In this document: piece by piece, positions 1 to 64,000 of the stretch | Layout of the letters: the number at the start of each line of letters is the position of its first letter | Position numbering within the stretch: position 1 is the first letter of the stretch | Source of the DNA: Puniceicoccaceae bacterium | GTDB lineage: Bacteria; Verrucomicrobiota; Verrucomicrobiia; Opitutales; Coraliomargaritaceae | NCBI GenBank assembly: GCA_902587165.1 | Contig: CACIKF010000001.1 | Span: 248,001 to 312,000, forward strand | DNA: 64,000 nt | Reading direction: 5' to 3' | The notes under the pieces: generated by a model | Databases searched by the model: none | Seen by the model: only the letters and a program-made list of their open reading frames with translations | What the model was told of the DNA's origin: nothing | Program-made: the position numbers and the translations under genes

Positions 1-1714
1 CTCCTGCACAATCCCGACTGTTGAGCACTTGCTCCTTCTCTAAGCAGCCTTTACGAGCAATATTCACACCAGCGTCAAAATAACTCAGGCCCTCCCTACT
101 GTGGGCATCCGGATTAATCGAGCACATCAAGCCACGATCCGCGGCTCGTCGCCAGAGTCGCCAGTCCATGTCGAGGCGGTGCGGATTGGCATTGATCTCG
201 ATGATGACACGGTTGGCAATCGCTGCATCGATCACCTTTTGCAGGTCGATCTTGTAAGGCTCGCGCCGCAGAAGGATACGCCCAGTCGGATGACCAAGCA
301 TAACAGTCGCCGGATGCTCAATCGCGCGAATCACCCGCGCAGTCATCTCCTCTTCCGACTGGCTAAAACTAGAGTGGACCGACATCACTGCGTAATCCAG
401 CGCATTGAGCGTCGCATCTTCTAGGTCCAGTGAGCCATCAGGCAAGATGTCGCACTCAATCCCCGAAAAAATGTGCACAGGTGACTCACCCGATTCATTG
501 AAAGCACGTATCGATTCAAGCTGCTTTAGCACGCGCGCATCATCGAGGCCCTTAGCCTGAAAGCTCGCCTTCGAGTGGTCCGCTAAACCAAGATAATCAA
601 AGCCAAGCGCCTCCGCACCCGCCGCCATCTCTTCGATCGTGCCGCGACCATCTGAAGCGGTGGTATGATTATGAAACACCCCACGAATATCCGCTGGCCT
701 AACTAAATTCGGCAACTGCTGTGCCTCAGCTAAATCAATCTCACCCAGCCCCTCTCGTAATTCAGGTGGAATTTCTGCAAGCCCAAGAAATTGAAATAGT
801 TCCTTCTCCGTCGTGATTGAGTCAGGAATTTCAGTTGGCGTATCTCCCTCTTCTGCCTTCTGCGACAAGCCCCATTCGCTCAAGCTATAGCCTCGCGCTA
901 GCGCGCGTTGCCGCAGTGCCACATTGTGTTCTTTTGACCCCGTAAAATGGTGCAGGGCAAAGGCAAACTGATCGGCCGGCACCACCCTCAAGTCGGCTTG
1001 CAGGCCAGACTCGAAACGGACACTGGATTTTGTCGCCCCATGCGCCGTGACCTCCTGCACCGCATCCTGCTCGACAAACCAGTCCATGACCGGTTGCGGA
1101 TCGGCCGAGGCCACGATGAAGTCTAAGTCGCCCACCGTCTCTCTCAATCGGCGTAGGCTACCTGCGGCCTCCGCTCGTTCGACCTGCGATAAGCCTCGCA
1201 GTCCTTCAAGAATCGGTTCTGCCACTGCGCGCGCATTCCACCAATGGTGGCGCTTCGCATAGGCCGCACGATTGGCTATACCGCTAAGGATCTTTTCCGC
1301 CGATTTTTTACCAAATCCTTTGAGCGCCTCGACTTTACCCGATTCACAGGCAGCCTGTAATGCGTCGATCGATTCCACGCCGATCGCATCGTGGAGCTTT
1401 TTTACCTTCTTGCCGCCGAGGCCTGGAATCTCAAGCATCTCAATCAAGCCAGGCGAGATAGACTCGCGGAGCTTGGTATAATATTCCAGCTCGCCCGTAG
1501 CATAAAGTGTCTTGATCTTATCAACCAGCGCGGAGCCGATCCCTTTGATAGCGTCCAGTCGCTCCTCAGCGATCACATCGCCGAGATCCTCTTCCATCAT
1601 CTCCAGCACCCGCGCGCCACCTGAGTAGGCGCGAATCTTAAAGGGGTTGTCCCCCTTCAGTTCTAGAAGTACAGCGATGTCTTCTAAAATATCTACGATA
1701 TCAGCTTTATTCAT
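1..1714 (-). CDS. polX: DNA polymerase X family protein with PHP domain (3' end cut by window edge)
   Basis: Family X DNA polymerase, expected to fill short gaps in base-excision repair and, through its PHP domain, to act as a 3'-5' exonuclease or AP endonuclease. The ATG at 1714 opens a frame that stays open to base 1, about 571 codons, close to the full 570 or so residues of Bacillus PolX, so only the C-terminal tail is missing. Order seen: N-terminal helix-hairpin-helix region ([18 protein letters not shown]), palm nucleotidyltransferase motif ([16 protein letters not shown], with the paired aspartates), then a PHP domain with [15 protein letters not shown] and a C-terminal SINPDAHS. It lies just upstream of menE-menC on the same strand but has no evident functional link to them. 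The identification is secure; only the end is unseen. Confidence 0.93.
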
Positions 1715-1765
1715 TGGGCAAAGATTTGCGGCACTTGATTGGAATGACAAGCGTTGGAGCTTCCT

Positions 1766-2998
1766 TTATGAAGGCTTCAAAAATTTCCCTTTCTCGTCCA
1801 GAGGCAAACGGTCTACCCTCAACATTTCTTTCGGTAACTTATAACTTACTAACTGCTCCTTTAAGTGCTTCTTCCAGTCCACAAGCTCCTGACCCGTATA
1901 ATAAACGACTAACTTTTGCCCCCACTCGACATCGGGCAGGCCGACCGCTAATACTTCTTCAATGCCAGAAATTGCGCCCACTGCATCTTCCACTTCATGG
2001 GGGTCGATCTTCTCGCCGCCACTAATGACGAGCCGATCAATGCGCCCCGATACGTGGAGCCGCTCGCTCTCGTCGATGTAGCCTTCGTCTCCGCTTAAGT
2101 ATCCTCGCGTTAAATCAAGCACCTCGCCCCCGTAATAACCTTTAAAAAGAGCGGGACTCTGGATGCATATTCGCCCAGAAGAATCAATCTCGATCTTGGC
2201 GTCGCCTATGGGTAGAGCACCAATTCGCGAGTCAGTGAGAAAATCGGCGACTGGAATCGCCGCCACCATGGCTGCGGTCTCAGTCATTCCGTAGACGGGC
2301 ATCACGGGCAACTTTAGCTTGCGTGCCTCTTTGGCAAGCGATTGGGGCATAGGTGCACCCCCAACGAAGATAACGCGCGTTGTGCTTAATGCCTGAATAC
2401 GCTTTTCGTCGGATAGAGCCCGGCTTAATTGCGTTGGCACATACGATAAACAGCAGTCTTCTACCTCATCTTCGTCAAATCGTATGTATCCACCAGAGTG
2501 ATACGCACGGAACAGTTGGATGAGCCCGCTAACATGATAGAGCGGTAAGACACAGCAGCTATCAATGGCAGCACCGCCAAGAAATTGCTGCAACCCTTTG
2601 CAAGCTGACTCAAGAGTTTTCCAAGTATGGATAGCGAGCTTTATACCATTCGTTGTGCCGCCTGTGGGTACAAGTATCACTTTATTTTGGCGACAGGCGC
2701 TAGGGTAATTGGTTCTAGAACTACGGCTATCTGAGGGCGCGACACCGCGCCCTATAAGAGCATCAAATTGCTTCCTCTCCTGTGCGCCCCAGTTTGGATT
2801 AGCCAGAGCGATCGATCGCCCTACTAAGATTGCGGCGAAAAGCTCGATCGTAAAATCATGCGGGTCTATCCGATCAATCACTATGAGCTCATCCTGCCCT
2901 TGAATTGATTTTGCCCGGCATTGCACCCGCGCGAGTAGTTCTTGGCCAGAGATACCCTCTATCCAGTCGCGGTCTAAGCTCTTTAAATCAAATTCCAT
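1766..2998 (-). CDS. menE: o-succinylbenzoate--CoA ligase (MenE)
   Basis: ANL-superfamily adenylating enzyme that activates o-succinylbenzoate to its CoA thioester in menaquinone synthesis. About 410 residues. Visible motifs: the AMP-binding P-loop VPTGGTTNG, the A5-type motif PVYGMTETA, the hinge region SGDEGYIDE followed by GRIDRLVISGGEKI, and the C-terminal catalytic lysine region DEKGKFLK. An upstream in-frame start at 3037 exists, but the start at 2998 gives a normal N-terminus and a 16-base overlap with the end of menC, typical of translational coupling. Assignment as MenE rather than another acyl-CoA ligase rests on the short length and the adjacent menC. Other men genes are outside the window. 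Confidence 0.88.
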   Translation of the reverse strand: MEFDLKSLDRDWIEGISGQELLARVQCRAKSIQGQDELIVIDRIDPHDFTIELFAAILVGRSIALANPNWGAQERKQFDALIGRGVAPSDSRSSRTNYPSACRQNKVILVPTGGTTNGIKLAIHTWKTLESACKGLQQFLGGAAIDSCCVLPLYHVSGLIQLFRAYHSGGYIRFDEDEVEDCCLSYVPTQLSRALSDEKRIQALSTTRVIFVGGAPMPQSLAKEARKLKLPVMPVYGMTETAAMVAAIPVADFLTDSRIGALPIGDAKIEIDSSGRICIQSPALFKGYYGGEVLDLTRGYLSGDEGYIDESERLHVSGRIDRLVISGGEKIDPHEVEDAVGAISGIEEVLAVGLPDVEWGQKLVVYYTGQELVDWKKHLKEQLVSYKLPKEMLRVDRLPLDEKGKFLKPS

Positions 2999-4035
2999 AT
3001 TAAGTCTGGATCGTATGCGCGACGATTTGAGGCGCAAATCGTAGGTGCGGCTTGCTGATAATTTAGCCCATCGTCAAAGGCATCCACCGTATCATACCCA
3101 GTTGGGCGAAAAACTTGTGTTAATGAATCGGCTAGGCGCAGGCTGTTTTCTAGGCCGATGCCTGTTTCGAATATCGATGAGAACACTACTTGCTCGGCCA
3201 CGGGCGCAAGCCGATCGGCAAGCTGTGAAAGCTCCCCCATGAGCGGCGCTTTAATGACCAGTGGCCCCGCCCATGCATTAGGCTTTAGCCAGCGCTCGCG
3301 ATCCCTTCCGTTCAAAGATTCATCAAGCGCGATACCTATACCGCTTGCTTCCATGTAATCGCCCATCGCCGCCTCCTGGCCGCAAGCGAGAGGCTGTTCG
3401 ATAAAGTCGACTCGCTCTCGATAGGGGATTAAAAACTCCAGCCATCGTTCCAGTTCGCTAGTCGCGAGACCAGCGTTCGCATCAAATCGAAGGCGAACGG
3501 TCGAAGGCAGAGAATCGAATAAACTGCGCGCTGTACTTATTTCTTTGGCAATGGGTTCGACTCCAATCTTCCACTTCATACTTTGATAGCCCACTTTTGA
3601 TTTTTGGTCAGCAATGCGCAGCGCTGCAGAGCCTGATGGCAACAAAGCAGATACCGAGTAGTCACGCGGGGGCGCAGTTAACCGACTGACGGGAACGCGC
3701 GAGGCACTTTGGCTTGATGCCTCTCCATTTTTCAGTAAGTCGAGACTTCCTCGCTTTGCAAAAATTTGAGCCGCCGAGAGGGCAAAGGCGCAACAAGGTA
3801 GGTTTACCGGCACATTCATCTCTGGCTCGCTCACAAGTTGTTCCAGGAAAGCCGTCGCCTCAGCCAAGGTCTCGCTCCCAAAGCTAGGTAGAGGAGCGAC
3901 TTCGCCATAACCGGTGCACTCCTCTTGCTCTAGGCGGACGAGGAAGCCTTCGCGAGTCGTCCATTCACCATGCGCAGTGCGTAATGGTTGACGAAACGCT
4001 CTCCGATAGGGCTTCACTGAAATTTGGCGGCTCAT
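2983..4035 (-). CDS. menC: o-succinylbenzoate synthase (MenC)
   Basis: Enolase-superfamily enzyme that dehydrates SHCHC to o-succinylbenzoate, the step before MenE in menaquinone synthesis. Length of 350 residues is normal. The catalytic framework is complete: Lys154-x-Lys156 (MKWKIG), metal ligands Asp185 (RFDANAG), Glu213 (FIEQPL) and Asp238 (ALDES), and the opposite-face Lys262 (VIKAPLMG). It overlaps menE by 16 bases and is divergent from guaB, with only about 60 bases between them. Menaquinone fits with the quinone-dependent D-lactate dehydrogenase at 58.9-60.6 kb. The pair menC-menE makes the substrate assignment firm. Confidence 0.9.
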   Translation of the reverse strand: MSRQISVKPYRRAFRQPLRTAHGEWTTREGFLVRLEQEECTGYGEVAPLPSFGSETLAEATAFLEQLVSEPEMNVPVNLPCCAFALSAAQIFAKRGSLDLLKNGEASSQSASRVPVSRLTAPPRDYSVSALLPSGSAALRIADQKSKVGYQSMKWKIGVEPIAKEISTARSLFDSLPSTVRLRFDANAGLATSELERWLEFLIPYRERVDFIEQPLACGQEAAMGDYMEASGIGIALDESLNGRDRERWLKPNAWAGPLVIKAPLMGELSQLADRLAPVAEQVVFSSIFETGIGLENSLRLADSLTQVFRPTGYDTVDAFDDGLNYQQAAPTICASNRRAYDPDLIWNLI

Positions 4036-4094
4036 TTACACGCACACAGTCATTTCCTACTTGAGAAAAGACAATCTTTTGCTGTGATTAGCAC

Positions 4095-5669
<1,575 letters not shown>

Positions 5670-5687
5670 TTTCATAATTTATCATTA

Positions 5688-7235
<1,548 letters not shown>

Positions 7236-7237
7236 AC

Positions 7238-7561
7238 ATGCACGCAAAAATCATCGCAGCCTGTGGGGCTTTTTCCATGGGCGACTCCGCAGCTGCACTC
7301 GACTTTATCGCCGACGGCATCGAATGGCACATTGTGGGTGGCCATACGATCGACTGCAACGCAGCAGTTAAAGAGATGTGCGAAGACGCGGCCTCTCAGG
7401 GCAAAGCTAACTTTCAGAACGTCCGTGTAATTAAGGGCAAGAACCACATCGTGGTCGAAGGTGCCGATCTCGACACCGATATGCACTACTGCGACATCTA
7501 CACCATCGAGCAGGAGCAGACCATGGAAATCACCTCCTACTGCTTGGCAGGCATTGAGTAA
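7238..7561 (+). CDS. NTF2/SnoaL-like small protein
   Basis: Protein of 107 residues with the look of an NTF2/SnoaL cone fold: an N-terminal helix region (MGDSAAALDFIADGIEW), then the WHIVGG strand and a C-terminal half of alternating strands (IVVEGADLDTDMHYCDIYT). Such proteins are often small enzymes or binding proteins, and function cannot be inferred from the fold. It begins two bases after the purA stop codon, so it is almost certainly co-transcribed with guaB-purA. I see no catalytic signature. The fold call is by general pattern only. Confidence 0.6.
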   Translation: MHAKIIAACGAFSMGDSAAALDFIADGIEWHIVGGHTIDCNAAVKEMCEDAASQGKANFQNVRVIKGKNHIVVEGADLDTDMHYCDIYTIEQEQTMEITSYCLAGIE

Positions 7562-7563
7562 AA

Positions 7564-7983
7564 TTATTCCCCCTGGAAGCTGAGCACGATACGGCGTTCG
7601 TGGCTGTGGTTACGGTGCTCCCAAAGGAAGACACCTTGCCAGCTTCCTAGGCAAAGGCGGCCATTGACGAAAGGAATCACCTCGGCCGTTCGGGTCAGTG
7701 CCATCTTAATGTGACTCGGCATATCATCCGCACCCTCGTAAGTGTGAGTGAAATGCGGGTCGCTTTCCGGGACTAGGCGATCGATGAAAGCTTCGAGGTC
7801 GCGACGTGCAGAAGGATCGGCGTTTTCCATTATTACAAGGCTGCAACTGGTGTGGCGGCAAAATACGGTAACTGTGCCTTCGTTCTGCCGTGATTCGGCT
7901 AAGGCCTCCTCGATCATAGAAGTGAACTCGGAAGTCGATTTACCAGGCGCGGTGACGACGATTTCTTTAGTGAAAACAGACAT
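7564..7983 (-). CDS. YjbQ/UPF0047 family protein
   Basis: Member of the YjbQ (UPF0047) family, sometimes labelled secondary thiamine-phosphate synthase because some members complement thiE mutants; the physiological role is unclear. The 139 residues match the family's usual length. The core shows HTSCSLVIMENADPS, then HTYEGADDMPSHIK and the C-terminal GSWQGVFLWEHR, including the conserved histidines and acidic residues. The ATG at 7983 is preferred over an upstream in-frame start at 8034 because the family begins near this point. It converges on the NTF2-like gene with only two bases between stops and is divergent from the rhodanese gene. Confidence 0.85.
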   Translation of the reverse strand: MSVFTKEIVVTAPGKSTSEFTSMIEEALAESRQNEGTVTVFCRHTSCSLVIMENADPSARRDLEAFIDRLVPESDPHFTHTYEGADDMPSHIKMALTRTAEVIPFVNGRLCLGSWQGVFLWEHRNHSHERRIVLSFQGE

Positions 7984-7991
7984 GTTGAGGG

Positions 7992-8063
7992 TATGAAAGT
8001 TAGAAGTCGCGAAAGTGGAAAGGATATTCACCAATCAAAACATTCCTACTTTCATACTTTCAT
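7992..8063. promoter_or_regulatory. inverted and direct repeats between yjbQ and rhodanese gene
   Basis: TATGAAAGT at 7992-8000 is the exact inverse of ACTTTCATA at 8048-8056, and ACTTTCAT occurs twice in tandem at 8048-8063. They lie in the short divergent gap between the yjbQ start and the rhodanese start at 8093. This could be an operator or simply an mRNA hairpin; no known regulator site is recognised. Confidence 0.3.
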
Positions 8064-8092
8064 CCCTTAGCTCAGCTAGTAAGGTAGGTTCC

Positions 8093-8497
8093 ATGCTTCG
8101 GGAGTTATGCATCATACTATTGCTGACCGTGATAGGTATCGCCTATTCACTAGTCGGTGGACTATCGCCGCAGCCGGGGGCAGAGCCAGAGCTCCAAGCA
8201 GGCGAGATTTACTTGGCCGATGCTCAGACACTCAACGCGATTTGGGTCGATGCGAGGGCGATTGAAGAATTCGAAGAAAGCCATCTCCCCGGTGCGCTCT
8301 TTTTCGATGAGAGTGACTGGGATACAGGACTATTAGAGCTAATGAATACTTGGCTCATGCAGCCGCGACCAATTGTCATTTATTGCGGGGCCGAGGCTTG
8401 CGATACGAGTAAACGGATTGCTAAGCGCTTACGTGAGTCTCTGCCCGACGCAGAGATCTATAGCTTAAAAGGAGGTAGCGTCTCATGGCAGGAATAA
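8093..8497 (+). CDS. membrane-anchored rhodanese-like protein
   Basis: Rhodanese-fold protein of about 134 residues. Residues 5-22 form a hydrophobic anchor (ELCIILLLTVIGIAYSL), so the domain probably faces the periplasm. The domain shows IWVDARAIEEF, SHLPGALFF and the active-site strand IVIYCGAEACDTS with candidate Cys98; a second cysteine five residues later is unusual and could allow disulfide exchange. The domain ends with SLKGGSVSW. The ATG at 8093, preceded by AAGGTAGG, is preferred to the in-frame start at 8015, which would place 26 polar residues before the anchor. It overlaps the MauE-like gene by 13 bases, so it is co-translated with a redox membrane protein. Confidence 0.8.
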   Translation: MLRELCIILLLTVIGIAYSLVGGLSPQPGAEPELQAGEIYLADAQTLNAIWVDARAIEEFEESHLPGALFFDESDWDTGLLELMNTWLMQPRPIVIYCGAEACDTSKRIAKRLRESLPDAEIYSLKGGSVSWQE

Positions 8498-8967
8498 GAC
8501 CTAGAATACCTTCCACGGCCTATCTGATCCTAATCGGGCGACTCATCGTATCGGCAGTATTTATCCTGGCGGCGCTGCCCAAGATCCAAGACCCTGCGGC
8601 TTTTACGACCTCTGTGGAGGGCTACCGTGTAGTCACCGGTGATCTTGCGGTCTGGGTAGCCTTAGCGCTGCCTTGGCTAGAGCTGGTAGCCGGTTTTGGC
8701 CTTTTAATTCCACAAATTAGGCGTGGCAGCGCCCTAGTCATCGCCCTGTTACTGATCGCATTCATCATCTTACACGCCAGCGCTTGGGCGCGCGGTCTAG
8801 ACATCCGCTGCGGCTGCTTTAGCGCCCATGAATCCTATAAAAAACCCGATTACCTCTGGCTAATTTTTAGAAATCTCGGTCTACTCACCGCCTGCGGCTG
8901 TGTGCTAATTCGTGATTGGCAGTATCCGCGGCAACGAAGCTTGAGAGAAGGTGCGAGCACTTCTTGA
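8485..8967 (+). CDS. MauE/DoxX-family redox-associated membrane protein
   Basis: Integral membrane protein of 160 residues with four predicted helices (about 11-30, 50-75, 83-102 and 122-142). The family includes MauE, which helps supply disulfides or reductant for periplasmic maturation. The conserved CGCF motif follows the third helix (DIRCGCFSAHE), giving a cysteine pair suited to thiol chemistry. A good Shine-Dalgarno sequence (GGAGG, within the 3' end of the rhodanese gene) precedes the ATG, one of the few in this window. Together with the rhodanese and the DUF1573 gene it suggests a periplasmic sulfur or thiol system; substrate unknown. Confidence 0.82.
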   Translation: MAGIRPRIPSTAYLILIGRLIVSAVFILAALPKIQDPAAFTTSVEGYRVVTGDLAVWVALALPWLELVAGFGLLIPQIRRGSALVIALLLIAFIILHASAWARGLDIRCGCFSAHESYKKPDYLWLIFRNLGLLTACGCVLIRDWQYPRQRSLREGASTS

Positions 8968-8999
8968 TCTTAATCTACTTTTACCCAAGTCTTTTAACA

Positions 9000-9668
9000 A
9001 TGCTTATGCGCTCAATACATTTCGTATTTCCCTTGATTGCTTGTGCCTCATTTCTTGACGCGTCGACCTTGGTCTGGGATCAGACTGAAGTGCGCATCGA
9101 AATGTGGCCTGATGAAGAGGAGGTCCGTGCTTCTTTCAAGGTAACAAACGAGGGCGAAAAAGTCGTCCGCATTGCACGCGTGGAAAGCAACTGCGGTTGC
9201 ACAAGCACGATCCTCAATAAAAAGATTCTCCCGCCGGGCGAATCGGCCGAAATCGTCGCTATTTTTAGTAAAGGAAAACGGCAAGGTTTGAACCGCAATC
9301 GCCTGCAGGTCTACCTCGACAGTCAAGTAGACGCGCTTGTAACGCTAAAGATGAACGTGCTGATCCCCGCTTTGATCGAAGCACAACCGCAGATCGTCTT
9401 CTGGAAGCCCGAAAGCCCGAAAAGTTCTCTCCCTGTGCGCCTGGTAATGGATGAGCGCTATATAAACCAAATCTTGCAGATCGACTACGATCGCTCGCGG
9501 CTCATTGTGACACAAGAACGCGACGATCCAAAAAATAATGACGCCATCGTCTTAAAGGTGGAACCAAAGGACTTTAGTAAGCTCTACCGCGGCACGATCA
9601 CTGTCTATGGAGGTGGTCCCGATGGCAGAAAAGCTGAGACGCGCGTGCATGCTTTTGTGCAACCGTAA
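9000..9668 (+). CDS. DUF1573 secreted protein
   Basis: Exported protein of about 222 residues. The N-terminus has a signal-like hydrophobic stretch (SIHFVFPLIACASFLDA) with a likely cleavage after the alanine near residue 21. A DUF1573 immunoglobulin-like module follows, with the hallmark VESNCGCTST at about 62-70 and the preceding FKVTNEGEKVV strand; a second beta-rich region fills the C-terminus. DUF1573 proteins are common in Bacteroidetes and PVC bacteria and their function is not known. The start at 9000 is chosen because the frame from 8916 would add a non-signal leader overlapping the MauE-like gene. It is the third gene of the rhodanese-MauE cluster. Confidence 0.82.
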   Translation: MLMRSIHFVFPLIACASFLDASTLVWDQTEVRIEMWPDEEEVRASFKVTNEGEKVVRIARVESNCGCTSTILNKKILPPGESAEIVAIFSKGKRQGLNRNRLQVYLDSQVDALVTLKMNVLIPALIEAQPQIVFWKPESPKSSLPVRLVMDERYINQILQIDYDRSRLIVTQERDDPKNNDAIVLKVEPKDFSKLYRGTITVYGGGPDGRKAETRVHAFVQP

Positions 9669-9733
9669 ACCGTAAAGAATAGTTGTCGCCAATTGCTGCA
9701 ATTCATTTGCTGGGTAGCGCCCGCCGCTTTGAC

Positions 9734-10324
9734 TCAAAGCCCATTCGCTTCCATCTCGGCTAAGCGTTCTGCCTCGCCGCTCCAGTCGTGGGGCAGCTTC
9801 TGCATAAGATTTGTATCGTAGCCGACGGCATTCAGCTTTGATAGTAAGCGGTCATAATCAGCATCGCTCACCACATCGCTGCGTAGCATAATCCATGCAT
9901 ACTTGCGACTAGGATGCGCGATAATTGTTTCCGAATATTCAGCATCAAGGTGCAATATAATGTAGTCCGCGGTGAAAGGCCAAATGAATTGCATGCGCCA
10001 CTGCGCGTTACTGTCAACTCCCTCGTCCACCCAGCCAACAGGTGTGAGCGTTTTGATCTCAGCATCAACCCCACCATCGCGAAACTGGTAAGTTGTCTGA
10101 ATTTTTTTATCTGAATCGAGGCGATAGTGTTCAATCGCATTATGTGCATCTTTATCGACGATGATTGGTGTGTAACCATGCACATACCAGCGCCCCATAA
10201 ATCGATTGATGTTGACGTTTTCAGCAGTCGGTAATGGTGCGTCGTTTAAGGTGCACCCCGTCATTAAACTCATGATTGCGAAGCCGAGAATCATTGGGGA
10301 GGTTTTGTAAAATAATTTTTTCAT
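9734..10324 (-). CDS. lipocalin family lipoprotein (Blc-like)
   Basis: Probable outer-membrane or periplasmic-face lipocalin of 196 residues, resembling bacterial Blc, which binds lipids or lysophospholipids. A lipoprotein signal is clear: positively charged MKKLFYK, a hydrophobic core, and the lipobox LMTGC with Cys24. The mature part has the lipocalin start motif FMGRWYVHGYTP, the barrel strands, and YAWIMLRSD near the third conserved region. It converges on the DUF1573 gene and is followed upstream, on the same strand, by the MFS transporter gene with a 14-base gap, so the two may be co-transcribed. Ligand unknown. Confidence 0.85.
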   Translation of the reverse strand: MKKLFYKTSPMILGFAIMSLMTGCTLNDAPLPTAENVNINRFMGRWYVHGYTPIIVDKDAHNAIEHYRLDSDKKIQTTYQFRDGGVDAEIKTLTPVGWVDEGVDSNAQWRMQFIWPFTADYIILHLDAEYSETIIAHPSRKYAWIMLRSDVVSDADYDRLLSKLNAVGYDTNLMQKLPHDWSGEAERLAEMEANGL

Positions 10325-10338
10325 AATGGCTGTGCTGA

Positions 10339-11679
10339 TTAAGTTTCGTTTGGCTCAGGCACGTCCGCGCGCCATATAAAGAAAGAAGCCGCGACGAAGC
10401 AGAGGCCGACCGCGATCCCAAAGAGCAGGACGATCCCCCACTGCATTGACTCAGACGCGACATCGCGCGACATGTCGAGACCCATAGCCTGTAAGCCTAA
10501 TCCAATGGCAACAAAGGCAAGCGCCCGTGCTACTTTGAGTCCAGACTTCCAAACCGCAAAATACAGTGACTCTTTACGGCGCCCCGTCTCGACCTCGTCG
10601 GTATCGATTAAGTCGGTGATCATCGAATCAATCAAGAAGACCGCACCGCATAGGACGCCGCCAATAGAGGAGATAATCAATGATGGCCAGACGAGCCCAG
10701 CTGGCAGTATTGGGTAGGCGATGATCCCCATCACCCCGAGACCGCCGACTGAAAGGTAGGCAGGAGCGCTTTTGCCATAGCGCTTAGAGAGCGCGATCCA
10801 GAGTGGAATCGAAAGCACGATGCTCAGCGTGAAGACTGGAAAAATGGCTTGAGTAACTTGCGCTTCCGAGAGCTCCAGCACGAAGCGGTAATACATAAGT
10901 GCGAGTGCCGCATTAATCGTCCTACCGATGGCAGCTATGACACCCGCGCAGAGAATCTGAACGAATGCTCGATCCCTAAAGAGACCTTTGACCTCTGCCC
11001 AAGTAGGCAATGCTGAATTCACCTCCTGCGAAGTCTCTCGCTCGCGAGGACGCAGGAAAAATGCGGTCAAAGTGCCTGTGAATAGAACCAGCGCTGCTAA
11101 AACCCAAGCACTGATTCGTCGAGAGTCGGCCAGCTCCACAAGCGTCGGCTCACTCGATAGTGTGGTCAAATAAATGCCGGGCAGAGCACTGCCGACGGCA
11201 AGCCCCAGAATCCCAAAACCCATGCGTGAGGCGAGTAGCGTATTTCGCTCGTTCGCTAGCCGACTCAGTTCAGCGCTAAGACTACTCTGCGGCAAATCAA
11301 GCAGAGTCATCCCTGTGTTGACCAGCACGTAGGCGACCAACAAATGCAGAAAAAGGTAGAGGGTGGAATCACTTTGAAAGGGTGAAAAAAGTAGCACGGT
11401 CGTCGCGGCCAGAAGCACCGCACCGGACCAGAGTGTCGCGGTATAAGTGATGCCTCGGCTTCGTGCGGCAAAGAGGCCAGCGGATACCAGTAAATCACTG
11501 AGCGCATCCCAGAAAATTGCCACTCCAAAGGCTAAACCAGCGAGGATCGGGCTAAGCCCAAGAATCCGCGTATAAAAATCGAAGAGATAGAGCTGCAGCA
11601 TCACCTCGACCGCCACCTTACCCAGGCTGGCGATCCCATAGGCAGGATAAAGGTAGGTTTTGATTGGGGCTTGAATCAC
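10339..11679 (-). CDS. MFS transporter, GPH (glycoside-pentoside-hexuronide) cation symporter type
   Basis: Inner-membrane secondary transporter of 446 residues with about twelve hydrophobic helices. The sequence resembles the MFS_2/GPH group: an early GVAIFWDALSDLLVS element (the helix 2 region with conserved aspartates), a central hydrophilic loop with RPRERETSQE, and a C-terminal half with SMITDLIDTDEVETGRRKES. GPH members usually move sugars or glycosides with sodium or protons, but some transport other solutes; the substrate cannot be read from the sequence. Its start lies close to the divergent DUF5069 gene. Confidence 0.8.
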   Translation of the reverse strand: MIQAPIKTYLYPAYGIASLGKVAVEVMLQLYLFDFYTRILGLSPILAGLAFGVAIFWDALSDLLVSAGLFAARSRGITYTATLWSGAVLLAATTVLLFSPFQSDSTLYLFLHLLVAYVLVNTGMTLLDLPQSSLSAELSRLANERNTLLASRMGFGILGLAVGSALPGIYLTTLSSEPTLVELADSRRISAWVLAALVLFTGTLTAFFLRPRERETSQEVNSALPTWAEVKGLFRDRAFVQILCAGVIAAIGRTINAALALMYYRFVLELSEAQVTQAIFPVFTLSIVLSIPLWIALSKRYGKSAPAYLSVGGLGVMGIIAYPILPAGLVWPSLIISSIGGVLCGAVFLIDSMITDLIDTDEVETGRRKESLYFAVWKSGLKVARALAFVAIGLGLQAMGLDMSRDVASESMQWGIVLLFGIAVGLCFVAASFFIWRADVPEPNET

Positions 11680-11764
11680 TGATACAAAACGTGCGCGCTC
11701 CCGCTTGCTTACAGTCCAGGCTTGCCAAAGCCATCAAGAAGCTGGAAAAGGCTCTGCTTTAAAT

Positions 11765-12262
11765 ATGACAGATCAAAACTTAGGCCCCACTGGTGAAATT
11801 TGTTTCGACCTACCTTCTCCCTATGAACCGCACCCTTGCGGCTTACTGCACTTGCCGCGCTTTATCGCCAAATGCCGTAAGCACCTCGCGGACGAGCTGC
11901 CGAAATCCTACCAGAAAAATTTCTGTAGGGGCTTTGATCGCTTTTTATGCATGCACTTAGGTATCGATCCGAAAGATGTAGTCGAGGCAGTTCGCGAGGC
12001 AGGCAGCGACGATATTGCTCTGGATCAACTCCTGGGCGAAATATTCCCCGAAGACCTCAAGCTCGTCGAATGGAACCGAGAAGTCACCCACAAGGGACAA
12101 ACCAAAGCCGGCCGCGAATTCTTGGCTGAATCCCTAACTAATATGGGAACTCCCGAAATGATCGGGAAGATCGACAGCGTGATGGACATGATGGACTTCG
12201 ACGAAGGCCGCATACCTGGCTTCTCGGATGAGCGCCGCCGTAAGTGGGAATCGGATAGATAA
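11765..12262 (+). CDS. DUF5069 domain protein
   Basis: Soluble protein of about 165 residues matching the DUF5069 pattern: a first block around GLLHLPRFIAKCRKHL, a middle FDRFLCMHLGID, then DDIALDQLLGEIFPEDL and a C-terminal DEGRIPGF. No enzymatic motif is recognisable and the family has no established role. The ATG at 11765 is preferred over an in-frame start at 11705, since the family begins near the LHLPR block and the upstream extension lacks similarity. It precedes nadC by about 90 bases. Confidence 0.75.
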   Translation: MTDQNLGPTGEICFDLPSPYEPHPCGLLHLPRFIAKCRKHLADELPKSYQKNFCRGFDRFLCMHLGIDPKDVVEAVREAGSDDIALDQLLGEIFPEDLKLVEWNREVTHKGQTKAGREFLAESLTNMGTPEMIGKIDSVMDMMDFDEGRIPGFSDERRRKWESDR

Positions 12263-12354
12263 GGCTTTGCGTGAGCGGGAATAAGAGTAGATAAAATGTA
12301 AAAATACTCCCAAGCAGTGCTTTATCAAGAAGTCCTGAAATTGGGATTTTAAAC

Positions 12355-13284
12355 ATGGGCAAAGAAGCACGCTACTCTAAAGATACTTTTAAGACCCGCC
12401 TTAAATGGCAGGATCTCGACCCCGATTACCTTCGTCAGCTAGTTGGCCTTGCTAAAATCGAAGACCTAGCTGGCGCCGGACTCACGAATCGTCCTGAACG
12501 CCTAGGCGATGTGACGACCGCGCTCATGCCCGAGGGGGCTGACGGCAAGGCTCAGCTCACCGCACGCGAGCCGCTCACAATATGCGGTCTCGGGTTAGTG
12601 CAGACCGTGCTCGATAGCTATGGCCAGGATTGCCTCTTCGAAGCAACCGCTGAGGACGGGCAATCGGTCGATCATGGAGAGGTCATCGGCATCCTTAGAG
12701 GCAGCTCTACCGTGCTACTGCAAGCCGAGCGCGTCATCCTCAACTTCCTTCAGCACCTCAGTGGTGTCGCCACTGAGGCTCGCCTCTATGTGAATGCGCT
12801 CGGTAAAAGCTCTTCTGTGTTACTTGACACGCGCAAAACCTTACCCGGTTATCGCGTGCTACAAAAATATGCCTTCGCCTGCGGGGGCGGTTATAATCAC
12901 CGCATCGGTCTCTTCGACCGCGTCATGCTCAAAGATAACCATCTCGCAGTGGCTGGTGCGACCGGTGGTAATCGGCTAAGCGAAACGGTCGCTCTTGCCG
13001 TCAATACCTGCGAAGATATCCCCGTCGAAGTCGAGGTCGATACACTCGAACAAATCATCCCAGCGCTCGATGCGGGCGCCGACATTATACTACTAGATAA
13101 CTTCAGTCCGCCCGAACTTAAGCAGGCCGTCTCTATGATCGAAGGTCGCGCTTGGACTGAAGCGAGCGGTGGCATTACGCTCGATAGTCTCAGTGACCTC
13201 GGCGACCTCGGGCTCGATTTTATTTCAACCGGTGCACCAATCCACCAAAGCAGGTGGAAGGATATTGGCCTAGACTGGCTATGA
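12355..13284 (+). CDS. nadC: nicotinate-nucleotide pyrophosphorylase (NadC)
   Basis: Quinolinate phosphoribosyltransferase, forming nicotinate mononucleotide from quinolinate and PRPP in de novo NAD synthesis. Length of 309 residues is slightly above the typical 280-300. Key regions: [53 protein letters not shown], then [27 protein letters not shown] and a C-terminal STGAPIHQ. These supply the basic residues that bind quinolinate and PRPP. The stop codon overlaps the birA start (ATGA), so nadC and birA are translationally coupled, and coaX follows in the same direction, a three-cofactor operon. Confidence 0.93.
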
Positions 13285-14297
13285 GCGATACCGAATACCG
13301 CCAAATCTTAGCTAACTGCGACACGCAAACAATTTTGAGTGCCCTACTTGGTGCCCCGGATACTTTTGTATCGGGTAGCTTACTGGCCGAGCAACTCGGC
13401 GTTTCACGCCCAGCCATCCATGGGAAACTATCAAAGCTGCGTGAACAAGGCTTTGAAATAGAAGCGATCCGCAACAAGGGTTACCGACTTATCAAAGAAC
13501 CGGAAGTGCTCCATGCGGACTTGATCTCTTACTATGTGGAAAAGTCCGGCGCACCAATCGATGTTCTCTACTTCCCGGTAATCGATAGCACCAACAGCGA
13601 GGCCGAGCGTCAGCTATCGCGCCGCCGCGCCACCCCTTTCGCAATTGCCTCTAGTTGCCAAACGAAAGGAAGAGGCCGACTCGGACGCGACTGGCACAGT
13701 GCGAGCGCTGAGAATCTTTATCTCTCTGTCGTCTTTGAGCCGAATATTCCACCGCAAGCCCTCCAACACTTTACCCTGTGGGCAGGTATCCACATTTGCC
13801 GTGCCCTTCAAGGTCTCGTCCCGAAAACACCCTTGAAAATCAAATGGCCAAACGACCTTCACTGCAATGGGCGCAAGTTTGCTGGCATGCTAACCGAAGC
13901 CAAGGTAGACGCTGACAGCCTACGTAGCATCATCTTCGGCATTGGACTGAACTTAAATAGTAACCCCGCAAAATATCCCAAAGAAATTCAAAAAACTGCG
14001 ACCAGCCTCTACGCGGTCGGTGGCGAGGAACTAAGGCTCAACCAGGTAGCCGCCAAAGTAATCACCGCGACCCAAGCAGCCTACAATACTTGCATCCTTG
14101 GTAGTGGCTCGGAAAAACTCGTTGACGCCTGGGCGCCACTCAACTCGCTTTCCGGACAAAGCGTTACCGCGATTATGAATAATAATGAAATCACTGGCAT
14201 CGCTTGCGGGATCGACGAATCGGGCGCTCTACAGCTCCTCGATGAAGGCGGCATCCTCCATTCAGTCAGCGCGGGTGATATAACACTCAGAAAATGA
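13281..14297 (+). CDS. birA: biotin--[acetyl-CoA-carboxylase] ligase, bifunctional BirA type
   Basis: Activates biotin with ATP and attaches it to AccB; the N-terminal winged helix suggests it also represses biotin genes. About 338 residues. Residues 20-65 form the DNA-binding domain ([20 protein letters not shown], ending GYRL). The catalytic domain shows DSTNSEA, the biotinyl-AMP loop [10 protein letters not shown], and [15 protein letters not shown]. The ATG at 13281 overlaps the nadC stop and is preferred to an upstream start at 13254. AccD, another part of the same carboxylase, lies at 26.5 kb. Confidence 0.92.
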
Positions 14298-14333
14298 CTG
14301 ATTAATTATAAATAATCATTAGTCTGAATTATT

Positions 14334-15101
14334 GTGAGTCATTTATGCATAGACGTTGGTAATACCAGTATCCACTACGGGCTGGTCTCAGGCCAGACGG
14401 TGCAATACGCGGGACAGTTCCCCACCCACAATTTTGACCGCACTCCCTCGCTTGAATTTGCGCACGCGGTCGCCCCGCTCATTGCTCAAGCCGAAGGCGT
14501 CTCCTATTGTTCGGTTGTTCCCGCGATCAATGAGAACCTGTGCAGCAGCCTCGCCGAGTTTGCCAAACCGATCTTTCATCTTACTTGCGAGACTTGCACG
14601 GGGCTCGATCTAGCCTACCCGAAGCCCTACGAGATCGGGGAAGACCGCATCGCCAACGCAATCGCGGCGCAGGAGTTCTACGGCATTCCTGCCATCGTCA
14701 TCGATATGGGCACCGCTGTTACTTTCGACATTATTAGCAGCAAAGGCTATGAAGGTGGTATCATCGCGCCCGGACTCGCCGTGATGACCCATTATTTACA
14801 TGAGCAAACCGCCCTCTTGCCAGAGCTGAAGGCCGAAGACCTAGTCCATGTCGAAGGTGCCATCGGTAAATCCACTGTAGACGCCATGAAGCTTGGTGTG
14901 GCCGTCGGGTTTTCTGGTATGATCCAGTCTATCTTAGATAAAGTAAGCGATGGTCTCGTAGAGCGAAGCGAAGTGAACCCTGTTGTTCTTTCGACCGGTG
15001 GCAGCGTTGCCAATCTCACAAAAGACTGGGCGCAAAAAAGCGAGTTCGTTCAAGACCTCACCCTAATGGGACTTGGCGAAGCGGTAAAACGGCAAAACTA
15101 G
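14334..15101 (+). CDS. coaX: type III pantothenate kinase (CoaX)
   Basis: Phosphorylates pantothenate, the committing step of CoA synthesis, in the feedback-insensitive type III family. Length of 255 residues is typical. Motifs: [11 protein letters not shown] near the N-terminus (ATP-binding PHOSPHATE 1), [11 protein letters not shown] with a catalytic aspartate, [10 protein letters not shown] (PHOSPHATE 2), and GGIIAPGL. The start codon is GTG at 14334; no in-frame ATG exists nearby, and the DVGN motif requires a start here. It follows birA by 36 bases, a common birA-coaX pairing, and is followed by a strong terminator. Confidence 0.92.
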
Positions 15102-15155
15102 CGATCTTCATCCGTATATATAAAAGCCGCGCATTGGTGGTTGTAGGTTGTCTTG

Positions 15156-15190
15156 CTCTAGCAGAAGTAGCTTCTGTTAGAGGTCTTTTT
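15156..15190 (+). terminator. rho-independent terminator after coaX
   Basis: A 12-base-pair stem: CTCTAGCAGAAG (15156-15167) pairs with CTTCTGTTAGAG (15171-15182) with one G-T pair and a TAG triloop, followed by GGTCTTTTT. It ends the nadC-birA-coaX transcript before miaB. Confidence 0.85.
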
Positions 15191-15228
15191 CAATATTTAC
15201 AAGCTAGGCCGCTGCTCCATGCTCCGCG

Positions 15229-16620
<1,392 letters not shown>

Positions 16621-16657
16621 TCGCTTGGGTGTCTCTACCTAAAGGACTAGATTCGCA

Positions 16658-17041
16658 CTAAACTGAACAAGCGCCAGTGCTATGATTTTCTTTGAGGCCA
16701 TAGCGGCCGTCTTCTAATTTGGTAAAATAACAGCCGATGCGAGGGTGATCAATCGCTTGGCCGCTTGTGTCTTGTTTTAAATTGGAATGGGCGACATAAG
16801 TGCTCAGGCCTCCGCTGTCGTGAACTAACACGTGATACCAAGGTTGATTCCGATTGGGCTGAGTTTTGTTAGTTTTATACCAAGTGTCCCCAGCCATGCA
16901 AACGGGATCGACCGCGACAATGACGCCTCGATAGCCGTAGTTCTGATGAGTCACAACAAGGCCAAGATCATAAAAAATGTTGGGTGATGCGCCGCCATCA
17001 ATGTCTGAGAGTCTGATTAGCACTAATAGAATACTAAGCAA
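16658..17041 (-). CDS. HspQ/YccV-like protein (hemimethylated-DNA-binding domain)
   Basis: Small protein with a YccV/HspQ domain. In E. coli HspQ is a heat-shock protein that modulates Lon-dependent proteolysis and was earlier described as binding hemimethylated oriC DNA. Seen here: LGLVVTHQNYGYRGVIVAVDP, QPWYHVLVHDSGGLSTYVAHSNL, and a C-terminal DHPRIGCYF. The frame opens with TTG at 17041, and no ATG lies before the core domain; GTG at 17023 is an alternative start. It is the last gene of osmC-ispH-hspQ, 13 bases after ispH. Confidence 0.78.
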   Translation of the reverse strand: MLSILLVLIRLSDIDGGASPNIFYDLGLVVTHQNYGYRGVIVAVDPVCMAGDTWYKTNKTQPNRNQPWYHVLVHDSGGLSTYVAHSNLKQDTSGQAIDHPRIGCYFTKLEDGRYGLKENHSTGACSV

Positions 17042-17054
17042 CTAAACGAATTCT

Positions 17055-18710
17055 TCAAGTTTCTGAGCGAAATGCTTCTAAAACGTCACCTATAGCTCGA
17101 ATTTCACCTGGCGGGAAAAAGCTGTTTATGCGGCTAATTACCTGCTGGATGATACCATCCGGACAGGACGCGCCACCGGTAAGAAGTATGTGAGGCTTCT
17201 TTACTGAAGTATCGAAAAGAGGACGTTCTTCTTCGATCGTGGTAGAACCATTGGGTAGGTTGTAAGGAAAAATGTAATGCCGAACAGTTTTAATAGAGAG
17301 GAGATTGCTCTCAGACTGAATATAATGAGCATGTTCACCAAAACGCTCGGCACAAACGCGGTAGAGTTGAAACGTATTGGAGCTATTTTTACCGCCAACT
17401 ACTAGCGCGGCATCAATCGTTTGCTCGAATGCTTGCTGTAGAGCGTCTTGATTGACCTGTGTCGCGTAACAGAGGGTGTCGCCTTTGCCCTCTGACCAAA
17501 GGTGATTAGCCACTTTAGACCCGCCGTATTTCGCAGTCATCACTTCGCGGAGATAGACAATAATTGTAAGGGTTTCATTCCGCAGGAGTGTGGTTTGGTT
17601 AACCACAGCGATTTTTTCAAAGTCACGCGTAGGATCTAAACCATCAGAGTAAAGTCCTGCAAAATACTTTTCTAAGAGCGCGGCCTTCTTTGAAGTATCT
17701 GCTTGGATGACCTCGGCTAAATGTTGCGCGTGCTCCATATTACGGATTATTAGAGCAGGACCATAGCTGGAACTATTAGAGAGTGTGGCCTTAGTCTCTT
17801 CGTGCTCTGATTTCCCATGTATGATGACAGTGAAGCCCGCGCGCGCATAACGGCGAGCCGCCTTCCAGACCTTTTCTACGAGCATACAAGTCGCGTCGTT
17901 TTCGCGAATAGAAAGACCACGGCGAATTAGACGTGCCTTATCTTCGTTAGTCGCGCCGAAGGCTGGGATAATTACAATATCGTCCTGCGTTAGTTGATTC
18001 CAGAGGGCTTTTGAGTCTTCCTTGCTGTTAGCGATCTTTCCATCAGCGCATAGAGGGTGGCCTTTGTCCGTTTGTAAATAACGAAGCCCGCGCGCGAGAA
18101 GGTCTTTGTTAACGAATGGATTGTGAATTAACTCACTAAGCATGAATACCCGTTTACTGGGATGCATGGCCACTGTCTCATAAGCGCGTTCAATCGCATT
18201 TTGCACGCCGAGACAAAAGCCGAAGTGGCTAGGAATAACGTAACTAACCGCACCAAAATCTAGCACTGCGGCCTGGCTTGGAGACTTTTCTTTATTACGT
18301 CTCGCTTCTTTGATCGCTAAGCAAAGTGTACTTTGGTAAAGAGCTTCGGATTGACTATCAATGTAAACAGAGCGATTGCGTTCATTTTTGGTGCGGAAGC
18401 GAAAGATGTATTCATTTTCTCCCATTCCGAGATAAGGAATGCGATGTAGTTCCCCATCAATCGCTTCTAAGACTGCAGCTAATTTGGCTGTTTGAGAAAG
18501 TGAGCGAAGATTAAAAATGGTCTGCCAATTATCTGTAACTCTGCCACCTTCTGCGAGCACGGTACAGAGGATCGGTTGATGTTTGAGCGTTGTCAGATCG
18601 TGCCAAACGTAACTTCCGGCCTCTATTTCTGCTAGGTCGTAAACACCGTCGGCATCTTTTATCACCAACAAGTGGTTTTTAGCATCAAAAAGCAGTCGAA
18701 TGGGATCCAT
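17055..18710 (-). CDS. ispH: 4-hydroxy-3-methylbut-2-enyl diphosphate reductase (IspH), plant/cyanobacterial type with long N-terminus
   Basis: Last enzyme of the MEP isoprenoid pathway, reducing HMBPP to IPP and DMAPP with a [4Fe-4S] cluster. The three cluster cysteines are present: FGFCLGV (Cys166), NDATCMLV (Cys275) and GDTLCYAT (Cys414). The active-site block HGKSEHEET and VVGGKNSSNT match the plant and cyanobacterial branch. Total length is about 551 residues against roughly 310 in E. coli and 400 in cyanobacteria. The first 165 residues have no recognisable motif and may be a separate domain. The ATG at 18710 is preferred over a TTG at 18728 that overlaps osmC. It supplies isoprenoid for the menaquinone side chain among others. 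Confidence 0.88.
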   Translation of the reverse strand: MDPIRLLFDAKNHLLVIKDADGVYDLAEIEAGSYVWHDLTTLKHQPILCTVLAEGGRVTDNWQTIFNLRSLSQTAKLAAVLEAIDGELHRIPYLGMGENEYIFRFRTKNERNRSVYIDSQSEALYQSTLCLAIKEARRNKEKSPSQAAVLDFGAVSYVIPSHFGFCLGVQNAIERAYETVAMHPSKRVFMLSELIHNPFVNKDLLARGLRYLQTDKGHPLCADGKIANSKEDSKALWNQLTQDDIVIIPAFGATNEDKARLIRRGLSIRENDATCMLVEKVWKAARRYARAGFTVIIHGKSEHEETKATLSNSSSYGPALIIRNMEHAQHLAEVIQADTSKKAALLEKYFAGLYSDGLDPTRDFEKIAVVNQTTLLRNETLTIIVYLREVMTAKYGGSKVANHLWSEGKGDTLCYATQVNQDALQQAFEQTIDAALVVGGKNSSNTFQLYRVCAERFGEHAHYIQSESNLLSIKTVRHYIFPYNLPNGSTTIEEERPLFDTSVKKPHILLTGGASCPDGIIQQVISRINSFFPPGEIRAIGDVLEAFRSET

Positions 18711-18718
18711 TTTCTTAG

Positions 18719-19126
18719 TTAGTGCCAATGGAAACAGATAGGTTTTTCAATTTCTGAACTTAAACTGTGGTGCACAGGACAAGTTTTAGCTGCAAGTTCG
18801 ACAGTATGCTTAGCTTTATCGTCCAGTTTAACAGGTAGCCAAATCTCAGTATTAAGTTTAATAATGCGGCGTGGTTTGGATTTGGACATCTCCTTATGCA
18901 CCTCGACTCGCATCCCTATGAGATCAAAACCAAGCTTTTCGATTTGCATACCAATAATCGTTGCCATACAGGAACCGAGTGCTGCCGCACAGAGATCAGT
19001 CGGCGAAGCAATTTCGCCCTTTCCATTATTGTCTAATGGTGCGTCAGTTGGAAAGAAAGTACCTGTTGGTTCATGGATCACTTTACATCGTAATGCACCC
19101 TCATACTTGACAATCATCCTTATCAT
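18719..19126 (-). CDS. OsmC-family peroxiredoxin-like protein
   Basis: Protein of 135 residues in the OsmC/Ohr superfamily, which reduces organic hydroperoxides with a cysteine pair. The first cysteine is in AALGSCMATI (Cys53), the second in AAKTCPVHHSL (Cys116); the N-terminal strand and the SPTDL lead-in are typical. The sequence fits the YhfA-like subgroup more than Ohr. Start choices at 19126 and 19117 are three codons apart. Its stop is eight bases before the ispH ATG, so it heads an operon with ispH, whose oxygen-sensitive cluster may benefit from peroxide removal (inference). Confidence 0.85.
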   Translation of the reverse strand: MIRMIVKYEGALRCKVIHEPTGTFFPTDAPLDNNGKGEIASPTDLCAAALGSCMATIIGMQIEKLGFDLIGMRVEVHKEMSKSKPRRIIKLNTEIWLPVKLDDKAKHTVELAAKTCPVHHSLSSEIEKPICFHWH

Positions 19127-19246
19127 TCGAAGGATTTTTGTTTAAGAATCGAATCGGGTCAATCCGTATGCACGGGAGCTAGTGTGAAAGTTGCCTGACA
19201 GGGCAACCAAGTCTAGACGGATAACTTATGTGTGTGTAATTTTTAC

Positions 19247-19333
19247 ATGATTAGTATTTCGGGCGTATTTGAAACCATCCTACCAAGCGGACGCATTCTA
19301 CGATTGCACCAGAAGTGCGCAGAGTTAGAGTGA
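19247..19333 (+). CDS. possible 28-codon small ORF upstream of the RelE-like gene
   Basis: ATG at 19247 opens a short frame ending in TGA at 19331-19333, encoding a 28-residue peptide beginning MISISGVFET and ending QKCAELE. It lies 36 bases before the RelE-like gene. It is too short for an ordinary antitoxin and has no visible ribosome site. It could be a leader peptide or chance. A six-base hairpin (GTTGCC at 19190-19195 with GGCAAC at 19202-19207) lies just upstream. Confidence 0.25.
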   Translation: MISISGVFETILPSGRILRLHQKCAELE

Positions 19334-19369
19334 GTTTTTATTTCTAAGCCTAATCTCGCCTCAAAAAAT

Positions 19370-19738
19370 ATGTTTCAAGTCAATTTCAGCGAACAAAGTA
19401 TGCATGAGCTCAACCAGCTTGACACGCGATCACAGATGTTGCTCGTAGAGGTTGTAAGTACACTTAAGCATGAGCAATTGGAAAATCCTAATGAAGAATT
19501 AGGCCGTTTTCATCGTAACGGAAAAACCTACTATCGTGTTCGAGCCGGCGAATTTCGCATTTATTTCGAGCAGGAAGGTGATGCACTCTTCGCCCACTAC
19601 ATTCTACATAAAAATACGCTTACTGATTTTATTTTTAGGTTTAAATTGCCCTTTACAGAGGAGTTTATGCTCGAAGAGGAAGACTCTTTTTGGAAATACC
19701 TTGAGTCTCTGCGCCACAAAGATGCAGTTGAGAAATAA
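19370..19738 (+). CDS. RelE/ParE-superfamily-like protein, no antitoxin seen
   Basis: Protein of 122 residues whose first 95 resemble the RelE/ParE toxin fold: an N-terminal helix pair, then GRFHRNGKTYYRVRAGEFRI, corresponding to the YRLRVGDYRV strand pair of RelE, and IYFEQEGDALFAHYIL. The C-terminal 30 residues are acidic and extend beyond the usual fold. RelE proteins cleave mRNA on the ribosome, but no partner antitoxin of normal size is adjacent. It sits 14 bases before pssA, so it seems to belong to a housekeeping transcript, and may be a domesticated member. The fold call is by motif; activity is unknown. Confidence 0.65.
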   Translation: MFQVNFSEQSMHELNQLDTRSQMLLVEVVSTLKHEQLENPNEELGRFHRNGKTYYRVRAGEFRIYFEQEGDALFAHYILHKNTLTDFIFRFKLPFTEEFMLEEEDSFWKYLESLRHKDAVEK

Positions 19739-19752
19739 AAAAATCGTTTTCT

Positions 19753-20622
19753 ATGACTGTACCCAAGCAAGAATTCGAAAGGTCGCACAATAAATATACG
19801 GACGCTAACGAAGCCAGCCATATTTACCTACTACCTAACAGTTTGACTGCAGGTAATTTATTCTTCGGGTTTCTTGCGATTTTACGCTGCGTCCAGGCGA
19901 ATTACGCGACAGATCCATTGGTAGTATCCAATAATTATAAGCAGGCTGTATGGTTTATCCTCTTTGGGGTGATTTGTGATGCACTTGACGGGCGAGTCGC
20001 TCGGCTGGGTGGTCGCGAATCCCTTTTTGGTAAGGAGTTCGATTCTATTGCTGATATCATTTCGTTTGGCGTGGCACCCGCTCTTATGATGATTTTCCTC
20101 GTCCTCACTCCCACAGTGGACCAATACCCTGTCTTTTTACAAATCAGTTGGTTGATCGGATTCGTTTACTTACTGTGCGCAGCTGTGCGTCTAGCCCGTT
20201 TTAATGTACTTACCCACCCCATGTTGCCACCAGCTGAACAACTAGAAGGCACAAGTGATTTCCTTGGACTGCCTGTGCCCGCTGCTGCGGGCATGATCGC
20301 CTCACTTGTACTTGTTATTCTGAGCCTCGAGATCCCTACTTTTGACTCGCGAAGCCTCGCTCTACTCATTCCCCCATTCATGCTTGCTATCGCCTATCTT
20401 ATGGTCAGCAACATCCAATACCCTAGTTTTAAAGACTTAGGATGGCAGACACAAACTAAAGTTCGCACCTTTATTGGATTAATCTTAGGACTTGGCACCG
20501 CCTTCTTTTTTAAAGAATTCTTCTTCGCGCTTCTTTTCTTTACTTACATTGCTTTTGGGCCGATTCGCCACTTCGTCAAAGCCTATAAGGTAAAAAAAGC
20601 GCTTAAAAAACAAGGTGAATAG
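19753..20622 (+). CDS. pssA: CDP-diacylglycerol--serine O-phosphatidyltransferase (PssA)
   Basis: Membrane enzyme making phosphatidylserine, the precursor of phosphatidylethanolamine, from CDP-diacylglycerol and serine. The CDP-alcohol phosphotransferase signature is complete: D76-x2-D79-G80-x2-A83-R84-x8-G93-x3-D97-x3-D101 (DALDGRVARLGG through FDSIAD). Length of 289 residues and several transmembrane helices fit the Bacillus-type PssA. The ISFG that follows the motif is characteristic of PssA rather than PgsA. It is preceded by the RelE-like gene with a 14-base gap. Together with gpsA and plsC elsewhere in the window it belongs to phospholipid synthesis. Confidence 0.9.
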   Translation: MTVPKQEFERSHNKYTDANEASHIYLLPNSLTAGNLFFGFLAILRCVQANYATDPLVVSNNYKQAVWFILFGVICDALDGRVARLGGRESLFGKEFDSIADIISFGVAPALMMIFLVLTPTVDQYPVFLQISWLIGFVYLLCAAVRLARFNVLTHPMLPPAEQLEGTSDFLGLPVPAAAGMIASLVLVILSLEIPTFDSRSLALLIPPFMLAIAYLMVSNIQYPSFKDLGWQTQTKVRTFIGLILGLGTAFFFKEFFFALLFFTYIAFGPIRHFVKAYKVKKALKKQGE

Positions 20623-20864
20623 TTTGGCTACAAGTGCGAATTGTTTGTGTTTTTAAAAATACTTTTTCTCTTTATAAACAGTCCACATTATTAATTAACC
20701 TTGTTTTAAACATAGAAAATATTTCGTAAATAACTTGTCACTAAATATTTAATAAGTTTTTCTACCTAATCATAACTATTACTGTTACTGAGAAATTTAT
20801 ATATTATAAAAGAACTCTTATATAAGCATTGCTAGCAAGTTCAAAAAAAGCAAAAATTCACAAC
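20623..20864. other. AT-rich intergenic region upstream of dnaN
   Basis: About 76% A+T by hand count over 242 bases, well above the flanking genes. It contains TTATAAACA near 20670, one change from a DnaA box (TTATNCACA), and no second convincing box. It probably holds the dnaN promoter; a clear -35/-10 pair was not found. An origin is possible but not shown. Confidence 0.4.
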
Positions 20865-21992
20865 ATGAAGTTCAAGATCAACCAAGATCATTTTAGCAAC
20901 GGTCTCCAGCAAGTCCTCAACGTCGTGGCGTCTCGTTCAACCATGCCTATTCTCAGCAACGTGCTAATCGAAGCCGAGGAGGAACACATATCATTAACGA
21001 CCACTAATCTCGATCTCGGCATCCGTTGCCGAATCAAGGCTGACGTTTCAGATACAGGCAGCATCACCTTACCTGTCCGCAAACTGGCCACCATCGTTAA
21101 GGAATTACCAGTTAACGAAGTTTTCCTTGAAACCAACAAAACCAATCAAGCTAAGATCACTTCCGGCGGTTCACTCTTTAAGATAATGGGTATCGGCTCC
21201 GAGGAATTCCCACCCTTACCTACTTTCGAAAACCGTAAAGTTTTCGAACTCGCACAGGACGAAATTGTTAACATGCTCAAGAGCGTGTCCTATGCGCAAT
21301 CGACCGATGAGAACCGCTACATTCTCAACGGGGTTTATTTTAACTTTGCCGACGAAAAGCTAACACTTGTTGCCACTGATGGACGACGACTTGGACTGAC
21401 CGGATTGGAGCTTGAAGTGAGTGAAGAAAACGCCGGAAGTCTCATACTTCCCGCTAAAACCGTAGCTGAGTTAGAGCGACTCATGGGCAAAGGTGAGAAG
21501 GTTAATATCGCATTTAACGATCGCCAAGCAGCTTTTGAAATAGGGCTAGATGAAGCAGGTGACTCTGGCCTGGTTGATCACCTTTACCTTGTTTCTAAGA
21601 TCGTCGAGGGCAACTATCCAAATTATCGTCAGGTTATACCGAAAGAGACCGAGCACCGTGTTAAAATCGAACGCGAACTTATGCTTGAGTGTGTGCATCG
21701 CGCAGCGCTAGTGACATCCGATAAAAGCAATTCTGTTAAAATTAAAATCAGTAAAAACTTACTAGAAATCTCTGGTCAATCCACCGAATATGGAGAGTCC
21801 CACGAATCGATGGCAATTGCTTATGATGGACCCGAAGTGCAAGTCGCCTTCAACCCACAGTTTCTCATGGAACCGCTCAAGGCGCTAACCAAAGACGAAG
21901 TTTTCTTCGAATTTAAAGATGAACTCAGTCCGGGTTTGTTCAAAACCCTAGATAACTTCATCTGTGTAATTATGCCATTACGGCTTAATTAA
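20865..21992 (+). CDS. dnaN: DNA polymerase III beta subunit, sliding clamp
   Basis: Ring-forming processivity clamp for replicative DNA polymerase. About 375 residues, the normal length. The N-terminus [21 protein letters not shown] and the block [14 protein letters not shown] are classic, and the C-terminus ends in [12 protein letters not shown], matching the conserved MPxR(L) end that forms the peptide-binding groove. The ATG at 20865 is chosen over a TTG at 20829, which would add a leader absent from the family. No dnaA, recF or gyrB is adjacent, unlike the classic origin order. Confidence 0.94.
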
Positions 21993-22122
21993 GCTGGGAA
22001 CTTGTCTTTGGCCTTACCTAGAGGCAGGCGAACAAATACGCTACTGTGATCTTTTGCTCTACTAGAGTGGTTTAGTCATTTTCCTTCCCGCATACACCCA
22101 CGCACAACGCTTTCACGTAACA

Positions 22123-23013
22123 ATGCTGAATGAACCCACAGGAAGCTATCAGTGGCTACTTTTCATCTTTGCCGTCGTCACAGTTTCACTTTCTATCTTA
22201 GGCGGACGCTTTAGTGTTCCCTCTTTCCTATTGTTGGGTCGTTGGTTTCGATGGTTTCTTTTTGGGGCGATTTTTGCTTATGCCCTTAAAACCTTTGAGT
22301 TTTCCCTACGTCCAGAATGGGTGCACTTTTTGACAGGTTTCGCCTTATGGTTTGTCATAGAAACAGGCTATAATTGGATCGCGATTAAAGCACTCAGCCG
22401 AAGCGAGCTACCGCTCTTTCCGGAATTCTACGAGAACAAAGATGGTGACGAATGGCCGGCCGATAAACGATTTATCGAACTTAAAGATTGGTTGCGAAGA
22501 GAGAGCTACCAGCAACTTAAAGCACTTAAAGCCGAGTTGTTTGAAGGCACCAGTCTTCGTGCTTCAATTTACGAAAGTCAGGACCAGTTAACCCGCATTC
22601 AGATTCTTTTTCTACCAAAACGTAAAGGTGGTGCCACAGCTTGTTTTACGATTAGTACGCATACAAAAGAAGGCGGCCGTATTATTACCGATAACCTTAT
22701 TTTACCATATGGTGGCTACTACCCTGAAAACTGGGAGATGTGCCGTAAACCACTAATAGGTTCACTAGTAAGGCTCTCTTCGCTTCATAATAAGCGACTT
22801 TTGAAACTTAAAATAGAGCCAGTCAGAGTTGACGACGACGCCCTTGAAGAACTCAATGATTATCAACGCATTCTAGAGCGCCTAAATACAGAAATTGGTT
22901 TCCTTGTTCCCCGCCCTCGCCAAGAAGAGGAGGGCAAAATATCCCAAGAAGGTCGCTACCGCCTTTGGAAAGAAATGTGGTTTCTGGCTTATTTCGGAAG
23001 GTCTTTCGAATAG
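22123..23013 (+). CDS. conserved-looking membrane protein of unknown function
   Basis: Protein of 296 residues that I do not recognise. The N-terminal 95 residues carry about three hydrophobic segments (WLLFIFAVVTVSLSILG, FRWFLFGAIFAYAL, WVHFLTGFALWFVIE), followed by a soluble part of about 200 residues rich in charged residues, including IYESQDQLTRIQILFLP and a strand-rich middle (ACFTISTHTKEGGRIITDN). No catalytic motif stands out. Base composition is like its neighbours, so it looks native rather than acquired. It lies between dnaN and the convergent gnd gene. Confidence 0.7.
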   Translation: MLNEPTGSYQWLLFIFAVVTVSLSILGGRFSVPSFLLLGRWFRWFLFGAIFAYALKTFEFSLRPEWVHFLTGFALWFVIETGYNWIAIKALSRSELPLFPEFYENKDGDEWPADKRFIELKDWLRRESYQQLKALKAELFEGTSLRASIYESQDQLTRIQILFLPKRKGGATACFTISTHTKEGGRIITDNLILPYGGYYPENWEMCRKPLIGSLVRLSSLHNKRLLKLKIEPVRVDDDALEELNDYQRILERLNTEIGFLVPRPRQEEEGKISQEGRYRLWKEMWFLAYFGRSFE

Positions 23014-23020
23014 CTCGATG

Positions 23021-23072
23021 TTTTTAAAAAAAAGCCCCGTTGTGTCATATCGTGATAGTTTGAAGTCGGGGC
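23021..23072 (-). terminator. rho-independent terminator after gnd
   Basis: Read on the minus strand, GCCCCG (from 23072) pairs with CGGGGC (to 23034), enclosing a loop that holds a small TATC-AC-GATA inner hairpin, followed by a run of eight T (23033-23026). It is about 37 bases after the gnd stop. Confidence 0.75.
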
Positions 23073-23109
23073 ACTTGAATCTCTACAGAAAGTTTTTAGC
23101 GGCTTGTAA

Positions 23110-24615
23110 CTACATCTCTAACTGAGGGCGACTAGGTTTTGGCCAGTCAATGTGGTAGAATTTGCCACGTTCTTCGTCGGTGCGCTCGTAGGTGTGGGCA
23201 CCAAAGTAGTCGCGTTGAGCTTGTAAAAGATTTTGCGGGAGGCGAGCGGTGCGATATCCGTCGTAATAAGAGAGCGCTGAGCTAAATGTTGGGACAGCCA
23301 CACCGTGCTCCGCTGCGAGCGCGATAACTTTACGCCAGCCTTCTTGGGCAGCGTGAATGGCGCCGGAGAAGTAGGGGTCGAGTAGCAAATTAGCCAGGGT
23401 GGCATCTCGCTCGTAGGCCTCGGTAATTTTTTGTAAGAAGGCCGCGCGAATAATGCAACCACCACGAAAAATCTGCGCGATCTCACCAAAGTTGAGTTTC
23501 CACCTATACTCTTCTTGCGCATAAGCCATAAGCTGGAAGCCCTGTGCATAGGAGCAGATCTTGGAGGCGTAGAGTGCTTCGCGAATCGCTTCAACCATCG
23601 CGGCTTTGTCGCCAGTGAAGGCCGGGACTTCCGGACCTTTAAGAATTTTTTCAGCAGCAACGCGCTCGTCCTTTACCGCAGAGAGGCACCTAGCAAAGAC
23701 GGCTTCGGCGACAGTTGGAGCAGGAGTGCCCATATCAAGGGCGTTCACTGATGTCCATTTACCTGTGCCTTTTTGCCCTGCGGTATCGAGTACGACATCA
23801 ACGAATGGTTTGCCAGTGACGGGATCGGCTTGTTTCAGTATATCGGCGGTAATTTCAATAAGGAAGGAGTCGAGCTCGCCCTGATTCCACTCGCTGAAGA
23901 TTTCGCCCATTTCTGCAGGAGTCAAACCGAGGACATTTTGCATAAGGTCGTAGGCTTCACAAATCATCTGCATGTCGCCATATTCGATACCATTGTGCAC
24001 CATTTTTACATAGTGACCAGCACCATTAGGGCCGATATATGCGGTGCAACTGAAACCGCCTTCGACTGGTTTGCCCGCTTCGGCACCTTCGAGTGGCTTG
24101 CCGGTTTCAGGATCAACCTTGGCCGCGATGGCTTTCCAGATTGGCTCCAAGTGTGACCATGCTTCAGGGTCGCCGCCAGGCATTAAGGATGGACCGAAAC
24201 GTGCGCCCTCTTCACCGCCCGAAACTCCGGAACCGATGAAACGGAGACCTTTAGCAGTAAGATCTTTCTCACGGCGGATGGTATCATCCCACTTAGCGTT
24301 GCCGCCATCAATGATGATGTCACCTTCTTCCATTAGAGGCACGAGGCCTTCAATTACCTTGTCGGTCGCCCAGCCAGCCTGCACAAGGATAATTATCTTT
24401 CGCGGACGTTTTAATGATGCGACGAAACTTTCTAGCGTTTCACAACCCTCAAGACCACCCGGTGTGTTTGGATTGGACGCAACAAAATCCTCCATCTTGG
24501 AGTTTGTCCGATTATAGACAGAAATTTTAAAGCCGTGGTCGGCTATGTTTAGGGCCAAGTTTTGGCCCATGACCGCAAGGCCAATTAGACCGATTTCAGA
24601 AGTTACTTCAGACAT
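23110..24615 (-). CDS. gnd: 6-phosphogluconate dehydrogenase, decarboxylating (Gnd)
   Basis: Oxidative pentose-phosphate enzyme converting 6-phosphogluconate to ribulose 5-phosphate with NADP. Length of 501 residues fits the long form (E. coli 468). Motifs: the Rossmann [58 protein letters not shown], and catalytic Lys in [15 protein letters not shown]; the C-terminal block includes [14 protein letters not shown]. About 20 extra residues are inserted near residue 170 ([15 protein letters not shown]). It is divergent from a gene of unknown function across a 387-base gap and ends in its own terminator. Confidence 0.94.
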
Positions 24616-25002
24616 GATGTGTGTAGTGTGAGTTGAGAGAAGAGAAAATGAATCACTATCTTAGTTGCAAGGAAAGATGGGTATAGGGTCGGTAATATTC
24701 GCTAAACGAGCGATGTTTAAGATGAATACGAACAGAACTAACTACCCTTGGGTAAAACCAAAACTATATAATTATGATTAATTTTGCATAATTGCGTAAA
24801 AATGGGCGGGGACAGTTGTTTTAGACACGGAACTACCATAAACTAGTCCTATTTATACTTTAGAATGCTAACTTTCTACTATGATAGATCAGCGAAGTGT
24901 TTTCCATTGAGGCTCCCAAAGCTTCAACTCAGTTAGCGACTCACCGTTTGCATGACAGTGAATTAGAATTGTCTTAAATGAGATTGTCTTCATCGTGGGC
25001 GT
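24616..25002. other. 387-base intergenic region between gnd and an unknown gene
   Basis: No ORF of note and no RNA gene recognised. The middle (about 24760-24800) is AT-rich and may hold the gnd promoter on the minus strand, but no convincing -35/-10 pair was found. A short palindrome-like ACCCTTGGGT lies at about 24744-24753. Confidence 0.35.
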
Positions 25003-25602
25003 ATGGAAGTAGTGGCACGTATCTCAACCCAATGGCGTCGGCGCATGTTGTTCATGTTTTTTATGATTTTCGGTATCGCGGCGTGGTTTCTTTACGATGG
25101 TTATATTTTATGGCCTGACGAGGCTCAGCGCCATGCAGAATATTTAAAAATCAAAGATACGTTAATTGAGGCTGGTGACGCGGTGGATGAAGAGAGCACA
25201 TCTATCCGTTTAGCTTGGGAGCGCCATACGCGTGAAATGGATTATAAACGTATTATTCCTAAAGAGCGCACTGACGGCGATATTAAAGAGCAGCGCGTAA
25301 TTGGTTGGACAATGATGATCGTAGCGCTGCTGCATGGAGTATGGATCGCTTGGAACCACACGTTGCAAGTCCGCGCGGAAGGTGATATTGTGATCGGCGC
25401 TTCAGGTCAACGGGTTGAACTAGATTCAATCACAGCAATCGATCGCAAAAAATGGAAGGACAAGAGCATTGCCTACGGTATTTATGAGGAAGGCGGTAAG
25501 GAGCGCCGTCTTTGTTTAGACGAGCACAAATTTAAAGGCTGCGAAACGATCATTATCGAAGCTGATAGGCGAATTAAAGCGCGTGCCGAGCAAAATGCAT
25601 AG
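25003..25602 (+). CDS. membrane protein of unknown function, PH-like C-terminus
   Basis: Protein of 199 residues, not recognised. One hydrophobic helix near residues 15-33 (MLFMFFMIFGIAAWFLY) and a second near 101-116 (VIGWTMMIVALLHGVWIAW) bracket a charged segment of about 65 residues that is probably helical. After the second helix the last 80 residues form a strand-rich part (ADGDIVIGASGQRVEL-like run, then DSITAIDRKKWKDKSIAYG), reminiscent of bacterial PH-like domains attached to membrane anchors. It precedes comF by about 150 bases in the same direction. Confidence 0.65.
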   Translation: MEVVARISTQWRRRMLFMFFMIFGIAAWFLYDGYILWPDEAQRHAEYLKIKDTLIEAGDAVDEESTSIRLAWERHTREMDYKRIIPKERTDGDIKEQRVIGWTMMIVALLHGVWIAWNHTLQVRAEGDIVIGASGQRVELDSITAIDRKKWKDKSIAYGIYEEGGKERRLCLDEHKFKGCETIIIEADRRIKARAEQNA

Positions 25603-25749
25603 TATTTTTATTAGGCTTCAATCATGTACCCATGAACCTCCGAGATTAACTAAGCCGCACTAAGAGGTGGATTATTTAATGGAACCAATTATACATCAAA
25701 CTTGTATGGTCCGCATAAGCAAAAGCGGTGTCTCGATAGCGATTAAAGA

Positions 25750-26502
25750 ATGACCCTAATCACTATTCCACTAACTTCATTTTTCAAGCAACTCACACAA
25801 CTAGTACTTGAGATCTTTTATCCAAGGAGCTGTTTGCATTGTAGTGACGCGGTGGAAGATTCGGATTACCAGTTTCTTTGCAATGCATGTAGCCGTGAGC
25901 TCTTTCTCTCGAAGCCACCAAGTTGTTCGACTTGTGGATATCCCTTTTTTGGAATGCTAGCGGGCCCGCGCATCTGCCCGCATTGCACAGAGTTGGATCC
26001 TCTCTTTGAGCAGGGAAAAACTCTCTTTCTAGCAAAAGGCCCCGCCCGTTCAATTATCCACGCATTGAAATATCAATCTGGGTTCTATGTGCTGGAGGAT
26101 GTGAAGGTGATGATCGCAAAAATTTCATCTTATAAAGACTATTTTGATGGCGCAATTTTAGTTCCCGTTCCTCTTCACCCAACGAAAGAGCGCGAGCGAG
26201 GGTTTAATCAAAGCCTAGTGATCGCAAAAAGTTTAAACGATGCCACCATGGCGAAAGATTTACAAAACTTACTCGTTCGCAAGGTGTATACACAAACACA
26301 GACCCGATTAAGCCGTACTGCCCGTCACCAAAATGTAAAAAATGCCTTTGCTTTGGCTTCTGATGCCGTTGTAATACCAAATCAAACTTACATTCTAGTT
26401 GACGACGTTATTACTACTGGATCGACCTTTAATGCCTGTGCCGCTGCCCTTCGCGAAGCAGGCGCGACCCAAATAAAAGTGGCCACGCTTGGCCATGGCT
26501 AG
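25750..26502 (+). CDS. ComF family protein (double zinc ribbon plus phosphoribosyltransferase)
   Basis: ComF-like protein of 250 residues; relatives act in DNA uptake or in an unclear nucleotide-related step. The N-terminal zinc-ribbon region has cysteine pairs CLHC, CNAC, CSTC and CPHC at about residues 27-80. The C-terminal PRTase-like domain shows [24 protein letters not shown], and the PRPP-binding loop [12 protein letters not shown]. No other competence genes lie nearby, so DNA uptake is not implied. It is followed 48 bases later by accD. Confidence 0.88.
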
Positions 26503-26550
26503 CTTCTACCGTAGCTTTTTCACTCATTTTTAATTTAAATTTGTCAAATT

Positions 26551-27399
26551 ATGGCACTCTTCGGAAAACCACAGTATTCGACCGTCACTGTTAAGAAAAA
26601 AGACATCCCAAAGGATCTTTGGACTAAATGTCCTAAAACCGGCGAGATCATCTACAACCGCGTTCTCAAGGAAAATCTCATGGTTGTCCCGAACAGCGGC
26701 TATCATTTTCCACTAAAGGCGCGGGACCGTATCGCCTCAATGCTGGATGAGGGCACTTTTGAAGAGATGGACATCGGGGTGTATTCGCTCGATCCCTTGG
26801 AGTTCAACGCTACCTCCTCCTATCCTGAAAAGCTGAAGCAAAATCAGGTCAAGACGAAGGAGACGGATACCGTCATTTCTGGAATGGGCGAAATGGGAGG
26901 CATGCCCATGAGTATAGCAGTGATGGACTTTCGCTTCATGGCTGCCAGCCTTGGCTCCGCAGCAGGCGAGAAGATTACCCGTGCTATCGAGCGTGGAGTA
27001 GAGAAGAGCTGTCCTGTGATCATCGTATCCGCGTCGGGTGGCGCACGCATGCAGGAAGGTATTCTCAGCCTGATGCAACTGGCTAAAACGAGTGCCGCAC
27101 TAGCAAAGTTAAGCGAGGCCGGGCTACCCTATTGCTCGATTTTGACGAATCCGACCATGGCTGGCGTTATGGCAAGTTACGCATCGCTGGGCGATGTAAT
27201 TATCGCTGAACCCGAAGCTCTCATTGGTTTTGCAGGCCCTCGTGTGATCAAAGAGACTACCCAGCAAGATTTACCCGAAGGTTTCCAAACCTCAGAATTT
27301 TTACTCGAACGCGGGCTAGTTGATATAATCGTACCCCGTCTCGAAATGCGCGACCGCATGATTAATTTGATGAAGGTTCTTTACGGCGCAAAGAAGTAG
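26551..27399 (+). CDS. accD: acetyl-CoA carboxylase carboxyltransferase beta subunit (AccD), zinc ribbon degraded
   Basis: Beta subunit of the carboxyltransferase that transfers carboxyl from biotin to acetyl-CoA in fatty acid synthesis. Length of 282 residues, with the crotonase-like core ([57 protein letters not shown]). The N-terminal zinc ribbon is unusual: numbered as in E. coli, Cys27 is kept (KCPKT), but Cys30, Cys46 and Cys49 are Thr, Val and Ser. Zinc cannot be bound in the standard way. BirA for its partner AccB lies at 13.3 kb, and folC follows 43 bases downstream, a common pairing. Confidence 0.93.
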
Positions 27400-27442
27400 G
27401 CTTAAATTAACTATGTAAAATATTTCGCGTAATCAAAATTCC

Positions 27443-28699
27443 ATGCCTGATTACTCGGACATTCTCGATTATCTCTACGCGCTAAAAAACAGAGGCTCTA
27501 AGTATGGCATAGAGCGCATGCACTTACTTGTTAAGGCGCTAGGGCACCCGGAGCAGAAATTCCCTGTTATACACGTAGCCGGAACCAACGGCAAAGGTTC
27601 GGTCTGCGCAATGCTAGAAGCAATGTATAGAGATAATGGATACAAGATTGGATTTTTTAGTTCGCCACATCTTGTCCATATCGGTGAACGCGTTCAGGTT
27701 GACCGGCAAATACTTTCCGAGCTCGAAATCATTCGATACACTGAGCAACTTCGCCACATCGCAACTGAGCTAGCTAAGAACGATCCCGACCTCCACCCCA
27801 CTTTCTTTGAGTTTATTGCGGCAATGGCCTTCCTTAGTTTTGCGAGGGCGTCAGTAGATATCGCTTGCATCGAGACAGGACTTGGTGGTCGGCTGGACGC
27901 GACCAATGTTGTCGATCCTGAGCTAAGTATCATCACCACTATTAGCCTTGATCACTGTGATAAACTCGGAGACACACTCGAGGCAATAGCAGGCGAAAAA
28001 GCGGGTATCATTAAACCTGGAAAACCTGTTCTAATGGGTAAACTTCCCCCTGAGGCAGATGCGCTTGTCCGGCGCGTGGCTAATGATCGAGGCTGTAAGC
28101 TTTACGCGCTTGCCGATCGTTTTCCCGATGAGACAGGTCTGCCGCATACCAATTTAGCGGGTGGCTTCCAGCGCTGGAATGCAGGGCTCGCCACTTATGC
28201 GATCGAGATTCTGTCCAAGCGCTTCCCGGTTCTATCTACGGCCGCACTCGAACAAGTCGAATGGGCAGGCCGCTGGCAGACGCTTGAACTTGACGGGCGC
28301 AAGCTCATCCTCGATGCGACTCATAATCCCGAGGGCGCTGCTGCCTTGAAACAAAACCTCTCCAGCTTTACCGAACAACCGATTATTATTGCGGGCACTC
28401 TCGGAGAAGACCGCGCCCAAAGCCTCATGGCGGTCGTCTCTCAATACGCTCGCGAGCTCTACCTAGTCGCACCTAAGCAAGATCGCGCGACGCCGACCGC
28501 ATTTTTAAAAAGTTGCCTAGATCGTGACGCCATTGAAAGCGATCTTTCCACCCTCTTCCCTAAACCTGGCCGTTGCGTAGTCGGCAAGTCAGGCGACACT
28601 ATCTTATTGACGGGTTCTATCTATCTGATCGGAGAAGCGATGGCGCGTATCCAGGGCGCGACCTCGGATGAAGGTAGCAGACTGCAGGACAAGGTTTAA
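27443..28699 (+). CDS. folC: folylpolyglutamate synthase/dihydrofolate synthase (FolC)
   Basis: Mur-ligase-family enzyme that adds glutamate to dihydropteroate or folates. Length of 418 residues. Motifs: [19 protein letters not shown] (P-loop), [54 protein letters not shown], and LDATHNPEG. The order and spacing match bifunctional FolC. It follows accD on the same strand, an arrangement seen in many bacteria. A TATAAT-like hexamer at about 28708-28713 lies just after the stop and could serve the next genes, but it lacks a good -35. Confidence 0.92.
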
Positions 28700-28774
28700 A
28701 TTCTATCTATAATAGTAGGTGTTTCCTTGGCTTATAGATTGCGTCATTTTTGGCAGCTACAATACTGTAGATAG

Positions 28775-30442
28775 ATGCACGCCTCCGAACTCACGCTCCT
28801 GCTAAATCTTGGCTTTATCGTCATTACGGCTGCGGGTTTTGCCTTTCTTGGTAAGCTAGTGAAGATGCCCTCAATTGTTGCTTATATTATAGCGGGCATA
28901 GTTCTAGGGCCAGGACTAGGGATTGTGCAGTTAGATCATTCGCTGGAGTTGATTTCGGAGCTCGGCATTGCCCTACTTCTCTTTCTTGTTGGACTGGAGT
29001 TGAGCCTGCAAAAGATCAAAGACCTTGGTCGCGTAGCGATTATTCTTGGCGGTCTGCAAGTGCCAATGACGGCAGCAGGGGCTTATGTTATTTCGACCTT
29101 GATGGGATTTAGCGTGGTGGAATGTGTCTTTCTCGCGGCTACGGTGACTTTTAGTAGTACTGTGGTTGTGATCAAACTGCTCGACCAAAAGGGCGCGACG
29201 AGTCGACTCTTTGGACGAATCGCGATTTCTCTTTTTTTGGCACAGGATATCGTAGTCATTATCGGACTGACGATTTTGAGCGGGCTAGGCTCTGGCGGCG
29301 ACGAACCCTTTGAGATGGTCACACTCACGAAGAGCTTAGGTATCGCATTCGCTGGGATGGTCATACTTCTTTTGGTCTCACTATTCGCATCGCGCTGTGT
29401 GTTGCCGAAACCGTTTGCTTGGGCCTCACGCTCTCCAGACACGGTTTTTATCTGGGCGCTCTGCTGGTGCTTTCTGGTCGTATTACTAGCGCACCAATTT
29501 CACCTCTCGGTCGAGATTGGTGCTTTTCTTGCAGGTATTGCAATCGCGCAGTTGCCGATCCATGAAGATCTACATCGGCGACTGCATCCATTAATGACTT
29601 TCTTTGTGGCGGTCTTTCTTGTCACGCTAGGAATTCAGATGGACATCTCTGTGTTGGGTGAAGTTTGGAAGTATGCCCTCGGCCTGAGTGTTTTCGTTAT
29701 TATCGCGAAACCTTTAATTGTGTTTATAATTTTGAGTAGATTGCGTTATAGCGAATACACTGCTTTTCAAGCAGCGACGGCGAGTGGCCAGGTAAGTGAG
29801 TTTGCTTTTATCCTGCTCGGCCTTGGCGCAGGTGCTGGTTTGATCGAAGGCAGAGTGGTCTCTCTTGGCGGGATGGTGGGAATATTGACCATCGCGATTT
29901 CGTCCTACCTCATCTTATACAGTGATCCGCTTTATCGCGCTTTCCAGAAGCTGGGTGTTTTGAAATTTTTTAAAGCGAAGCAAGAACCCGATACGGAAGA
30001 GCAACACTCATACGAGGGTCATGTGATCGTGGTAGGAATGAACGCACTTGGGCGGGAGGTGGTGAAACAACTTTCAGGTCGGGGCGAAACAGTGTTAGCG
30101 ATCGACACTGACCCAAGAAAATTGGAAGGGCTAAATTGCGCGGAAACTTTGATTGGCAGCGTGGAGTATGAATCGGCGGTTGAAGAAATAGGGCTAAGCC
30201 GTGCGAGACTGGTTATCTCGGCGCTTCAGATCGAAGACACCAATCATCTCTTGGCTTATCGTTGTCGCTCGGCGGGAATACCGTGTGCGATCCACGCTTT
30301 CGATATTTCAGTGGTTGAGGATTTGCTGGATTTGGACACGGCCTATATGTTCATGCCCGCCTTTGACGCCGTGCGTGAGCAGTTGGCAATATTTGATCAG
30401 ATAGAGCGTGTTGATAAGAACGAGGAGGACATCCCGGTATGA
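28775..30442 (+). CDS. CPA2-family monovalent cation:proton antiporter with TrkA-N domain (first of pair)
   Basis: Membrane antiporter of 555 residues, KefB/KefC-like. About twelve helices fill residues 1-380, with the conserved [25 protein letters not shown] and LAQDIVVI regions. A cytosolic TrkA-N (RCK) nucleotide-binding domain follows ([18 protein letters not shown] then AIDTDPRKL). No TrkA-C domain is seen. Such proteins exchange potassium or sodium for protons and often respond to redox or NAD(H). The stop overlaps the next gene (ATGA), a second CPA2 protein, so the two are co-translated and may form a heteromer (inference). Confidence 0.87.
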
Positions 30443-32022
30443 CGGCGATTGCGATATTGCTGTTGGCGGCGGCGATTGCCTTTGGCCTTTCTAGGCTTTT
30501 GCGGCTTCCTGCGATTCCATTACTCTTGCTGGGCGGTGCGAGCCTGAGCATTCTGGCAGGCTATGTCGACTACAAGGTGCCGCAAGAATTGATCGCGGAA
30601 ATGATTCAAATTGGACTCGCGGTACTCGTCTTTACTGCGGGTGTCGAGCTAAGTCCTAGGAGAATGCGTGGGCGAACCCGAGCGATTACGATCTTGGCGC
30701 TAACGCAGTTTTTTATTTTGGGACTCTGTGGCGTGTTGACGGCAGTTTTTCTTGGTTATGATTGGATGAATGCTCTCTATTTGGGCTGCGCACTTTCGGC
30801 CAGCTCAACATTGGTTGTGGTGCGTCATTTGCAACAACGCCGCCAAATGTTCGAACCTCATGGTCGGCTAGTGCTGGGGGTACTTCTGTTGCAAGATATC
30901 TTTATCGTGTTGATTATGGTGGCGCTACTCAAGTCGCCTCAAGGGTGGTTGATGGTTTGTAATGGCCTGGCCAATGCACTCGCGTTGGGAATCTTTGCGC
31001 TTGGGGTCCACCGCTGGCTAGTGCCATTTGTCGTCATACGGATGAAGCTGGACGATGAAGAGTTGATGCTAGGCGCGCTAGCCGCGCTCTTTGCCTTTTC
31101 AACAATAGCTTACTTGTTAAATCTTCCATTTTTGGTGGGCGCATTTTTTGCAGGTTTTGCCATTTCAGCCTTTCCTATGAATGGCTTGGTGCGCGGGATG
31201 TTGGGTTCATTGTCAGGCTTTTTCCTCGCTCTGTTTTTCATCAGCGCAGGCGCCTTTTTAACGATACCTAGTTTGGAAATTGTTGGGCACAGTCTTATCT
31301 TTATCGTCGTGCTGATCCTTGTAACAGTTTTTATTGTCGCAATCATAGCCGAGTTGGTGGGTTACTCCAGTCGTGCAGCAGTCGAGACGGGCTTATTACT
31401 TTCGCAGACCAGCGAGTTTTCTCTCTTGCTGGCACTAACAGGAGTGGCTTCGGGACAGATTACACCAGAGCTCTTCTCTATGATCGCATTGATTACAGTG
31501 AGTACGATGACGCTGACCCCGCTAATCTCTCGCGAGAGTGTGGCATTGCGACTCGTTAAATGGCACCCTCGTTATAGAAGCGGCGAGGCGGCTTGCGATG
31601 CGATGCAAAACCATGCCGTTTTGCTTGGCTATGGCCGGGCGGGGCCACGCACTGTTTATGCACTGAAAGAGCGTGGCATCTCCATGGTAGTGGTGGATGA
31701 GGATGCGGGCGTGATCCGTCAACTGATTGCGCAAGGTATCCCATGTGTGCATGGTGATGGTTCCGACGTGCATACATTGAAGCGTGCGCATTGTTTGGAG
31801 GCGAAGGTGGTCTTTTGTTCAATGCGGCGGACTCGCGATGCGCAATTGGCGCTAAATTATTTGAAAGATTCACCAGTTGAAGTTATTGTAAGGGTGTTTG
31901 AGAAGTTTGAAGAAGATATGGTGCGCGCTGCGGGCGGACAGCCCGTAAGAACAGCCGTTGCTGCAGCTGCCCAATTTCTAGAATGGACGGAAGTGAATCT
32001 GCCAAGAGTAGAGAAACCCTAG
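30439..32022 (+). CDS. CPA2-family antiporter with TrkA-N domain (second of pair)
   Basis: Second antiporter of the pair, 527 residues. Hydrophobic helices span about 1-375, with [28 protein letters not shown] and [10 protein letters not shown] matching the CPA2 fold. The C-terminal RCK-like domain has [17 protein letters not shown] and [12 protein letters not shown], then VHGDGSD. It is clearly related to the upstream partner but diverged. A strong Shine-Dalgarno sequence (GAGGAGG, about 30422-30428) sits within the upstream gene, one of few in the window, in keeping with coupled translation. The ion and physiological trigger are unknown. Confidence 0.87.
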
Positions 32023-32098
32023 TGGCTTCATTTACGGATACCGCCAATACCGAGAACTAATCCTTAACAAATGCGACTAGTCGCTCCCCTGCCTTCTG

Positions 32099-32938
32099 CT
32101 ATGAAGCAAAGAAGAATCGCGGGTGCTCGCTGAGGTCTTCGACGCTTTGCCCATGAAGTGAGACTTCTAATGCCATTGCTTTGATCGCGTCTGCTTGTCC
32201 GATCCCGGTCTCTAATGCCAGTAGACCACCTTCAGCCAAATGTTCAGGGACACTTTTGAATAGTAGACCCAGATCATCCAGACCCTCTTGTCCTGAGGCG
32301 AGTGCGTTGTGTGGTTCGTGATCAATCACCTCTGGTTCGGCAGTCTGCATTTCAGCTTCGGTTAAATAAGGCGGGTTGGAAACAATAAGATCAAAGCGCG
32401 CGTCTTCATCTAGCGGCTCGAACCAATTCCCTTTGATAAAGGTGACTCTACTGGATAAATTTAGCGCAAGCGCATTTTCTTTGGCGAGCGTGATGGCACC
32501 CTCGCTTTGATCAGTTGCGGTGACTTCAGCGTCCGAGTATCTCGAAGCGAGGGCTAAAGCAATGGCGCCGCTACCTGTGCCCAAATCTAGGATACGTTTC
32601 GGTGGTGTCTCCAGTCGTTCTATGATCAATTCAATCAGCTCTTCAGTCTCATGCCGCGGGATGAGGGCACGCGGATCGACTTTAAGCGTGAGGCCGTAAA
32701 ATTCCGTGTTGCCTATAATATACTGTAGTGGCTCACGCGATGCCCTTCGTTTGACCAGAGACCGTAGGTCTGTGAGTTGCGCTTCAGTTAGCGGGCGGTC
32801 GAGATCAAGGTAAATATCGAGACGCTTAATCCCAAGCGAGTGTGCGATTAAGATATCTGTATCGAGCTTGGCGTTAGGGACGCTCTTTTTTTTAAAGAAA
32901 GTCTCTGTCCGCTCTTTGATTTCTCGAATGGTGAGCAT
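32099..32938 (-). CDS. prmC: release factor glutamine methyltransferase (PrmC)
   Basis: S-adenosylmethionine-dependent enzyme that methylates the glutamine of the GGQ motif in RF1 and RF2. Length of 279 residues is typical. Motifs: [13 protein letters not shown] and [10 protein letters not shown] before the methyltransferase core, the SAM-binding [15 protein letters not shown], and the active-site NPPY at 188-191. It lies 11 bases after prfA, which encodes its substrate RF1, the usual prfA-prmC operon. Confidence 0.94.
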
Positions 32939-32949
32939 TTGATTTCGCC

Positions 32950-34038
32950 TCAGAGGGTCTGTTTCTCCAACAGATTCTGGATGCGAGCCTCATAGTCGTA
33001 GTTTTGCAGGGCGTCGATCAAGTCGTCCAAGTCGCCTTCGACGACAGTTGGGAGGGAGAGGCTTAGGCCGATGCGGTGGTCGGTCAGGCGGCCCTGGGGG
33101 TAGTTATAGGTTCGGATGCGCTCGGAGCGGTCACCTGTGCCGATCTGGCCTTTGCGCTCGGCGGCGTATTTGGCGTGTTCCTCATCGACTTTGGCTTGGA
33201 GTAGGCGTGAGCGCATCACCGTGAGGGCTTTGGCGCGGTTTTTGATCTGTGAGCGCTCGTCGGCACAGTAAACAGTGACGCCAGTTGGCTTGTGCACCAT
33301 CATGACGGCGGAGTCGGTCGTATTTACGTGTTGTCCCCCTGCCCCACTGGCGCGCATGGTTGAGATATCTAGATCTTGCGGGTTGATCTGCACGTCTACT
33401 TCTTCGGCTTCAGGAAGCACAGCTACGGTGGCGGTGGAGGTATGAATACGACCTTGGGTCTCGGTTGCGGGTACGCGCTGGACGCGGTGTACGCCGCTTT
33501 CGAATTTAAGAAACTTGTAGGCCTCTTCGCCCGTCATGTTAAAAATGATTTCTTTAAATCCACCCATATCGGCGGGGCTTGAGCTCATGATCTCGACCCG
33601 CCAGCCACGCGTTTCTGCGTAACGGCTATACATACGGAAGAGATCACCAGCAAAGATATTGGCCTCGTCGCCACCAGCACCACCGCGGATTTCCATAACG
33701 GAATTACGACTGTCGGTGGCATCAGGGGGGATCATGAAACGGAGCACGTCGTTGGCGAGGCGGTCGCGCTCGTTGGCAAGCGGTTCGATTTCCTCAGCGG
33801 CCATTTCTCGCAACTCGGCTTCGACGGAATCATCGGCGGCCATGGCTTGGTTTTCTTTGAGTTGTTCGACGGTGCTGTGGTAGGATTCGAACTTTTCGAC
33901 GAGCGTGCTGAGGCGCATTTGTTCGCGGGAGACTTCGGCAGCGCGGCGCTGATCTGAGTAGAAGTCGGGATCGGCCATCTGCTCGTTTAGATCGCTGAGT
34001 TTATCGCGGAAAGGGGCTATGTCAGGAATTGTGTGCAT
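32950..34038 (-). CDS. prfA: peptide chain release factor 1 (RF1)
   Basis: Terminates translation at UAA and UAG. Length of 362 residues is normal. The stop-codon recognition motif PAT is at about 190-192 ([14 protein letters not shown]), and the hydrolysis motif GGQ is at 234-236 ([13 protein letters not shown]). PAT marks RF1, not RF2, which has SPF. The [18 protein letters not shown] block is typical. It is upstream of prmC on the same strand and divergent from the HAD-family gene. Confidence 0.95.
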
Positions 34039-34110
34039 CGTTAAGAAACAGCGTTTGAATTATGCGTTGCAGTGAAAGCTATAGCTCATAACAGTCGAGT
34101 TCTACCTGCA

Positions 34111-35133
34111 ATGACGAAAAAGAACCTTCACCGCCAAAACATTGTCGCTTGTATCTGGGATTTTGACAAGACGCTCATTCCTGGCTACATGCAGGCGCCT
34201 ATCTTTGAAGCTTTTGGGATTGATGAGGAGCAATTCTGGAAAGAGGTCAACGCCTTGCCCGATATTTATGCCAAACGTGGCACGCGCGTCTCTTACGATA
34301 CGATCTACCTGAACCACTTGATCAGTTTCGTGAAAAACGGCTGCCTCAAGGGCTTGACCAATCAGCGCCTTCGCGAACTAGGTAAAGAGCTGCGCTTTTA
34401 TGACGGCTTACCTGATTTGTTTACCCGCTTGCAGGCCGTGACGGAATCGCGGCCAGAGTATAAAAAGCATAACATCAAGCTGGAGCACTATATCATTAGC
34501 ACAGGATTGGCAGAAATGATCAAAGGCAGTATGATTGCACCCCATGTAGATGGGATCTACGGCTGCGAATTTATTGAGGCACCGCTGCCACCAAATTATT
34601 CCAACCAAGACGAGTTGCCGCTGCAATTGGAATTTGAGATTAGCCAGATTGGTACGATCGTCGATAATACTATTAAGACGCGCTACATTTTTGAGATTAA
34701 TAAGGGCAGTAACAAAAATCCGACAATCGATGTGAACGCCTCGATGGACCGGGTGGATCGCCGCATACCGATGGATCGGATGATTTACACAGCGGATGGG
34801 CCGAGTGATGTGCCTGTGTTTTCAGTCGTTAAAAGCAATGGCGGTAAGACTTACGCAGTCTTCAATGCCGAGAGTGAAGCTGAATTTGCGCAAAACGATG
34901 CTCTGCTTCACGCGGGGCGTATCCATGCCTATGGCCCGGCTGACTACACGCAGAAGAGCACCACTTCCAAATGGCTGCGTATGCACGTTCGCTCGATTTG
35001 CGATGGGATTGTGGCAGAATGTGAGGCGAGTCTTAGCGAAAACGTTAGCCGCGCGCCCAGGCATCTGCACGATGAGGATGAGCTGGATGAGACTTCAGCC
35101 GGGAAACTTAAGTCACAAAAGGACTTGTTTTAG
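34111..35133 (+). CDS. HAD-superfamily hydrolase
   Basis: Haloacid-dehalogenase-like phosphatase of about 340 residues. Motif I is [11 protein letters not shown] (nucleophile Asp17, acid/base Asp19), motif II may be in [11 protein letters not shown], and the late acidic motif in [12 protein letters not shown] (DGxxD). The large helical cap follows motif I. The substrate is unknown; the closest-looking group is a HAD family of about 340-350 residues found in many bacteria and usually left unnamed. The ATG at 34111 is preferred over one at 34072 because the core begins immediately after. It converges on the rapA-like gene across a strong hairpin. Confidence 0.8.
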
Positions 35134-35141
35134 CTTAATTA

Positions 35142-35174
35142 TGGTGCGTTCGCTTGCGACGCGCGAATGCACCA
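35142..35174. terminator. 12-bp hairpin between convergent HAD and rapA genes
   Basis: TGGTGCGTTCGC (35142-35153) pairs with GCGAATGCACCA (35163-35174), 12 base pairs with one G-T pair and a nine-base loop. It lies between two convergent stops. No T-tract follows on either strand, so it may be a rho-assisted or bidirectional transcript end rather than a classic terminator. Confidence 0.5.
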
Positions 35175-35225
35175 CGACTTGAAATTAGCCAGCCCCACTA
35201 CTTCTTGCTGTGATTTGCCATTTGA

Positions 35226-38072
35226 TTAAGCAGGTTCGCCTAGGATGAGTCGCACCGCATCTAGGCGCAAGTGCGCCTTGGCGATATGGCGTGTCACATC
35301 CGCTATGACTGTTTCTGCAATTTTGATTTCTTCCTGCCGGATGTTGGGATTCACCTTTTGTAGCTCCTTTAAGCGACTGGCTTCTCCGTCGAGCCGTTCG
35401 TGGGCTTGATTCATGGCGGTTGTGAGCCGAACTGATTTTTGATTGTTAGCGTGCTTTTCTGCTGCGCTTAGCATTTCTGGAACGAGGGCTTGGAGTAGCG
35501 CAGGGTCTTGCTTGAGGCGGAAGACCTCTTCGTCGCCACAGTATTTGTTAATAGTGTCGTGTGTGAATTGCTGACTGCAATCCTTGCCGCTGAGATCTAC
35601 GAGCACGCGCACAGGTGTTGGGGGCAGAAAGCGATCCACGTGGAGACGTGGTGGCGCGACGCTCTCGAGCACATAGATGGCCTCGATCAAAATAGCGGGG
35701 GCTTGGACATTGGGATCTTTCCAGACGACGATAGAGCTGTTACCTTTTTCCGAGCTGAGCGTGAGATCGATCGCGCCGCGGACCATAGGGTGATCCCATG
35801 TCAGGAAACCGATATCTTCGCGACCAAGTGCACGAGTGCGGTCGTAAGTCACAGTGGTCCCCTCTTCCGGCAAGCAGGGGAAGGAATCGGTAAACAACTG
35901 TCCCGGCGTAAGACGGAAGGTGCGAGTATCGACATCATCGACGGTCACGCCGAAGTGATCAAAGATGCGATTCATAAATTGGTCGAGCGTGCAGTCGGTA
36001 TCGAGGGCACGGATGTGCCCGACGAGCTTGTCGGAGGCTTCTTTCCTGAAGGAGTTAAGCGCGATGAGCCGATCCTGCCCTTGGCTAAGTTGCTTCTCTA
36101 GGTCTTTGCGAAACACCTTGCTTTCCTCGATCAGTTGGTCGGCCTCGGCCAGCATCTTTTTATCGACTATGTGGTAGCGCGGCCCCAGCGAGCGTAGACA
36201 CTTTCCAAACTCGTTCAGGTAGGCATAGCCGCCTTTGAGTGAATGCTCGACGCCGTTCAGGCCCTCGTGGTGCCAGCGCATGAGTAGTTCTGTCCAACTA
36301 TTCTTTAGGAATGGAATGTGGATTTGGATGGTTTCGGTCTGCCCGATTCGGTCAAGACGGCCAATGCGCTGTTCGAGTAATTCGGGGTTGAGTGGCAAGT
36401 CGAAGAGCACGAGGTGGTGTGCGAACTGAAAGTTACGTCCTTCACTGCCAATCTCTGAGCAGAGGAGAATTTTCGCGCCGTCGGCCTCAGCAAACCATGC
36501 CGCGTTGCGGTCGCGCTGAAGCAGCGTCAGTTCTTCGTGGAAAAGGCCTGCTTTGACGTTGATTTCTTCGAGTAGTGCGTCGTGGATCGCTTGCACCTTT
36601 TCGCGAGTGCAGCAGATGAGGAGAACTTTCTCATTTTCTCCGAGGTCTTTAATTAGTTCGGCCAACCACAAGATGCGTGGGCCGTGGCGAAAGTCGTAGG
36701 ACTCGGCCTCTTCCTTGCCTTTAGACGTATCGAGTTCAAACTCATGGAGTAGGCGTTTTTCAAGCGCTTCCTTTGGCAGTTTCGCGCGCGGCATGAGTGC
36801 AGATGGCAGCCCTTCCCTTTTTGGGAAGCCAGTTAGCGAGTCGCGCGAGTTACGGAAAATCACACGCCCCGTGCCGTGTCGATCGACTAGCTCTTCTAGC
36901 ATGGATTGCTGGTCTTCGAGGAGTGTACTAAACTTGTCGTCGGTGTATTCTTTGAAGACTTTACGAATATATTTGAGATCTTCAGAGCTTAGCTTTTTAC
37001 GGGCACACATCTTGTTGGCCACCGCCGCGACCTTAGAGTAGCCCGACTGTTCCTGACGAAATTTATCCAGATCAGGATAACGCTCAGGATCGAGCAAGCG
37101 GAGACGGGCAAAGTGTCCTTCCGCGCCGAGTTGCTCGGGTGTGGCGGTCAACAGTAACAAGCCGTGACTCCTTTTTGTTAGACCCTCGACCAGTTGATAC
37201 TCTGGGCTGGCGACTTGGGGCGTCCATTCGAGGTGGTGCGCCTCGTCGACGACGAGCATGTCCCATTTCGCCGACAACGCACAATCTGCCCAACGCGGAT
37301 GCTCTAGTAGCGTCTTAATACTGCAAATCACGAGCTGTTCAGTGTTGAAGGGATTGGTTGCCTCGTCCACAGAGGTGACGGATTCACAATGCGCCGCATC
37401 GACTAGCGTGAACCACAGGTTAAAGCGGCGCAGCAACTCGATTAACCATTGATGGACGAGCGACTCAGGCAATACGATGAGGATGCGCTCTGCTCGACCT
37501 GTGAGGTGGAGTCGGTGCAAGATCAAGCAAGCTTCAATCGTTTTGCCGAGACCGACTTCGTCTGCGAGCAAGACACGCGGCATGTAGCGGCTAGCGACTT
37601 CAGAGGCGATGTATAGTTGATGTGGAATCAGGTCAATACGCCCACCTGCGAATCCAGCCACGTCCGACTGTTTGGCATCTGCAAGTCGGGTGATGGCCTC
37701 GTAGCGCAAGTTGAAGGCGGACGATTGATCAATTTGTCCCCGGATGAGGCGATCTTCGGGTTTGCTAAAGCTGATCGTATCCGCGAGATCCATTTCTGTG
37801 ATTTTGACTGCCCCAGCAAGGTAAGTTATGATCCCCTCCTCCACTTTCACCGCCTCGATCACGACGGGTTCACCGTCTTGGGAGTGAATGGTGTCGCCCA
37901 CGTAAAATTCGACGCGCTTAATGGGCGCATTGGCTCGTGCATAGAGCCGAGCTTCCGCAGACGCCGGAAAAGCGAGTTTAAGCTGATGCGGGGAGACTTC
38001 TTCCACTATCCCGAGCCCGAGCTCTGGCTCCGTTTCGCTGATCCAGCGTTGTCCAATCGTAAATTTAGCCAT
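35226..38072 (-). CDS. rapA: RapA/HepA-like SNF2-family RNA polymerase-associated ATPase
   Basis: SNF2 helicase-like protein of 948 residues resembling RapA, which recycles stalled or post-termination RNA polymerase. An N-terminal part with two small beta-rich modules (Tudor-like in RapA) covers about 1-110. The ATPase core has LLADEVGLGKTIEACL (Walker A, 171-178), VVDEAHHLEW (276-279 DEAH), LLLLTATPEQ, and the second lobe EIGSEGRNFQFA with RIGRLDRIGQ. The long C-terminal region matches RapA in layout. Distinguishing RapA from other bacterial SNF2 proteins relies on these N- and C-terminal regions; moderately sure. It is divergent from the PIG-L gene. Confidence 0.83.
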   Translation of the reverse strand: MAKFTIGQRWISETEPELGLGIVEEVSPHQLKLAFPASAEARLYARANAPIKRVEFYVGDTIHSQDGEPVVIEAVKVEEGIITYLAGAVKITEMDLADTISFSKPEDRLIRGQIDQSSAFNLRYEAITRLADAKQSDVAGFAGGRIDLIPHQLYIASEVASRYMPRVLLADEVGLGKTIEACLILHRLHLTGRAERILIVLPESLVHQWLIELLRRFNLWFTLVDAAHCESVTSVDEATNPFNTEQLVICSIKTLLEHPRWADCALSAKWDMLVVDEAHHLEWTPQVASPEYQLVEGLTKRSHGLLLLTATPEQLGAEGHFARLRLLDPERYPDLDKFRQEQSGYSKVAAVANKMCARKKLSSEDLKYIRKVFKEYTDDKFSTLLEDQQSMLEELVDRHGTGRVIFRNSRDSLTGFPKREGLPSALMPRAKLPKEALEKRLLHEFELDTSKGKEEAESYDFRHGPRILWLAELIKDLGENEKVLLICCTREKVQAIHDALLEEINVKAGLFHEELTLLQRDRNAAWFAEADGAKILLCSEIGSEGRNFQFAHHLVLFDLPLNPELLEQRIGRLDRIGQTETIQIHIPFLKNSWTELLMRWHHEGLNGVEHSLKGGYAYLNEFGKCLRSLGPRYHIVDKKMLAEADQLIEESKVFRKDLEKQLSQGQDRLIALNSFRKEASDKLVGHIRALDTDCTLDQFMNRIFDHFGVTVDDVDTRTFRLTPGQLFTDSFPCLPEEGTTVTYDRTRALGREDIGFLTWDHPMVRGAIDLTLSSEKGNSSIVVWKDPNVQAPAILIEAIYVLESVAPPRLHVDRFLPPTPVRVLVDLSGKDCSQQFTHDTINKYCGDEEVFRLKQDPALLQALVPEMLSAAEKHANNQKSVRLTTAMNQAHERLDGEASRLKELQKVNPNIRQEEIKIAETVIADVTRHIAKAHLRLDAVRLILGEPA

Positions 38073-38122
38073 TGTTGGATGTTTTGGCTCACCTTAATTA
38101 AAGTCAAGGAGCGGCTCTACGT

Positions 38123-39010
38123 ATGTTAGCAGTGGCAAAGGTTCTTGCGGCGATGGACATGCTCCCGCTAACTTTATCTATGCACGCGAATATCGACCTC
38201 TTTATTCCTGACCAGATCAGTATCCCCGAAGCACAGGCGCGTACCTCTCACCTCGGCATTGGCGCGCACCAAGACGACTTGGAATTTATGGCTTTTCATG
38301 GCATTGCCACCTGCTATGGTCAAGATGGCGCGTGGTTTAGTGGGATCACCTGCACAGATGGTGGCGGTAGCGCTCGCTCCGGAGCCTTTGCTGGTAAGAC
38401 GGACGCCGAGATGCAAGCGATCCGTGCCGACGAGCAACGCCGTGCGGCGGAAATCGGCCAATACAGTTATGTAGGGCAGCTTGGCTTTACTAGCGCGGCA
38501 ATTAAGGATCCCGCAACCCGTGGCAAATTAGTCGATCAATTGGAGCAAGATCTAATCTGTACTCAGCCCGAAGTGCTCTATACGCACAATCCCGCCGACA
38601 AGCACGCCACTCACGTGGCTGTATTTCACGCAGTGATTGAAGCGCTGCTTAGGATTCCGCCCTACTCTCGCCCAAAGAAGGTCTACGGCTGTGAAGTTTG
38701 GCGTGATCTCGACTGGCTTGAGCCGGAGGATAAGATTGCGCTTGATGTGAGTCCTTATCCCGAATTAGCTGAGAAACTGAATGCATGCTTCGCCTCGCAG
38801 ATTACTGGGGGTAAAGACTACGGAAAGGCCGTCATTGGCCGCCGTCGTGCGAATGCGACCTTCTACGATTCTCATTCGGTTGATACGCTTGATCAGTTCT
38901 GGTTCGCAATGGACCTGACGCCGCTGATTGAAGATGATGCACCTACTGTGAAGGCCTTTGTTGAAGCAAAAATAGATCGATTTCGTTCATCAGTCATCGG
39001 GCAATTGTAG
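38123..39010 (+). CDS. PIG-L family deacetylase
   Basis: Zinc-dependent LmbE/PIG-L deacetylase of up to 295 residues. The metal motif AHQDDLE (usual AHPDDE, with Pro to Gln) follows the first strand, and the third ligand is in HNPADKHATHVAV. Family members remove acetyl from sugars such as GlcNAc-inositol or bacillithiol precursors; the substrate cannot be read here. Start uncertain: 38123 has AAGGAG 13 bases upstream, while ATG at 38180 gives a more typical N-terminus (MHANIDLFIPDQ). Confidence 0.82.
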   Translation: MLAVAKVLAAMDMLPLTLSMHANIDLFIPDQISIPEAQARTSHLGIGAHQDDLEFMAFHGIATCYGQDGAWFSGITCTDGGGSARSGAFAGKTDAEMQAIRADEQRRAAEIGQYSYVGQLGFTSAAIKDPATRGKLVDQLEQDLICTQPEVLYTHNPADKHATHVAVFHAVIEALLRIPPYSRPKKVYGCEVWRDLDWLEPEDKIALDVSPYPELAEKLNACFASQITGGKDYGKAVIGRRRANATFYDSHSVDTLDQFWFAMDLTPLIEDDAPTVKAFVEAKIDRFRSSVIGQL

Positions 39011-39123
39011 CGCCTTAGCTTATTCGATTTAGCCTCGCCTCTAGGCAAATTTTGGCGCAAGGAAGCTGGCGTGCTACGTACTCACTTGACGCAATCGCGG
39101 ATTCGGTGAACTTAGCCTGTTCC

Positions 39124-40482
39124 ATGCCTGCCGCTGACACAATTGTAGCTCTCTCATCGCCTTCAGGCGAATCTGCCATTGCGCTGATTCGCTTGTCTGG
39201 GCCCGCTTGTGCGGAACTGGCTCTTGCGATCACAGAGCGCAGTCAGCCGCTCAAAAAGCGCTATGCGCATTTTGCTAAGTATATCGATGTTAATGGAACA
39301 CAAATTGACGAGTGCGTTATTACCTATTATGCTCATGGTCAATCATTTACAGGCGAATCAATGTTAGAAATAGCGCCTCACGGAAATCCCATGATCGTAC
39401 AAAAAATTCTGGCGGATTTAATGGCGCGGGGATGCCGTCCCGCGGAGCCAGGTGAGTTTACGCGCACAGCGTTCTTAAATGGTCGCATGGACTTGAGCCA
39501 GGCTGAGGCAATATCTGATTTGATTCGTGCACGTTCTGACCGTAGCCTTGAAGTGGCACAACGCCAGTTGCATGGGTCAGTTGGTCGTAAGATGAGCGAA
39601 TTGACAGAGCGGCTACTCGGCGTAATGGCACAGCTTGAAGCCTACATAGATTTTCCTGAAGAAGATTTGCCGGGTGAAGACCAAGCAGGTCCTGCTTCCG
39701 AACTTCGCAAACTGATCGAGGAAATAGGCGATTTGATGGAAACGCAGCGTTACTCCGCCCTGCTCCATGAAGGAATTAAAACCTTAATTATTGGCGAACC
39801 TAACGTAGGCAAAAGTAGTTTGATTAATGCACTTACAGGCGCCGAAAGGTCCATTGTTAGTGATATACCAGGCACAACACGAGATTACATTTCGGCCTTT
39901 ATGATGCTGGGGTCATGGCGTATCGAGATTTTGGATACAGCAGGTTTACATGAGGCTGGCGACGCGATTGAAAAGATCGGCATTGATCACACGATTGAGC
40001 AAGCCGAGACAGCGGATTTCTTCTTACTCGTGCTTGATGCCAACCTGCCCTACCCCACTCTGCCGGATTCTTTACTGCAGCGAATGAATCCGGTTAATAC
40101 GATTGTGATCGTGAACAAAACAGATCTGCCCAGCGCTGAATCGTGTGCTGATTTCCTGCCGGATCTACAGCATGTACGCACTTCCCTCCTCGAGCGGAAG
40201 GGCCTCGCGGATCTGCGCGAAATCTGGCAGAAATCTATTGATGCCAGTCTGACGCATGGGCAGAATGATGGCGTGGTGGTTAACGCGCGCCATGCCGCTT
40301 CACTTAGAGAAGCTGTTGATGCACTGAAACTTGCATCATCTAAGTTGAAATTAGGCGATCACTCTGAGCTGATTGTTGCTGACATGCGTGATGCAGTAGA
40401 ACACATTGGGCAAGTTGTTGGACGTGTCGATAATGAGCGTATGCTTGATAGGCTTTTTAAACAATTTTGCATCGGTAAATGA
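39124..40482 (+). CDS. mnmE: tRNA modification GTPase MnmE
   Basis: GTPase that, with MnmG, installs the carboxymethylaminomethyl (or aminomethyl) group on wobble uridine 34. About 452 residues. The N-terminal folate-binding domain has [14 protein letters not shown] and [20 protein letters not shown]; the G domain has [32 protein letters not shown] and NKTD; the C-terminus ends FCIGK, with the catalytic cysteine. The ATG at 39124 is preferred over TTG at 39052. The stop overlaps mnmG's ATG (ATGA), so the two partner subunits are coupled. Confidence 0.95.
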
Positions 40483-42416
40483 GCTCAGGATTAAAGTTTG
40501 GGAAAGCCCAACCCTATGACGTGATTGTCTGTGGCGCCGGTCATGCGGGTTGCGAAGCCGCCCTAGCCTCTGCGCGGCTTGGTGCCGACACGCTTATGCT
40601 GACTGGCAACCTCGATACGATCGCTCAAATGAGCTGTAACCCTGCAATTGGCGGCCAAGCCAAAGGTCACATGGTTCGAGAGATCGACGCACTTGGCGGC
40701 GAGATGGCAATCAACACAGATACCACAGCGATTCAGTTTCGTCTATTAAATGCTTCTAAGGGACCTGCTGTCCAGGCGCCTAGAGCGCAATGCGACAAGA
40801 AGGCTTACCAATATCGCATGAAGCATGTGATTGAGTTGCAGGATAACTTAGACCTTTTTCAGGCCATGGTCCAAGGTCTTATCTATGAAGGCGATAAGGT
40901 AGTTGGCGTTCGGACTAATCTGGAAGTTGAATTTTACGCGAAGACCGTGGTTGTCACGACGGGCACATTTCTTCGTGGCTTAATGCATGTAGGTAAGAAT
41001 ACGAATAAAGGCGGGCGGATGGGCGATTTTTCGGCGGAAGGGCTTTCTGGGTCATTTTTGGAGGCAGGAATTGAGTTAGAGCGCCTGAAGACTGGCACGC
41101 CAGCGCGGATTCTTGGCAGTAGCATTGATTTTAGTCACCTAGAAGAGCAGAAGGGCGACTTAGACCCGACGCTTTTTGCGTTTTACGATACTCGTGGAAT
41201 CGAAAACGTGTTCCACGTAGAACAATCGGAGAAGGGCGCCCTAGACTCGGAACACGAACTGTTCCACGTGGAACAGCCGCATCAACGAAAGCTGGGGTGG
41301 TTGCCTGGCCAAGATCAAGTGTCTTGCTGGATGACCTACACGGGGGCGGACACACGGCAGGTGGTTGAGGACAATCTACATCTTTCTCCAATGTATTCTG
41401 GACAGATCGAAGGCACAGGGCCGCGTTACTGTCCCAGTATTGAAGATAAATTCGTCCGCTTTGCTGATAAAGAGCGCCACATGCTTTTCCTAGAGCCTGA
41501 AGGGCGTAACACGAACGAATGGTATATTAACGGGCTTTCTACGAGTTTACCTTTTGCAGTGCAGTTAGATATGCTGCGAAGCATCGAGGGTTTAGAGGAT
41601 GTCCATATGCTGAGGCCAGCTTATGCAGTGGAGTATGATTTTGCCCCTCCGACGCAGCTTTTTCCTTCATTGGAATCCAAGAAGGTGGAGAACCTTTTCT
41701 TTGCGGGTCAGATCAACGGCACCTCAGGCTACGAAGAAGCGGCGGGGCAGGGGCTGATCGCAGGTGTCAATGCTGTGCAAAAGATTCGTGGGCAGGAAGC
41801 CTTGGTCTTGAAGCGTCACGAAGCTTACCTTGGAGTGCTCATCGATGACTTAGTGACAAAGGGCACGAAGGAACCATATCGTATGTTTTCTAGCCGCGCG
41901 GAACACAGGCTTCTGTTTAATCATCCGAGTGCAGAGTTGCGCTTAGTCGATACGATTGATAGACTACAACTCGTTGATAAACAAAGGTTAGTGAAAATTA
42001 AGGAGAAGTCTTCTAAGGTGCTTAAATGGACGGATCGTCTAGAGCTAGAGCGTAGGGCAGGTGAGAGCTATGCTTTACATTTGCGGCGATCTCATTCCCA
42101 GGAGGACTTCCCCGACGCCATGAAAGGGGAACCTAAGGAAGTTCGCGATGAGGTGCATTACCGTGTAGTTTTTAAAGGTTATTTAGATCGCGAATTGAAG
42201 CAGATCGAGAAACTAAAGCATATTGACAAGATAAAGTTACCAGAGGGCTTTGATTTTACGGAAGTTAAGGGGCTACGCAGCGAGAGCGCTCAGAAGCTGG
42301 TCGAGATTGCTCCAAGCTCTTTGGGGCAGGCGAGTCGTATCAGTGGCGTGAACCCCGCGGACATCAGCATTCTAATGGTGCATCTGGAGGCTCGCTCTGG
42401 CGAAAAGTCGCACTAA
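40479..42416 (+). CDS. mnmG: tRNA uridine-5-carboxymethylaminomethyl modification enzyme MnmG (GidA)
   Basis: FAD-dependent partner of MnmE for wobble-uridine modification. Length of 645 residues. Motifs: [17 protein letters not shown] (FAD), [33 protein letters not shown]-type block, [33 protein letters not shown], and a C-terminal helical region ([18 protein letters not shown]). An extra segment of about 25-30 residues is present near 238-270, just before [10 protein letters not shown]. It encodes two copies of FHVEQ, each the in-frame reading of a parS-like palindrome. It overlaps mnmE by four bases. No rsmG, parA or parB follows. Confidence 0.95.
41209..41224. other. parS-like site 1 (one mismatch) within mnmG
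   Basis: TGTTCCACGTAGAACA differs by one base from the ParB-binding palindrome TGTTCCACGTGGAACA known from Pseudomonas and others. It is read in frame as VFHVEQ (residues 244-249 of MnmG). Confidence 0.7.
41260..41275. other. parS-like site 2 (perfect palindrome) within mnmG
   Basis: TGTTCCACGTGGAACA is a perfect 16-base palindrome and an established parS sequence bound by ParB of chromosomal ParABS systems. It lies 51 bases after site 1 in the same register and is read as LFHVEQ (residues 261-266 of MnmG). A chance exact match in 64 kb is very improbable. Confidence 0.88.
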
Positions 42417-42627
42417 CAAACAATTTCAACGGAAAAGCCTTCTGGACGATTGTCCCATTTGTGTTACGGCTGAGTCCCATCCGGGTTAAATCGGCCGGAA
42501 AGGGTTTGGACTTGGGTTTAAGCTTGACCCATCATGCTTTTTGGTGGAATAGGTGGTCTTATTAAGTAATCCTAATTTTCTAGGCCTTTTAAAATCAAAC
42601 TGTTTGCATAGCTGATTATAAACAAAT

Positions 42628-43329
42628 ATGAGCGCGCAAAAAATGCATCGTGTTTTGGTCGTAGACGATGAGTCTGACGTTACCGAACTTTTACAGTATA
42701 GACTTGAGCAAGAAGGGTATCGCGTAGCGACATTAAACGATCCCTTGGGCTTTGTTGCCAAAGTGCGCGAGTTTGAACCAGACTTGATGCTCCTGGATAT
42801 AATGATGCCCGAACTCAGCGGCATACAGTTATGCCGCATCGCTCGCGCGGATCCTACGATAAAGCATATCCCGATCATATTTTTGAGTGCGCGCGGTGAG
42901 GTCGAGGACCGAATTAAAGGCTTAGAAGCTGGGGCCGAAGATTATGTATCTAAACCATTTAATACCAATGAGTTGTTGCTTAGGATAAGCAAAATGCTCA
43001 AGCGCTCAGGCGCGCCCTCGGAACCCGCCGGGCAGTCGCGAATTGATATCGCGGGCGTTGTCATCGACGAGGATTTGCACCAACTGACGGTTGATGGTGA
43101 AAATGTTTTACTGACAGCGACCGAATTTCGTCTACTTAAACTTCTCATGGAGCGAAAGGGACGCGTGCAATCGCGAGATCATTTATTGGTTAATGTGTGG
43201 CATTACGATACGGATATTGAGACGCGCACCGTCGATACTCATGTACGTCGCGTGCGCGAAAAACTCGGACAATATGCGCACATGATTGAGACGGTGCGTG
43301 GCGTCGGTTACCGGGCGGTCGATATCTAG
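42628..43329 (+). CDS. OmpR/PhoB-family response regulator
   Basis: Two-component response regulator of 233 residues. The receiver domain has the acidic pair VDDES near 13-15, phospho-acceptor Asp57 (LMLLDIMMP), Thr/Ser at IFLSARG and Lys in VSKPFN. The C-terminal winged helix shows LTATEFRLLKLLMERKGRVQSRDHLL and VDTHVRRVREKL. The pairing and similarity suggest PhoB, but no pho box or phosphate genes are in view, so the stimulus is unproven. The gene has a 211-base leader with no obvious promoter motif and precedes the histidine kinase by 115 bases. Confidence 0.88.
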   Translation: MSAQKMHRVLVVDDESDVTELLQYRLEQEGYRVATLNDPLGFVAKVREFEPDLMLLDIMMPELSGIQLCRIARADPTIKHIPIIFLSARGEVEDRIKGLEAGAEDYVSKPFNTNELLLRISKMLKRSGAPSEPAGQSRIDIAGVVIDEDLHQLTVDGENVLLTATEFRLLKLLMERKGRVQSRDHLLVNVWHYDTDIETRTVDTHVRRVREKLGQYAHMIETVRGVGYRAVDI

Positions 43330-43444
43330 TGCGAACAAACTAGGGGACCTTGCCTTAGTTACTTGAGCTTAGTCAGCTGCTGATTAACTTGTCTTATAAT
43401 TTGGATTTGGCTTATAACTGGGTCATTTCGCTCTTTCGTCTTAT

Positions 43445-44821
43445 ATGCTCTGGTTTTCTACAATTTTATTGTTGCTCTTATCGCTTTTACTCTTTCGTCA
43501 TATTTTACGATTGAGCCGTCTCTTACATGAGCTTGAAGATTCGGTCTGTTCGCGAAGGCGTTTAATACAGGAAGACTCTAGAGAGACTTTACGAAAAATC
43601 GGAGCACTTGGTCTTGTTGATTCGATAAACGAACTCATTGATTCAAATAATCAGACCATCATACAAAAGAACGATTATTCGGAGCAGATTGACGTCATCC
43701 TAGGCGCAGTTCAGGAAGCAGTGATTGTATTTAACCAAGATCATGTGGTGGAATATGCCAATCGATCTACAGAGAGGATATTTCATGAGGGCCTTCCAAT
43801 CCAAGGCATGAGTCTAGAGGGAGTGCTTCGTTCGAGTGCTTTGTTGGAACATTTAGATTCCACAGCGACTCGAGACGAAAACGAAGCAACACGGATCAAG
43901 ATTAATCAAGGAAAGAAAAAACTATGGTTTGAAGTTTCTTGCTCGAAGGTGCAGGGCATGTATTCCGAGGGCACTTACTCGACGCTTCTTGTCATGCATG
44001 ACATTACAAAGCAAAAAGACCTGGAAGCCAGTCGACGTAAATTTGTGGCCAATGCTTCACACGAGTTACGCACGCCATTGACTATCATTAAAGGGTTCGC
44101 GGAAACATTGACCGACGACAAGGCAGCGATTGATAGCAAGATGCGAGATCGCTTTACAAAGAAAATCTTAAAAAACGCGGGGCGCCTTCACCGGCTCGTC
44201 GAGGATTTGTTAACTATTTCAAGATTAGAGTCGCAGCCCTACCTAATCGAGCCGGTAGAGCAATCCATTGAATCTCTTTTTACTGAAGTCGCTGAAAGTT
44301 ATTATAGTCGGCTTGATGTTAGTAGGCAGAGAATTGAAGTAAAGGTCGATGAGGCGGTGGACCCGTTTTCTTTTGATCGATATCGGATCCATCAAGTTTT
44401 GGATAATCTTGTAGAAAACGTTTTTCGCTATGCGCCAGAGTTTAGGTCAATCAGATTGGAGGCCGTGCTCGAGCCTGAATCGGGAGATGTGCATTGCTCC
44501 GTTATTGATGATGGTCCCGGTATTCCAAAGAAGCATCTCCCGCACCTATTCGAGCGTTTTTATCGGGTGGATAAAGGACGGTCGCGGGAGACAGGTGGCA
44601 CTGGGCTAGGCTTAAGTATTGTCAAACATATCGTGCAGTTACACGGCGGCACAGTCGCGGCTGAGAGTAAAGTGGGGGAGGGCACTCGTATATCCTTTAG
44701 ACTGCCGATCAAACTGACTCAACCACTAGGAGAGACTTCGGCTGACCTGGAATACGCTGGTAACAATACCCATAGCGATCAGAGCAACGAGGATGAAAGC
44801 ACAGATCAAGGCGCCGGTTGA
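43445..44821 (+). CDS. PhoR-like sensor histidine kinase
   Basis: Sensor kinase of 458 residues, partner of the upstream regulator. One N-terminal hydrophobic segment (2-20, STILLLLLSLLLFRHI) anchors it, then a linker, a PAS domain at about 80-190 (VILGAVQEAVIVFNQDH), HisKA with phospho-acceptor His206 (ANASHELRTPLTIIKG), and HATPase with DNLVENVFRYA, DDGPGIP and GGTGLGLSIVKHI. No large periplasmic sensor, as in PhoR. The last 30 or so residues are a hydrophilic tail (TSADLEYAGNNTHSDQSNED) whose DNA overlaps the 3' end of the convergent gspF-like gene by 96 bases. Confidence 0.89.
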   Translation: MLWFSTILLLLLSLLLFRHILRLSRLLHELEDSVCSRRRLIQEDSRETLRKIGALGLVDSINELIDSNNQTIIQKNDYSEQIDVILGAVQEAVIVFNQDHVVEYANRSTERIFHEGLPIQGMSLEGVLRSSALLEHLDSTATRDENEATRIKINQGKKKLWFEVSCSKVQGMYSEGTYSTLLVMHDITKQKDLEASRRKFVANASHELRTPLTIIKGFAETLTDDKAAIDSKMRDRFTKKILKNAGRLHRLVEDLLTISRLESQPYLIEPVEQSIESLFTEVAESYYSRLDVSRQRIEVKVDEAVDPFSFDRYRIHQVLDNLVENVFRYAPEFRSIRLEAVLEPESGDVHCSVIDDGPGIPKKHLPHLFERFYRVDKGRSRETGGTGLGLSIVKHIVQLHGGTVAAESKVGEGTRISFRLPIKLTQPLGETSADLEYAGNNTHSDQSNEDESTDQGAG

Positions 44822-46003
44822 AACAAGTGTAGTCAATTTGGTGAGGCGCGCCGTTAATTCATTGCGAAACCCTTTGGTAATTTCGTTCATGCTGTGGGCA
44901 AGATTACCGGTATTTTCACCGACCGTTAATATGTCGACCGCTAGGTCGGGCATGAATTGGTTTCTTTGAAAGGCCTGTGCGATTGAGAGCCCCTCGTTGA
45001 CCTGACCTCGTGCAGTGTTGAAGCGTTCACGCAGTTTGGTATTTTTCACGGTGCGCTCGGTTAGGCGTAAGGTCTCGGTTGTATTGATACCACTTTCTAG
45101 CAATGTGCTGATCAAGTTACCGACTTGGAAGAGTTCGCCTAAGTAAAAGATTTTGCCTAACAGTGGCACTTTTAAAAGCCATGAGTCGGTGTGGCCCAGT
45201 CCAGATTCGGTACGCCGCCATTGCTGGAAACCTATAATACCAATAATTAGTCCAAGCAGAAAAAAGGGGCCGATCTGCGCGATGAAGGATGAACCATCGA
45301 TCAATATGCGAGCGCTCCAAGTCATCTCACCACCCAGACGATCCAGCATACCTTGAATTTGCGGCAATAATACCGTCATAAAAAGGATGACGACTGCAAT
45401 TGCGACTGTGCAAATGAAGGCTGGGTAAACCATACTCGCGATCATCTTTTTGCGTATCGCTTCCTTCTCTTCAAGGTAATCGATTACTTTGCTCAAAATA
45501 GGGCCGAGGTTGCCTGTTGCCTCGCCAGCATCAATTACGTAGCTGATCGAGCTTGGGAAGCAGCGAGCTTGGCGCGACATAGCCCCAGCCAATGTGGAAC
45601 CCTCGCTGAGGTCGCGCCAGAGCGTTTGCGCAGTGGCACGTTGCTCCTTATCGCTGAGGCGTTGACTGAGTATACGGATGGAGTCGCCGACGGGTAAACC
45701 AGAGCCGTGGAGCTCCATCAAGCGCTTTAGTATGATGAGGCCGACTCTTTCACTTTTGGCTCCACGGGTCTTTTGAGAATTTTCATTGCCGTCTTTTTCA
45801 CTGCGGTTGCTACGTAGTGCCTTTGCGCGTTCGCCTAGTCTGGCCAAGGCAGAAGGTGTTCCAGTGGCTCCTTCCTTTAAGGTCACTGGGCTGAGCCCTT
45901 TCGCTTGTAGGCGCTGCATGGCAAGGCGACGCTCGGCTGCCTCGATCGTGCCGCTCACAATCGTGCCATCTGTCTCACGCGCTTTATAGTTAAAAACTGC
46001 CAT
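44726..46003 (-). CDS. type II secretion/type IV pilus inner-membrane platform protein (GspF/PilC family)
   Basis: GspF/PilC family protein of 425 residues, the inner-membrane platform of type IV pilus or type II secretion assembly machines. Two T2SSF domains are present, each with helical bundles: the first around RLMELHGSGLPVGDSIRILS, the second around FYLGELFQVGNLISTLLESG. Three transmembrane segments are visible, the last near the C-terminus (ICAFILVALIAMGIVTSVF). No other secretion or pilus genes are adjacent. Its final 96 bases are antisense to the end of the histidine kinase gene. Confidence 0.88.
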   Translation of the reverse strand: MAVFNYKARETDGTIVSGTIEAAERRLAMQRLQAKGLSPVTLKEGATGTPSALARLGERAKALRSNRSEKDGNENSQKTRGAKSERVGLIILKRLMELHGSGLPVGDSIRILSQRLSDKEQRATAQTLWRDLSEGSTLAGAMSRQARCFPSSISYVIDAGEATGNLGPILSKVIDYLEEKEAIRKKMIASMVYPAFICTVAIAVVILFMTVLLPQIQGMLDRLGGEMTWSARILIDGSSFIAQIGPFFLLGLIIGIIGFQQWRRTESGLGHTDSWLLKVPLLGKIFYLGELFQVGNLISTLLESGINTTETLRLTERTVKNTKLRERFNTARGQVNEGLSIAQAFQRNQFMPDLAVDILTVGENTGNLAHSMNEITKGFRNELTARLTKLTTLVSTGALICAFILVALIAMGIVTSVFQVSRSLS

Positions 46004-46161
46004 TTATAAGACCAGAGGAGTGTCTTGTTGAGGGCAGCAAGTCCACTATTTTCGTTTTCAAAAGATCGACTGAGTCGATCCAGATTTGTTGCAGGCCATT
46101 AAAATCAGCGGGGAACAGTACTTGTCCTTCTGTGCCAGATGCGTATGCACATATAACTACC

Positions 46162-46974
46162 ATGACTCTTAAACGGTCTATTTTTTGCCTAATCACTTCA
46201 CTCGAGCTTTTTGCCACGCTTTCAGGCGAAAGCGATTCAAAAGCATTGGGCGACACTTTGACTATGCCCACAGAGCAGACCAATGCCATCATCCAGCAAA
46301 GCCCCATGCCTGACCTTGGAAAAGGGCGACTCGCAAGAATTCTCACCCGTTACTACAACGATGGCTTAGGGGGCGCCGAGCAATGGGATCAAATTTCGAG
46401 CCTCAAGCTAAACGGGACACTCAAACTTGAGGAGGGCGTATTCGAGCTGAATGCCTACCAAAAGAAACCAGATCTCATAAAGATGATGATCCGTGACAAT
46501 CGGAGTCATCAGGTGTTGGTATACGACGGCACGAATGCTTGGAAAAAAATAACTGGGAGTAAAACCGAGCCAGTACCGATGGCAGAGTCCGAGGCGAGAC
46601 GCTTTAAGCACAGCTCGCTCCTAGGTAGCCATCTACTTTATCCCTATGCGAGGGGAAAAGAGATCGAATATGTCGATACCGTGCCGACCGAAGGTTACAT
46701 TTGCCACCAGATCCGCGTGACGCTAGATAGCGGCTACCAAGTTGATTATTTCATCGATGTACGCACGTATCTTCAGCGTAAAGCAGTCCACCTTGACCTT
46801 CGTAGTGGCCTTGTGAATAGCATCGTATGTAAGAATTATGTCCGTGAGCTTGGTATGCCCATTGCGAAGGAGGCCGAGAGCTTTGAAAATGGAGAATGGG
46901 TTAGTTCGCTCACGCTTAATGACTTTCAAGTGAACTCAGGCGTCATGCCATGGATGTTTAAGATCAACCATTAG
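46162..46974 (+). CDS. exported protein resembling LolA-like outer-membrane lipoprotein-sorting family
   Basis: Protein of about 270 residues with an N-terminal signal (TLKRSIFCLITSLELFATLSG). After a low-complexity linker, the core resembles the LolA/LppX half-barrel: ISSLKLNGTLKLEEGVFELNAYQKKPDLIKMM, VYDGTNAWK, and GYQVDYFIDVRTYLQRK. Such folds carry lipids or lipoproteins across the periplasm. I call it by pattern only. The ATG at 46162 gives the signal peptide its normal N-terminus; 46132 is an alternative. It is divergent from the gspF-like gene. Confidence 0.62.
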   Translation: MTLKRSIFCLITSLELFATLSGESDSKALGDTLTMPTEQTNAIIQQSPMPDLGKGRLARILTRYYNDGLGGAEQWDQISSLKLNGTLKLEEGVFELNAYQKKPDLIKMMIRDNRSHQVLVYDGTNAWKKITGSKTEPVPMAESEARRFKHSSLLGSHLLYPYARGKEIEYVDTVPTEGYICHQIRVTLDSGYQVDYFIDVRTYLQRKAVHLDLRSGLVNSIVCKNYVRELGMPIAKEAESFENGEWVSSLTLNDFQVNSGVMPWMFKINH

Positions 46975-47106
46975 GTCTTCTAGATGGTGACCATTTATAA
47001 ATTGTTTATGAAATGTCACATACTTAGGCTCGCTCCTCACAGTAAGGCTTAGTAGCTGTTGATTGCCCCCAGAATACAGCTCATGTTATTCTAGCGAATT
47101 ACGATC

Positions 47107-47616
47107 ATGCCCGTTACTGATATTTTTGACGTCGTCGATAGAAGTGACAAGGTCATTCGGCAAGAATCACGTGCTGTAGTGCACCGTGAGAAGCTTCTGC
47201 ACCGCGCAGTCCATGTTTTTGTTTTTAATAAAGCGGGACAACTTTATCTACAACGCCGCTCTATGGCCAAAGATACTGCACCGGGCAAATGGGTGAGTTC
47301 CTGTTCCGGCCACGTTGATAGTGGCGAGGACTACGACAAAGCGGCTGGGCGAGAGCTTATCGAAGAGATCGGCTTACACAATCCTGTCGATTTGAAGCGA
47401 CTCTTCAAAGAAGCCCCCTGCGAGCCGACAGGTAACGAATTTGTCTGGGTTTATTCCTGCCAATCGGAGGGACCATTCATATTGGATCCAATCGAAGTGA
47501 TTGAAGGCCGCTGGATTGATTTAGAGGAATTGAAGAATTGGCTTAGTCATCGTCCACGTGATTTTGCATGGTCCTTTAGTTATCTCTGGGCGAAATATAT
47601 CGAGGGCAAATACTAG
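47107..47616 (+). CDS. Nudix hydrolase
   Basis: Nudix protein of 169 residues. The Nudix box is complete at residues 68-89 ([22 protein letters not shown]), matching G-x5-E-x7-REUxEExGU. The N-terminal part ([14 protein letters not shown]) and the [10 protein letters not shown] strand resemble the YfcD/IPP-isomerase-like subgroup, which hydrolyses nucleoside diphosphate derivatives, though true isomerase would need extra active-site residues that I do not see clearly. Substrate unknown. It converges on queD with eight bases between the stops. Confidence 0.87.
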
Positions 47617-47624
47617 GATTCCGA

Positions 47625-48056
47625 CTAGTCCGGCAAGTAGGTGGCCGAGTTTTTAGAATCTTCCTCGACCTCGACTTGTGAGACCCAGACGCGATCTTCT
47701 GTCTGCGCACGCACCATCGGGTTGAAAACTCCATGAAGATGTTTTGCGAGGCCTTCGCAGGAGGTGTTGGGTAAAATGTAAGCTTTAAAGAGCTGACCAA
47801 ATTGAGCGAGTAGGGCATCGCTCTCGGGGTCGCTCTCATTAAAAAGGCAGGCGTGGTCGAGATTTTGAGCGATCCAAGTTTTGAGATACTTCAAGTCGCC
47901 AAAGTCGACGACGAAACCATTGGCATCGGTTTCTCGGCAGGCGAAGGTTAGCGTGATCGCCCAATTATGACCGTGTATGAGCGCACAGTGGCCGTCGTGC
48001 CGGTGTTGACGATGAGCAAAGGGGATGTCGCGGTAGGTTTTGCTACAGGTTAGCAT
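47625..48056 (-). CDS. queD: 6-carboxy-5,6,7,8-tetrahydropterin synthase (QueD)
   Basis: Second enzyme of preQ0/queuosine synthesis, converting dihydroneopterin triphosphate to 6-carboxytetrahydropterin. Length of 143 residues. The zinc ligands His15, His28 and His30 and the catalytic Cys24 are in [31 protein letters not shown] and LDHACLFN follow, typical of QueD rather than PTPS-II. It is 60 bases downstream of queC on the same strand, so the pair probably forms a queuosine operon; queE and queF are not here. Confidence 0.91.
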
Positions 48057-48116
48057 AATATTTAGGAAATGGAATATGGAAGATGCGCGCTGCTGGACAC
48101 GGGTAGTTTCTGATGC

Positions 48117-48818
48117 TTAGAGTCGCCATTCTTTGGCGCGGAGGCTCGCGACACTTGGGGCGTCTTCGGCGTATGGGGTGGGATCGATGACCTTGGCCAG
48201 GTCAAAAGCTTCGCGGCGTTCGATGCAGGTGCCACAACGGCCACAGTGGAGGCCGCCGCCCTTGTAGCACGACCATGTTTTGGCAAAAGGCACGCCTAGC
48301 TCGGCACCGCGCCGCACGATGTCGGCTTTTGTCCAGTCGACGAAAGGGCGAATCAGCTCGACCTGTTCCCAGTCGGCGAGCATGATCGCATTGGCCATAG
48401 CCTCGGCAAATTCATTTCGGCAGTCGGGGTAGATTGCGTGATCACCAGAGTGGGCGGCGTAGGCAATTTGCCCCGCTTTGATAGAGAGAGCATGACCAGT
48501 AGCGACTGAGAGTAAGATCATATTGCGATTCGGCACGACCGTGCTCTTCATGTTCTCCTCCGTGTAGTGCCCTTCGGCGACTTCGATCTCCAGAGAGGTT
48601 AGGCTGCTGCCCGCAAGGAGGGGCTGGAGCGCTGAAAGATCTGCGACGGGCTGGGGGATGCCTAGTTCTTCACAGATTGCGGAGGCGCGCTCGAGCTCGC
48701 AACGGTGGCGCTGCCCATAGTCCACGGAAAGAGCGTGAATGTTATGGCCTGCCTGGCGTAAGTGATAAAGGAGGACGGTTGAATCGAGGCCCCCGGAATA
48801 AACGATGACGGTTTTCAT
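48117..48818 (-). CDS. queC: 7-cyano-7-deazaguanine synthase (QueC)
   Basis: ATP-dependent enzyme converting 7-carboxy-7-deazaguanine to preQ0. About 233 residues. The PP-loop is [12 protein letters not shown] near the N-terminus, and the zinc-binding cysteines are in [22 protein letters not shown]. The ATG at 48818 places the PP-loop correctly; an in-frame start at 48914 would add 32 residues with no family match. It is divergent from nusA across 256 bases. I found no preQ1 riboswitch pattern upstream. Confidence 0.93.
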
Positions 48819-48972
48819 GAATTCAGTGGTATGCCTTAATGGCGGAGCCCTGGGAATCCAGTGAGCAGGGCAAAAGTTTAGCGCAAAAAATGAATATGGT
48901 GCGGATAGCCGCAAGTAAAAATGAAATGATTGGGCATCGGATCATAGAGCTTTAATTCGTCTCTACGATATC

Positions 48973-49000
48973 TTGACATGGGCTAATTGCCCTCTATTGT
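48973..49000 (+). promoter_or_regulatory. candidate sigma70-type promoter for nusA
   Basis: TTGACA at 48973-48978 and TATTGT at 48995-49000 with a 16-base spacer. The -35 is a perfect match and the -10 matches four of six. It would start a leader of about 65 bases that contains the hairpin at 49034-49065. Confidence 0.45.
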
Positions 49001-49033
49001 GCCGAATTCACTTTTAAACTTAGCAACACTTTA

Positions 49034-49065
49034 AAAGCGGGCCTTATGCCTGCTTTTTTTATTTT
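49034..49065 (+). terminator. terminator-like hairpin in the nusA leader (possible attenuator)
   Basis: AAAGCGGGC (49034-49042) pairs with GCCTGCTTT (49048-49056) around a CTTAT loop with one G-T pair, followed by TTTT, A and TTTTT. It looks like a full rho-independent terminator yet ends only ten bases before the nusA ATG. It may regulate nusA by premature termination. Confidence 0.7.
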
Positions 49066-49074
49066 TAGCACCCA

Positions 49075-50325
49075 ATGAGCCACGAAATATTATCAGTTTT
49101 AGAATACATGGAAAAAGAGAAGGGGATCAGTCGTCCAGACATGATCGAAGCCATCTCTACTGCGATTGCGAGCGCTGCTCAGCGGGGTGTTGGCGCGGGT
49201 CAAGATATCCGTGTCGAGATTAACCCCAAGACGGGTTCACTAAAGGCGTGGACTGTGTTGCAGGTCGTGGACTCTGTAGGTGATGACGATCTTGAAATTC
49301 ACGTTGAGAAGGCACGTCAAGCCAACCCGGACCTTCAAATCGGCGAGACCGTCGAGCAGGAAATCGATCCAGCCTACCTCGGGCGCATCGCTGCTCAGAC
49401 TGCCCGCCAAGCGATCATGCAGCGCATACGCCAGTTTGAAAAAGACCGTATCTACGATGATTACAAAGACACTGTCGGTGATATCGTTACTGGCACTGTC
49501 CGCCGCCGCGAGCGCGGCGACTTGGTAGTCGACCTCGGTAAGGCCGAGGCGATCTTGCCGCCGCGCGAGCGCGTTTCCGGCGAAGATTACGCCCCTGGCG
49601 AGAGTATTCGTTGCCTGTTGCTTAAGATCGAACAGACTAACCGAGGCCCTGATATCATTCTTTCCCGATCGAACTTGAATTTCGTGCGTCGCCTCTTTGA
49701 GCTCGAAGTCACTGAGATCGCAGATGGCACTGTCTCTATCGAAGCGATGGCGCGCGAGCCTGGCTATCGCACAAAAATAGCAGTAAACAGCAGCGATCCC
49801 AAAGTCGACCCAGTTGGGGCATGTGTCGGTGCCCGTGGCGCACGTGTCAAAACGATTGTCCGTGAGCTTGGTGGTGAGAAGATCGACATCATCCGTTACT
49901 ACCAAGACCCGCTCCAACTGCTCGAAGAAGCGCTCAAGCCCGCCGTTCCAAAGAACATTAACGTCAACGAAGGCGATCGCCGCATCCACTTCGAAGTAGC
50001 GGAGGACGACCTTTCCATCGCGATTGGTCGCCGCGGCTTTAATGCTAAGCTGACTTCTCGGCTTTTAGGCTGGAAACTCGACATCGGTAAGGAAGAGAAA
50101 GAAGCCGTCGGCTTTGACGAAAAGGTTGCTAAAGCCGTCCAAGGGCTTAACGCCATCAGTGGATTAGATCCCGAAGTGGCCTCACGATTAGTCGCGATTG
50201 GCTTTGCCAGCCCCGAAGTATTTGAAGGCGTCGAAGCCGATGACTTAATTGATGCTGGCTTCACTCCGGAAGAGGCCACGGATGTAATCTCCAAGGTCGC
50301 CGTATTTTTCCAGCAACAAGGCTAA
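49075..50325 (+). CDS. nusA: transcription termination/antitermination factor NusA
   Basis: RNA polymerase-binding factor that controls pausing, termination and antitermination. Length of 416 residues. Domains in order: N-terminal polymerase-binding region (1-125), S1 ([24 protein letters not shown]), KH1 with [20 protein letters not shown]2 with [22 protein letters not shown], then one acidic helix-hairpin-helix repeat ([20 protein letters not shown]). The start at 49075 has no Shine-Dalgarno sequence. infB follows by 55 bases. rimP, which usually precedes nusA, is absent. Confidence 0.95.
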
Positions 50326-50380
50326 GCGAAGGCGCTGCCATCCCACTCGTAACAAGCAGACTTAAAAAAATATCTCATCT

Positions 50381-52720
50381 ATGAGTGTTCGCATACACCA
50401 ACTTTCCAAAGACCTCGGAATGGAGAACAAGGAGCTGATCGAGCTCCTTAAAAGTCGCGGCTATGAGGTGAAGAGCGCTTCCAGCACAATCGACAACATC
50501 TCCGCAGAGGCCCTTCGAGAGGAGTTTGCCGCACAAGCGCCTCAGCCTGCCGAACCCAAACCCGAAGCGCCAGTGGCACCGAAGTTGCCCGAGGGCGCCT
50601 TCGTTAAATCCGCTGCTGACATCGATCGTGAGCATCAGAAAAAAGCTGCTGCCGAGGAAGCAGAAAAGGCGGCAAAGGCACCGAAGCAGGTCAGCCCTGC
50701 GACCCCTCCCTCGCCACCGACTGTGGCGACCCCTCCTTCATCTGCGATTTTGCCAAAGGCGCCTAATCCGATACCCACAGTCTCTACGCCAACTGCTGCA
50801 CCGACGCCTGCTGGACCGCCCAAGCCGCCCGCAGCCGCCCAAGCCGCTGATGTAGAGCAAGCACCCGCTGCCGAATCTACTGAAGGTGAGGGCCCCGAAG
50901 CATCTGTGGCTGAAGCCGGCAAGCCAAAGAAAATCCACGTTAAACCCCCCATTGTCGTGCGTGATTTTGCGGGCGAGATTGGGCTCAAGCCTTTCAAGCT
51001 TATTTCCGAGCTAATGGAGATGGGTATTTTTGCATCGATGAACCAAACCATCGAGGAGAGCGTCGCAGTGCAAGTCGCAGGCCGGCATGGTTGCGAGTTA
51101 GAGATCCATCACCGTGGCGAGCAAAACGAAAAAGGTGCCTCTTCAAAGCCAAAGGTTGAAAAGCCTGACGACGACGACCCAAAGTTTCTTAAGCCGCGTC
51201 CTCCTGTCGTGTGCATCCTCGGACACGTCGACCACGGTAAGACCACTCTACTCGATACCATTCGCAAAGCCAATGTGGTCAAAGCTGAAGCCGGCGGGAT
51301 TACTCAGCACATCGGTGCCTACCAGATTGATCACAAAGACCAAAAGATCTCCTTTATCGATACACCCGGCCACGCCGCTTTCTCGATGATGCGAGAACGT
51401 GGAGCTAATGTAACTGACGTTTCGATCCTCGTGATCGCAGCCGACGACGCCTTTAAGCCACAGACTGAAGAAGCACTCAAATTTGCTAAAGATGCCAACA
51501 ACGCCATCATCGTAGCGATTAATAAGATCGACGCGAAGGGGGCCAACATCGATCGCGTCAAGCAACAGATGCAGGAAAGGGGCATCGCGCCCGAAGACTG
51601 GGGTGGCGAGACGATCGCTGTCGAGGTTTCCGCGCTGAAGGGCACAAACATCGACAACTTACTCGACATGATCCTCCTCCAAGCCGAACTTCTTGAGCTC
51701 AAGGCTAACCCGACTTGTCCCGCCTCTGGCACCATCATTGAATCTCAGATTGAGATGGGGCGTGGTGCATCCGCTACCGTCATCGTTGAGCGCGGCACCC
51801 TTAAGAAAGGTGACGCATTGCTCTGCGGGGAGGTCTATTGCCGAGTCAAAACAATGACCGACGCCGATGGTAATCAGCTCAAAGATGCGCCACCTGCGAC
51901 ACCAGTTAGAGTCACTGGGTGGTCAGACGTGCCCGCATCCGGCACCAAATTTTCTACTCAGAAAAACGAAAAATCAGCTAAGCGCTGCGCCGAGGAGAAC
52001 ATACAAGTGCGCAAACTCCATGATGCAGCCAGCACTCAGCAGCAGAATACGGAAGGGGGTGCTGCTACCGTTGAAGACCTCTTCGCCGCGATCGAAAACC
52101 AGCAGAAGAAGTGCCTTCGCGTCATCGTCAAGTCCGATGTGCACGGTTCGACCGAAGCACTGGTTCAAGCGCTCAAAGCCATCGAGAGCGACAAGGTCGA
52201 ACTCGATGTGATTAGCAAGGGTGTTGGCCATATTACCAAGAACGACATCACTCTCGCCAGTGCGGGTGGCGCCATGGTTGTTGGGTTCAATGTCAAACTC
52301 GATAACGGCGTGCAGAGCCTTGCCAAGCATCACGATATTCGCATCGTCCAGCACGCGATCATCTACGAACTCATCGACCAGGTCGAAGAGGCCATGGCTG
52401 ACATGCTCGACGCTGAATACACAGAGAAGAAGACTGGCGCAGCCGAAGTTCGCCAAGTATTCTCTGTTGGTAAGACACGCAAGGTCGCAGGTTGTATGGT
52501 AACCGAAGGGCTTATTCAGCGCAACTGCATCGCGCGACTCATGCGAGGCGGTGAGCTCATCCACGAGAGCAAAATCGACACGCTTAAACGCTTCAAGGAC
52601 GACGTCAAAGAAGTCCGAGCAGGCTACGAATGCGGCATTAACGTGGCAGGCTACGACGACTACCAAGAAGGCGATACGATCGAATGCTTTGCCGTTGAAG
52701 AACAGCGCGCGTCCTTGTAA
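50381..52720 (+). CDS. infB: translation initiation factor IF-2
   Basis: GTPase that places initiator tRNA on the ribosome. Length of 779 residues. The N-terminal IF2-N module ([21 protein letters not shown]) is followed by a proline- and alanine-rich linker of about 120 residues. The G domain has [23 protein letters not shown] and NKID. Then the beta-barrel and C-terminal domains end in [18 protein letters not shown], which binds formyl-methionyl-tRNA. The linker is probably disordered. It follows nusA and precedes rbfA, a widespread gene order. Confidence 0.96.
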
Positions 52721-52830
52721 TTCCCATGGCGAGTCCGCTCTAGTGCGCATGCAGCACTAGTTGCTATTGTTTGCATCCGGAAACAGAAACGCTACGAATT
52801 AAATACTTCTCGCCCTAGTTAATAGCTAAT

Positions 52831-53175
52831 ATGTCACAACGCATCACACGCATCAATGCTCTGCTTCAACGCGAGATCAGCGAACAAATGCGGCGGTATT
52901 ATCGCAGCGACACTGCAGCGATCACGATTAGCGATGTCTCTGTCTCTGCGGACTTACGCAATGCCAAGATTTATTACTCGGTGCTCGGCGACGATGCCGA
53001 GATTGCAGCCAGTCAACAGCTTTTTCGTAGGATCGGGAAAGACATTCGCCAGCGGGTGAGCCGCGAGATAACGCTTAAATACTTCCCGGCTTTTTATTAT
53101 GCCTATGATCCATCGCTAGAACGAGGGGCGGAGATCAACGAAATCCTCGATCAACTCGACCAAGAATCAAAATGA
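52831..53175 (+). CDS. rbfA: ribosome-binding factor A (RbfA)
   Basis: Late 30S maturation factor with a KH-like fold. Length of 114 residues. Visible: the N-terminal helix [17 protein letters not shown], the strand [23 protein letters not shown], and the C-terminal [24 protein letters not shown]. The stop codon overlaps the ATG of the DHH gene (ATGA). Sits between infB and truB, as in many bacteria, with the DHH gene inserted. Confidence 0.92.
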
Positions 53176-54167
53176 CAGATAAAAAGTTCTACGCCGAAGA
53201 CAGCGCACGCTTTGCCGCTGCGATTGAAAAATTAAAAGGCCAAAAAGTCGCCGTGCTTGGTCACCAGCGTCCTGATGGCGACTGCATTGGCTCCACTGTC
53301 GCCGCTGTTCGCGTATTAATGAGCCTCGGCATTGAAGCCATTGGCCTAAATCGCGACGCCACGCCAGCGACCCTTGAAGTTTTTGTTGGTGAGACCCCGA
53401 TGGCGCTTGCTGCCGACTTTACCCCCGATGGTCACGTGGCCGTATCTGTTGATTGCGCTGACTTCAAGCGCGTAGGCGATCGCCTTAATGAGCTCTTTCC
53501 TGAAGTCGCGCTGAACGTCGATCACCACATTTCTAATAAGCTGTACGGTAAGGAAAACCTAGTCATCGCGACTGCTTGTGCCACCGCAGAGATTCTAGCG
53601 GGCTTCTGCTTAGACAATGGCTACGAGGTTGACGCCGTCACTGCTCAGGCACTCTATGTAGGTATAGCGACCGACACGGGGCAATTCCGCTTCCCTTCAA
53701 CCACGCCCGATACCTTCGAGATCGCGCGTCGCCTTTGCGAGTGTGGTGCAAATCCTTCAGCCGCGGCGCATGAGCTCTACGAGCGTGAGAGTTTTGCCAA
53801 AATTAAACTTTTACAGAACTTCCTCGATTCCCTTACCATGGAGTTTGAGGACCGCGTTTGCGTTGGCCTAATTGAAAACGGCGTTTACGGAGAAACAGGC
53901 GCTACGATTGATGATGCTGAAGGTCTGGTTGACTATGCTCGTGCCATTGATGGCGTCGAAGTTGGCGTGTTAATCGAAGATCGCGCTGGAGCCGTCAAAG
54001 GTAGCCTCCGCGCGAAAGACCCGAAATATCGTGTCGATCAAATTGCCAAAAAATTTGGCGGCGGAGGCCACGCTTGCGCGGCGGGTCTCAATGTCGAAAA
54101 TAGCTCGATCAAAGAATTTTATCCGCAACTCATGCAAGCCATCGGTGAACATTTGAAGAATTTATAA
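53172..54167 (+). CDS. nrnA: DHH/DHHA1 phosphoesterase, NrnA-like oligoribonuclease/pAp phosphatase
   Basis: Bifunctional nanoRNase and 3'-phosphoadenosine-5'-phosphate phosphatase, by family. Length of 331 residues. DHH motifs: [12 protein letters not shown] (motif I), VDCADF (II), LNVDHHISN (III, DHH) and [10 protein letters not shown] (IV). The DHHA1 domain shows [19 protein letters not shown]. rbfA-nrnA-truB is a recurring arrangement in some lineages. The pAp and nanoRNA roles are inferred from the family. Confidence 0.88.
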
Positions 54168-54281
54168 TTCTATTTCAGCTTGGCTTGTGCTCGCGCGATG
54201 CTCTCAAGGCGGGCGAGGGTATTCCTTTACTACAGCAGCATCCCCTAAGGCCAAGCACTGCAATCAACTAACAATTTTACT

Positions 54282-55010
54282 ATGTCTCAACCAATCAGCG
54301 ACGCGCCGGAAGGCATCCTTCTTGTCGACAAGCCGCAAGGCATTACTTCGCACGATGTCGTGTCAAAAATCCGCCGTGTTTACCATATGAAAAAGGTAGG
54401 ACATGCCGGGACGCTTGATCCGATGGCCACCGGCTTGTTACTTATTCTGATTGGTAAGGCGACCAAGGCTTCGCAATATCTGATGAGTCTCGGTAAAGAG
54501 TACACTGGAACCGTCAGGCTAGGCGTGAGCACCGACTCGCAGGACGCTGAGGGCGAGATCACTAAAGAGCGCCCTGTACCTGAGCTGACTGAAGAGCAAG
54601 TAAAAGCCGAGATGAAGACCTTCATGGGCGATCAATATCAGACGCCACCCATGTTTTCGGCTAAGAAGATTAATGGCCAAAAGCTCTACAAGTTAGCCCG
54701 TCAAGGAAAGGTCGTCGAGCGCGAGCCACGCGTCATTCATATTAGCCGTTTTGATCTAACTAAGTATACACTACCCGAACTCTCCTTCCTCGTGGGCACG
54801 AGTAAGGGCGCCTATGTGCGCACAATTGCGCACGACCTGGGGGAAAAATTCGGTTGTGGTGGTCATTTGAATGAGCTACGCCGAACAGCTATTGGGCAGT
54901 TTCGCATCGAGAATGCCACAAAGATTGAAGAGCTGGAAGTGATGTCGCCGTCCACTCTGCGTAAACAACTGATTCCCTTGATTCAAGCCGTGCCCACTCA
55001 TGCGCTTTAG
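54282..55010 (+). CDS. truB: tRNA pseudouridine synthase B (TruB)
   Basis: Makes pseudouridine 55 in the T-loop of tRNAs. Length of 242 residues, somewhat shorter than E. coli TruB (314), because the C-terminal PUA domain is missing or reduced. The catalytic motif is [14 protein letters not shown], with the catalytic aspartate, followed by [20 protein letters not shown], and later [15 protein letters not shown]. It overlaps the preceding part of the ribF region, with ribF starting 28 bases after its stop. Confidence 0.92.
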
Positions 55011-55038
55011 AGCGCGGAACTCAAAACTAAGTAAGCCC

Positions 55039-56031
55039 ATGAACTTTCCAGCCGCCGTTGATAACTTTGAAGCACTTTCCTGGTTAAAGGGAGAACTGCA
55101 TCTGGCTATCGGTGTCTTCGATGGTGTGCATCTTGGACATAAGGCCGTGATTGAATCGGCCGTGTTTTCCGCGCGCCGCTCAGGCGCTATAGTAACTCGA
55201 AAAAAAACAACCCAGCCCGGTTCAGCCCGGCGTGGTATTGCAGGTGTGTTAACTTTTGATCCGCACCCGAGTCGTCTCTTTCGTCCCGAAGATCCGACAC
55301 GGCTCATCATGCCGATTGAGACGAAGACCGCGATGCTTCAGGATCTCGGGGTCGACTGCGTGATTCGTAAACACTTTGACCATGCCTTTGCCTCGATTCC
55401 TGCCGAGGAGTTCCTTAGCTATTTGAAGGGCGCTTTGCCCGCCCTTAAGTCAATCTATGTTGGCGAAAACTTCCGCTTTGGCCAGAAGCGCGCGGGAGAC
55501 GTGGCAACTTTGGTTGAATCCGGGTGCGCTTTGAACCTTGGCGTGTTCAGCGCTGAACGTATTAAACATAACGGCGAACCGATCAGCAGCACGCGTATTC
55601 GTAAAGAACTCGAAGCGGGCGAGATCGAGGCCGTTAACGATTTGCTCGGCTACAATTATACCGCAAGAGGTAGGATCGTGGGTGGTGCGAGTTTGGGACG
55701 TACAATTGGCTTTCCTACATTAAATCTTCCATGGCAGCCAGAGTGCCTGCCGCGTTATGGAGTTTATCTAGTAAGCTTCCGTGAAACTGGATCAGATGTT
55801 TGGCAAGTGGGGGTAGCCAACTACGGCGTAAAGCCGACCGTTGCTAAGGCGGATCAAGTGCCCGCACTCGAAGTCCATGCTTTAGATACGACAGAGTTAA
55901 GTATGAGCGATACGATTGAGGTCGAATGGTTAAAGTTCATCCGCCCCGAGCAAAAATTTGCTTCGGCGGAGGAGCTGAAAGCCCAGATTGCTAAAGATTG
56001 CGTGACGGCGAAAGAGTTGGCTGAGTCATGA
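55039..56031 (+). CDS. ribF: bifunctional riboflavin kinase/FMN adenylyltransferase (RibF)
   Basis: Converts riboflavin to FMN and FAD. About 330 residues. The adenylyltransferase domain has [14 protein letters not shown] (HxGH type), [11 protein letters not shown] and the [13 protein letters not shown] block; the kinase domain has [10 protein letters not shown]. An insert of about 15 basic residues ([14 protein letters not shown]) sits before the LTFDPHP strand. The start at 55039 avoids a 39-base extension that would overlap truB. truB-ribF pairing is common. Confidence 0.91.
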
Positions 56032-56143
56032 CTCCATCAAGCATGGCGCGCCCGTTTTTCAAGCGCTCCGAGCAATGTTATCACGCAGCTAAATCTTCCA
56101 ATTCAACAAAGGCATCCCGTAAGCGAAAACAATACAAACGATT

Positions 56144-57073
56144 ATGCCCGAACGCATCATAGAATTTTCAGTGCCACCCGGCGCTAAAGCAGGGCGCGCA
56201 GACAAGGTCTTCGCGGCCGAGTTTGATGATGTCAGCCGCGCTCGCTTACAGCGCGCCTTTGATGCGGGGCAAGTCACCTTTGACGGTAAGACCATCGATA
56301 AACGCTTTAAGGTAATCCAACCAGGACTGCTCCGCGCCGTACTCGAAGAACCGACCTTTGATACTGCGCCGACCGCCGTCGGTTTGCCGCTCGACGTGAT
56401 CTATGAAGACGAGTCGATCTTAGTTGTGAATAAAGCAGCAGGGATGATTACGCATCCGGGCAACGGGACGGGTGAAAACACGCTCGTCCATGCGCTGCTT
56501 CATCATTGTGGCGAAAATCTCAGCACGGTTGGTGCGCCAGATCGACCTGGGATTGTTCATCGCTTGGATAAAGAAACCAGTGGGCTAATCATCGTAGCGA
56601 AAAACGACACAGCACATCACAAGTTGGCTGCTGCCTTTAGCGAACGAAAGACCTACAAGCGCTATACTGCCCTAGTCTTCGGCATTCCAAAAGTCAGCCG
56701 TGGTACAATTAAAGAAGCGATCGGACGTCATCCTGTGGTGCGCACGCGGATGGCAGTCGTGCATAGTGGCAAGCCTGCCCATACCGACTGGAAGGTAGAA
56801 GCGCGTTACGGCCAGAAGGCCACGCGCATGAGTTGCATTTTACACACTGGTCGCACTCACCAGATACGTGTCCACATGAGCGAAATCCAGTTTCCTCTAC
56901 TCGGTGACTCGACCTATGGCTTCAGGCCTGGGCAGTTAAAAGACATTGAAGTGCCCCGCGTGATGCTGCACTCCACAGAGTTACAAATCCAACACCCTGA
57001 TCGTGACGAGCGGATGACTTTTGAGGCCCCGCTTCCAAGAGATTTCGAGGATGTGATAGCGCGGCTTGCGTAG
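56144..57073 (+). CDS. rluD: RluD-family 23S rRNA pseudouridine synthase
   Basis: RluA/RluD family pseudouridine synthase of 309 residues. An S4-like N-terminal domain ([21 protein letters not shown]) is followed by the catalytic domain with [18 protein letters not shown], the signature [14 protein letters not shown] with the catalytic aspartate, and [12 protein letters not shown]. The S4 domain supports RluD (positions 1911, 1915 and 1917 in E. coli) over RluA or RluC, though the site remains an inference. Confidence 0.9.
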
Positions 57074-57258
57074 GAGCGATGAACATGCCTCGACCTCAGC
57101 CAATCGCTTGCGCGCCAAGGGTAGATCATGCGGGGCATGCGTCCTAGTAGAGACAAAGAGTTGTCAAACGAAGATCGGGTATTCAGTTTATTTCATTTGT
57201 CGCATTTTAAATCGTTAACTCCCTGAAATTTGCTTAATCATACACAACCCATACCATT

Positions 57259-58257
57259 ATGAATTGTTGCATCTTAGGAGCCGGTGCTTGGGGCACCGCA
57301 ATGGCTCTCCACCTCGACCGCTGCGGCCATACGGTAACACTGGTTCCGCGCCGTATGGAGCACGCGCTCGAGATTGCCTCGTCGCGTGAAAATTGTGACT
57401 ACTTGCCGGGTTACAAACTACCCCACACCATTCAAATTGGCTGTGAGGTCGGTCCCGTTCTTATGGAGGCCGAGGTGGTCTTCCTTGCTTGTCCGTCAAA
57501 GGCGATGCGCTCTCTCTGCGAGTCGATCAAGCCATACCTTGAGGGGGCTTGGCAGTTAAAACTTTGTTTGATTATGTGCAAAGGCCTCGAATTAGAGACT
57601 TTTAAAACACCCGCTGAGATCGCGGGAGAAGCTTTGCCCGGCATCGCGTGTGGCGTACTGTCGGGCCCTACTTTTGCGGGCGAGGTCGCCGAGGGTAAAC
57701 CGACAGCCGTCGTGCTCGCCGTGGGTAGCGATTGCGAAGACCCCGAGCGATATCAAAGCGCCTTTAGCAATTCGGGGCTACGTGCTTACCTTTCTGATGA
57801 TCTGCGTGGCACGGAGCTAGGTGGAACTTTAAAGAACATTTACGCCATCGGTTCGGGTCTTTGCGATGGATTGAAATTGGGAGATAATGCAAAAGCAGCC
57901 TTACTTACTCGGAGTCTGAATGAAATGGTGCGACTCGGAGTGAAACTGGGTGGGCAAAAAGAAACGTACTCTGGCCTCAGTGGGTTTGGTGATTTGGTGG
58001 CGACTTGTTCTGGCAAGTGGAGTCGTAATCGGACCTTTGGACAAAGAATAGGCGAGGGTGAAACGCCGACTGCGATTGTCGAAAGTCAGAAGTCGGTGGT
58101 CGAAGGCTACCCTGCGACGAAATGTCTCCAACAAATTTGCGCGGAGAAAAAAGTGGACGCGCCGATACTTGGCACCATTTATGCGATACTTTACAATGGC
58201 CTGGATCCCTTGGCTGCGATGCAGCAATTAATGACCCGCGACTTGAAAGCAGAATAG
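57259..58257 (+). CDS. gpsA: glycerol-3-phosphate dehydrogenase [NAD(P)+] (GpsA)
   Basis: Reduces dihydroxyacetone phosphate to sn-glycerol 3-phosphate for phospholipid synthesis. Length of 332 residues. Motifs: [14 protein letters not shown] (NAD-binding), [38 protein letters not shown] with the catalytic lysine, and [12 protein letters not shown]. It supplies the substrate for the acyltransferases upstream of pssA and for the PlsC-like protein at 62 kb. The SET-domain gene follows 21 bases later. Confidence 0.94.
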
Positions 58258-58278
58258 GTATTCCCTAATCAATGACTC

Positions 58279-58812
58279 ATGCCAAAATCACTTTGCAAAG
58301 TAAAAACCTCTGAGATCCATGGGCGCGGATTATACGCCACAGTGGACATCGATGAGGAGACTCAGATCATCCAATACGTCGGTGAAAAAATAACGAAGAA
58401 GGAATCGAAGAAGCGTGCTCTTGCATGGGAGGAGGAAGCTCGCAAAACAGGTGAAGGACTCGTTTACATCTTCGAGCTCGACGACAAATATGACATCGAC
58501 GGGCGCCTCGGCGATAATCCTGCCCGCTACATGAACCACTCTTGCGATGGAAATTGCGAAGCGATCAATTTCGATGGAGAAATCTGGATCGTAGCAATTC
58601 AAGACATCAAAAAAGGCGATGAGCTTGTCTACGATTACGGGTATGACATGGAGCATTTCCTAGACCACCCTTGCAAGTGTGGCTCCCGTAAGTGCATCGG
58701 CTACATCGTACGCGAAGATCAGCGCTCCAAGGTGAAGAAGCTACTCAAGGGCAGAAAGAAAAAGCGCGGCAAAAAGAACAAGAAATGGTCAGCAGCTCAA
58801 TCTACTAGCTGA
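58279..58812 (+). CDS. SET-domain protein-lysine methyltransferase
   Basis: SET protein of 177 residues. The SET core runs from about 9 to 125: [28 protein letters not shown], the SAM-binding [10 protein letters not shown] (86-95) and [10 protein letters not shown], then a post-SET cysteine cluster [10 protein letters not shown]. Residues 152-169 are a lysine/arginine-rich tail ([19 protein letters not shown]). Bacterial SET proteins of this kind occur in chlamydiae, where they methylate histone-like proteins, and in their PVC relatives. A native chromatin or ribosomal target is likely but unproven. It follows gpsA in the same direction. Confidence 0.88.
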
Positions 58813-58855
58813 GAAAGCTTAACAAACAAAACGTGCTAACCTGAACAGCTTATGC

Positions 58856-60589
58856 CTAATTGCCGAAGGATGGCGTGGAGCTTTCTTGGCAAGACGATAC
58901 GGGTGGCCTAGCTTTGCTTGTTTTACCGATACCTGGGTTAAAGGTGTTAGTGGGGTCCAGTTCATGGTAAAAAGATTTTAGATGCGGCTCAGCGTCATAG
59001 AGGTGGCCAACGTTGTGCTCAGCAGGATATTTGGCTCCTTTTTTATCAAGGCATTCAAGAAGCTTGGCCTTCATCTCGTGTAGGTCAGTACCTTTTTTAA
59101 AGATGTAGTCGCGATGAAACACGTGGCACATAAAGTGACCATAATCAAGTGACAGATCGAGCTGCGCCTCGATTTCGGGCGGAATGGATTCTATCCAGTT
59201 GGGGTCGTTGCCTAGTAGTGCGATGTCTAAGGCTAATACTTCCTCGGTGTTTTTTTGATGCAAGGTTTGATAACGTATGGCAGCGCCAGCCGCGGCGAAG
59301 CGGTGGAGCAGCGCGGCTTCTTGCTCTTGGGGCGTGCACTCAAAGAAGTCGCCCTCGCCGCATAGCTTCCATTCTTGGCCGAGGTACTTACGTGCTTCTT
59401 CGATGCCGTCGTCGGACATACTGAGTATTAAGTAGTAATTGAAGCGGTCGCGATACTCCAGCAAGCGGGGGGGTAGGTGTTGCGGTAAGAGACGGCTGAC
59501 ATGGTAGAGGAAGAGGTCGGGCAGGAACCTAGGCAAGAACTGGAGTTTGTTGAGACGATGCTCTATAGCTGACTTAAGCGCGTAGGCTTTAGGTAGGCGG
59601 CGTGTGCCGATATGTTTGATCGAAAGAAAGACGTCTTTTCCGTAGCGCTCAGCTACGTCGAAAATGTTACGGTTCATGTACTCGCACATCTCGGGCAGTT
59701 CTTTGAATTTGGTCAAAATTTGCTGGCGGAGCTTGGTGAGGTCATCGGGCTGATCCGTGCCAATGAAGAAGACCTGCTCCTTTTTAGGGAGCGGGTAGGT
59801 GTCGACTCTCACGGCAAAGGCGGCGACTTTCCCTGCGCTGCCGCTGAGTTCAAAAAGTCGCCTCGGATCGGCGTTGTAGCGGTTGGGCAGGCCGCCTTCG
59901 AGATCGCGAATACGTTTGGCGTATTCTCTGTCCGAGGCGGGGGTGTGGTGCGCTTCTAGGTCGTCGCTATCAATCTGGCCATTTTCGAGACGCTCAAAGA
60001 TTTGCTCAGGTGTCTTTCCTAGGTTTCGGATGCCGAGGTGGTCGACGAGCCGGAGCTTTCCGGTGGCATCGACTTGTGCGAAGAGTGATAGCTCGGTGTA
60101 GGATGAGCCGCGTTTGCAGAGTGCGCCTCCCGCGTTGTTCGCAATGCCACCCACGATAGTCGCACCAATGCTTGTAGAACCAATTACGGAGTGGGGCATA
60201 CGGCCGAGGGGTCGCAGGAGGTTTTCCAACTGGTGAAGACTCGCTCCTGGTAAGGCCAACACTTGCTTGCCACCATCAAGAAGAATGAGCTTAGTCAATC
60301 GCCTTGTGTTGATAATAACTACGGGGCGCGCATAGTCGTATCCGCTGGGGCACGAGCCTTCGGTCAGCCCAGTCTTGGCGCTCTGCATGATGATCGCGCA
60401 GCCCCCATTGACACAATGTTGCAAGATGTGCCACTGCTGAAGTAGCGTCTCTGGAAAGACTACCGCAAGCGCACTGCCGATTCCCGATCGAAAGCCTGAG
60501 CGATAGTATGCAGTTTTTTTTATGCCTGTGAAAACGTTCTTCGCCCCAACTGTTGTCCGCAATTTTTCGAGTAGATCGGGGTAGGGCAT
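58856..60589 (-). CDS. dld: quinone-dependent D-lactate dehydrogenase (Dld)
   Basis: Membrane-associated FAD flavoprotein that oxidises D-lactate to pyruvate and passes electrons to quinone. Length of 577 residues matches E. coli Dld (571). The FAD-binding PCMH region shows MQSAKTGLTEGSCP, RLTKLILLDGGKQVLALPGA and VGGIANNAGGALCKRG; the Dld-specific cap and C-terminal region include HVFHRDYIFKKGTD and AEHNVGHLY. It is 20 bases after purM in the same direction. The menCE genes at 2-4 kb could supply its acceptor menaquinone. Confidence 0.9.
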   Translation of the reverse strand: MPYPDLLEKLRTTVGAKNVFTGIKKTAYYRSGFRSGIGSALAVVFPETLLQQWHILQHCVNGGCAIIMQSAKTGLTEGSCPSGYDYARPVVIINTRRLTKLILLDGGKQVLALPGASLHQLENLLRPLGRMPHSVIGSTSIGATIVGGIANNAGGALCKRGSSYTELSLFAQVDATGKLRLVDHLGIRNLGKTPEQIFERLENGQIDSDDLEAHHTPASDREYAKRIRDLEGGLPNRYNADPRRLFELSGSAGKVAAFAVRVDTYPLPKKEQVFFIGTDQPDDLTKLRQQILTKFKELPEMCEYMNRNIFDVAERYGKDVFLSIKHIGTRRLPKAYALKSAIEHRLNKLQFLPRFLPDLFLYHVSRLLPQHLPPRLLEYRDRFNYYLILSMSDDGIEEARKYLGQEWKLCGEGDFFECTPQEQEAALLHRFAAAGAAIRYQTLHQKNTEEVLALDIALLGNDPNWIESIPPEIEAQLDLSLDYGHFMCHVFHRDYIFKKGTDLHEMKAKLLECLDKKGAKYPAEHNVGHLYDAEPHLKSFYHELDPTNTFNPGIGKTSKARPPVSSCQESSTPSFGN

Positions 60590-60609
60590 AGTCGAAATGT
60601 TGAACGTAC

Positions 60610-61806
60610 TTAATGTTCTAACTCGTAAGTTAGCGTTTTGTCCGCGTGCTTGATGGTGACGTGGTTCTGACCGTCTGAGCGTTCAGTGACTTCAGTGCGA
60701 CCAATAATTTGTGCGGGTATGCCAAAAGATTCACTTTGGGCTATGATGGCTTCGGCGGCTTTGGGATCGCAGTAGATCTCCATTCGGTGCCCCATATTAT
60801 AAACGCGGAACATTTCCTCGTCGCTTGTATTGCTAGCTTTTTGGATCGCTTTAAAGATCGGAGGTATCGGTAGGAAGTTGTCTTTAATGTGGTGCACGCC
60901 CGTGCCGAAGCGTATGCACTTCGTCTGGCCACCACCAGAGCAGTGAACCATACCGTGGATGCCGTCGCGATTTTCAGTGAGCAGCTTCTTGATGATGGGA
61001 GCGTAGGTCCGGGTCGGACTAAGTAAAGCATCGCCGACTGACATACTGGACTCAGGCAGTGGGTCGGTCATCTTATAAGGGCCGCAATAGAGGTATTGTT
61101 TGTCGGTGTTAAGATCGACGGTTTCGGGATACTTTTTTAAGTAGTAATCGCAGAGCAAATCGTGGCGTGCGCTGGTTAGGCCGTTACTGCCGATGCCTGA
61201 ATTTTCGAATGTTTCGTAATTGGCTTGACCGGACGAAGCTAGGCCGACAATGGCTAGGCCAGGTTTAATCTTGGCATTATCAATCACGTCGGCGCGATCC
61301 ATGACGACGACCGCGCAGGAATCGACGGTCACGGTACCGGTCAAGTCCCCAACGTCGGCCGTTTCGCCACCGCCGCTGTGGACGCCAACTCCGTATTCAC
61401 GAAGTGTGCCAAGGAAATCCTCGGTGCCGGAGATGAGTTGGCCCAGCGCTTCGCCAGGAATGGCTCGGGCGTTACGGTTAATTGTGCTGGAAATAAGAAT
61501 ACCGTCAATCGCGCCGACGCAGAGCAGGTCGTCGATGTTCATTACGAGGCTGTCTTGCGCGGTCTTACGGAAGCCCGTGGGGTCACCCGTCTCGCGATAG
61601 TGCAAGTAGGCGAGGGTGCTCTTGGTGCCAGAGCCGTCGGAGTGGATAATATTACACTTATCCGTTCTGCCAGTGAGAATGTCCGCGCCGATCTTACAAA
61701 ACGCTCCAGGAAATACACCACGGTCAAGATTGTCCACGACGGCGTGTACTTCGGACTTAGAGGAGGAGACGCCGCGTTGGGCGTAGCGATCGTATGGCTT
61801 ACTCAT
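60610..61806 (-). CDS. purM: phosphoribosylformylglycinamidine cyclo-ligase (PurM), long form
   Basis: AIR synthetase of de novo purine synthesis. Length of 398 residues, longer than E. coli PurM (345) and resembling the Bacteroidetes form: [56 protein letters not shown], and [11 protein letters not shown]. The C-terminal half has [14 protein letters not shown] and [11 protein letters not shown], where the usual motif is GGG(I/L)xEN. The divergence is strong, but the ATP-grasp-like PurM fold elements are in order. Head of purM-dld. Confidence 0.87.
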
Positions 61807-62033
61807 GGAAAATGGGAATCTTTGGCGCTGCTATTTAAAACCGTTAATTTACCTAAGTGGGCGTTAATTTTTTATGACTGCGGGACGTATGAATGGAGGC
61901 TCTTGATTATGCTGGGGTCATCATGGTTTCCGGGTGACTATGTGCCACTGTAAACTTGCTTCTTTGAGATGAAGAATGATTTCCTTGTAATGGTAAGTTG
62001 AATTTCAGGTGATAATGTATTTTAATTAAAGGG
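61807..62033. other. intergenic region upstream of purM
   Basis: About 227 bases between plsC and purM. No purine riboswitch, promoter pair or RNA gene recognised. A T-rich stretch lies near 61867-61873 on the plus strand, but no stem. Confidence 0.3.
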
Positions 62034-62684
62034 TTAAATCATCTTCTCGCTGGGCGGGCGAAGTGCGGCGATGCGTGCCATGATTCTGCGTGAGGCTTCT
62101 AAGTATCTTTCGGGGTGTGTTTTGCCGGGGTCGATCTCGGTGGCGGCCATCGCTTCGCCGTAGGCGATGTGGATGTGTCCGCCGATTTTTGGGGCTTTGT
62201 CCGTGCGACCAAAGACTTCGTGGGTGCCAAAGAGGCGGGTGGGGATGACGGTAGCTTTTGATTTGCAGGCGATCATTCCCGCACCTGGCTTGGGCTCCAT
62301 TAGTTGGCCTCCCAATGACCGTGTGCCCTCAGGGTAGATTGCGACAATACCTTTGCATTTGAGTGCTCGAAAGATGGCTTTGAGGGATTTAATGTCAGCA
62401 TTTTCCCGGGCTACAGGGATAGTGCCGATCTCGCGCAGTGCTTTACCAAAGAGCCCTTTAAACAGTGTATCGCGGGCAAAGTAGTTGATCGGCCTGTGGA
62501 TACAGGCCCCGATGGCGGGTGGGTCGTAGAAGCTAACGTGGTTGGCGGCGAAGATGACGGGGCCACAGTTAGGCACATTTTGAAGGCCGCTCTGGGTATA
62601 ATCGTAAAACGTGGTGAAATACCACGCCGCGAGTGTGCGTACGAGTTCGTAAAGTTGTGGGTTCGGAATGGAGCTGTCTGACAT
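62034..62684 (-). CDS. plsC: 1-acyl-sn-glycerol-3-phosphate acyltransferase family protein (PlsC)
   Basis: Probable lysophosphatidate acyltransferase that makes phosphatidic acid. About 216 residues. The acyltransferase HX4D motif is NHVSFYD (His49, Asp54), followed by FARDTLFK, GTIPVARE and the PEGTR block (118-122). The ATG at 62684 is preferred over a start at 62840 that would overlap cmk by 128 bases. It is last in aroA-cmk-plsC; cmk next to plsC is seen in Firmicutes too. With gpsA and pssA it is part of lipid synthesis. Confidence 0.88.
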   Translation of the reverse strand: MSDSSIPNPQLYELVRTLAAWYFTTFYDYTQSGLQNVPNCGPVIFAANHVSFYDPPAIGACIHRPINYFARDTLFKGLFGKALREIGTIPVARENADIKSLKAIFRALKCKGIVAIYPEGTRSLGGQLMEPKPGAGMIACKSKATVIPTRLFGTHEVFGRTDKAPKIGGHIHIAYGEAMAATEIDPGKTHPERYLEASRRIMARIAALRPPSEKMI

Positions 62685-62712
62685 TAGACGATGACGGAGG
62701 GCGAAAGCCTGG

Positions 62713-63375
62713 TTAAGATTCGATGTGATGGGTAATTTTTTCGATAACTTCTTCGAGCGTGTGGTGCGCGGTGTCAATTTGGGTGGCTCCCCTAGGGCAG
62801 ACGAGGGGGGCTGCCTGACGTGTTCTATCCATTTCATCACGGGCAGCGATGGAGTCGGTTTGCCCTTCTTTAGCTCGGCGAGCGGCTCGTGTAGCCTCGT
62901 CGGCGTCGAGGAAAAAACGGTAAGCGGCCTCCGGAAAGATAATAGACCCGATGTCGCGTCCTTCCATTACCAAGCCGGCGTAATTCTGATCACGAGCGAG
63001 ATCAGCGAGCGAGCGCTGATAGGCAAAAAGTTTTTGGCGCAGTTCGGGGATCGCAGCAAATTTTGAGACCTGTGCATTCACCTCGGGCGAGCGAAGGTCG
63101 GAGTCTACAGGCACCATGCCGTTAATGCCAAGTTTGGCGCTACGCCCATCGATTTGAGTGCTCAGCTCAAGCGTTTCTAGGACTTTTGAAATCGTCTCGC
63201 CTTGTTCGGCAGGTGTGCCAGATCCAAGAAGAGCACAGGTCAGAGTGCGGTAGTGCGAGCCGGTGTCGACGTGCATGAGCCCAAGGCGCTCGGCGAGTCC
63301 TTTAGAGGTGGATGATTTGCCCACGGCTGCGCCCCCATCCATGGTGATGATTATAAAACTATTGGAGCTAGGCAT
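62713..63375 (-). CDS. cmk: cytidylate kinase (Cmk)
   Basis: Phosphorylates CMP and dCMP. About 220 residues. The P-loop is DGGAAVGKSSTSKGLAERLG; DTGSHYRTL follows, then the CMP-binding LVMEGRDIGSIIFPEA and DADEATRAARRAKEG. The ATG at 63375 overlaps the end of aroA by eight bases, whereas the in-frame start at 63495 would overlap it by 128. aroA-cmk is a common pair. Confidence 0.93.
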   Translation of the reverse strand: MPSSNSFIIITMDGGAAVGKSSTSKGLAERLGLMHVDTGSHYRTLTCALLGSGTPAEQGETISKVLETLELSTQIDGRSAKLGINGMVPVDSDLRSPEVNAQVSKFAAIPELRQKLFAYQRSLADLARDQNYAGLVMEGRDIGSIIFPEAAYRFFLDADEATRAARRAKEGQTDSIAARDEMDRTRQAAPLVCPRGATQIDTAHHTLEEVIEKITHHIES

Positions 63376-64000
63376 GGCGGAGTGAGTCGAGGGCATCGAA
63401 AAAGCCAGGATAAGTTTTTGCGCAACAGTTAGGGTCTTTGATCGCAAGCCAGGGCTTGCCATCGCCGAGTAGATCGTAACTAGCGAGCACGGCAAAGCTC
63501 ATTGCGAAGCGGTGGTCCTCGTAGGTGTCGATACTGAGCAGCTGGTCGGCCTTGCGTGCCTGCATCGCGCGGGCGCGAAGCTCGTTGGGCTTGGGCTGAA
63601 TGGTGAGGGCATCTTCTTCCTCTTTGACTAGCTGGCCGAGCTTGGAGAGTTCGGCGGCCATGCCTGCGATACGGTCAGTCTCTTGGTGTCGGGTGTGGGC
63701 AATGCCTGTGATGCGGACGGAATCGCCTAGGAGTGGTGCGATTGCGGCGTAGGTGAGGAAAGTGTCAGAGATACTGTTAAAGTTAATTTCGCGGTGGCCG
63801 CGCTGGGGGATGTTCGTCTCGCTGCAGGTAGCCGTCCATTCGTCGCGGGAGGCATCGACTTGGAGGCCGTGTTGGGCAAGTACCTCGACGAAGTGGGCGT
63901 CGCTTTGGAGTGGATCGTCGCTCAAGTTTGGGATTCGCAGACTGCCCCCGTGGATGAGGGTGAGTGCCAAAAAGTAGCTGGCTGCAGAGATGTCTGGTTC
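63368..64000 (-). CDS. aroA: 3-phosphoshikimate 1-carboxyvinyltransferase (AroA), 5' end outside window
   Basis: EPSP synthase of the shikimate pathway, C-terminal 210 residues only. The frame stays open to base 64000, where the block EPDISAASYFLA (substrate-binding Asp-x-Ser-x-x-Tyr region) is read. Further on: IAHTRHQETDRI, then TYEDHRFAMSFAVLA with the conserved DHR. The last codons overlap cmk by eight bases. Confidence 0.92.
   Translation of the reverse strand, partial: EPDISAASYFLALTLIHGGSLRIPNLSDDPLQSDAHFVEVLAQHGLQVDASRDEWTATCSETNIPQRGHREINFNSISDTFLTYAAIAPLLGDSVRITGIAHTRHQETDRIAGMAAELSKLGQLVKEEEDALTIQPKPNELRARAMQARKADQLLSIDTYEDHRFAMSFAVLASYDLLGDGKPWLAIKDPNCCAKTYPGFFDALDSLRHA

Follow-up and report, generated by a model that had tools for sequence, protein, structure and literature searches.

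Putative parS centromere sites within the mnmG coding sequence of a Puniceicoccaceae bacterium and of much of its phylum

Introduction

In many bacteria gidA (mnmG), rsmG, parA, and parB are clustered beside oriC. Among the described segregation systems, that of Pseudomonas aeruginosa has ten putative parS sites, eight of them in the origin domain, with parAB about 7 kb from oriC (as described in PMC4368675 and PMC3909081); two of these sites, parS2 and parS3, which are reported to be bound by ParB (PMC4368675), are the same 16-mer as the one discussed here. A Hi-C study of 12 gut species, including Akkermansia muciniphila (Verrucomicrobiota), reports that in all 12 most of the parS sites detected are grouped at the crossing of the secondary diagonal, close to the origin given by the skew, and that dnaA is not always found at this origin (PMC10197239). 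Species that have ParB, parS, and SMC but lack ParA are also on record (PMC7333895).

Here we describe two parS palindromes in the genome of a Puniceicoccaceae bacterium (the host), found in the window, by which we mean the whole 64-kb stretch of DNA that was analysed. Both palindromes lie inside mnmG and are read in frame. We argue that they very probably belong to a functional, origin-proximal parS centromere that has long been kept within the mnmG coding sequence, a reading built on comparisons of sequences across the order and the phylum.

Results

Two palindromes in one loop of MnmG

The features of the window that bear on the palindromes are as follows.

39052-40482, + strand: mnmE, immediately upstream of mnmG and sharing 4 bases with its start (NF003661, 391.6 bits; TIGR00450, 345.2 bits)
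40479-42416, + strand: mnmG (gidA), an open reading frame of 645 aa that carries both parS sites (TIGR00136, 758.7 bits; cut-off 524.85)
41187-41297, + strand: coding stretch of the variable loop with both sites, residues 237-273, from alignment (7 residues in chain 2zxh_A)
41209-41224, no strand assigned: parS site 1, TGTTCCACGTAGAACA, one mismatch (GTA for GTG), coding (V)FHVEQ, residues 245-249
41260-41275, no strand assigned: parS site 2, exact palindrome TGTTCCACGTGGAACA, coding (L)FHVEQ, residues 262-266

The first-pass annotation of this DNA had named a perfect palindrome and a one-mismatch copy, in a common register and both reading FHVEQ; our pattern search recovered the two, 51 bp apart, and placed both in phase 1 of the mnmG reading frame. 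The position of site 1 is occupied by an exact parS in close relatives (e.g., loci L035, L036, L038, and L039). With up to three mismatches allowed, the window holds no parS match beyond these two; 0.22 matches are expected from shuffled windows, and two matches were attained in 2 of 100 shuffles. We also searched the whole assembly for more copies, as the annotation had proposed, and at up to two mismatches the mnmG pair are the sole parS places (1.85 Mb in 28 contigs); the assembly is 79% complete, so additional copies may be missing from it.

The annotation had further described the sites as an in-frame insert that MnmG proteins of other bacteria seemed to lack. This holds in comparison with two solved structures: between matched blocks the host protein has 37 residues against 7 in chain 2zxh_A (which we take to be the A. 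aeolicus MnmG), and 42 against 7 in chain 3cp2_A (presumably that of E. coli). It holds less well within the group, since a loop with one site, measured from KTGTP to GPRYC, has about 88-90 residues and barely exceeds the loops of site-free relatives (medians 88 and 85). The host loop has 105 residues, the additional 17 being supplied by the second parS copy, and the word insertion thus suits the second copy better than the first. In an AlphaFold model of the host protein, built from 51 MnmGs (mean pLDDT 89.6, pTM 0.91), 21 of the 645 residues have a pLDDT below 50, and runs of three or more such residues are found solely at 246-257 and 262-267. The loop that carries the parS words is probably permissive and disordered, as far as the model indicates.

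Distribution in the order and the phylum

In the host order, parS with at most one mismatch was found somewhere in 208 of 273 genomes, and a MnmG match at E <= 1e-60 in 245 of the 273. We read mnmG in 160 of those 245 genomes, picked by the place of MnmG and not by the site: 120 of the genes contain an exact parS, 131 contain one with at most one mismatch, and 132 contain one with at most two. Phase 1 is the phase of every in-gene site that has no more than one mismatch (171 of 171). At this threshold, 93 of the 160 genes have one site, 36 have two, two have three, and 29 have none; multiple loop sites are mostly within 27-171 bp of each other, with 51, 54, 27, and 48 bp being the most frequent spacings.

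Exact parS occurs in 131 of 240 genomes of the phylum, 95 of which lie outside the host order. The site was within mnmG in 54 of the 60 out-of-order loci that we read (30/30 outside the host class and 24/30 inside it); in five of the remaining six no mnmG was present in the 3 kb read, and in the sixth the MnmG match begins 81 bp after the site. When named GTDB contigs were scanned for parS at the correct distance from the KTGTP codons, at least 116 loci matched, all holding the site in mnmG, as the search pattern practically forces. Their titles include Verrucomicrobia, Opitutia, Akkermansia, Kiritimatiellae, Pontiella, Lentisphaerae, and the like; the matches listed also include a record titled "PVC group" and another labelled as Omnitrophota, and no further named phylum appears among them. 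Thus the embedded parS, which the annotation had presented as a feature of this host, is indeed present in it but is not peculiar to it, occurring across much of the phylum.

Some loci depart from the simple arrangement. In five loci of family f19 (L115, L131, L132, L135, and L144), and likewise in the named loci L318, L324, L328, L340, L370, and L374, a second parS lies within tens of bases past the mnmG stop codon, so that several lineages combine one loop site with one just 3' of the gene. In locus L189 (G036, a three-contig genome) the loop of mnmG is interrupted by an in-frame stop, beyond which comes an exact parS in the same frame as the rest of the gene, and four f19/g26 genomes (G174, G190, G257, and G261) each have one in-frame TAA within the MnmG match.

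The candidate reader of the sites and its co-occurrence with them

The annotation had also suggested looking for parB, and the host genome encodes one ParB (TIGR00180, E 2.2e-50; G000:C4, a 326-aa ORF in L003), on a different contig from mnmG. Its homologues of solved structure are Spo0J, ParB, and Noc proteins (14 distinct chain sequences), with the best E-value, 3.5e-48, to a Noc. We considered a Noc-type reader because the closest solved relative is this nucleoid occlusion protein; two specificity residues of the host protein speak against it, as the alignment puts R opposite the Q of Noc, and G opposite its R. Both positions are described as absolutely conserved in ParB orthologs and as bearing on the preference for parS or NBS (PMC7383237). 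Judged from its sequence, the host protein is a canonical ParB with parS-type specificity residues.

The statement that parA, parB, and rsmG are not adjacent to the sites was borne out for parB by its separate contig, and for parA in so far as the ParA P-loop motif was not found in the 64-kb window; rsmG near mnmG was judged by eye from the surrounding ORFs. The same motif was absent from the 2.5-3.5 kb around parB in 33 of 33 loci (L003, L214-L243, L472, and L473), and from 120 mnmG loci. In eight of ten complete or near-complete genomes of the order, examined by hand, parB and mnmG are separated by 0.43-0.49 of the chromosome, which puts parB nearly opposite parS (G035, G154, G228, G126, G224, G164, G004, and G020; the exceptions are G212 and G032).

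ParB was detected in 221 of the 273 genomes of the order. Among the 160 genomes whose mnmG was read, it is present in 125 of 131 with an mnmG site as compared to 15 of 29 without (Fisher p 3.5e-8, relatedness ignored). Of the 20 without a ParB match, 14 are site-free and six, all drafts, have a site; the 14 with neither site nor ParB are small genomes of 0.7-1.1 Mb. In the wider phylum, 70 genomes were searched for ParB and mnmG was readable in 60: ParB was found in 30/30 with an exact site, in 9/9 with only a near site (one or two mismatches), and, as strong matches, in just 3 of 21 site-free genomes (G379, G448, and G380). Among the other site-free genomes, G297 has a weak ParB match above the cut-off, while those of G313, G286, and G280 fall below it. 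A tree of MnmG (216 rows) with the loop left out requires at least nine changes of state for the site and 12 for ParB; in nine independent supported pairs the site tracked ParB in 1.8 on average and ran opposite in 0.0, a difference that is not significant by a sign test. The association, strong at the level of clades, is based on few independent events.

Separately, the families f7, f25, f26, and f28, with genomes of 0.7-1.1 Mb, have a ParB match in 0 of 31 genomes and an mnmG site in 0 of the 13 read; in one of them, G088, a single site at up to one mismatch is located elsewhere. G305, from family f32 of the class and of the same size group, has no ParB match and no near site.

There are 15 ParB-bearing genomes of the order without a site in mnmG, and nine of these have sites (at most one mismatch) elsewhere or near mnmG. 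On the mnmG contig, the sites are 0.7-2 kb away in G145 and G165, 20 kb in G002, and 146 kb in G146; in G036 the site lies past the in-frame stop in the loop; and in G109, G160, G098, and G169 the sites are on other contigs. No parS at up to one mismatch was found in the remaining ParB-bearing genomes, G149, G097, G075, G178, G122, and G061.

These data bear on the alternative that the word serves another reader (a Noc-like protein, a regulator, or a modification enzyme), or that it mainly mediates regulation of mnmEG through ParB instead of acting as a centromere. The kinship to Noc lends this some plausibility, as does the reported ability of ParB spreading to silence plasmid genes (PMC7333895). 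However, the word is identical to sites reported as proven ParB targets (PMC4368675), the host protein has the parS-type R and G, and the sites of G145, G165, and G002, outside mnmG and 0.7-20 kb off, would be hard to explain by a local regulator of mnmG. We regard this alternative as improbable, although it is the best of those that we weighed against a ParB-bound centromere.

Position relative to the replication origin

The cumulative GC skew of the window reaches its minimum at position 22,921, where it turns from falling to rising; this point lies beside the following gene, and the parS sites are about 18 kb away.

20829-21992, + strand: dnaN (TIGR00663, 301 bits)

The region at about 20,800-24,600 is probably the origin region, one that is not marked by dnaA: no DnaA match was found in the host genome (79% complete), and the window has one DnaA box match against a shuffle mean of 1.4. 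In G090, a genome of the same family with a 3.99-Mb contig, 5-kb samples show negative skew at 0-1.0 Mb and again from 3.2 Mb, and positive skew, with one exception, from 1.2 to 3.0 Mb. Its mnmG lies at 1.08 Mb, in 18 kb of negative skew; given the nearby flip, the origin should be within about 0.1 Mb of mnmG. We rejected dnaA as an origin marker, since it lies at 3.59 Mb in G090, far from the flip, and since its distance from mnmG in other complete genomes varies from about 0.27 Mb to almost half of the chromosome; GC skew was used in its place. By this measure the parS sites are origin-proximal in the one sampled genome and the one window considered, one of the two being a draft.

Conservation of the DNA word

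We compared the codons of the FHVE words with the rest of the gene. In the order set, 173 FHVE words were found at residues 200-340, and they are written with TTC in 173, CAC in 160, GTG in 171, and GAA in 173 cases; elsewhere in the same genes these codons account for 38, 49, 33, and 52%, respectively. An exact parS encodes 144 of the 173. When 156 of the 160 mnmG genes were aligned (four rows that were too short or interrupted were dropped), the share of the commonest codon in the F, H, V, and E columns is 0.985, 0.977, 0.963, and 0.938, which are ranks 1-4 of 281 conserved degenerate columns; the next-best share among the other 277 is 0.724, and the median is 0.42. The flanking codons are constrained as well: NTG precedes FHVE in 156 of 173 words and CAN follows it in 166 of 173, because the palindrome begins with TG and ends with CA. 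In the 132 aligned best sites, the 16 positions have 1.7-2.0 bits and the flanks (about 20 bases) never exceed 0.89, values that are partly circular because the sites were picked at up to two mismatches.

The word is also found in other frames of the gene. Extra copies reading VPRGT occur in L255, L256, L257, L270, L272, L312, L351, L364, and L392, and copies reading CSTWN in L270, L271, L272, L327, and L403 (some of these loci are probably one organism listed twice); in the related loci L270, L271, and L272 the exact word stands in two or three frames of one mnmG loop.

It might be asked whether FHVE[QH] is instead a functional peptide motif of MnmG in this phylum, of which the DNA palindrome would be a by-product of codon choice. 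F245, H246, V247, and E248 are indeed invariant in 51 MnmGs (partly circular, as the exact DNA word had served to retrieve the 50 relatives), and the ParB-bearing genomes G149 and G097, which have no in-gene site at up to one mismatch, still have FHVER in the loop. Yet the codon invariance goes well beyond that of every other conserved column, the flanking codons are those that the palindrome demands, and the same word in two other frames yields different peptides; besides, runs of three or more residues with pLDDT below 50 are confined to this loop in the model, and the peptide is not apparent in the loops of the ParB-less genomes inspected. On the grounds of codon usage, the use of several frames, and the predicted fold, we rejected selection on the peptide, for which we see very little chance. 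The annotation had raised the contrary outcome, an FHVEQ segment present in MnmG while the palindrome is not conserved; in the order we found the codons to be near-invariant, and in the phylum all three frames in use. Codon ranks and frames together indicate that selection acts on the 16-bp DNA word, as the centromere reading would have it. The least credible alternative, a chance match or a neutral relic of an old parS that has lost its function, has in its favor that one of the two host copies has a central mismatch and that in-gene sites are missing from some ParB-bearing genomes, but just 0.0004 exact matches are expected per genome from base composition (in 1.85 Mb), the word persists where MnmG identity to the host protein falls to about 41%, and the decay at synonymous positions expected of a relic is not seen.

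Discussion

The first-pass annotation put forward that coding and segregation share one stretch of DNA, and at the sequence level this idea finds good support in codon invariance, the three frames, the presence of ParB, and the GC skew. Of the outcomes that the annotation had named as refuting it, none was observed in this genome, which is 79% complete. The evidence points the same way for its claim of a centromere, with ParB binding and a role in segregation being what we infer, as are the single origin and the age of the arrangement.

If the sites work in the way of other bacterial systems, ParB would load with CTP on both palindromes, and the loaded protein would slide out over the mnmEG neighborhood beside the replication origin; its spreading would feed ParA-driven segregation and/or SMC loading. 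The loop peptide would be whatever the parS word spells in its frame, usually [L/M/V]FHVE[Q/H]. MnmG may have kept parS inside its coding sequence because it provides a permissive loop, and selection on the DNA rather than on the protein would explain a loop that is near-invariant but modelled with low confidence.

We think it likely, with less assurance than for the centromere itself, that the main centromere has been in mnmG since the common ancestor of most Verrucomicrobiota, Kiritimatiellae, and Lentisphaerae; that the origin cluster came apart and parB was relocated to a distant place; and that the DNA site has since written a disordered loop, with copies in any frame. An evolutionary guess is that the gidA-rsmG-parAB cluster was dispersed and parS stayed put, tied to mnmG, because it was embedded in a conserved gene.

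If this is true, it would give an unusually clear and very long-lived natural example of a protein gene overwritten with a signal for chromosome mechanics, and it would account for an otherwise puzzling conserved motif of MnmG. The parS in mnmG would also be a landmark for the centromere, and probably for the origin side, in fragmented genomes, which is useful since dnaA need not mark the origin in this phylum. Synonymous recoding of the word would provide a clean test.

We found no report of parS in mnmG/gidA in the open-access literature searched, although the parS survey of Livny et al. (2007) may list some. The gut-species study includes one member of the Verrucomicrobiota; the portions of PMC10197239 considered here do not mention the gene that contains the sites or any overlap with coding sequence, nor do they state a count for Akkermansia. 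In Bacillus subtilis, parS-359 lies within parB (spo0J) and is likewise a parS inside a conserved gene (as described in PMC4442127), but that gene is not mnmG. P. aeruginosa shares with the host the identical 16-mer and its origin-proximal position, and some of its sites are intragenic, e.g., in recF (according to PMC4368675 and PMC3909081). In contrast to its many sites, there are here one or two (rarely three) in-frame sites in a single mnmG loop, the place of the site is kept across much of the phylum, and parB is on a separate contig. Thus, intragenic parS is already known; what appears to be new is a predicted centromere in a loop of MnmG, on the scale of a phylum and flexible in reading frame.
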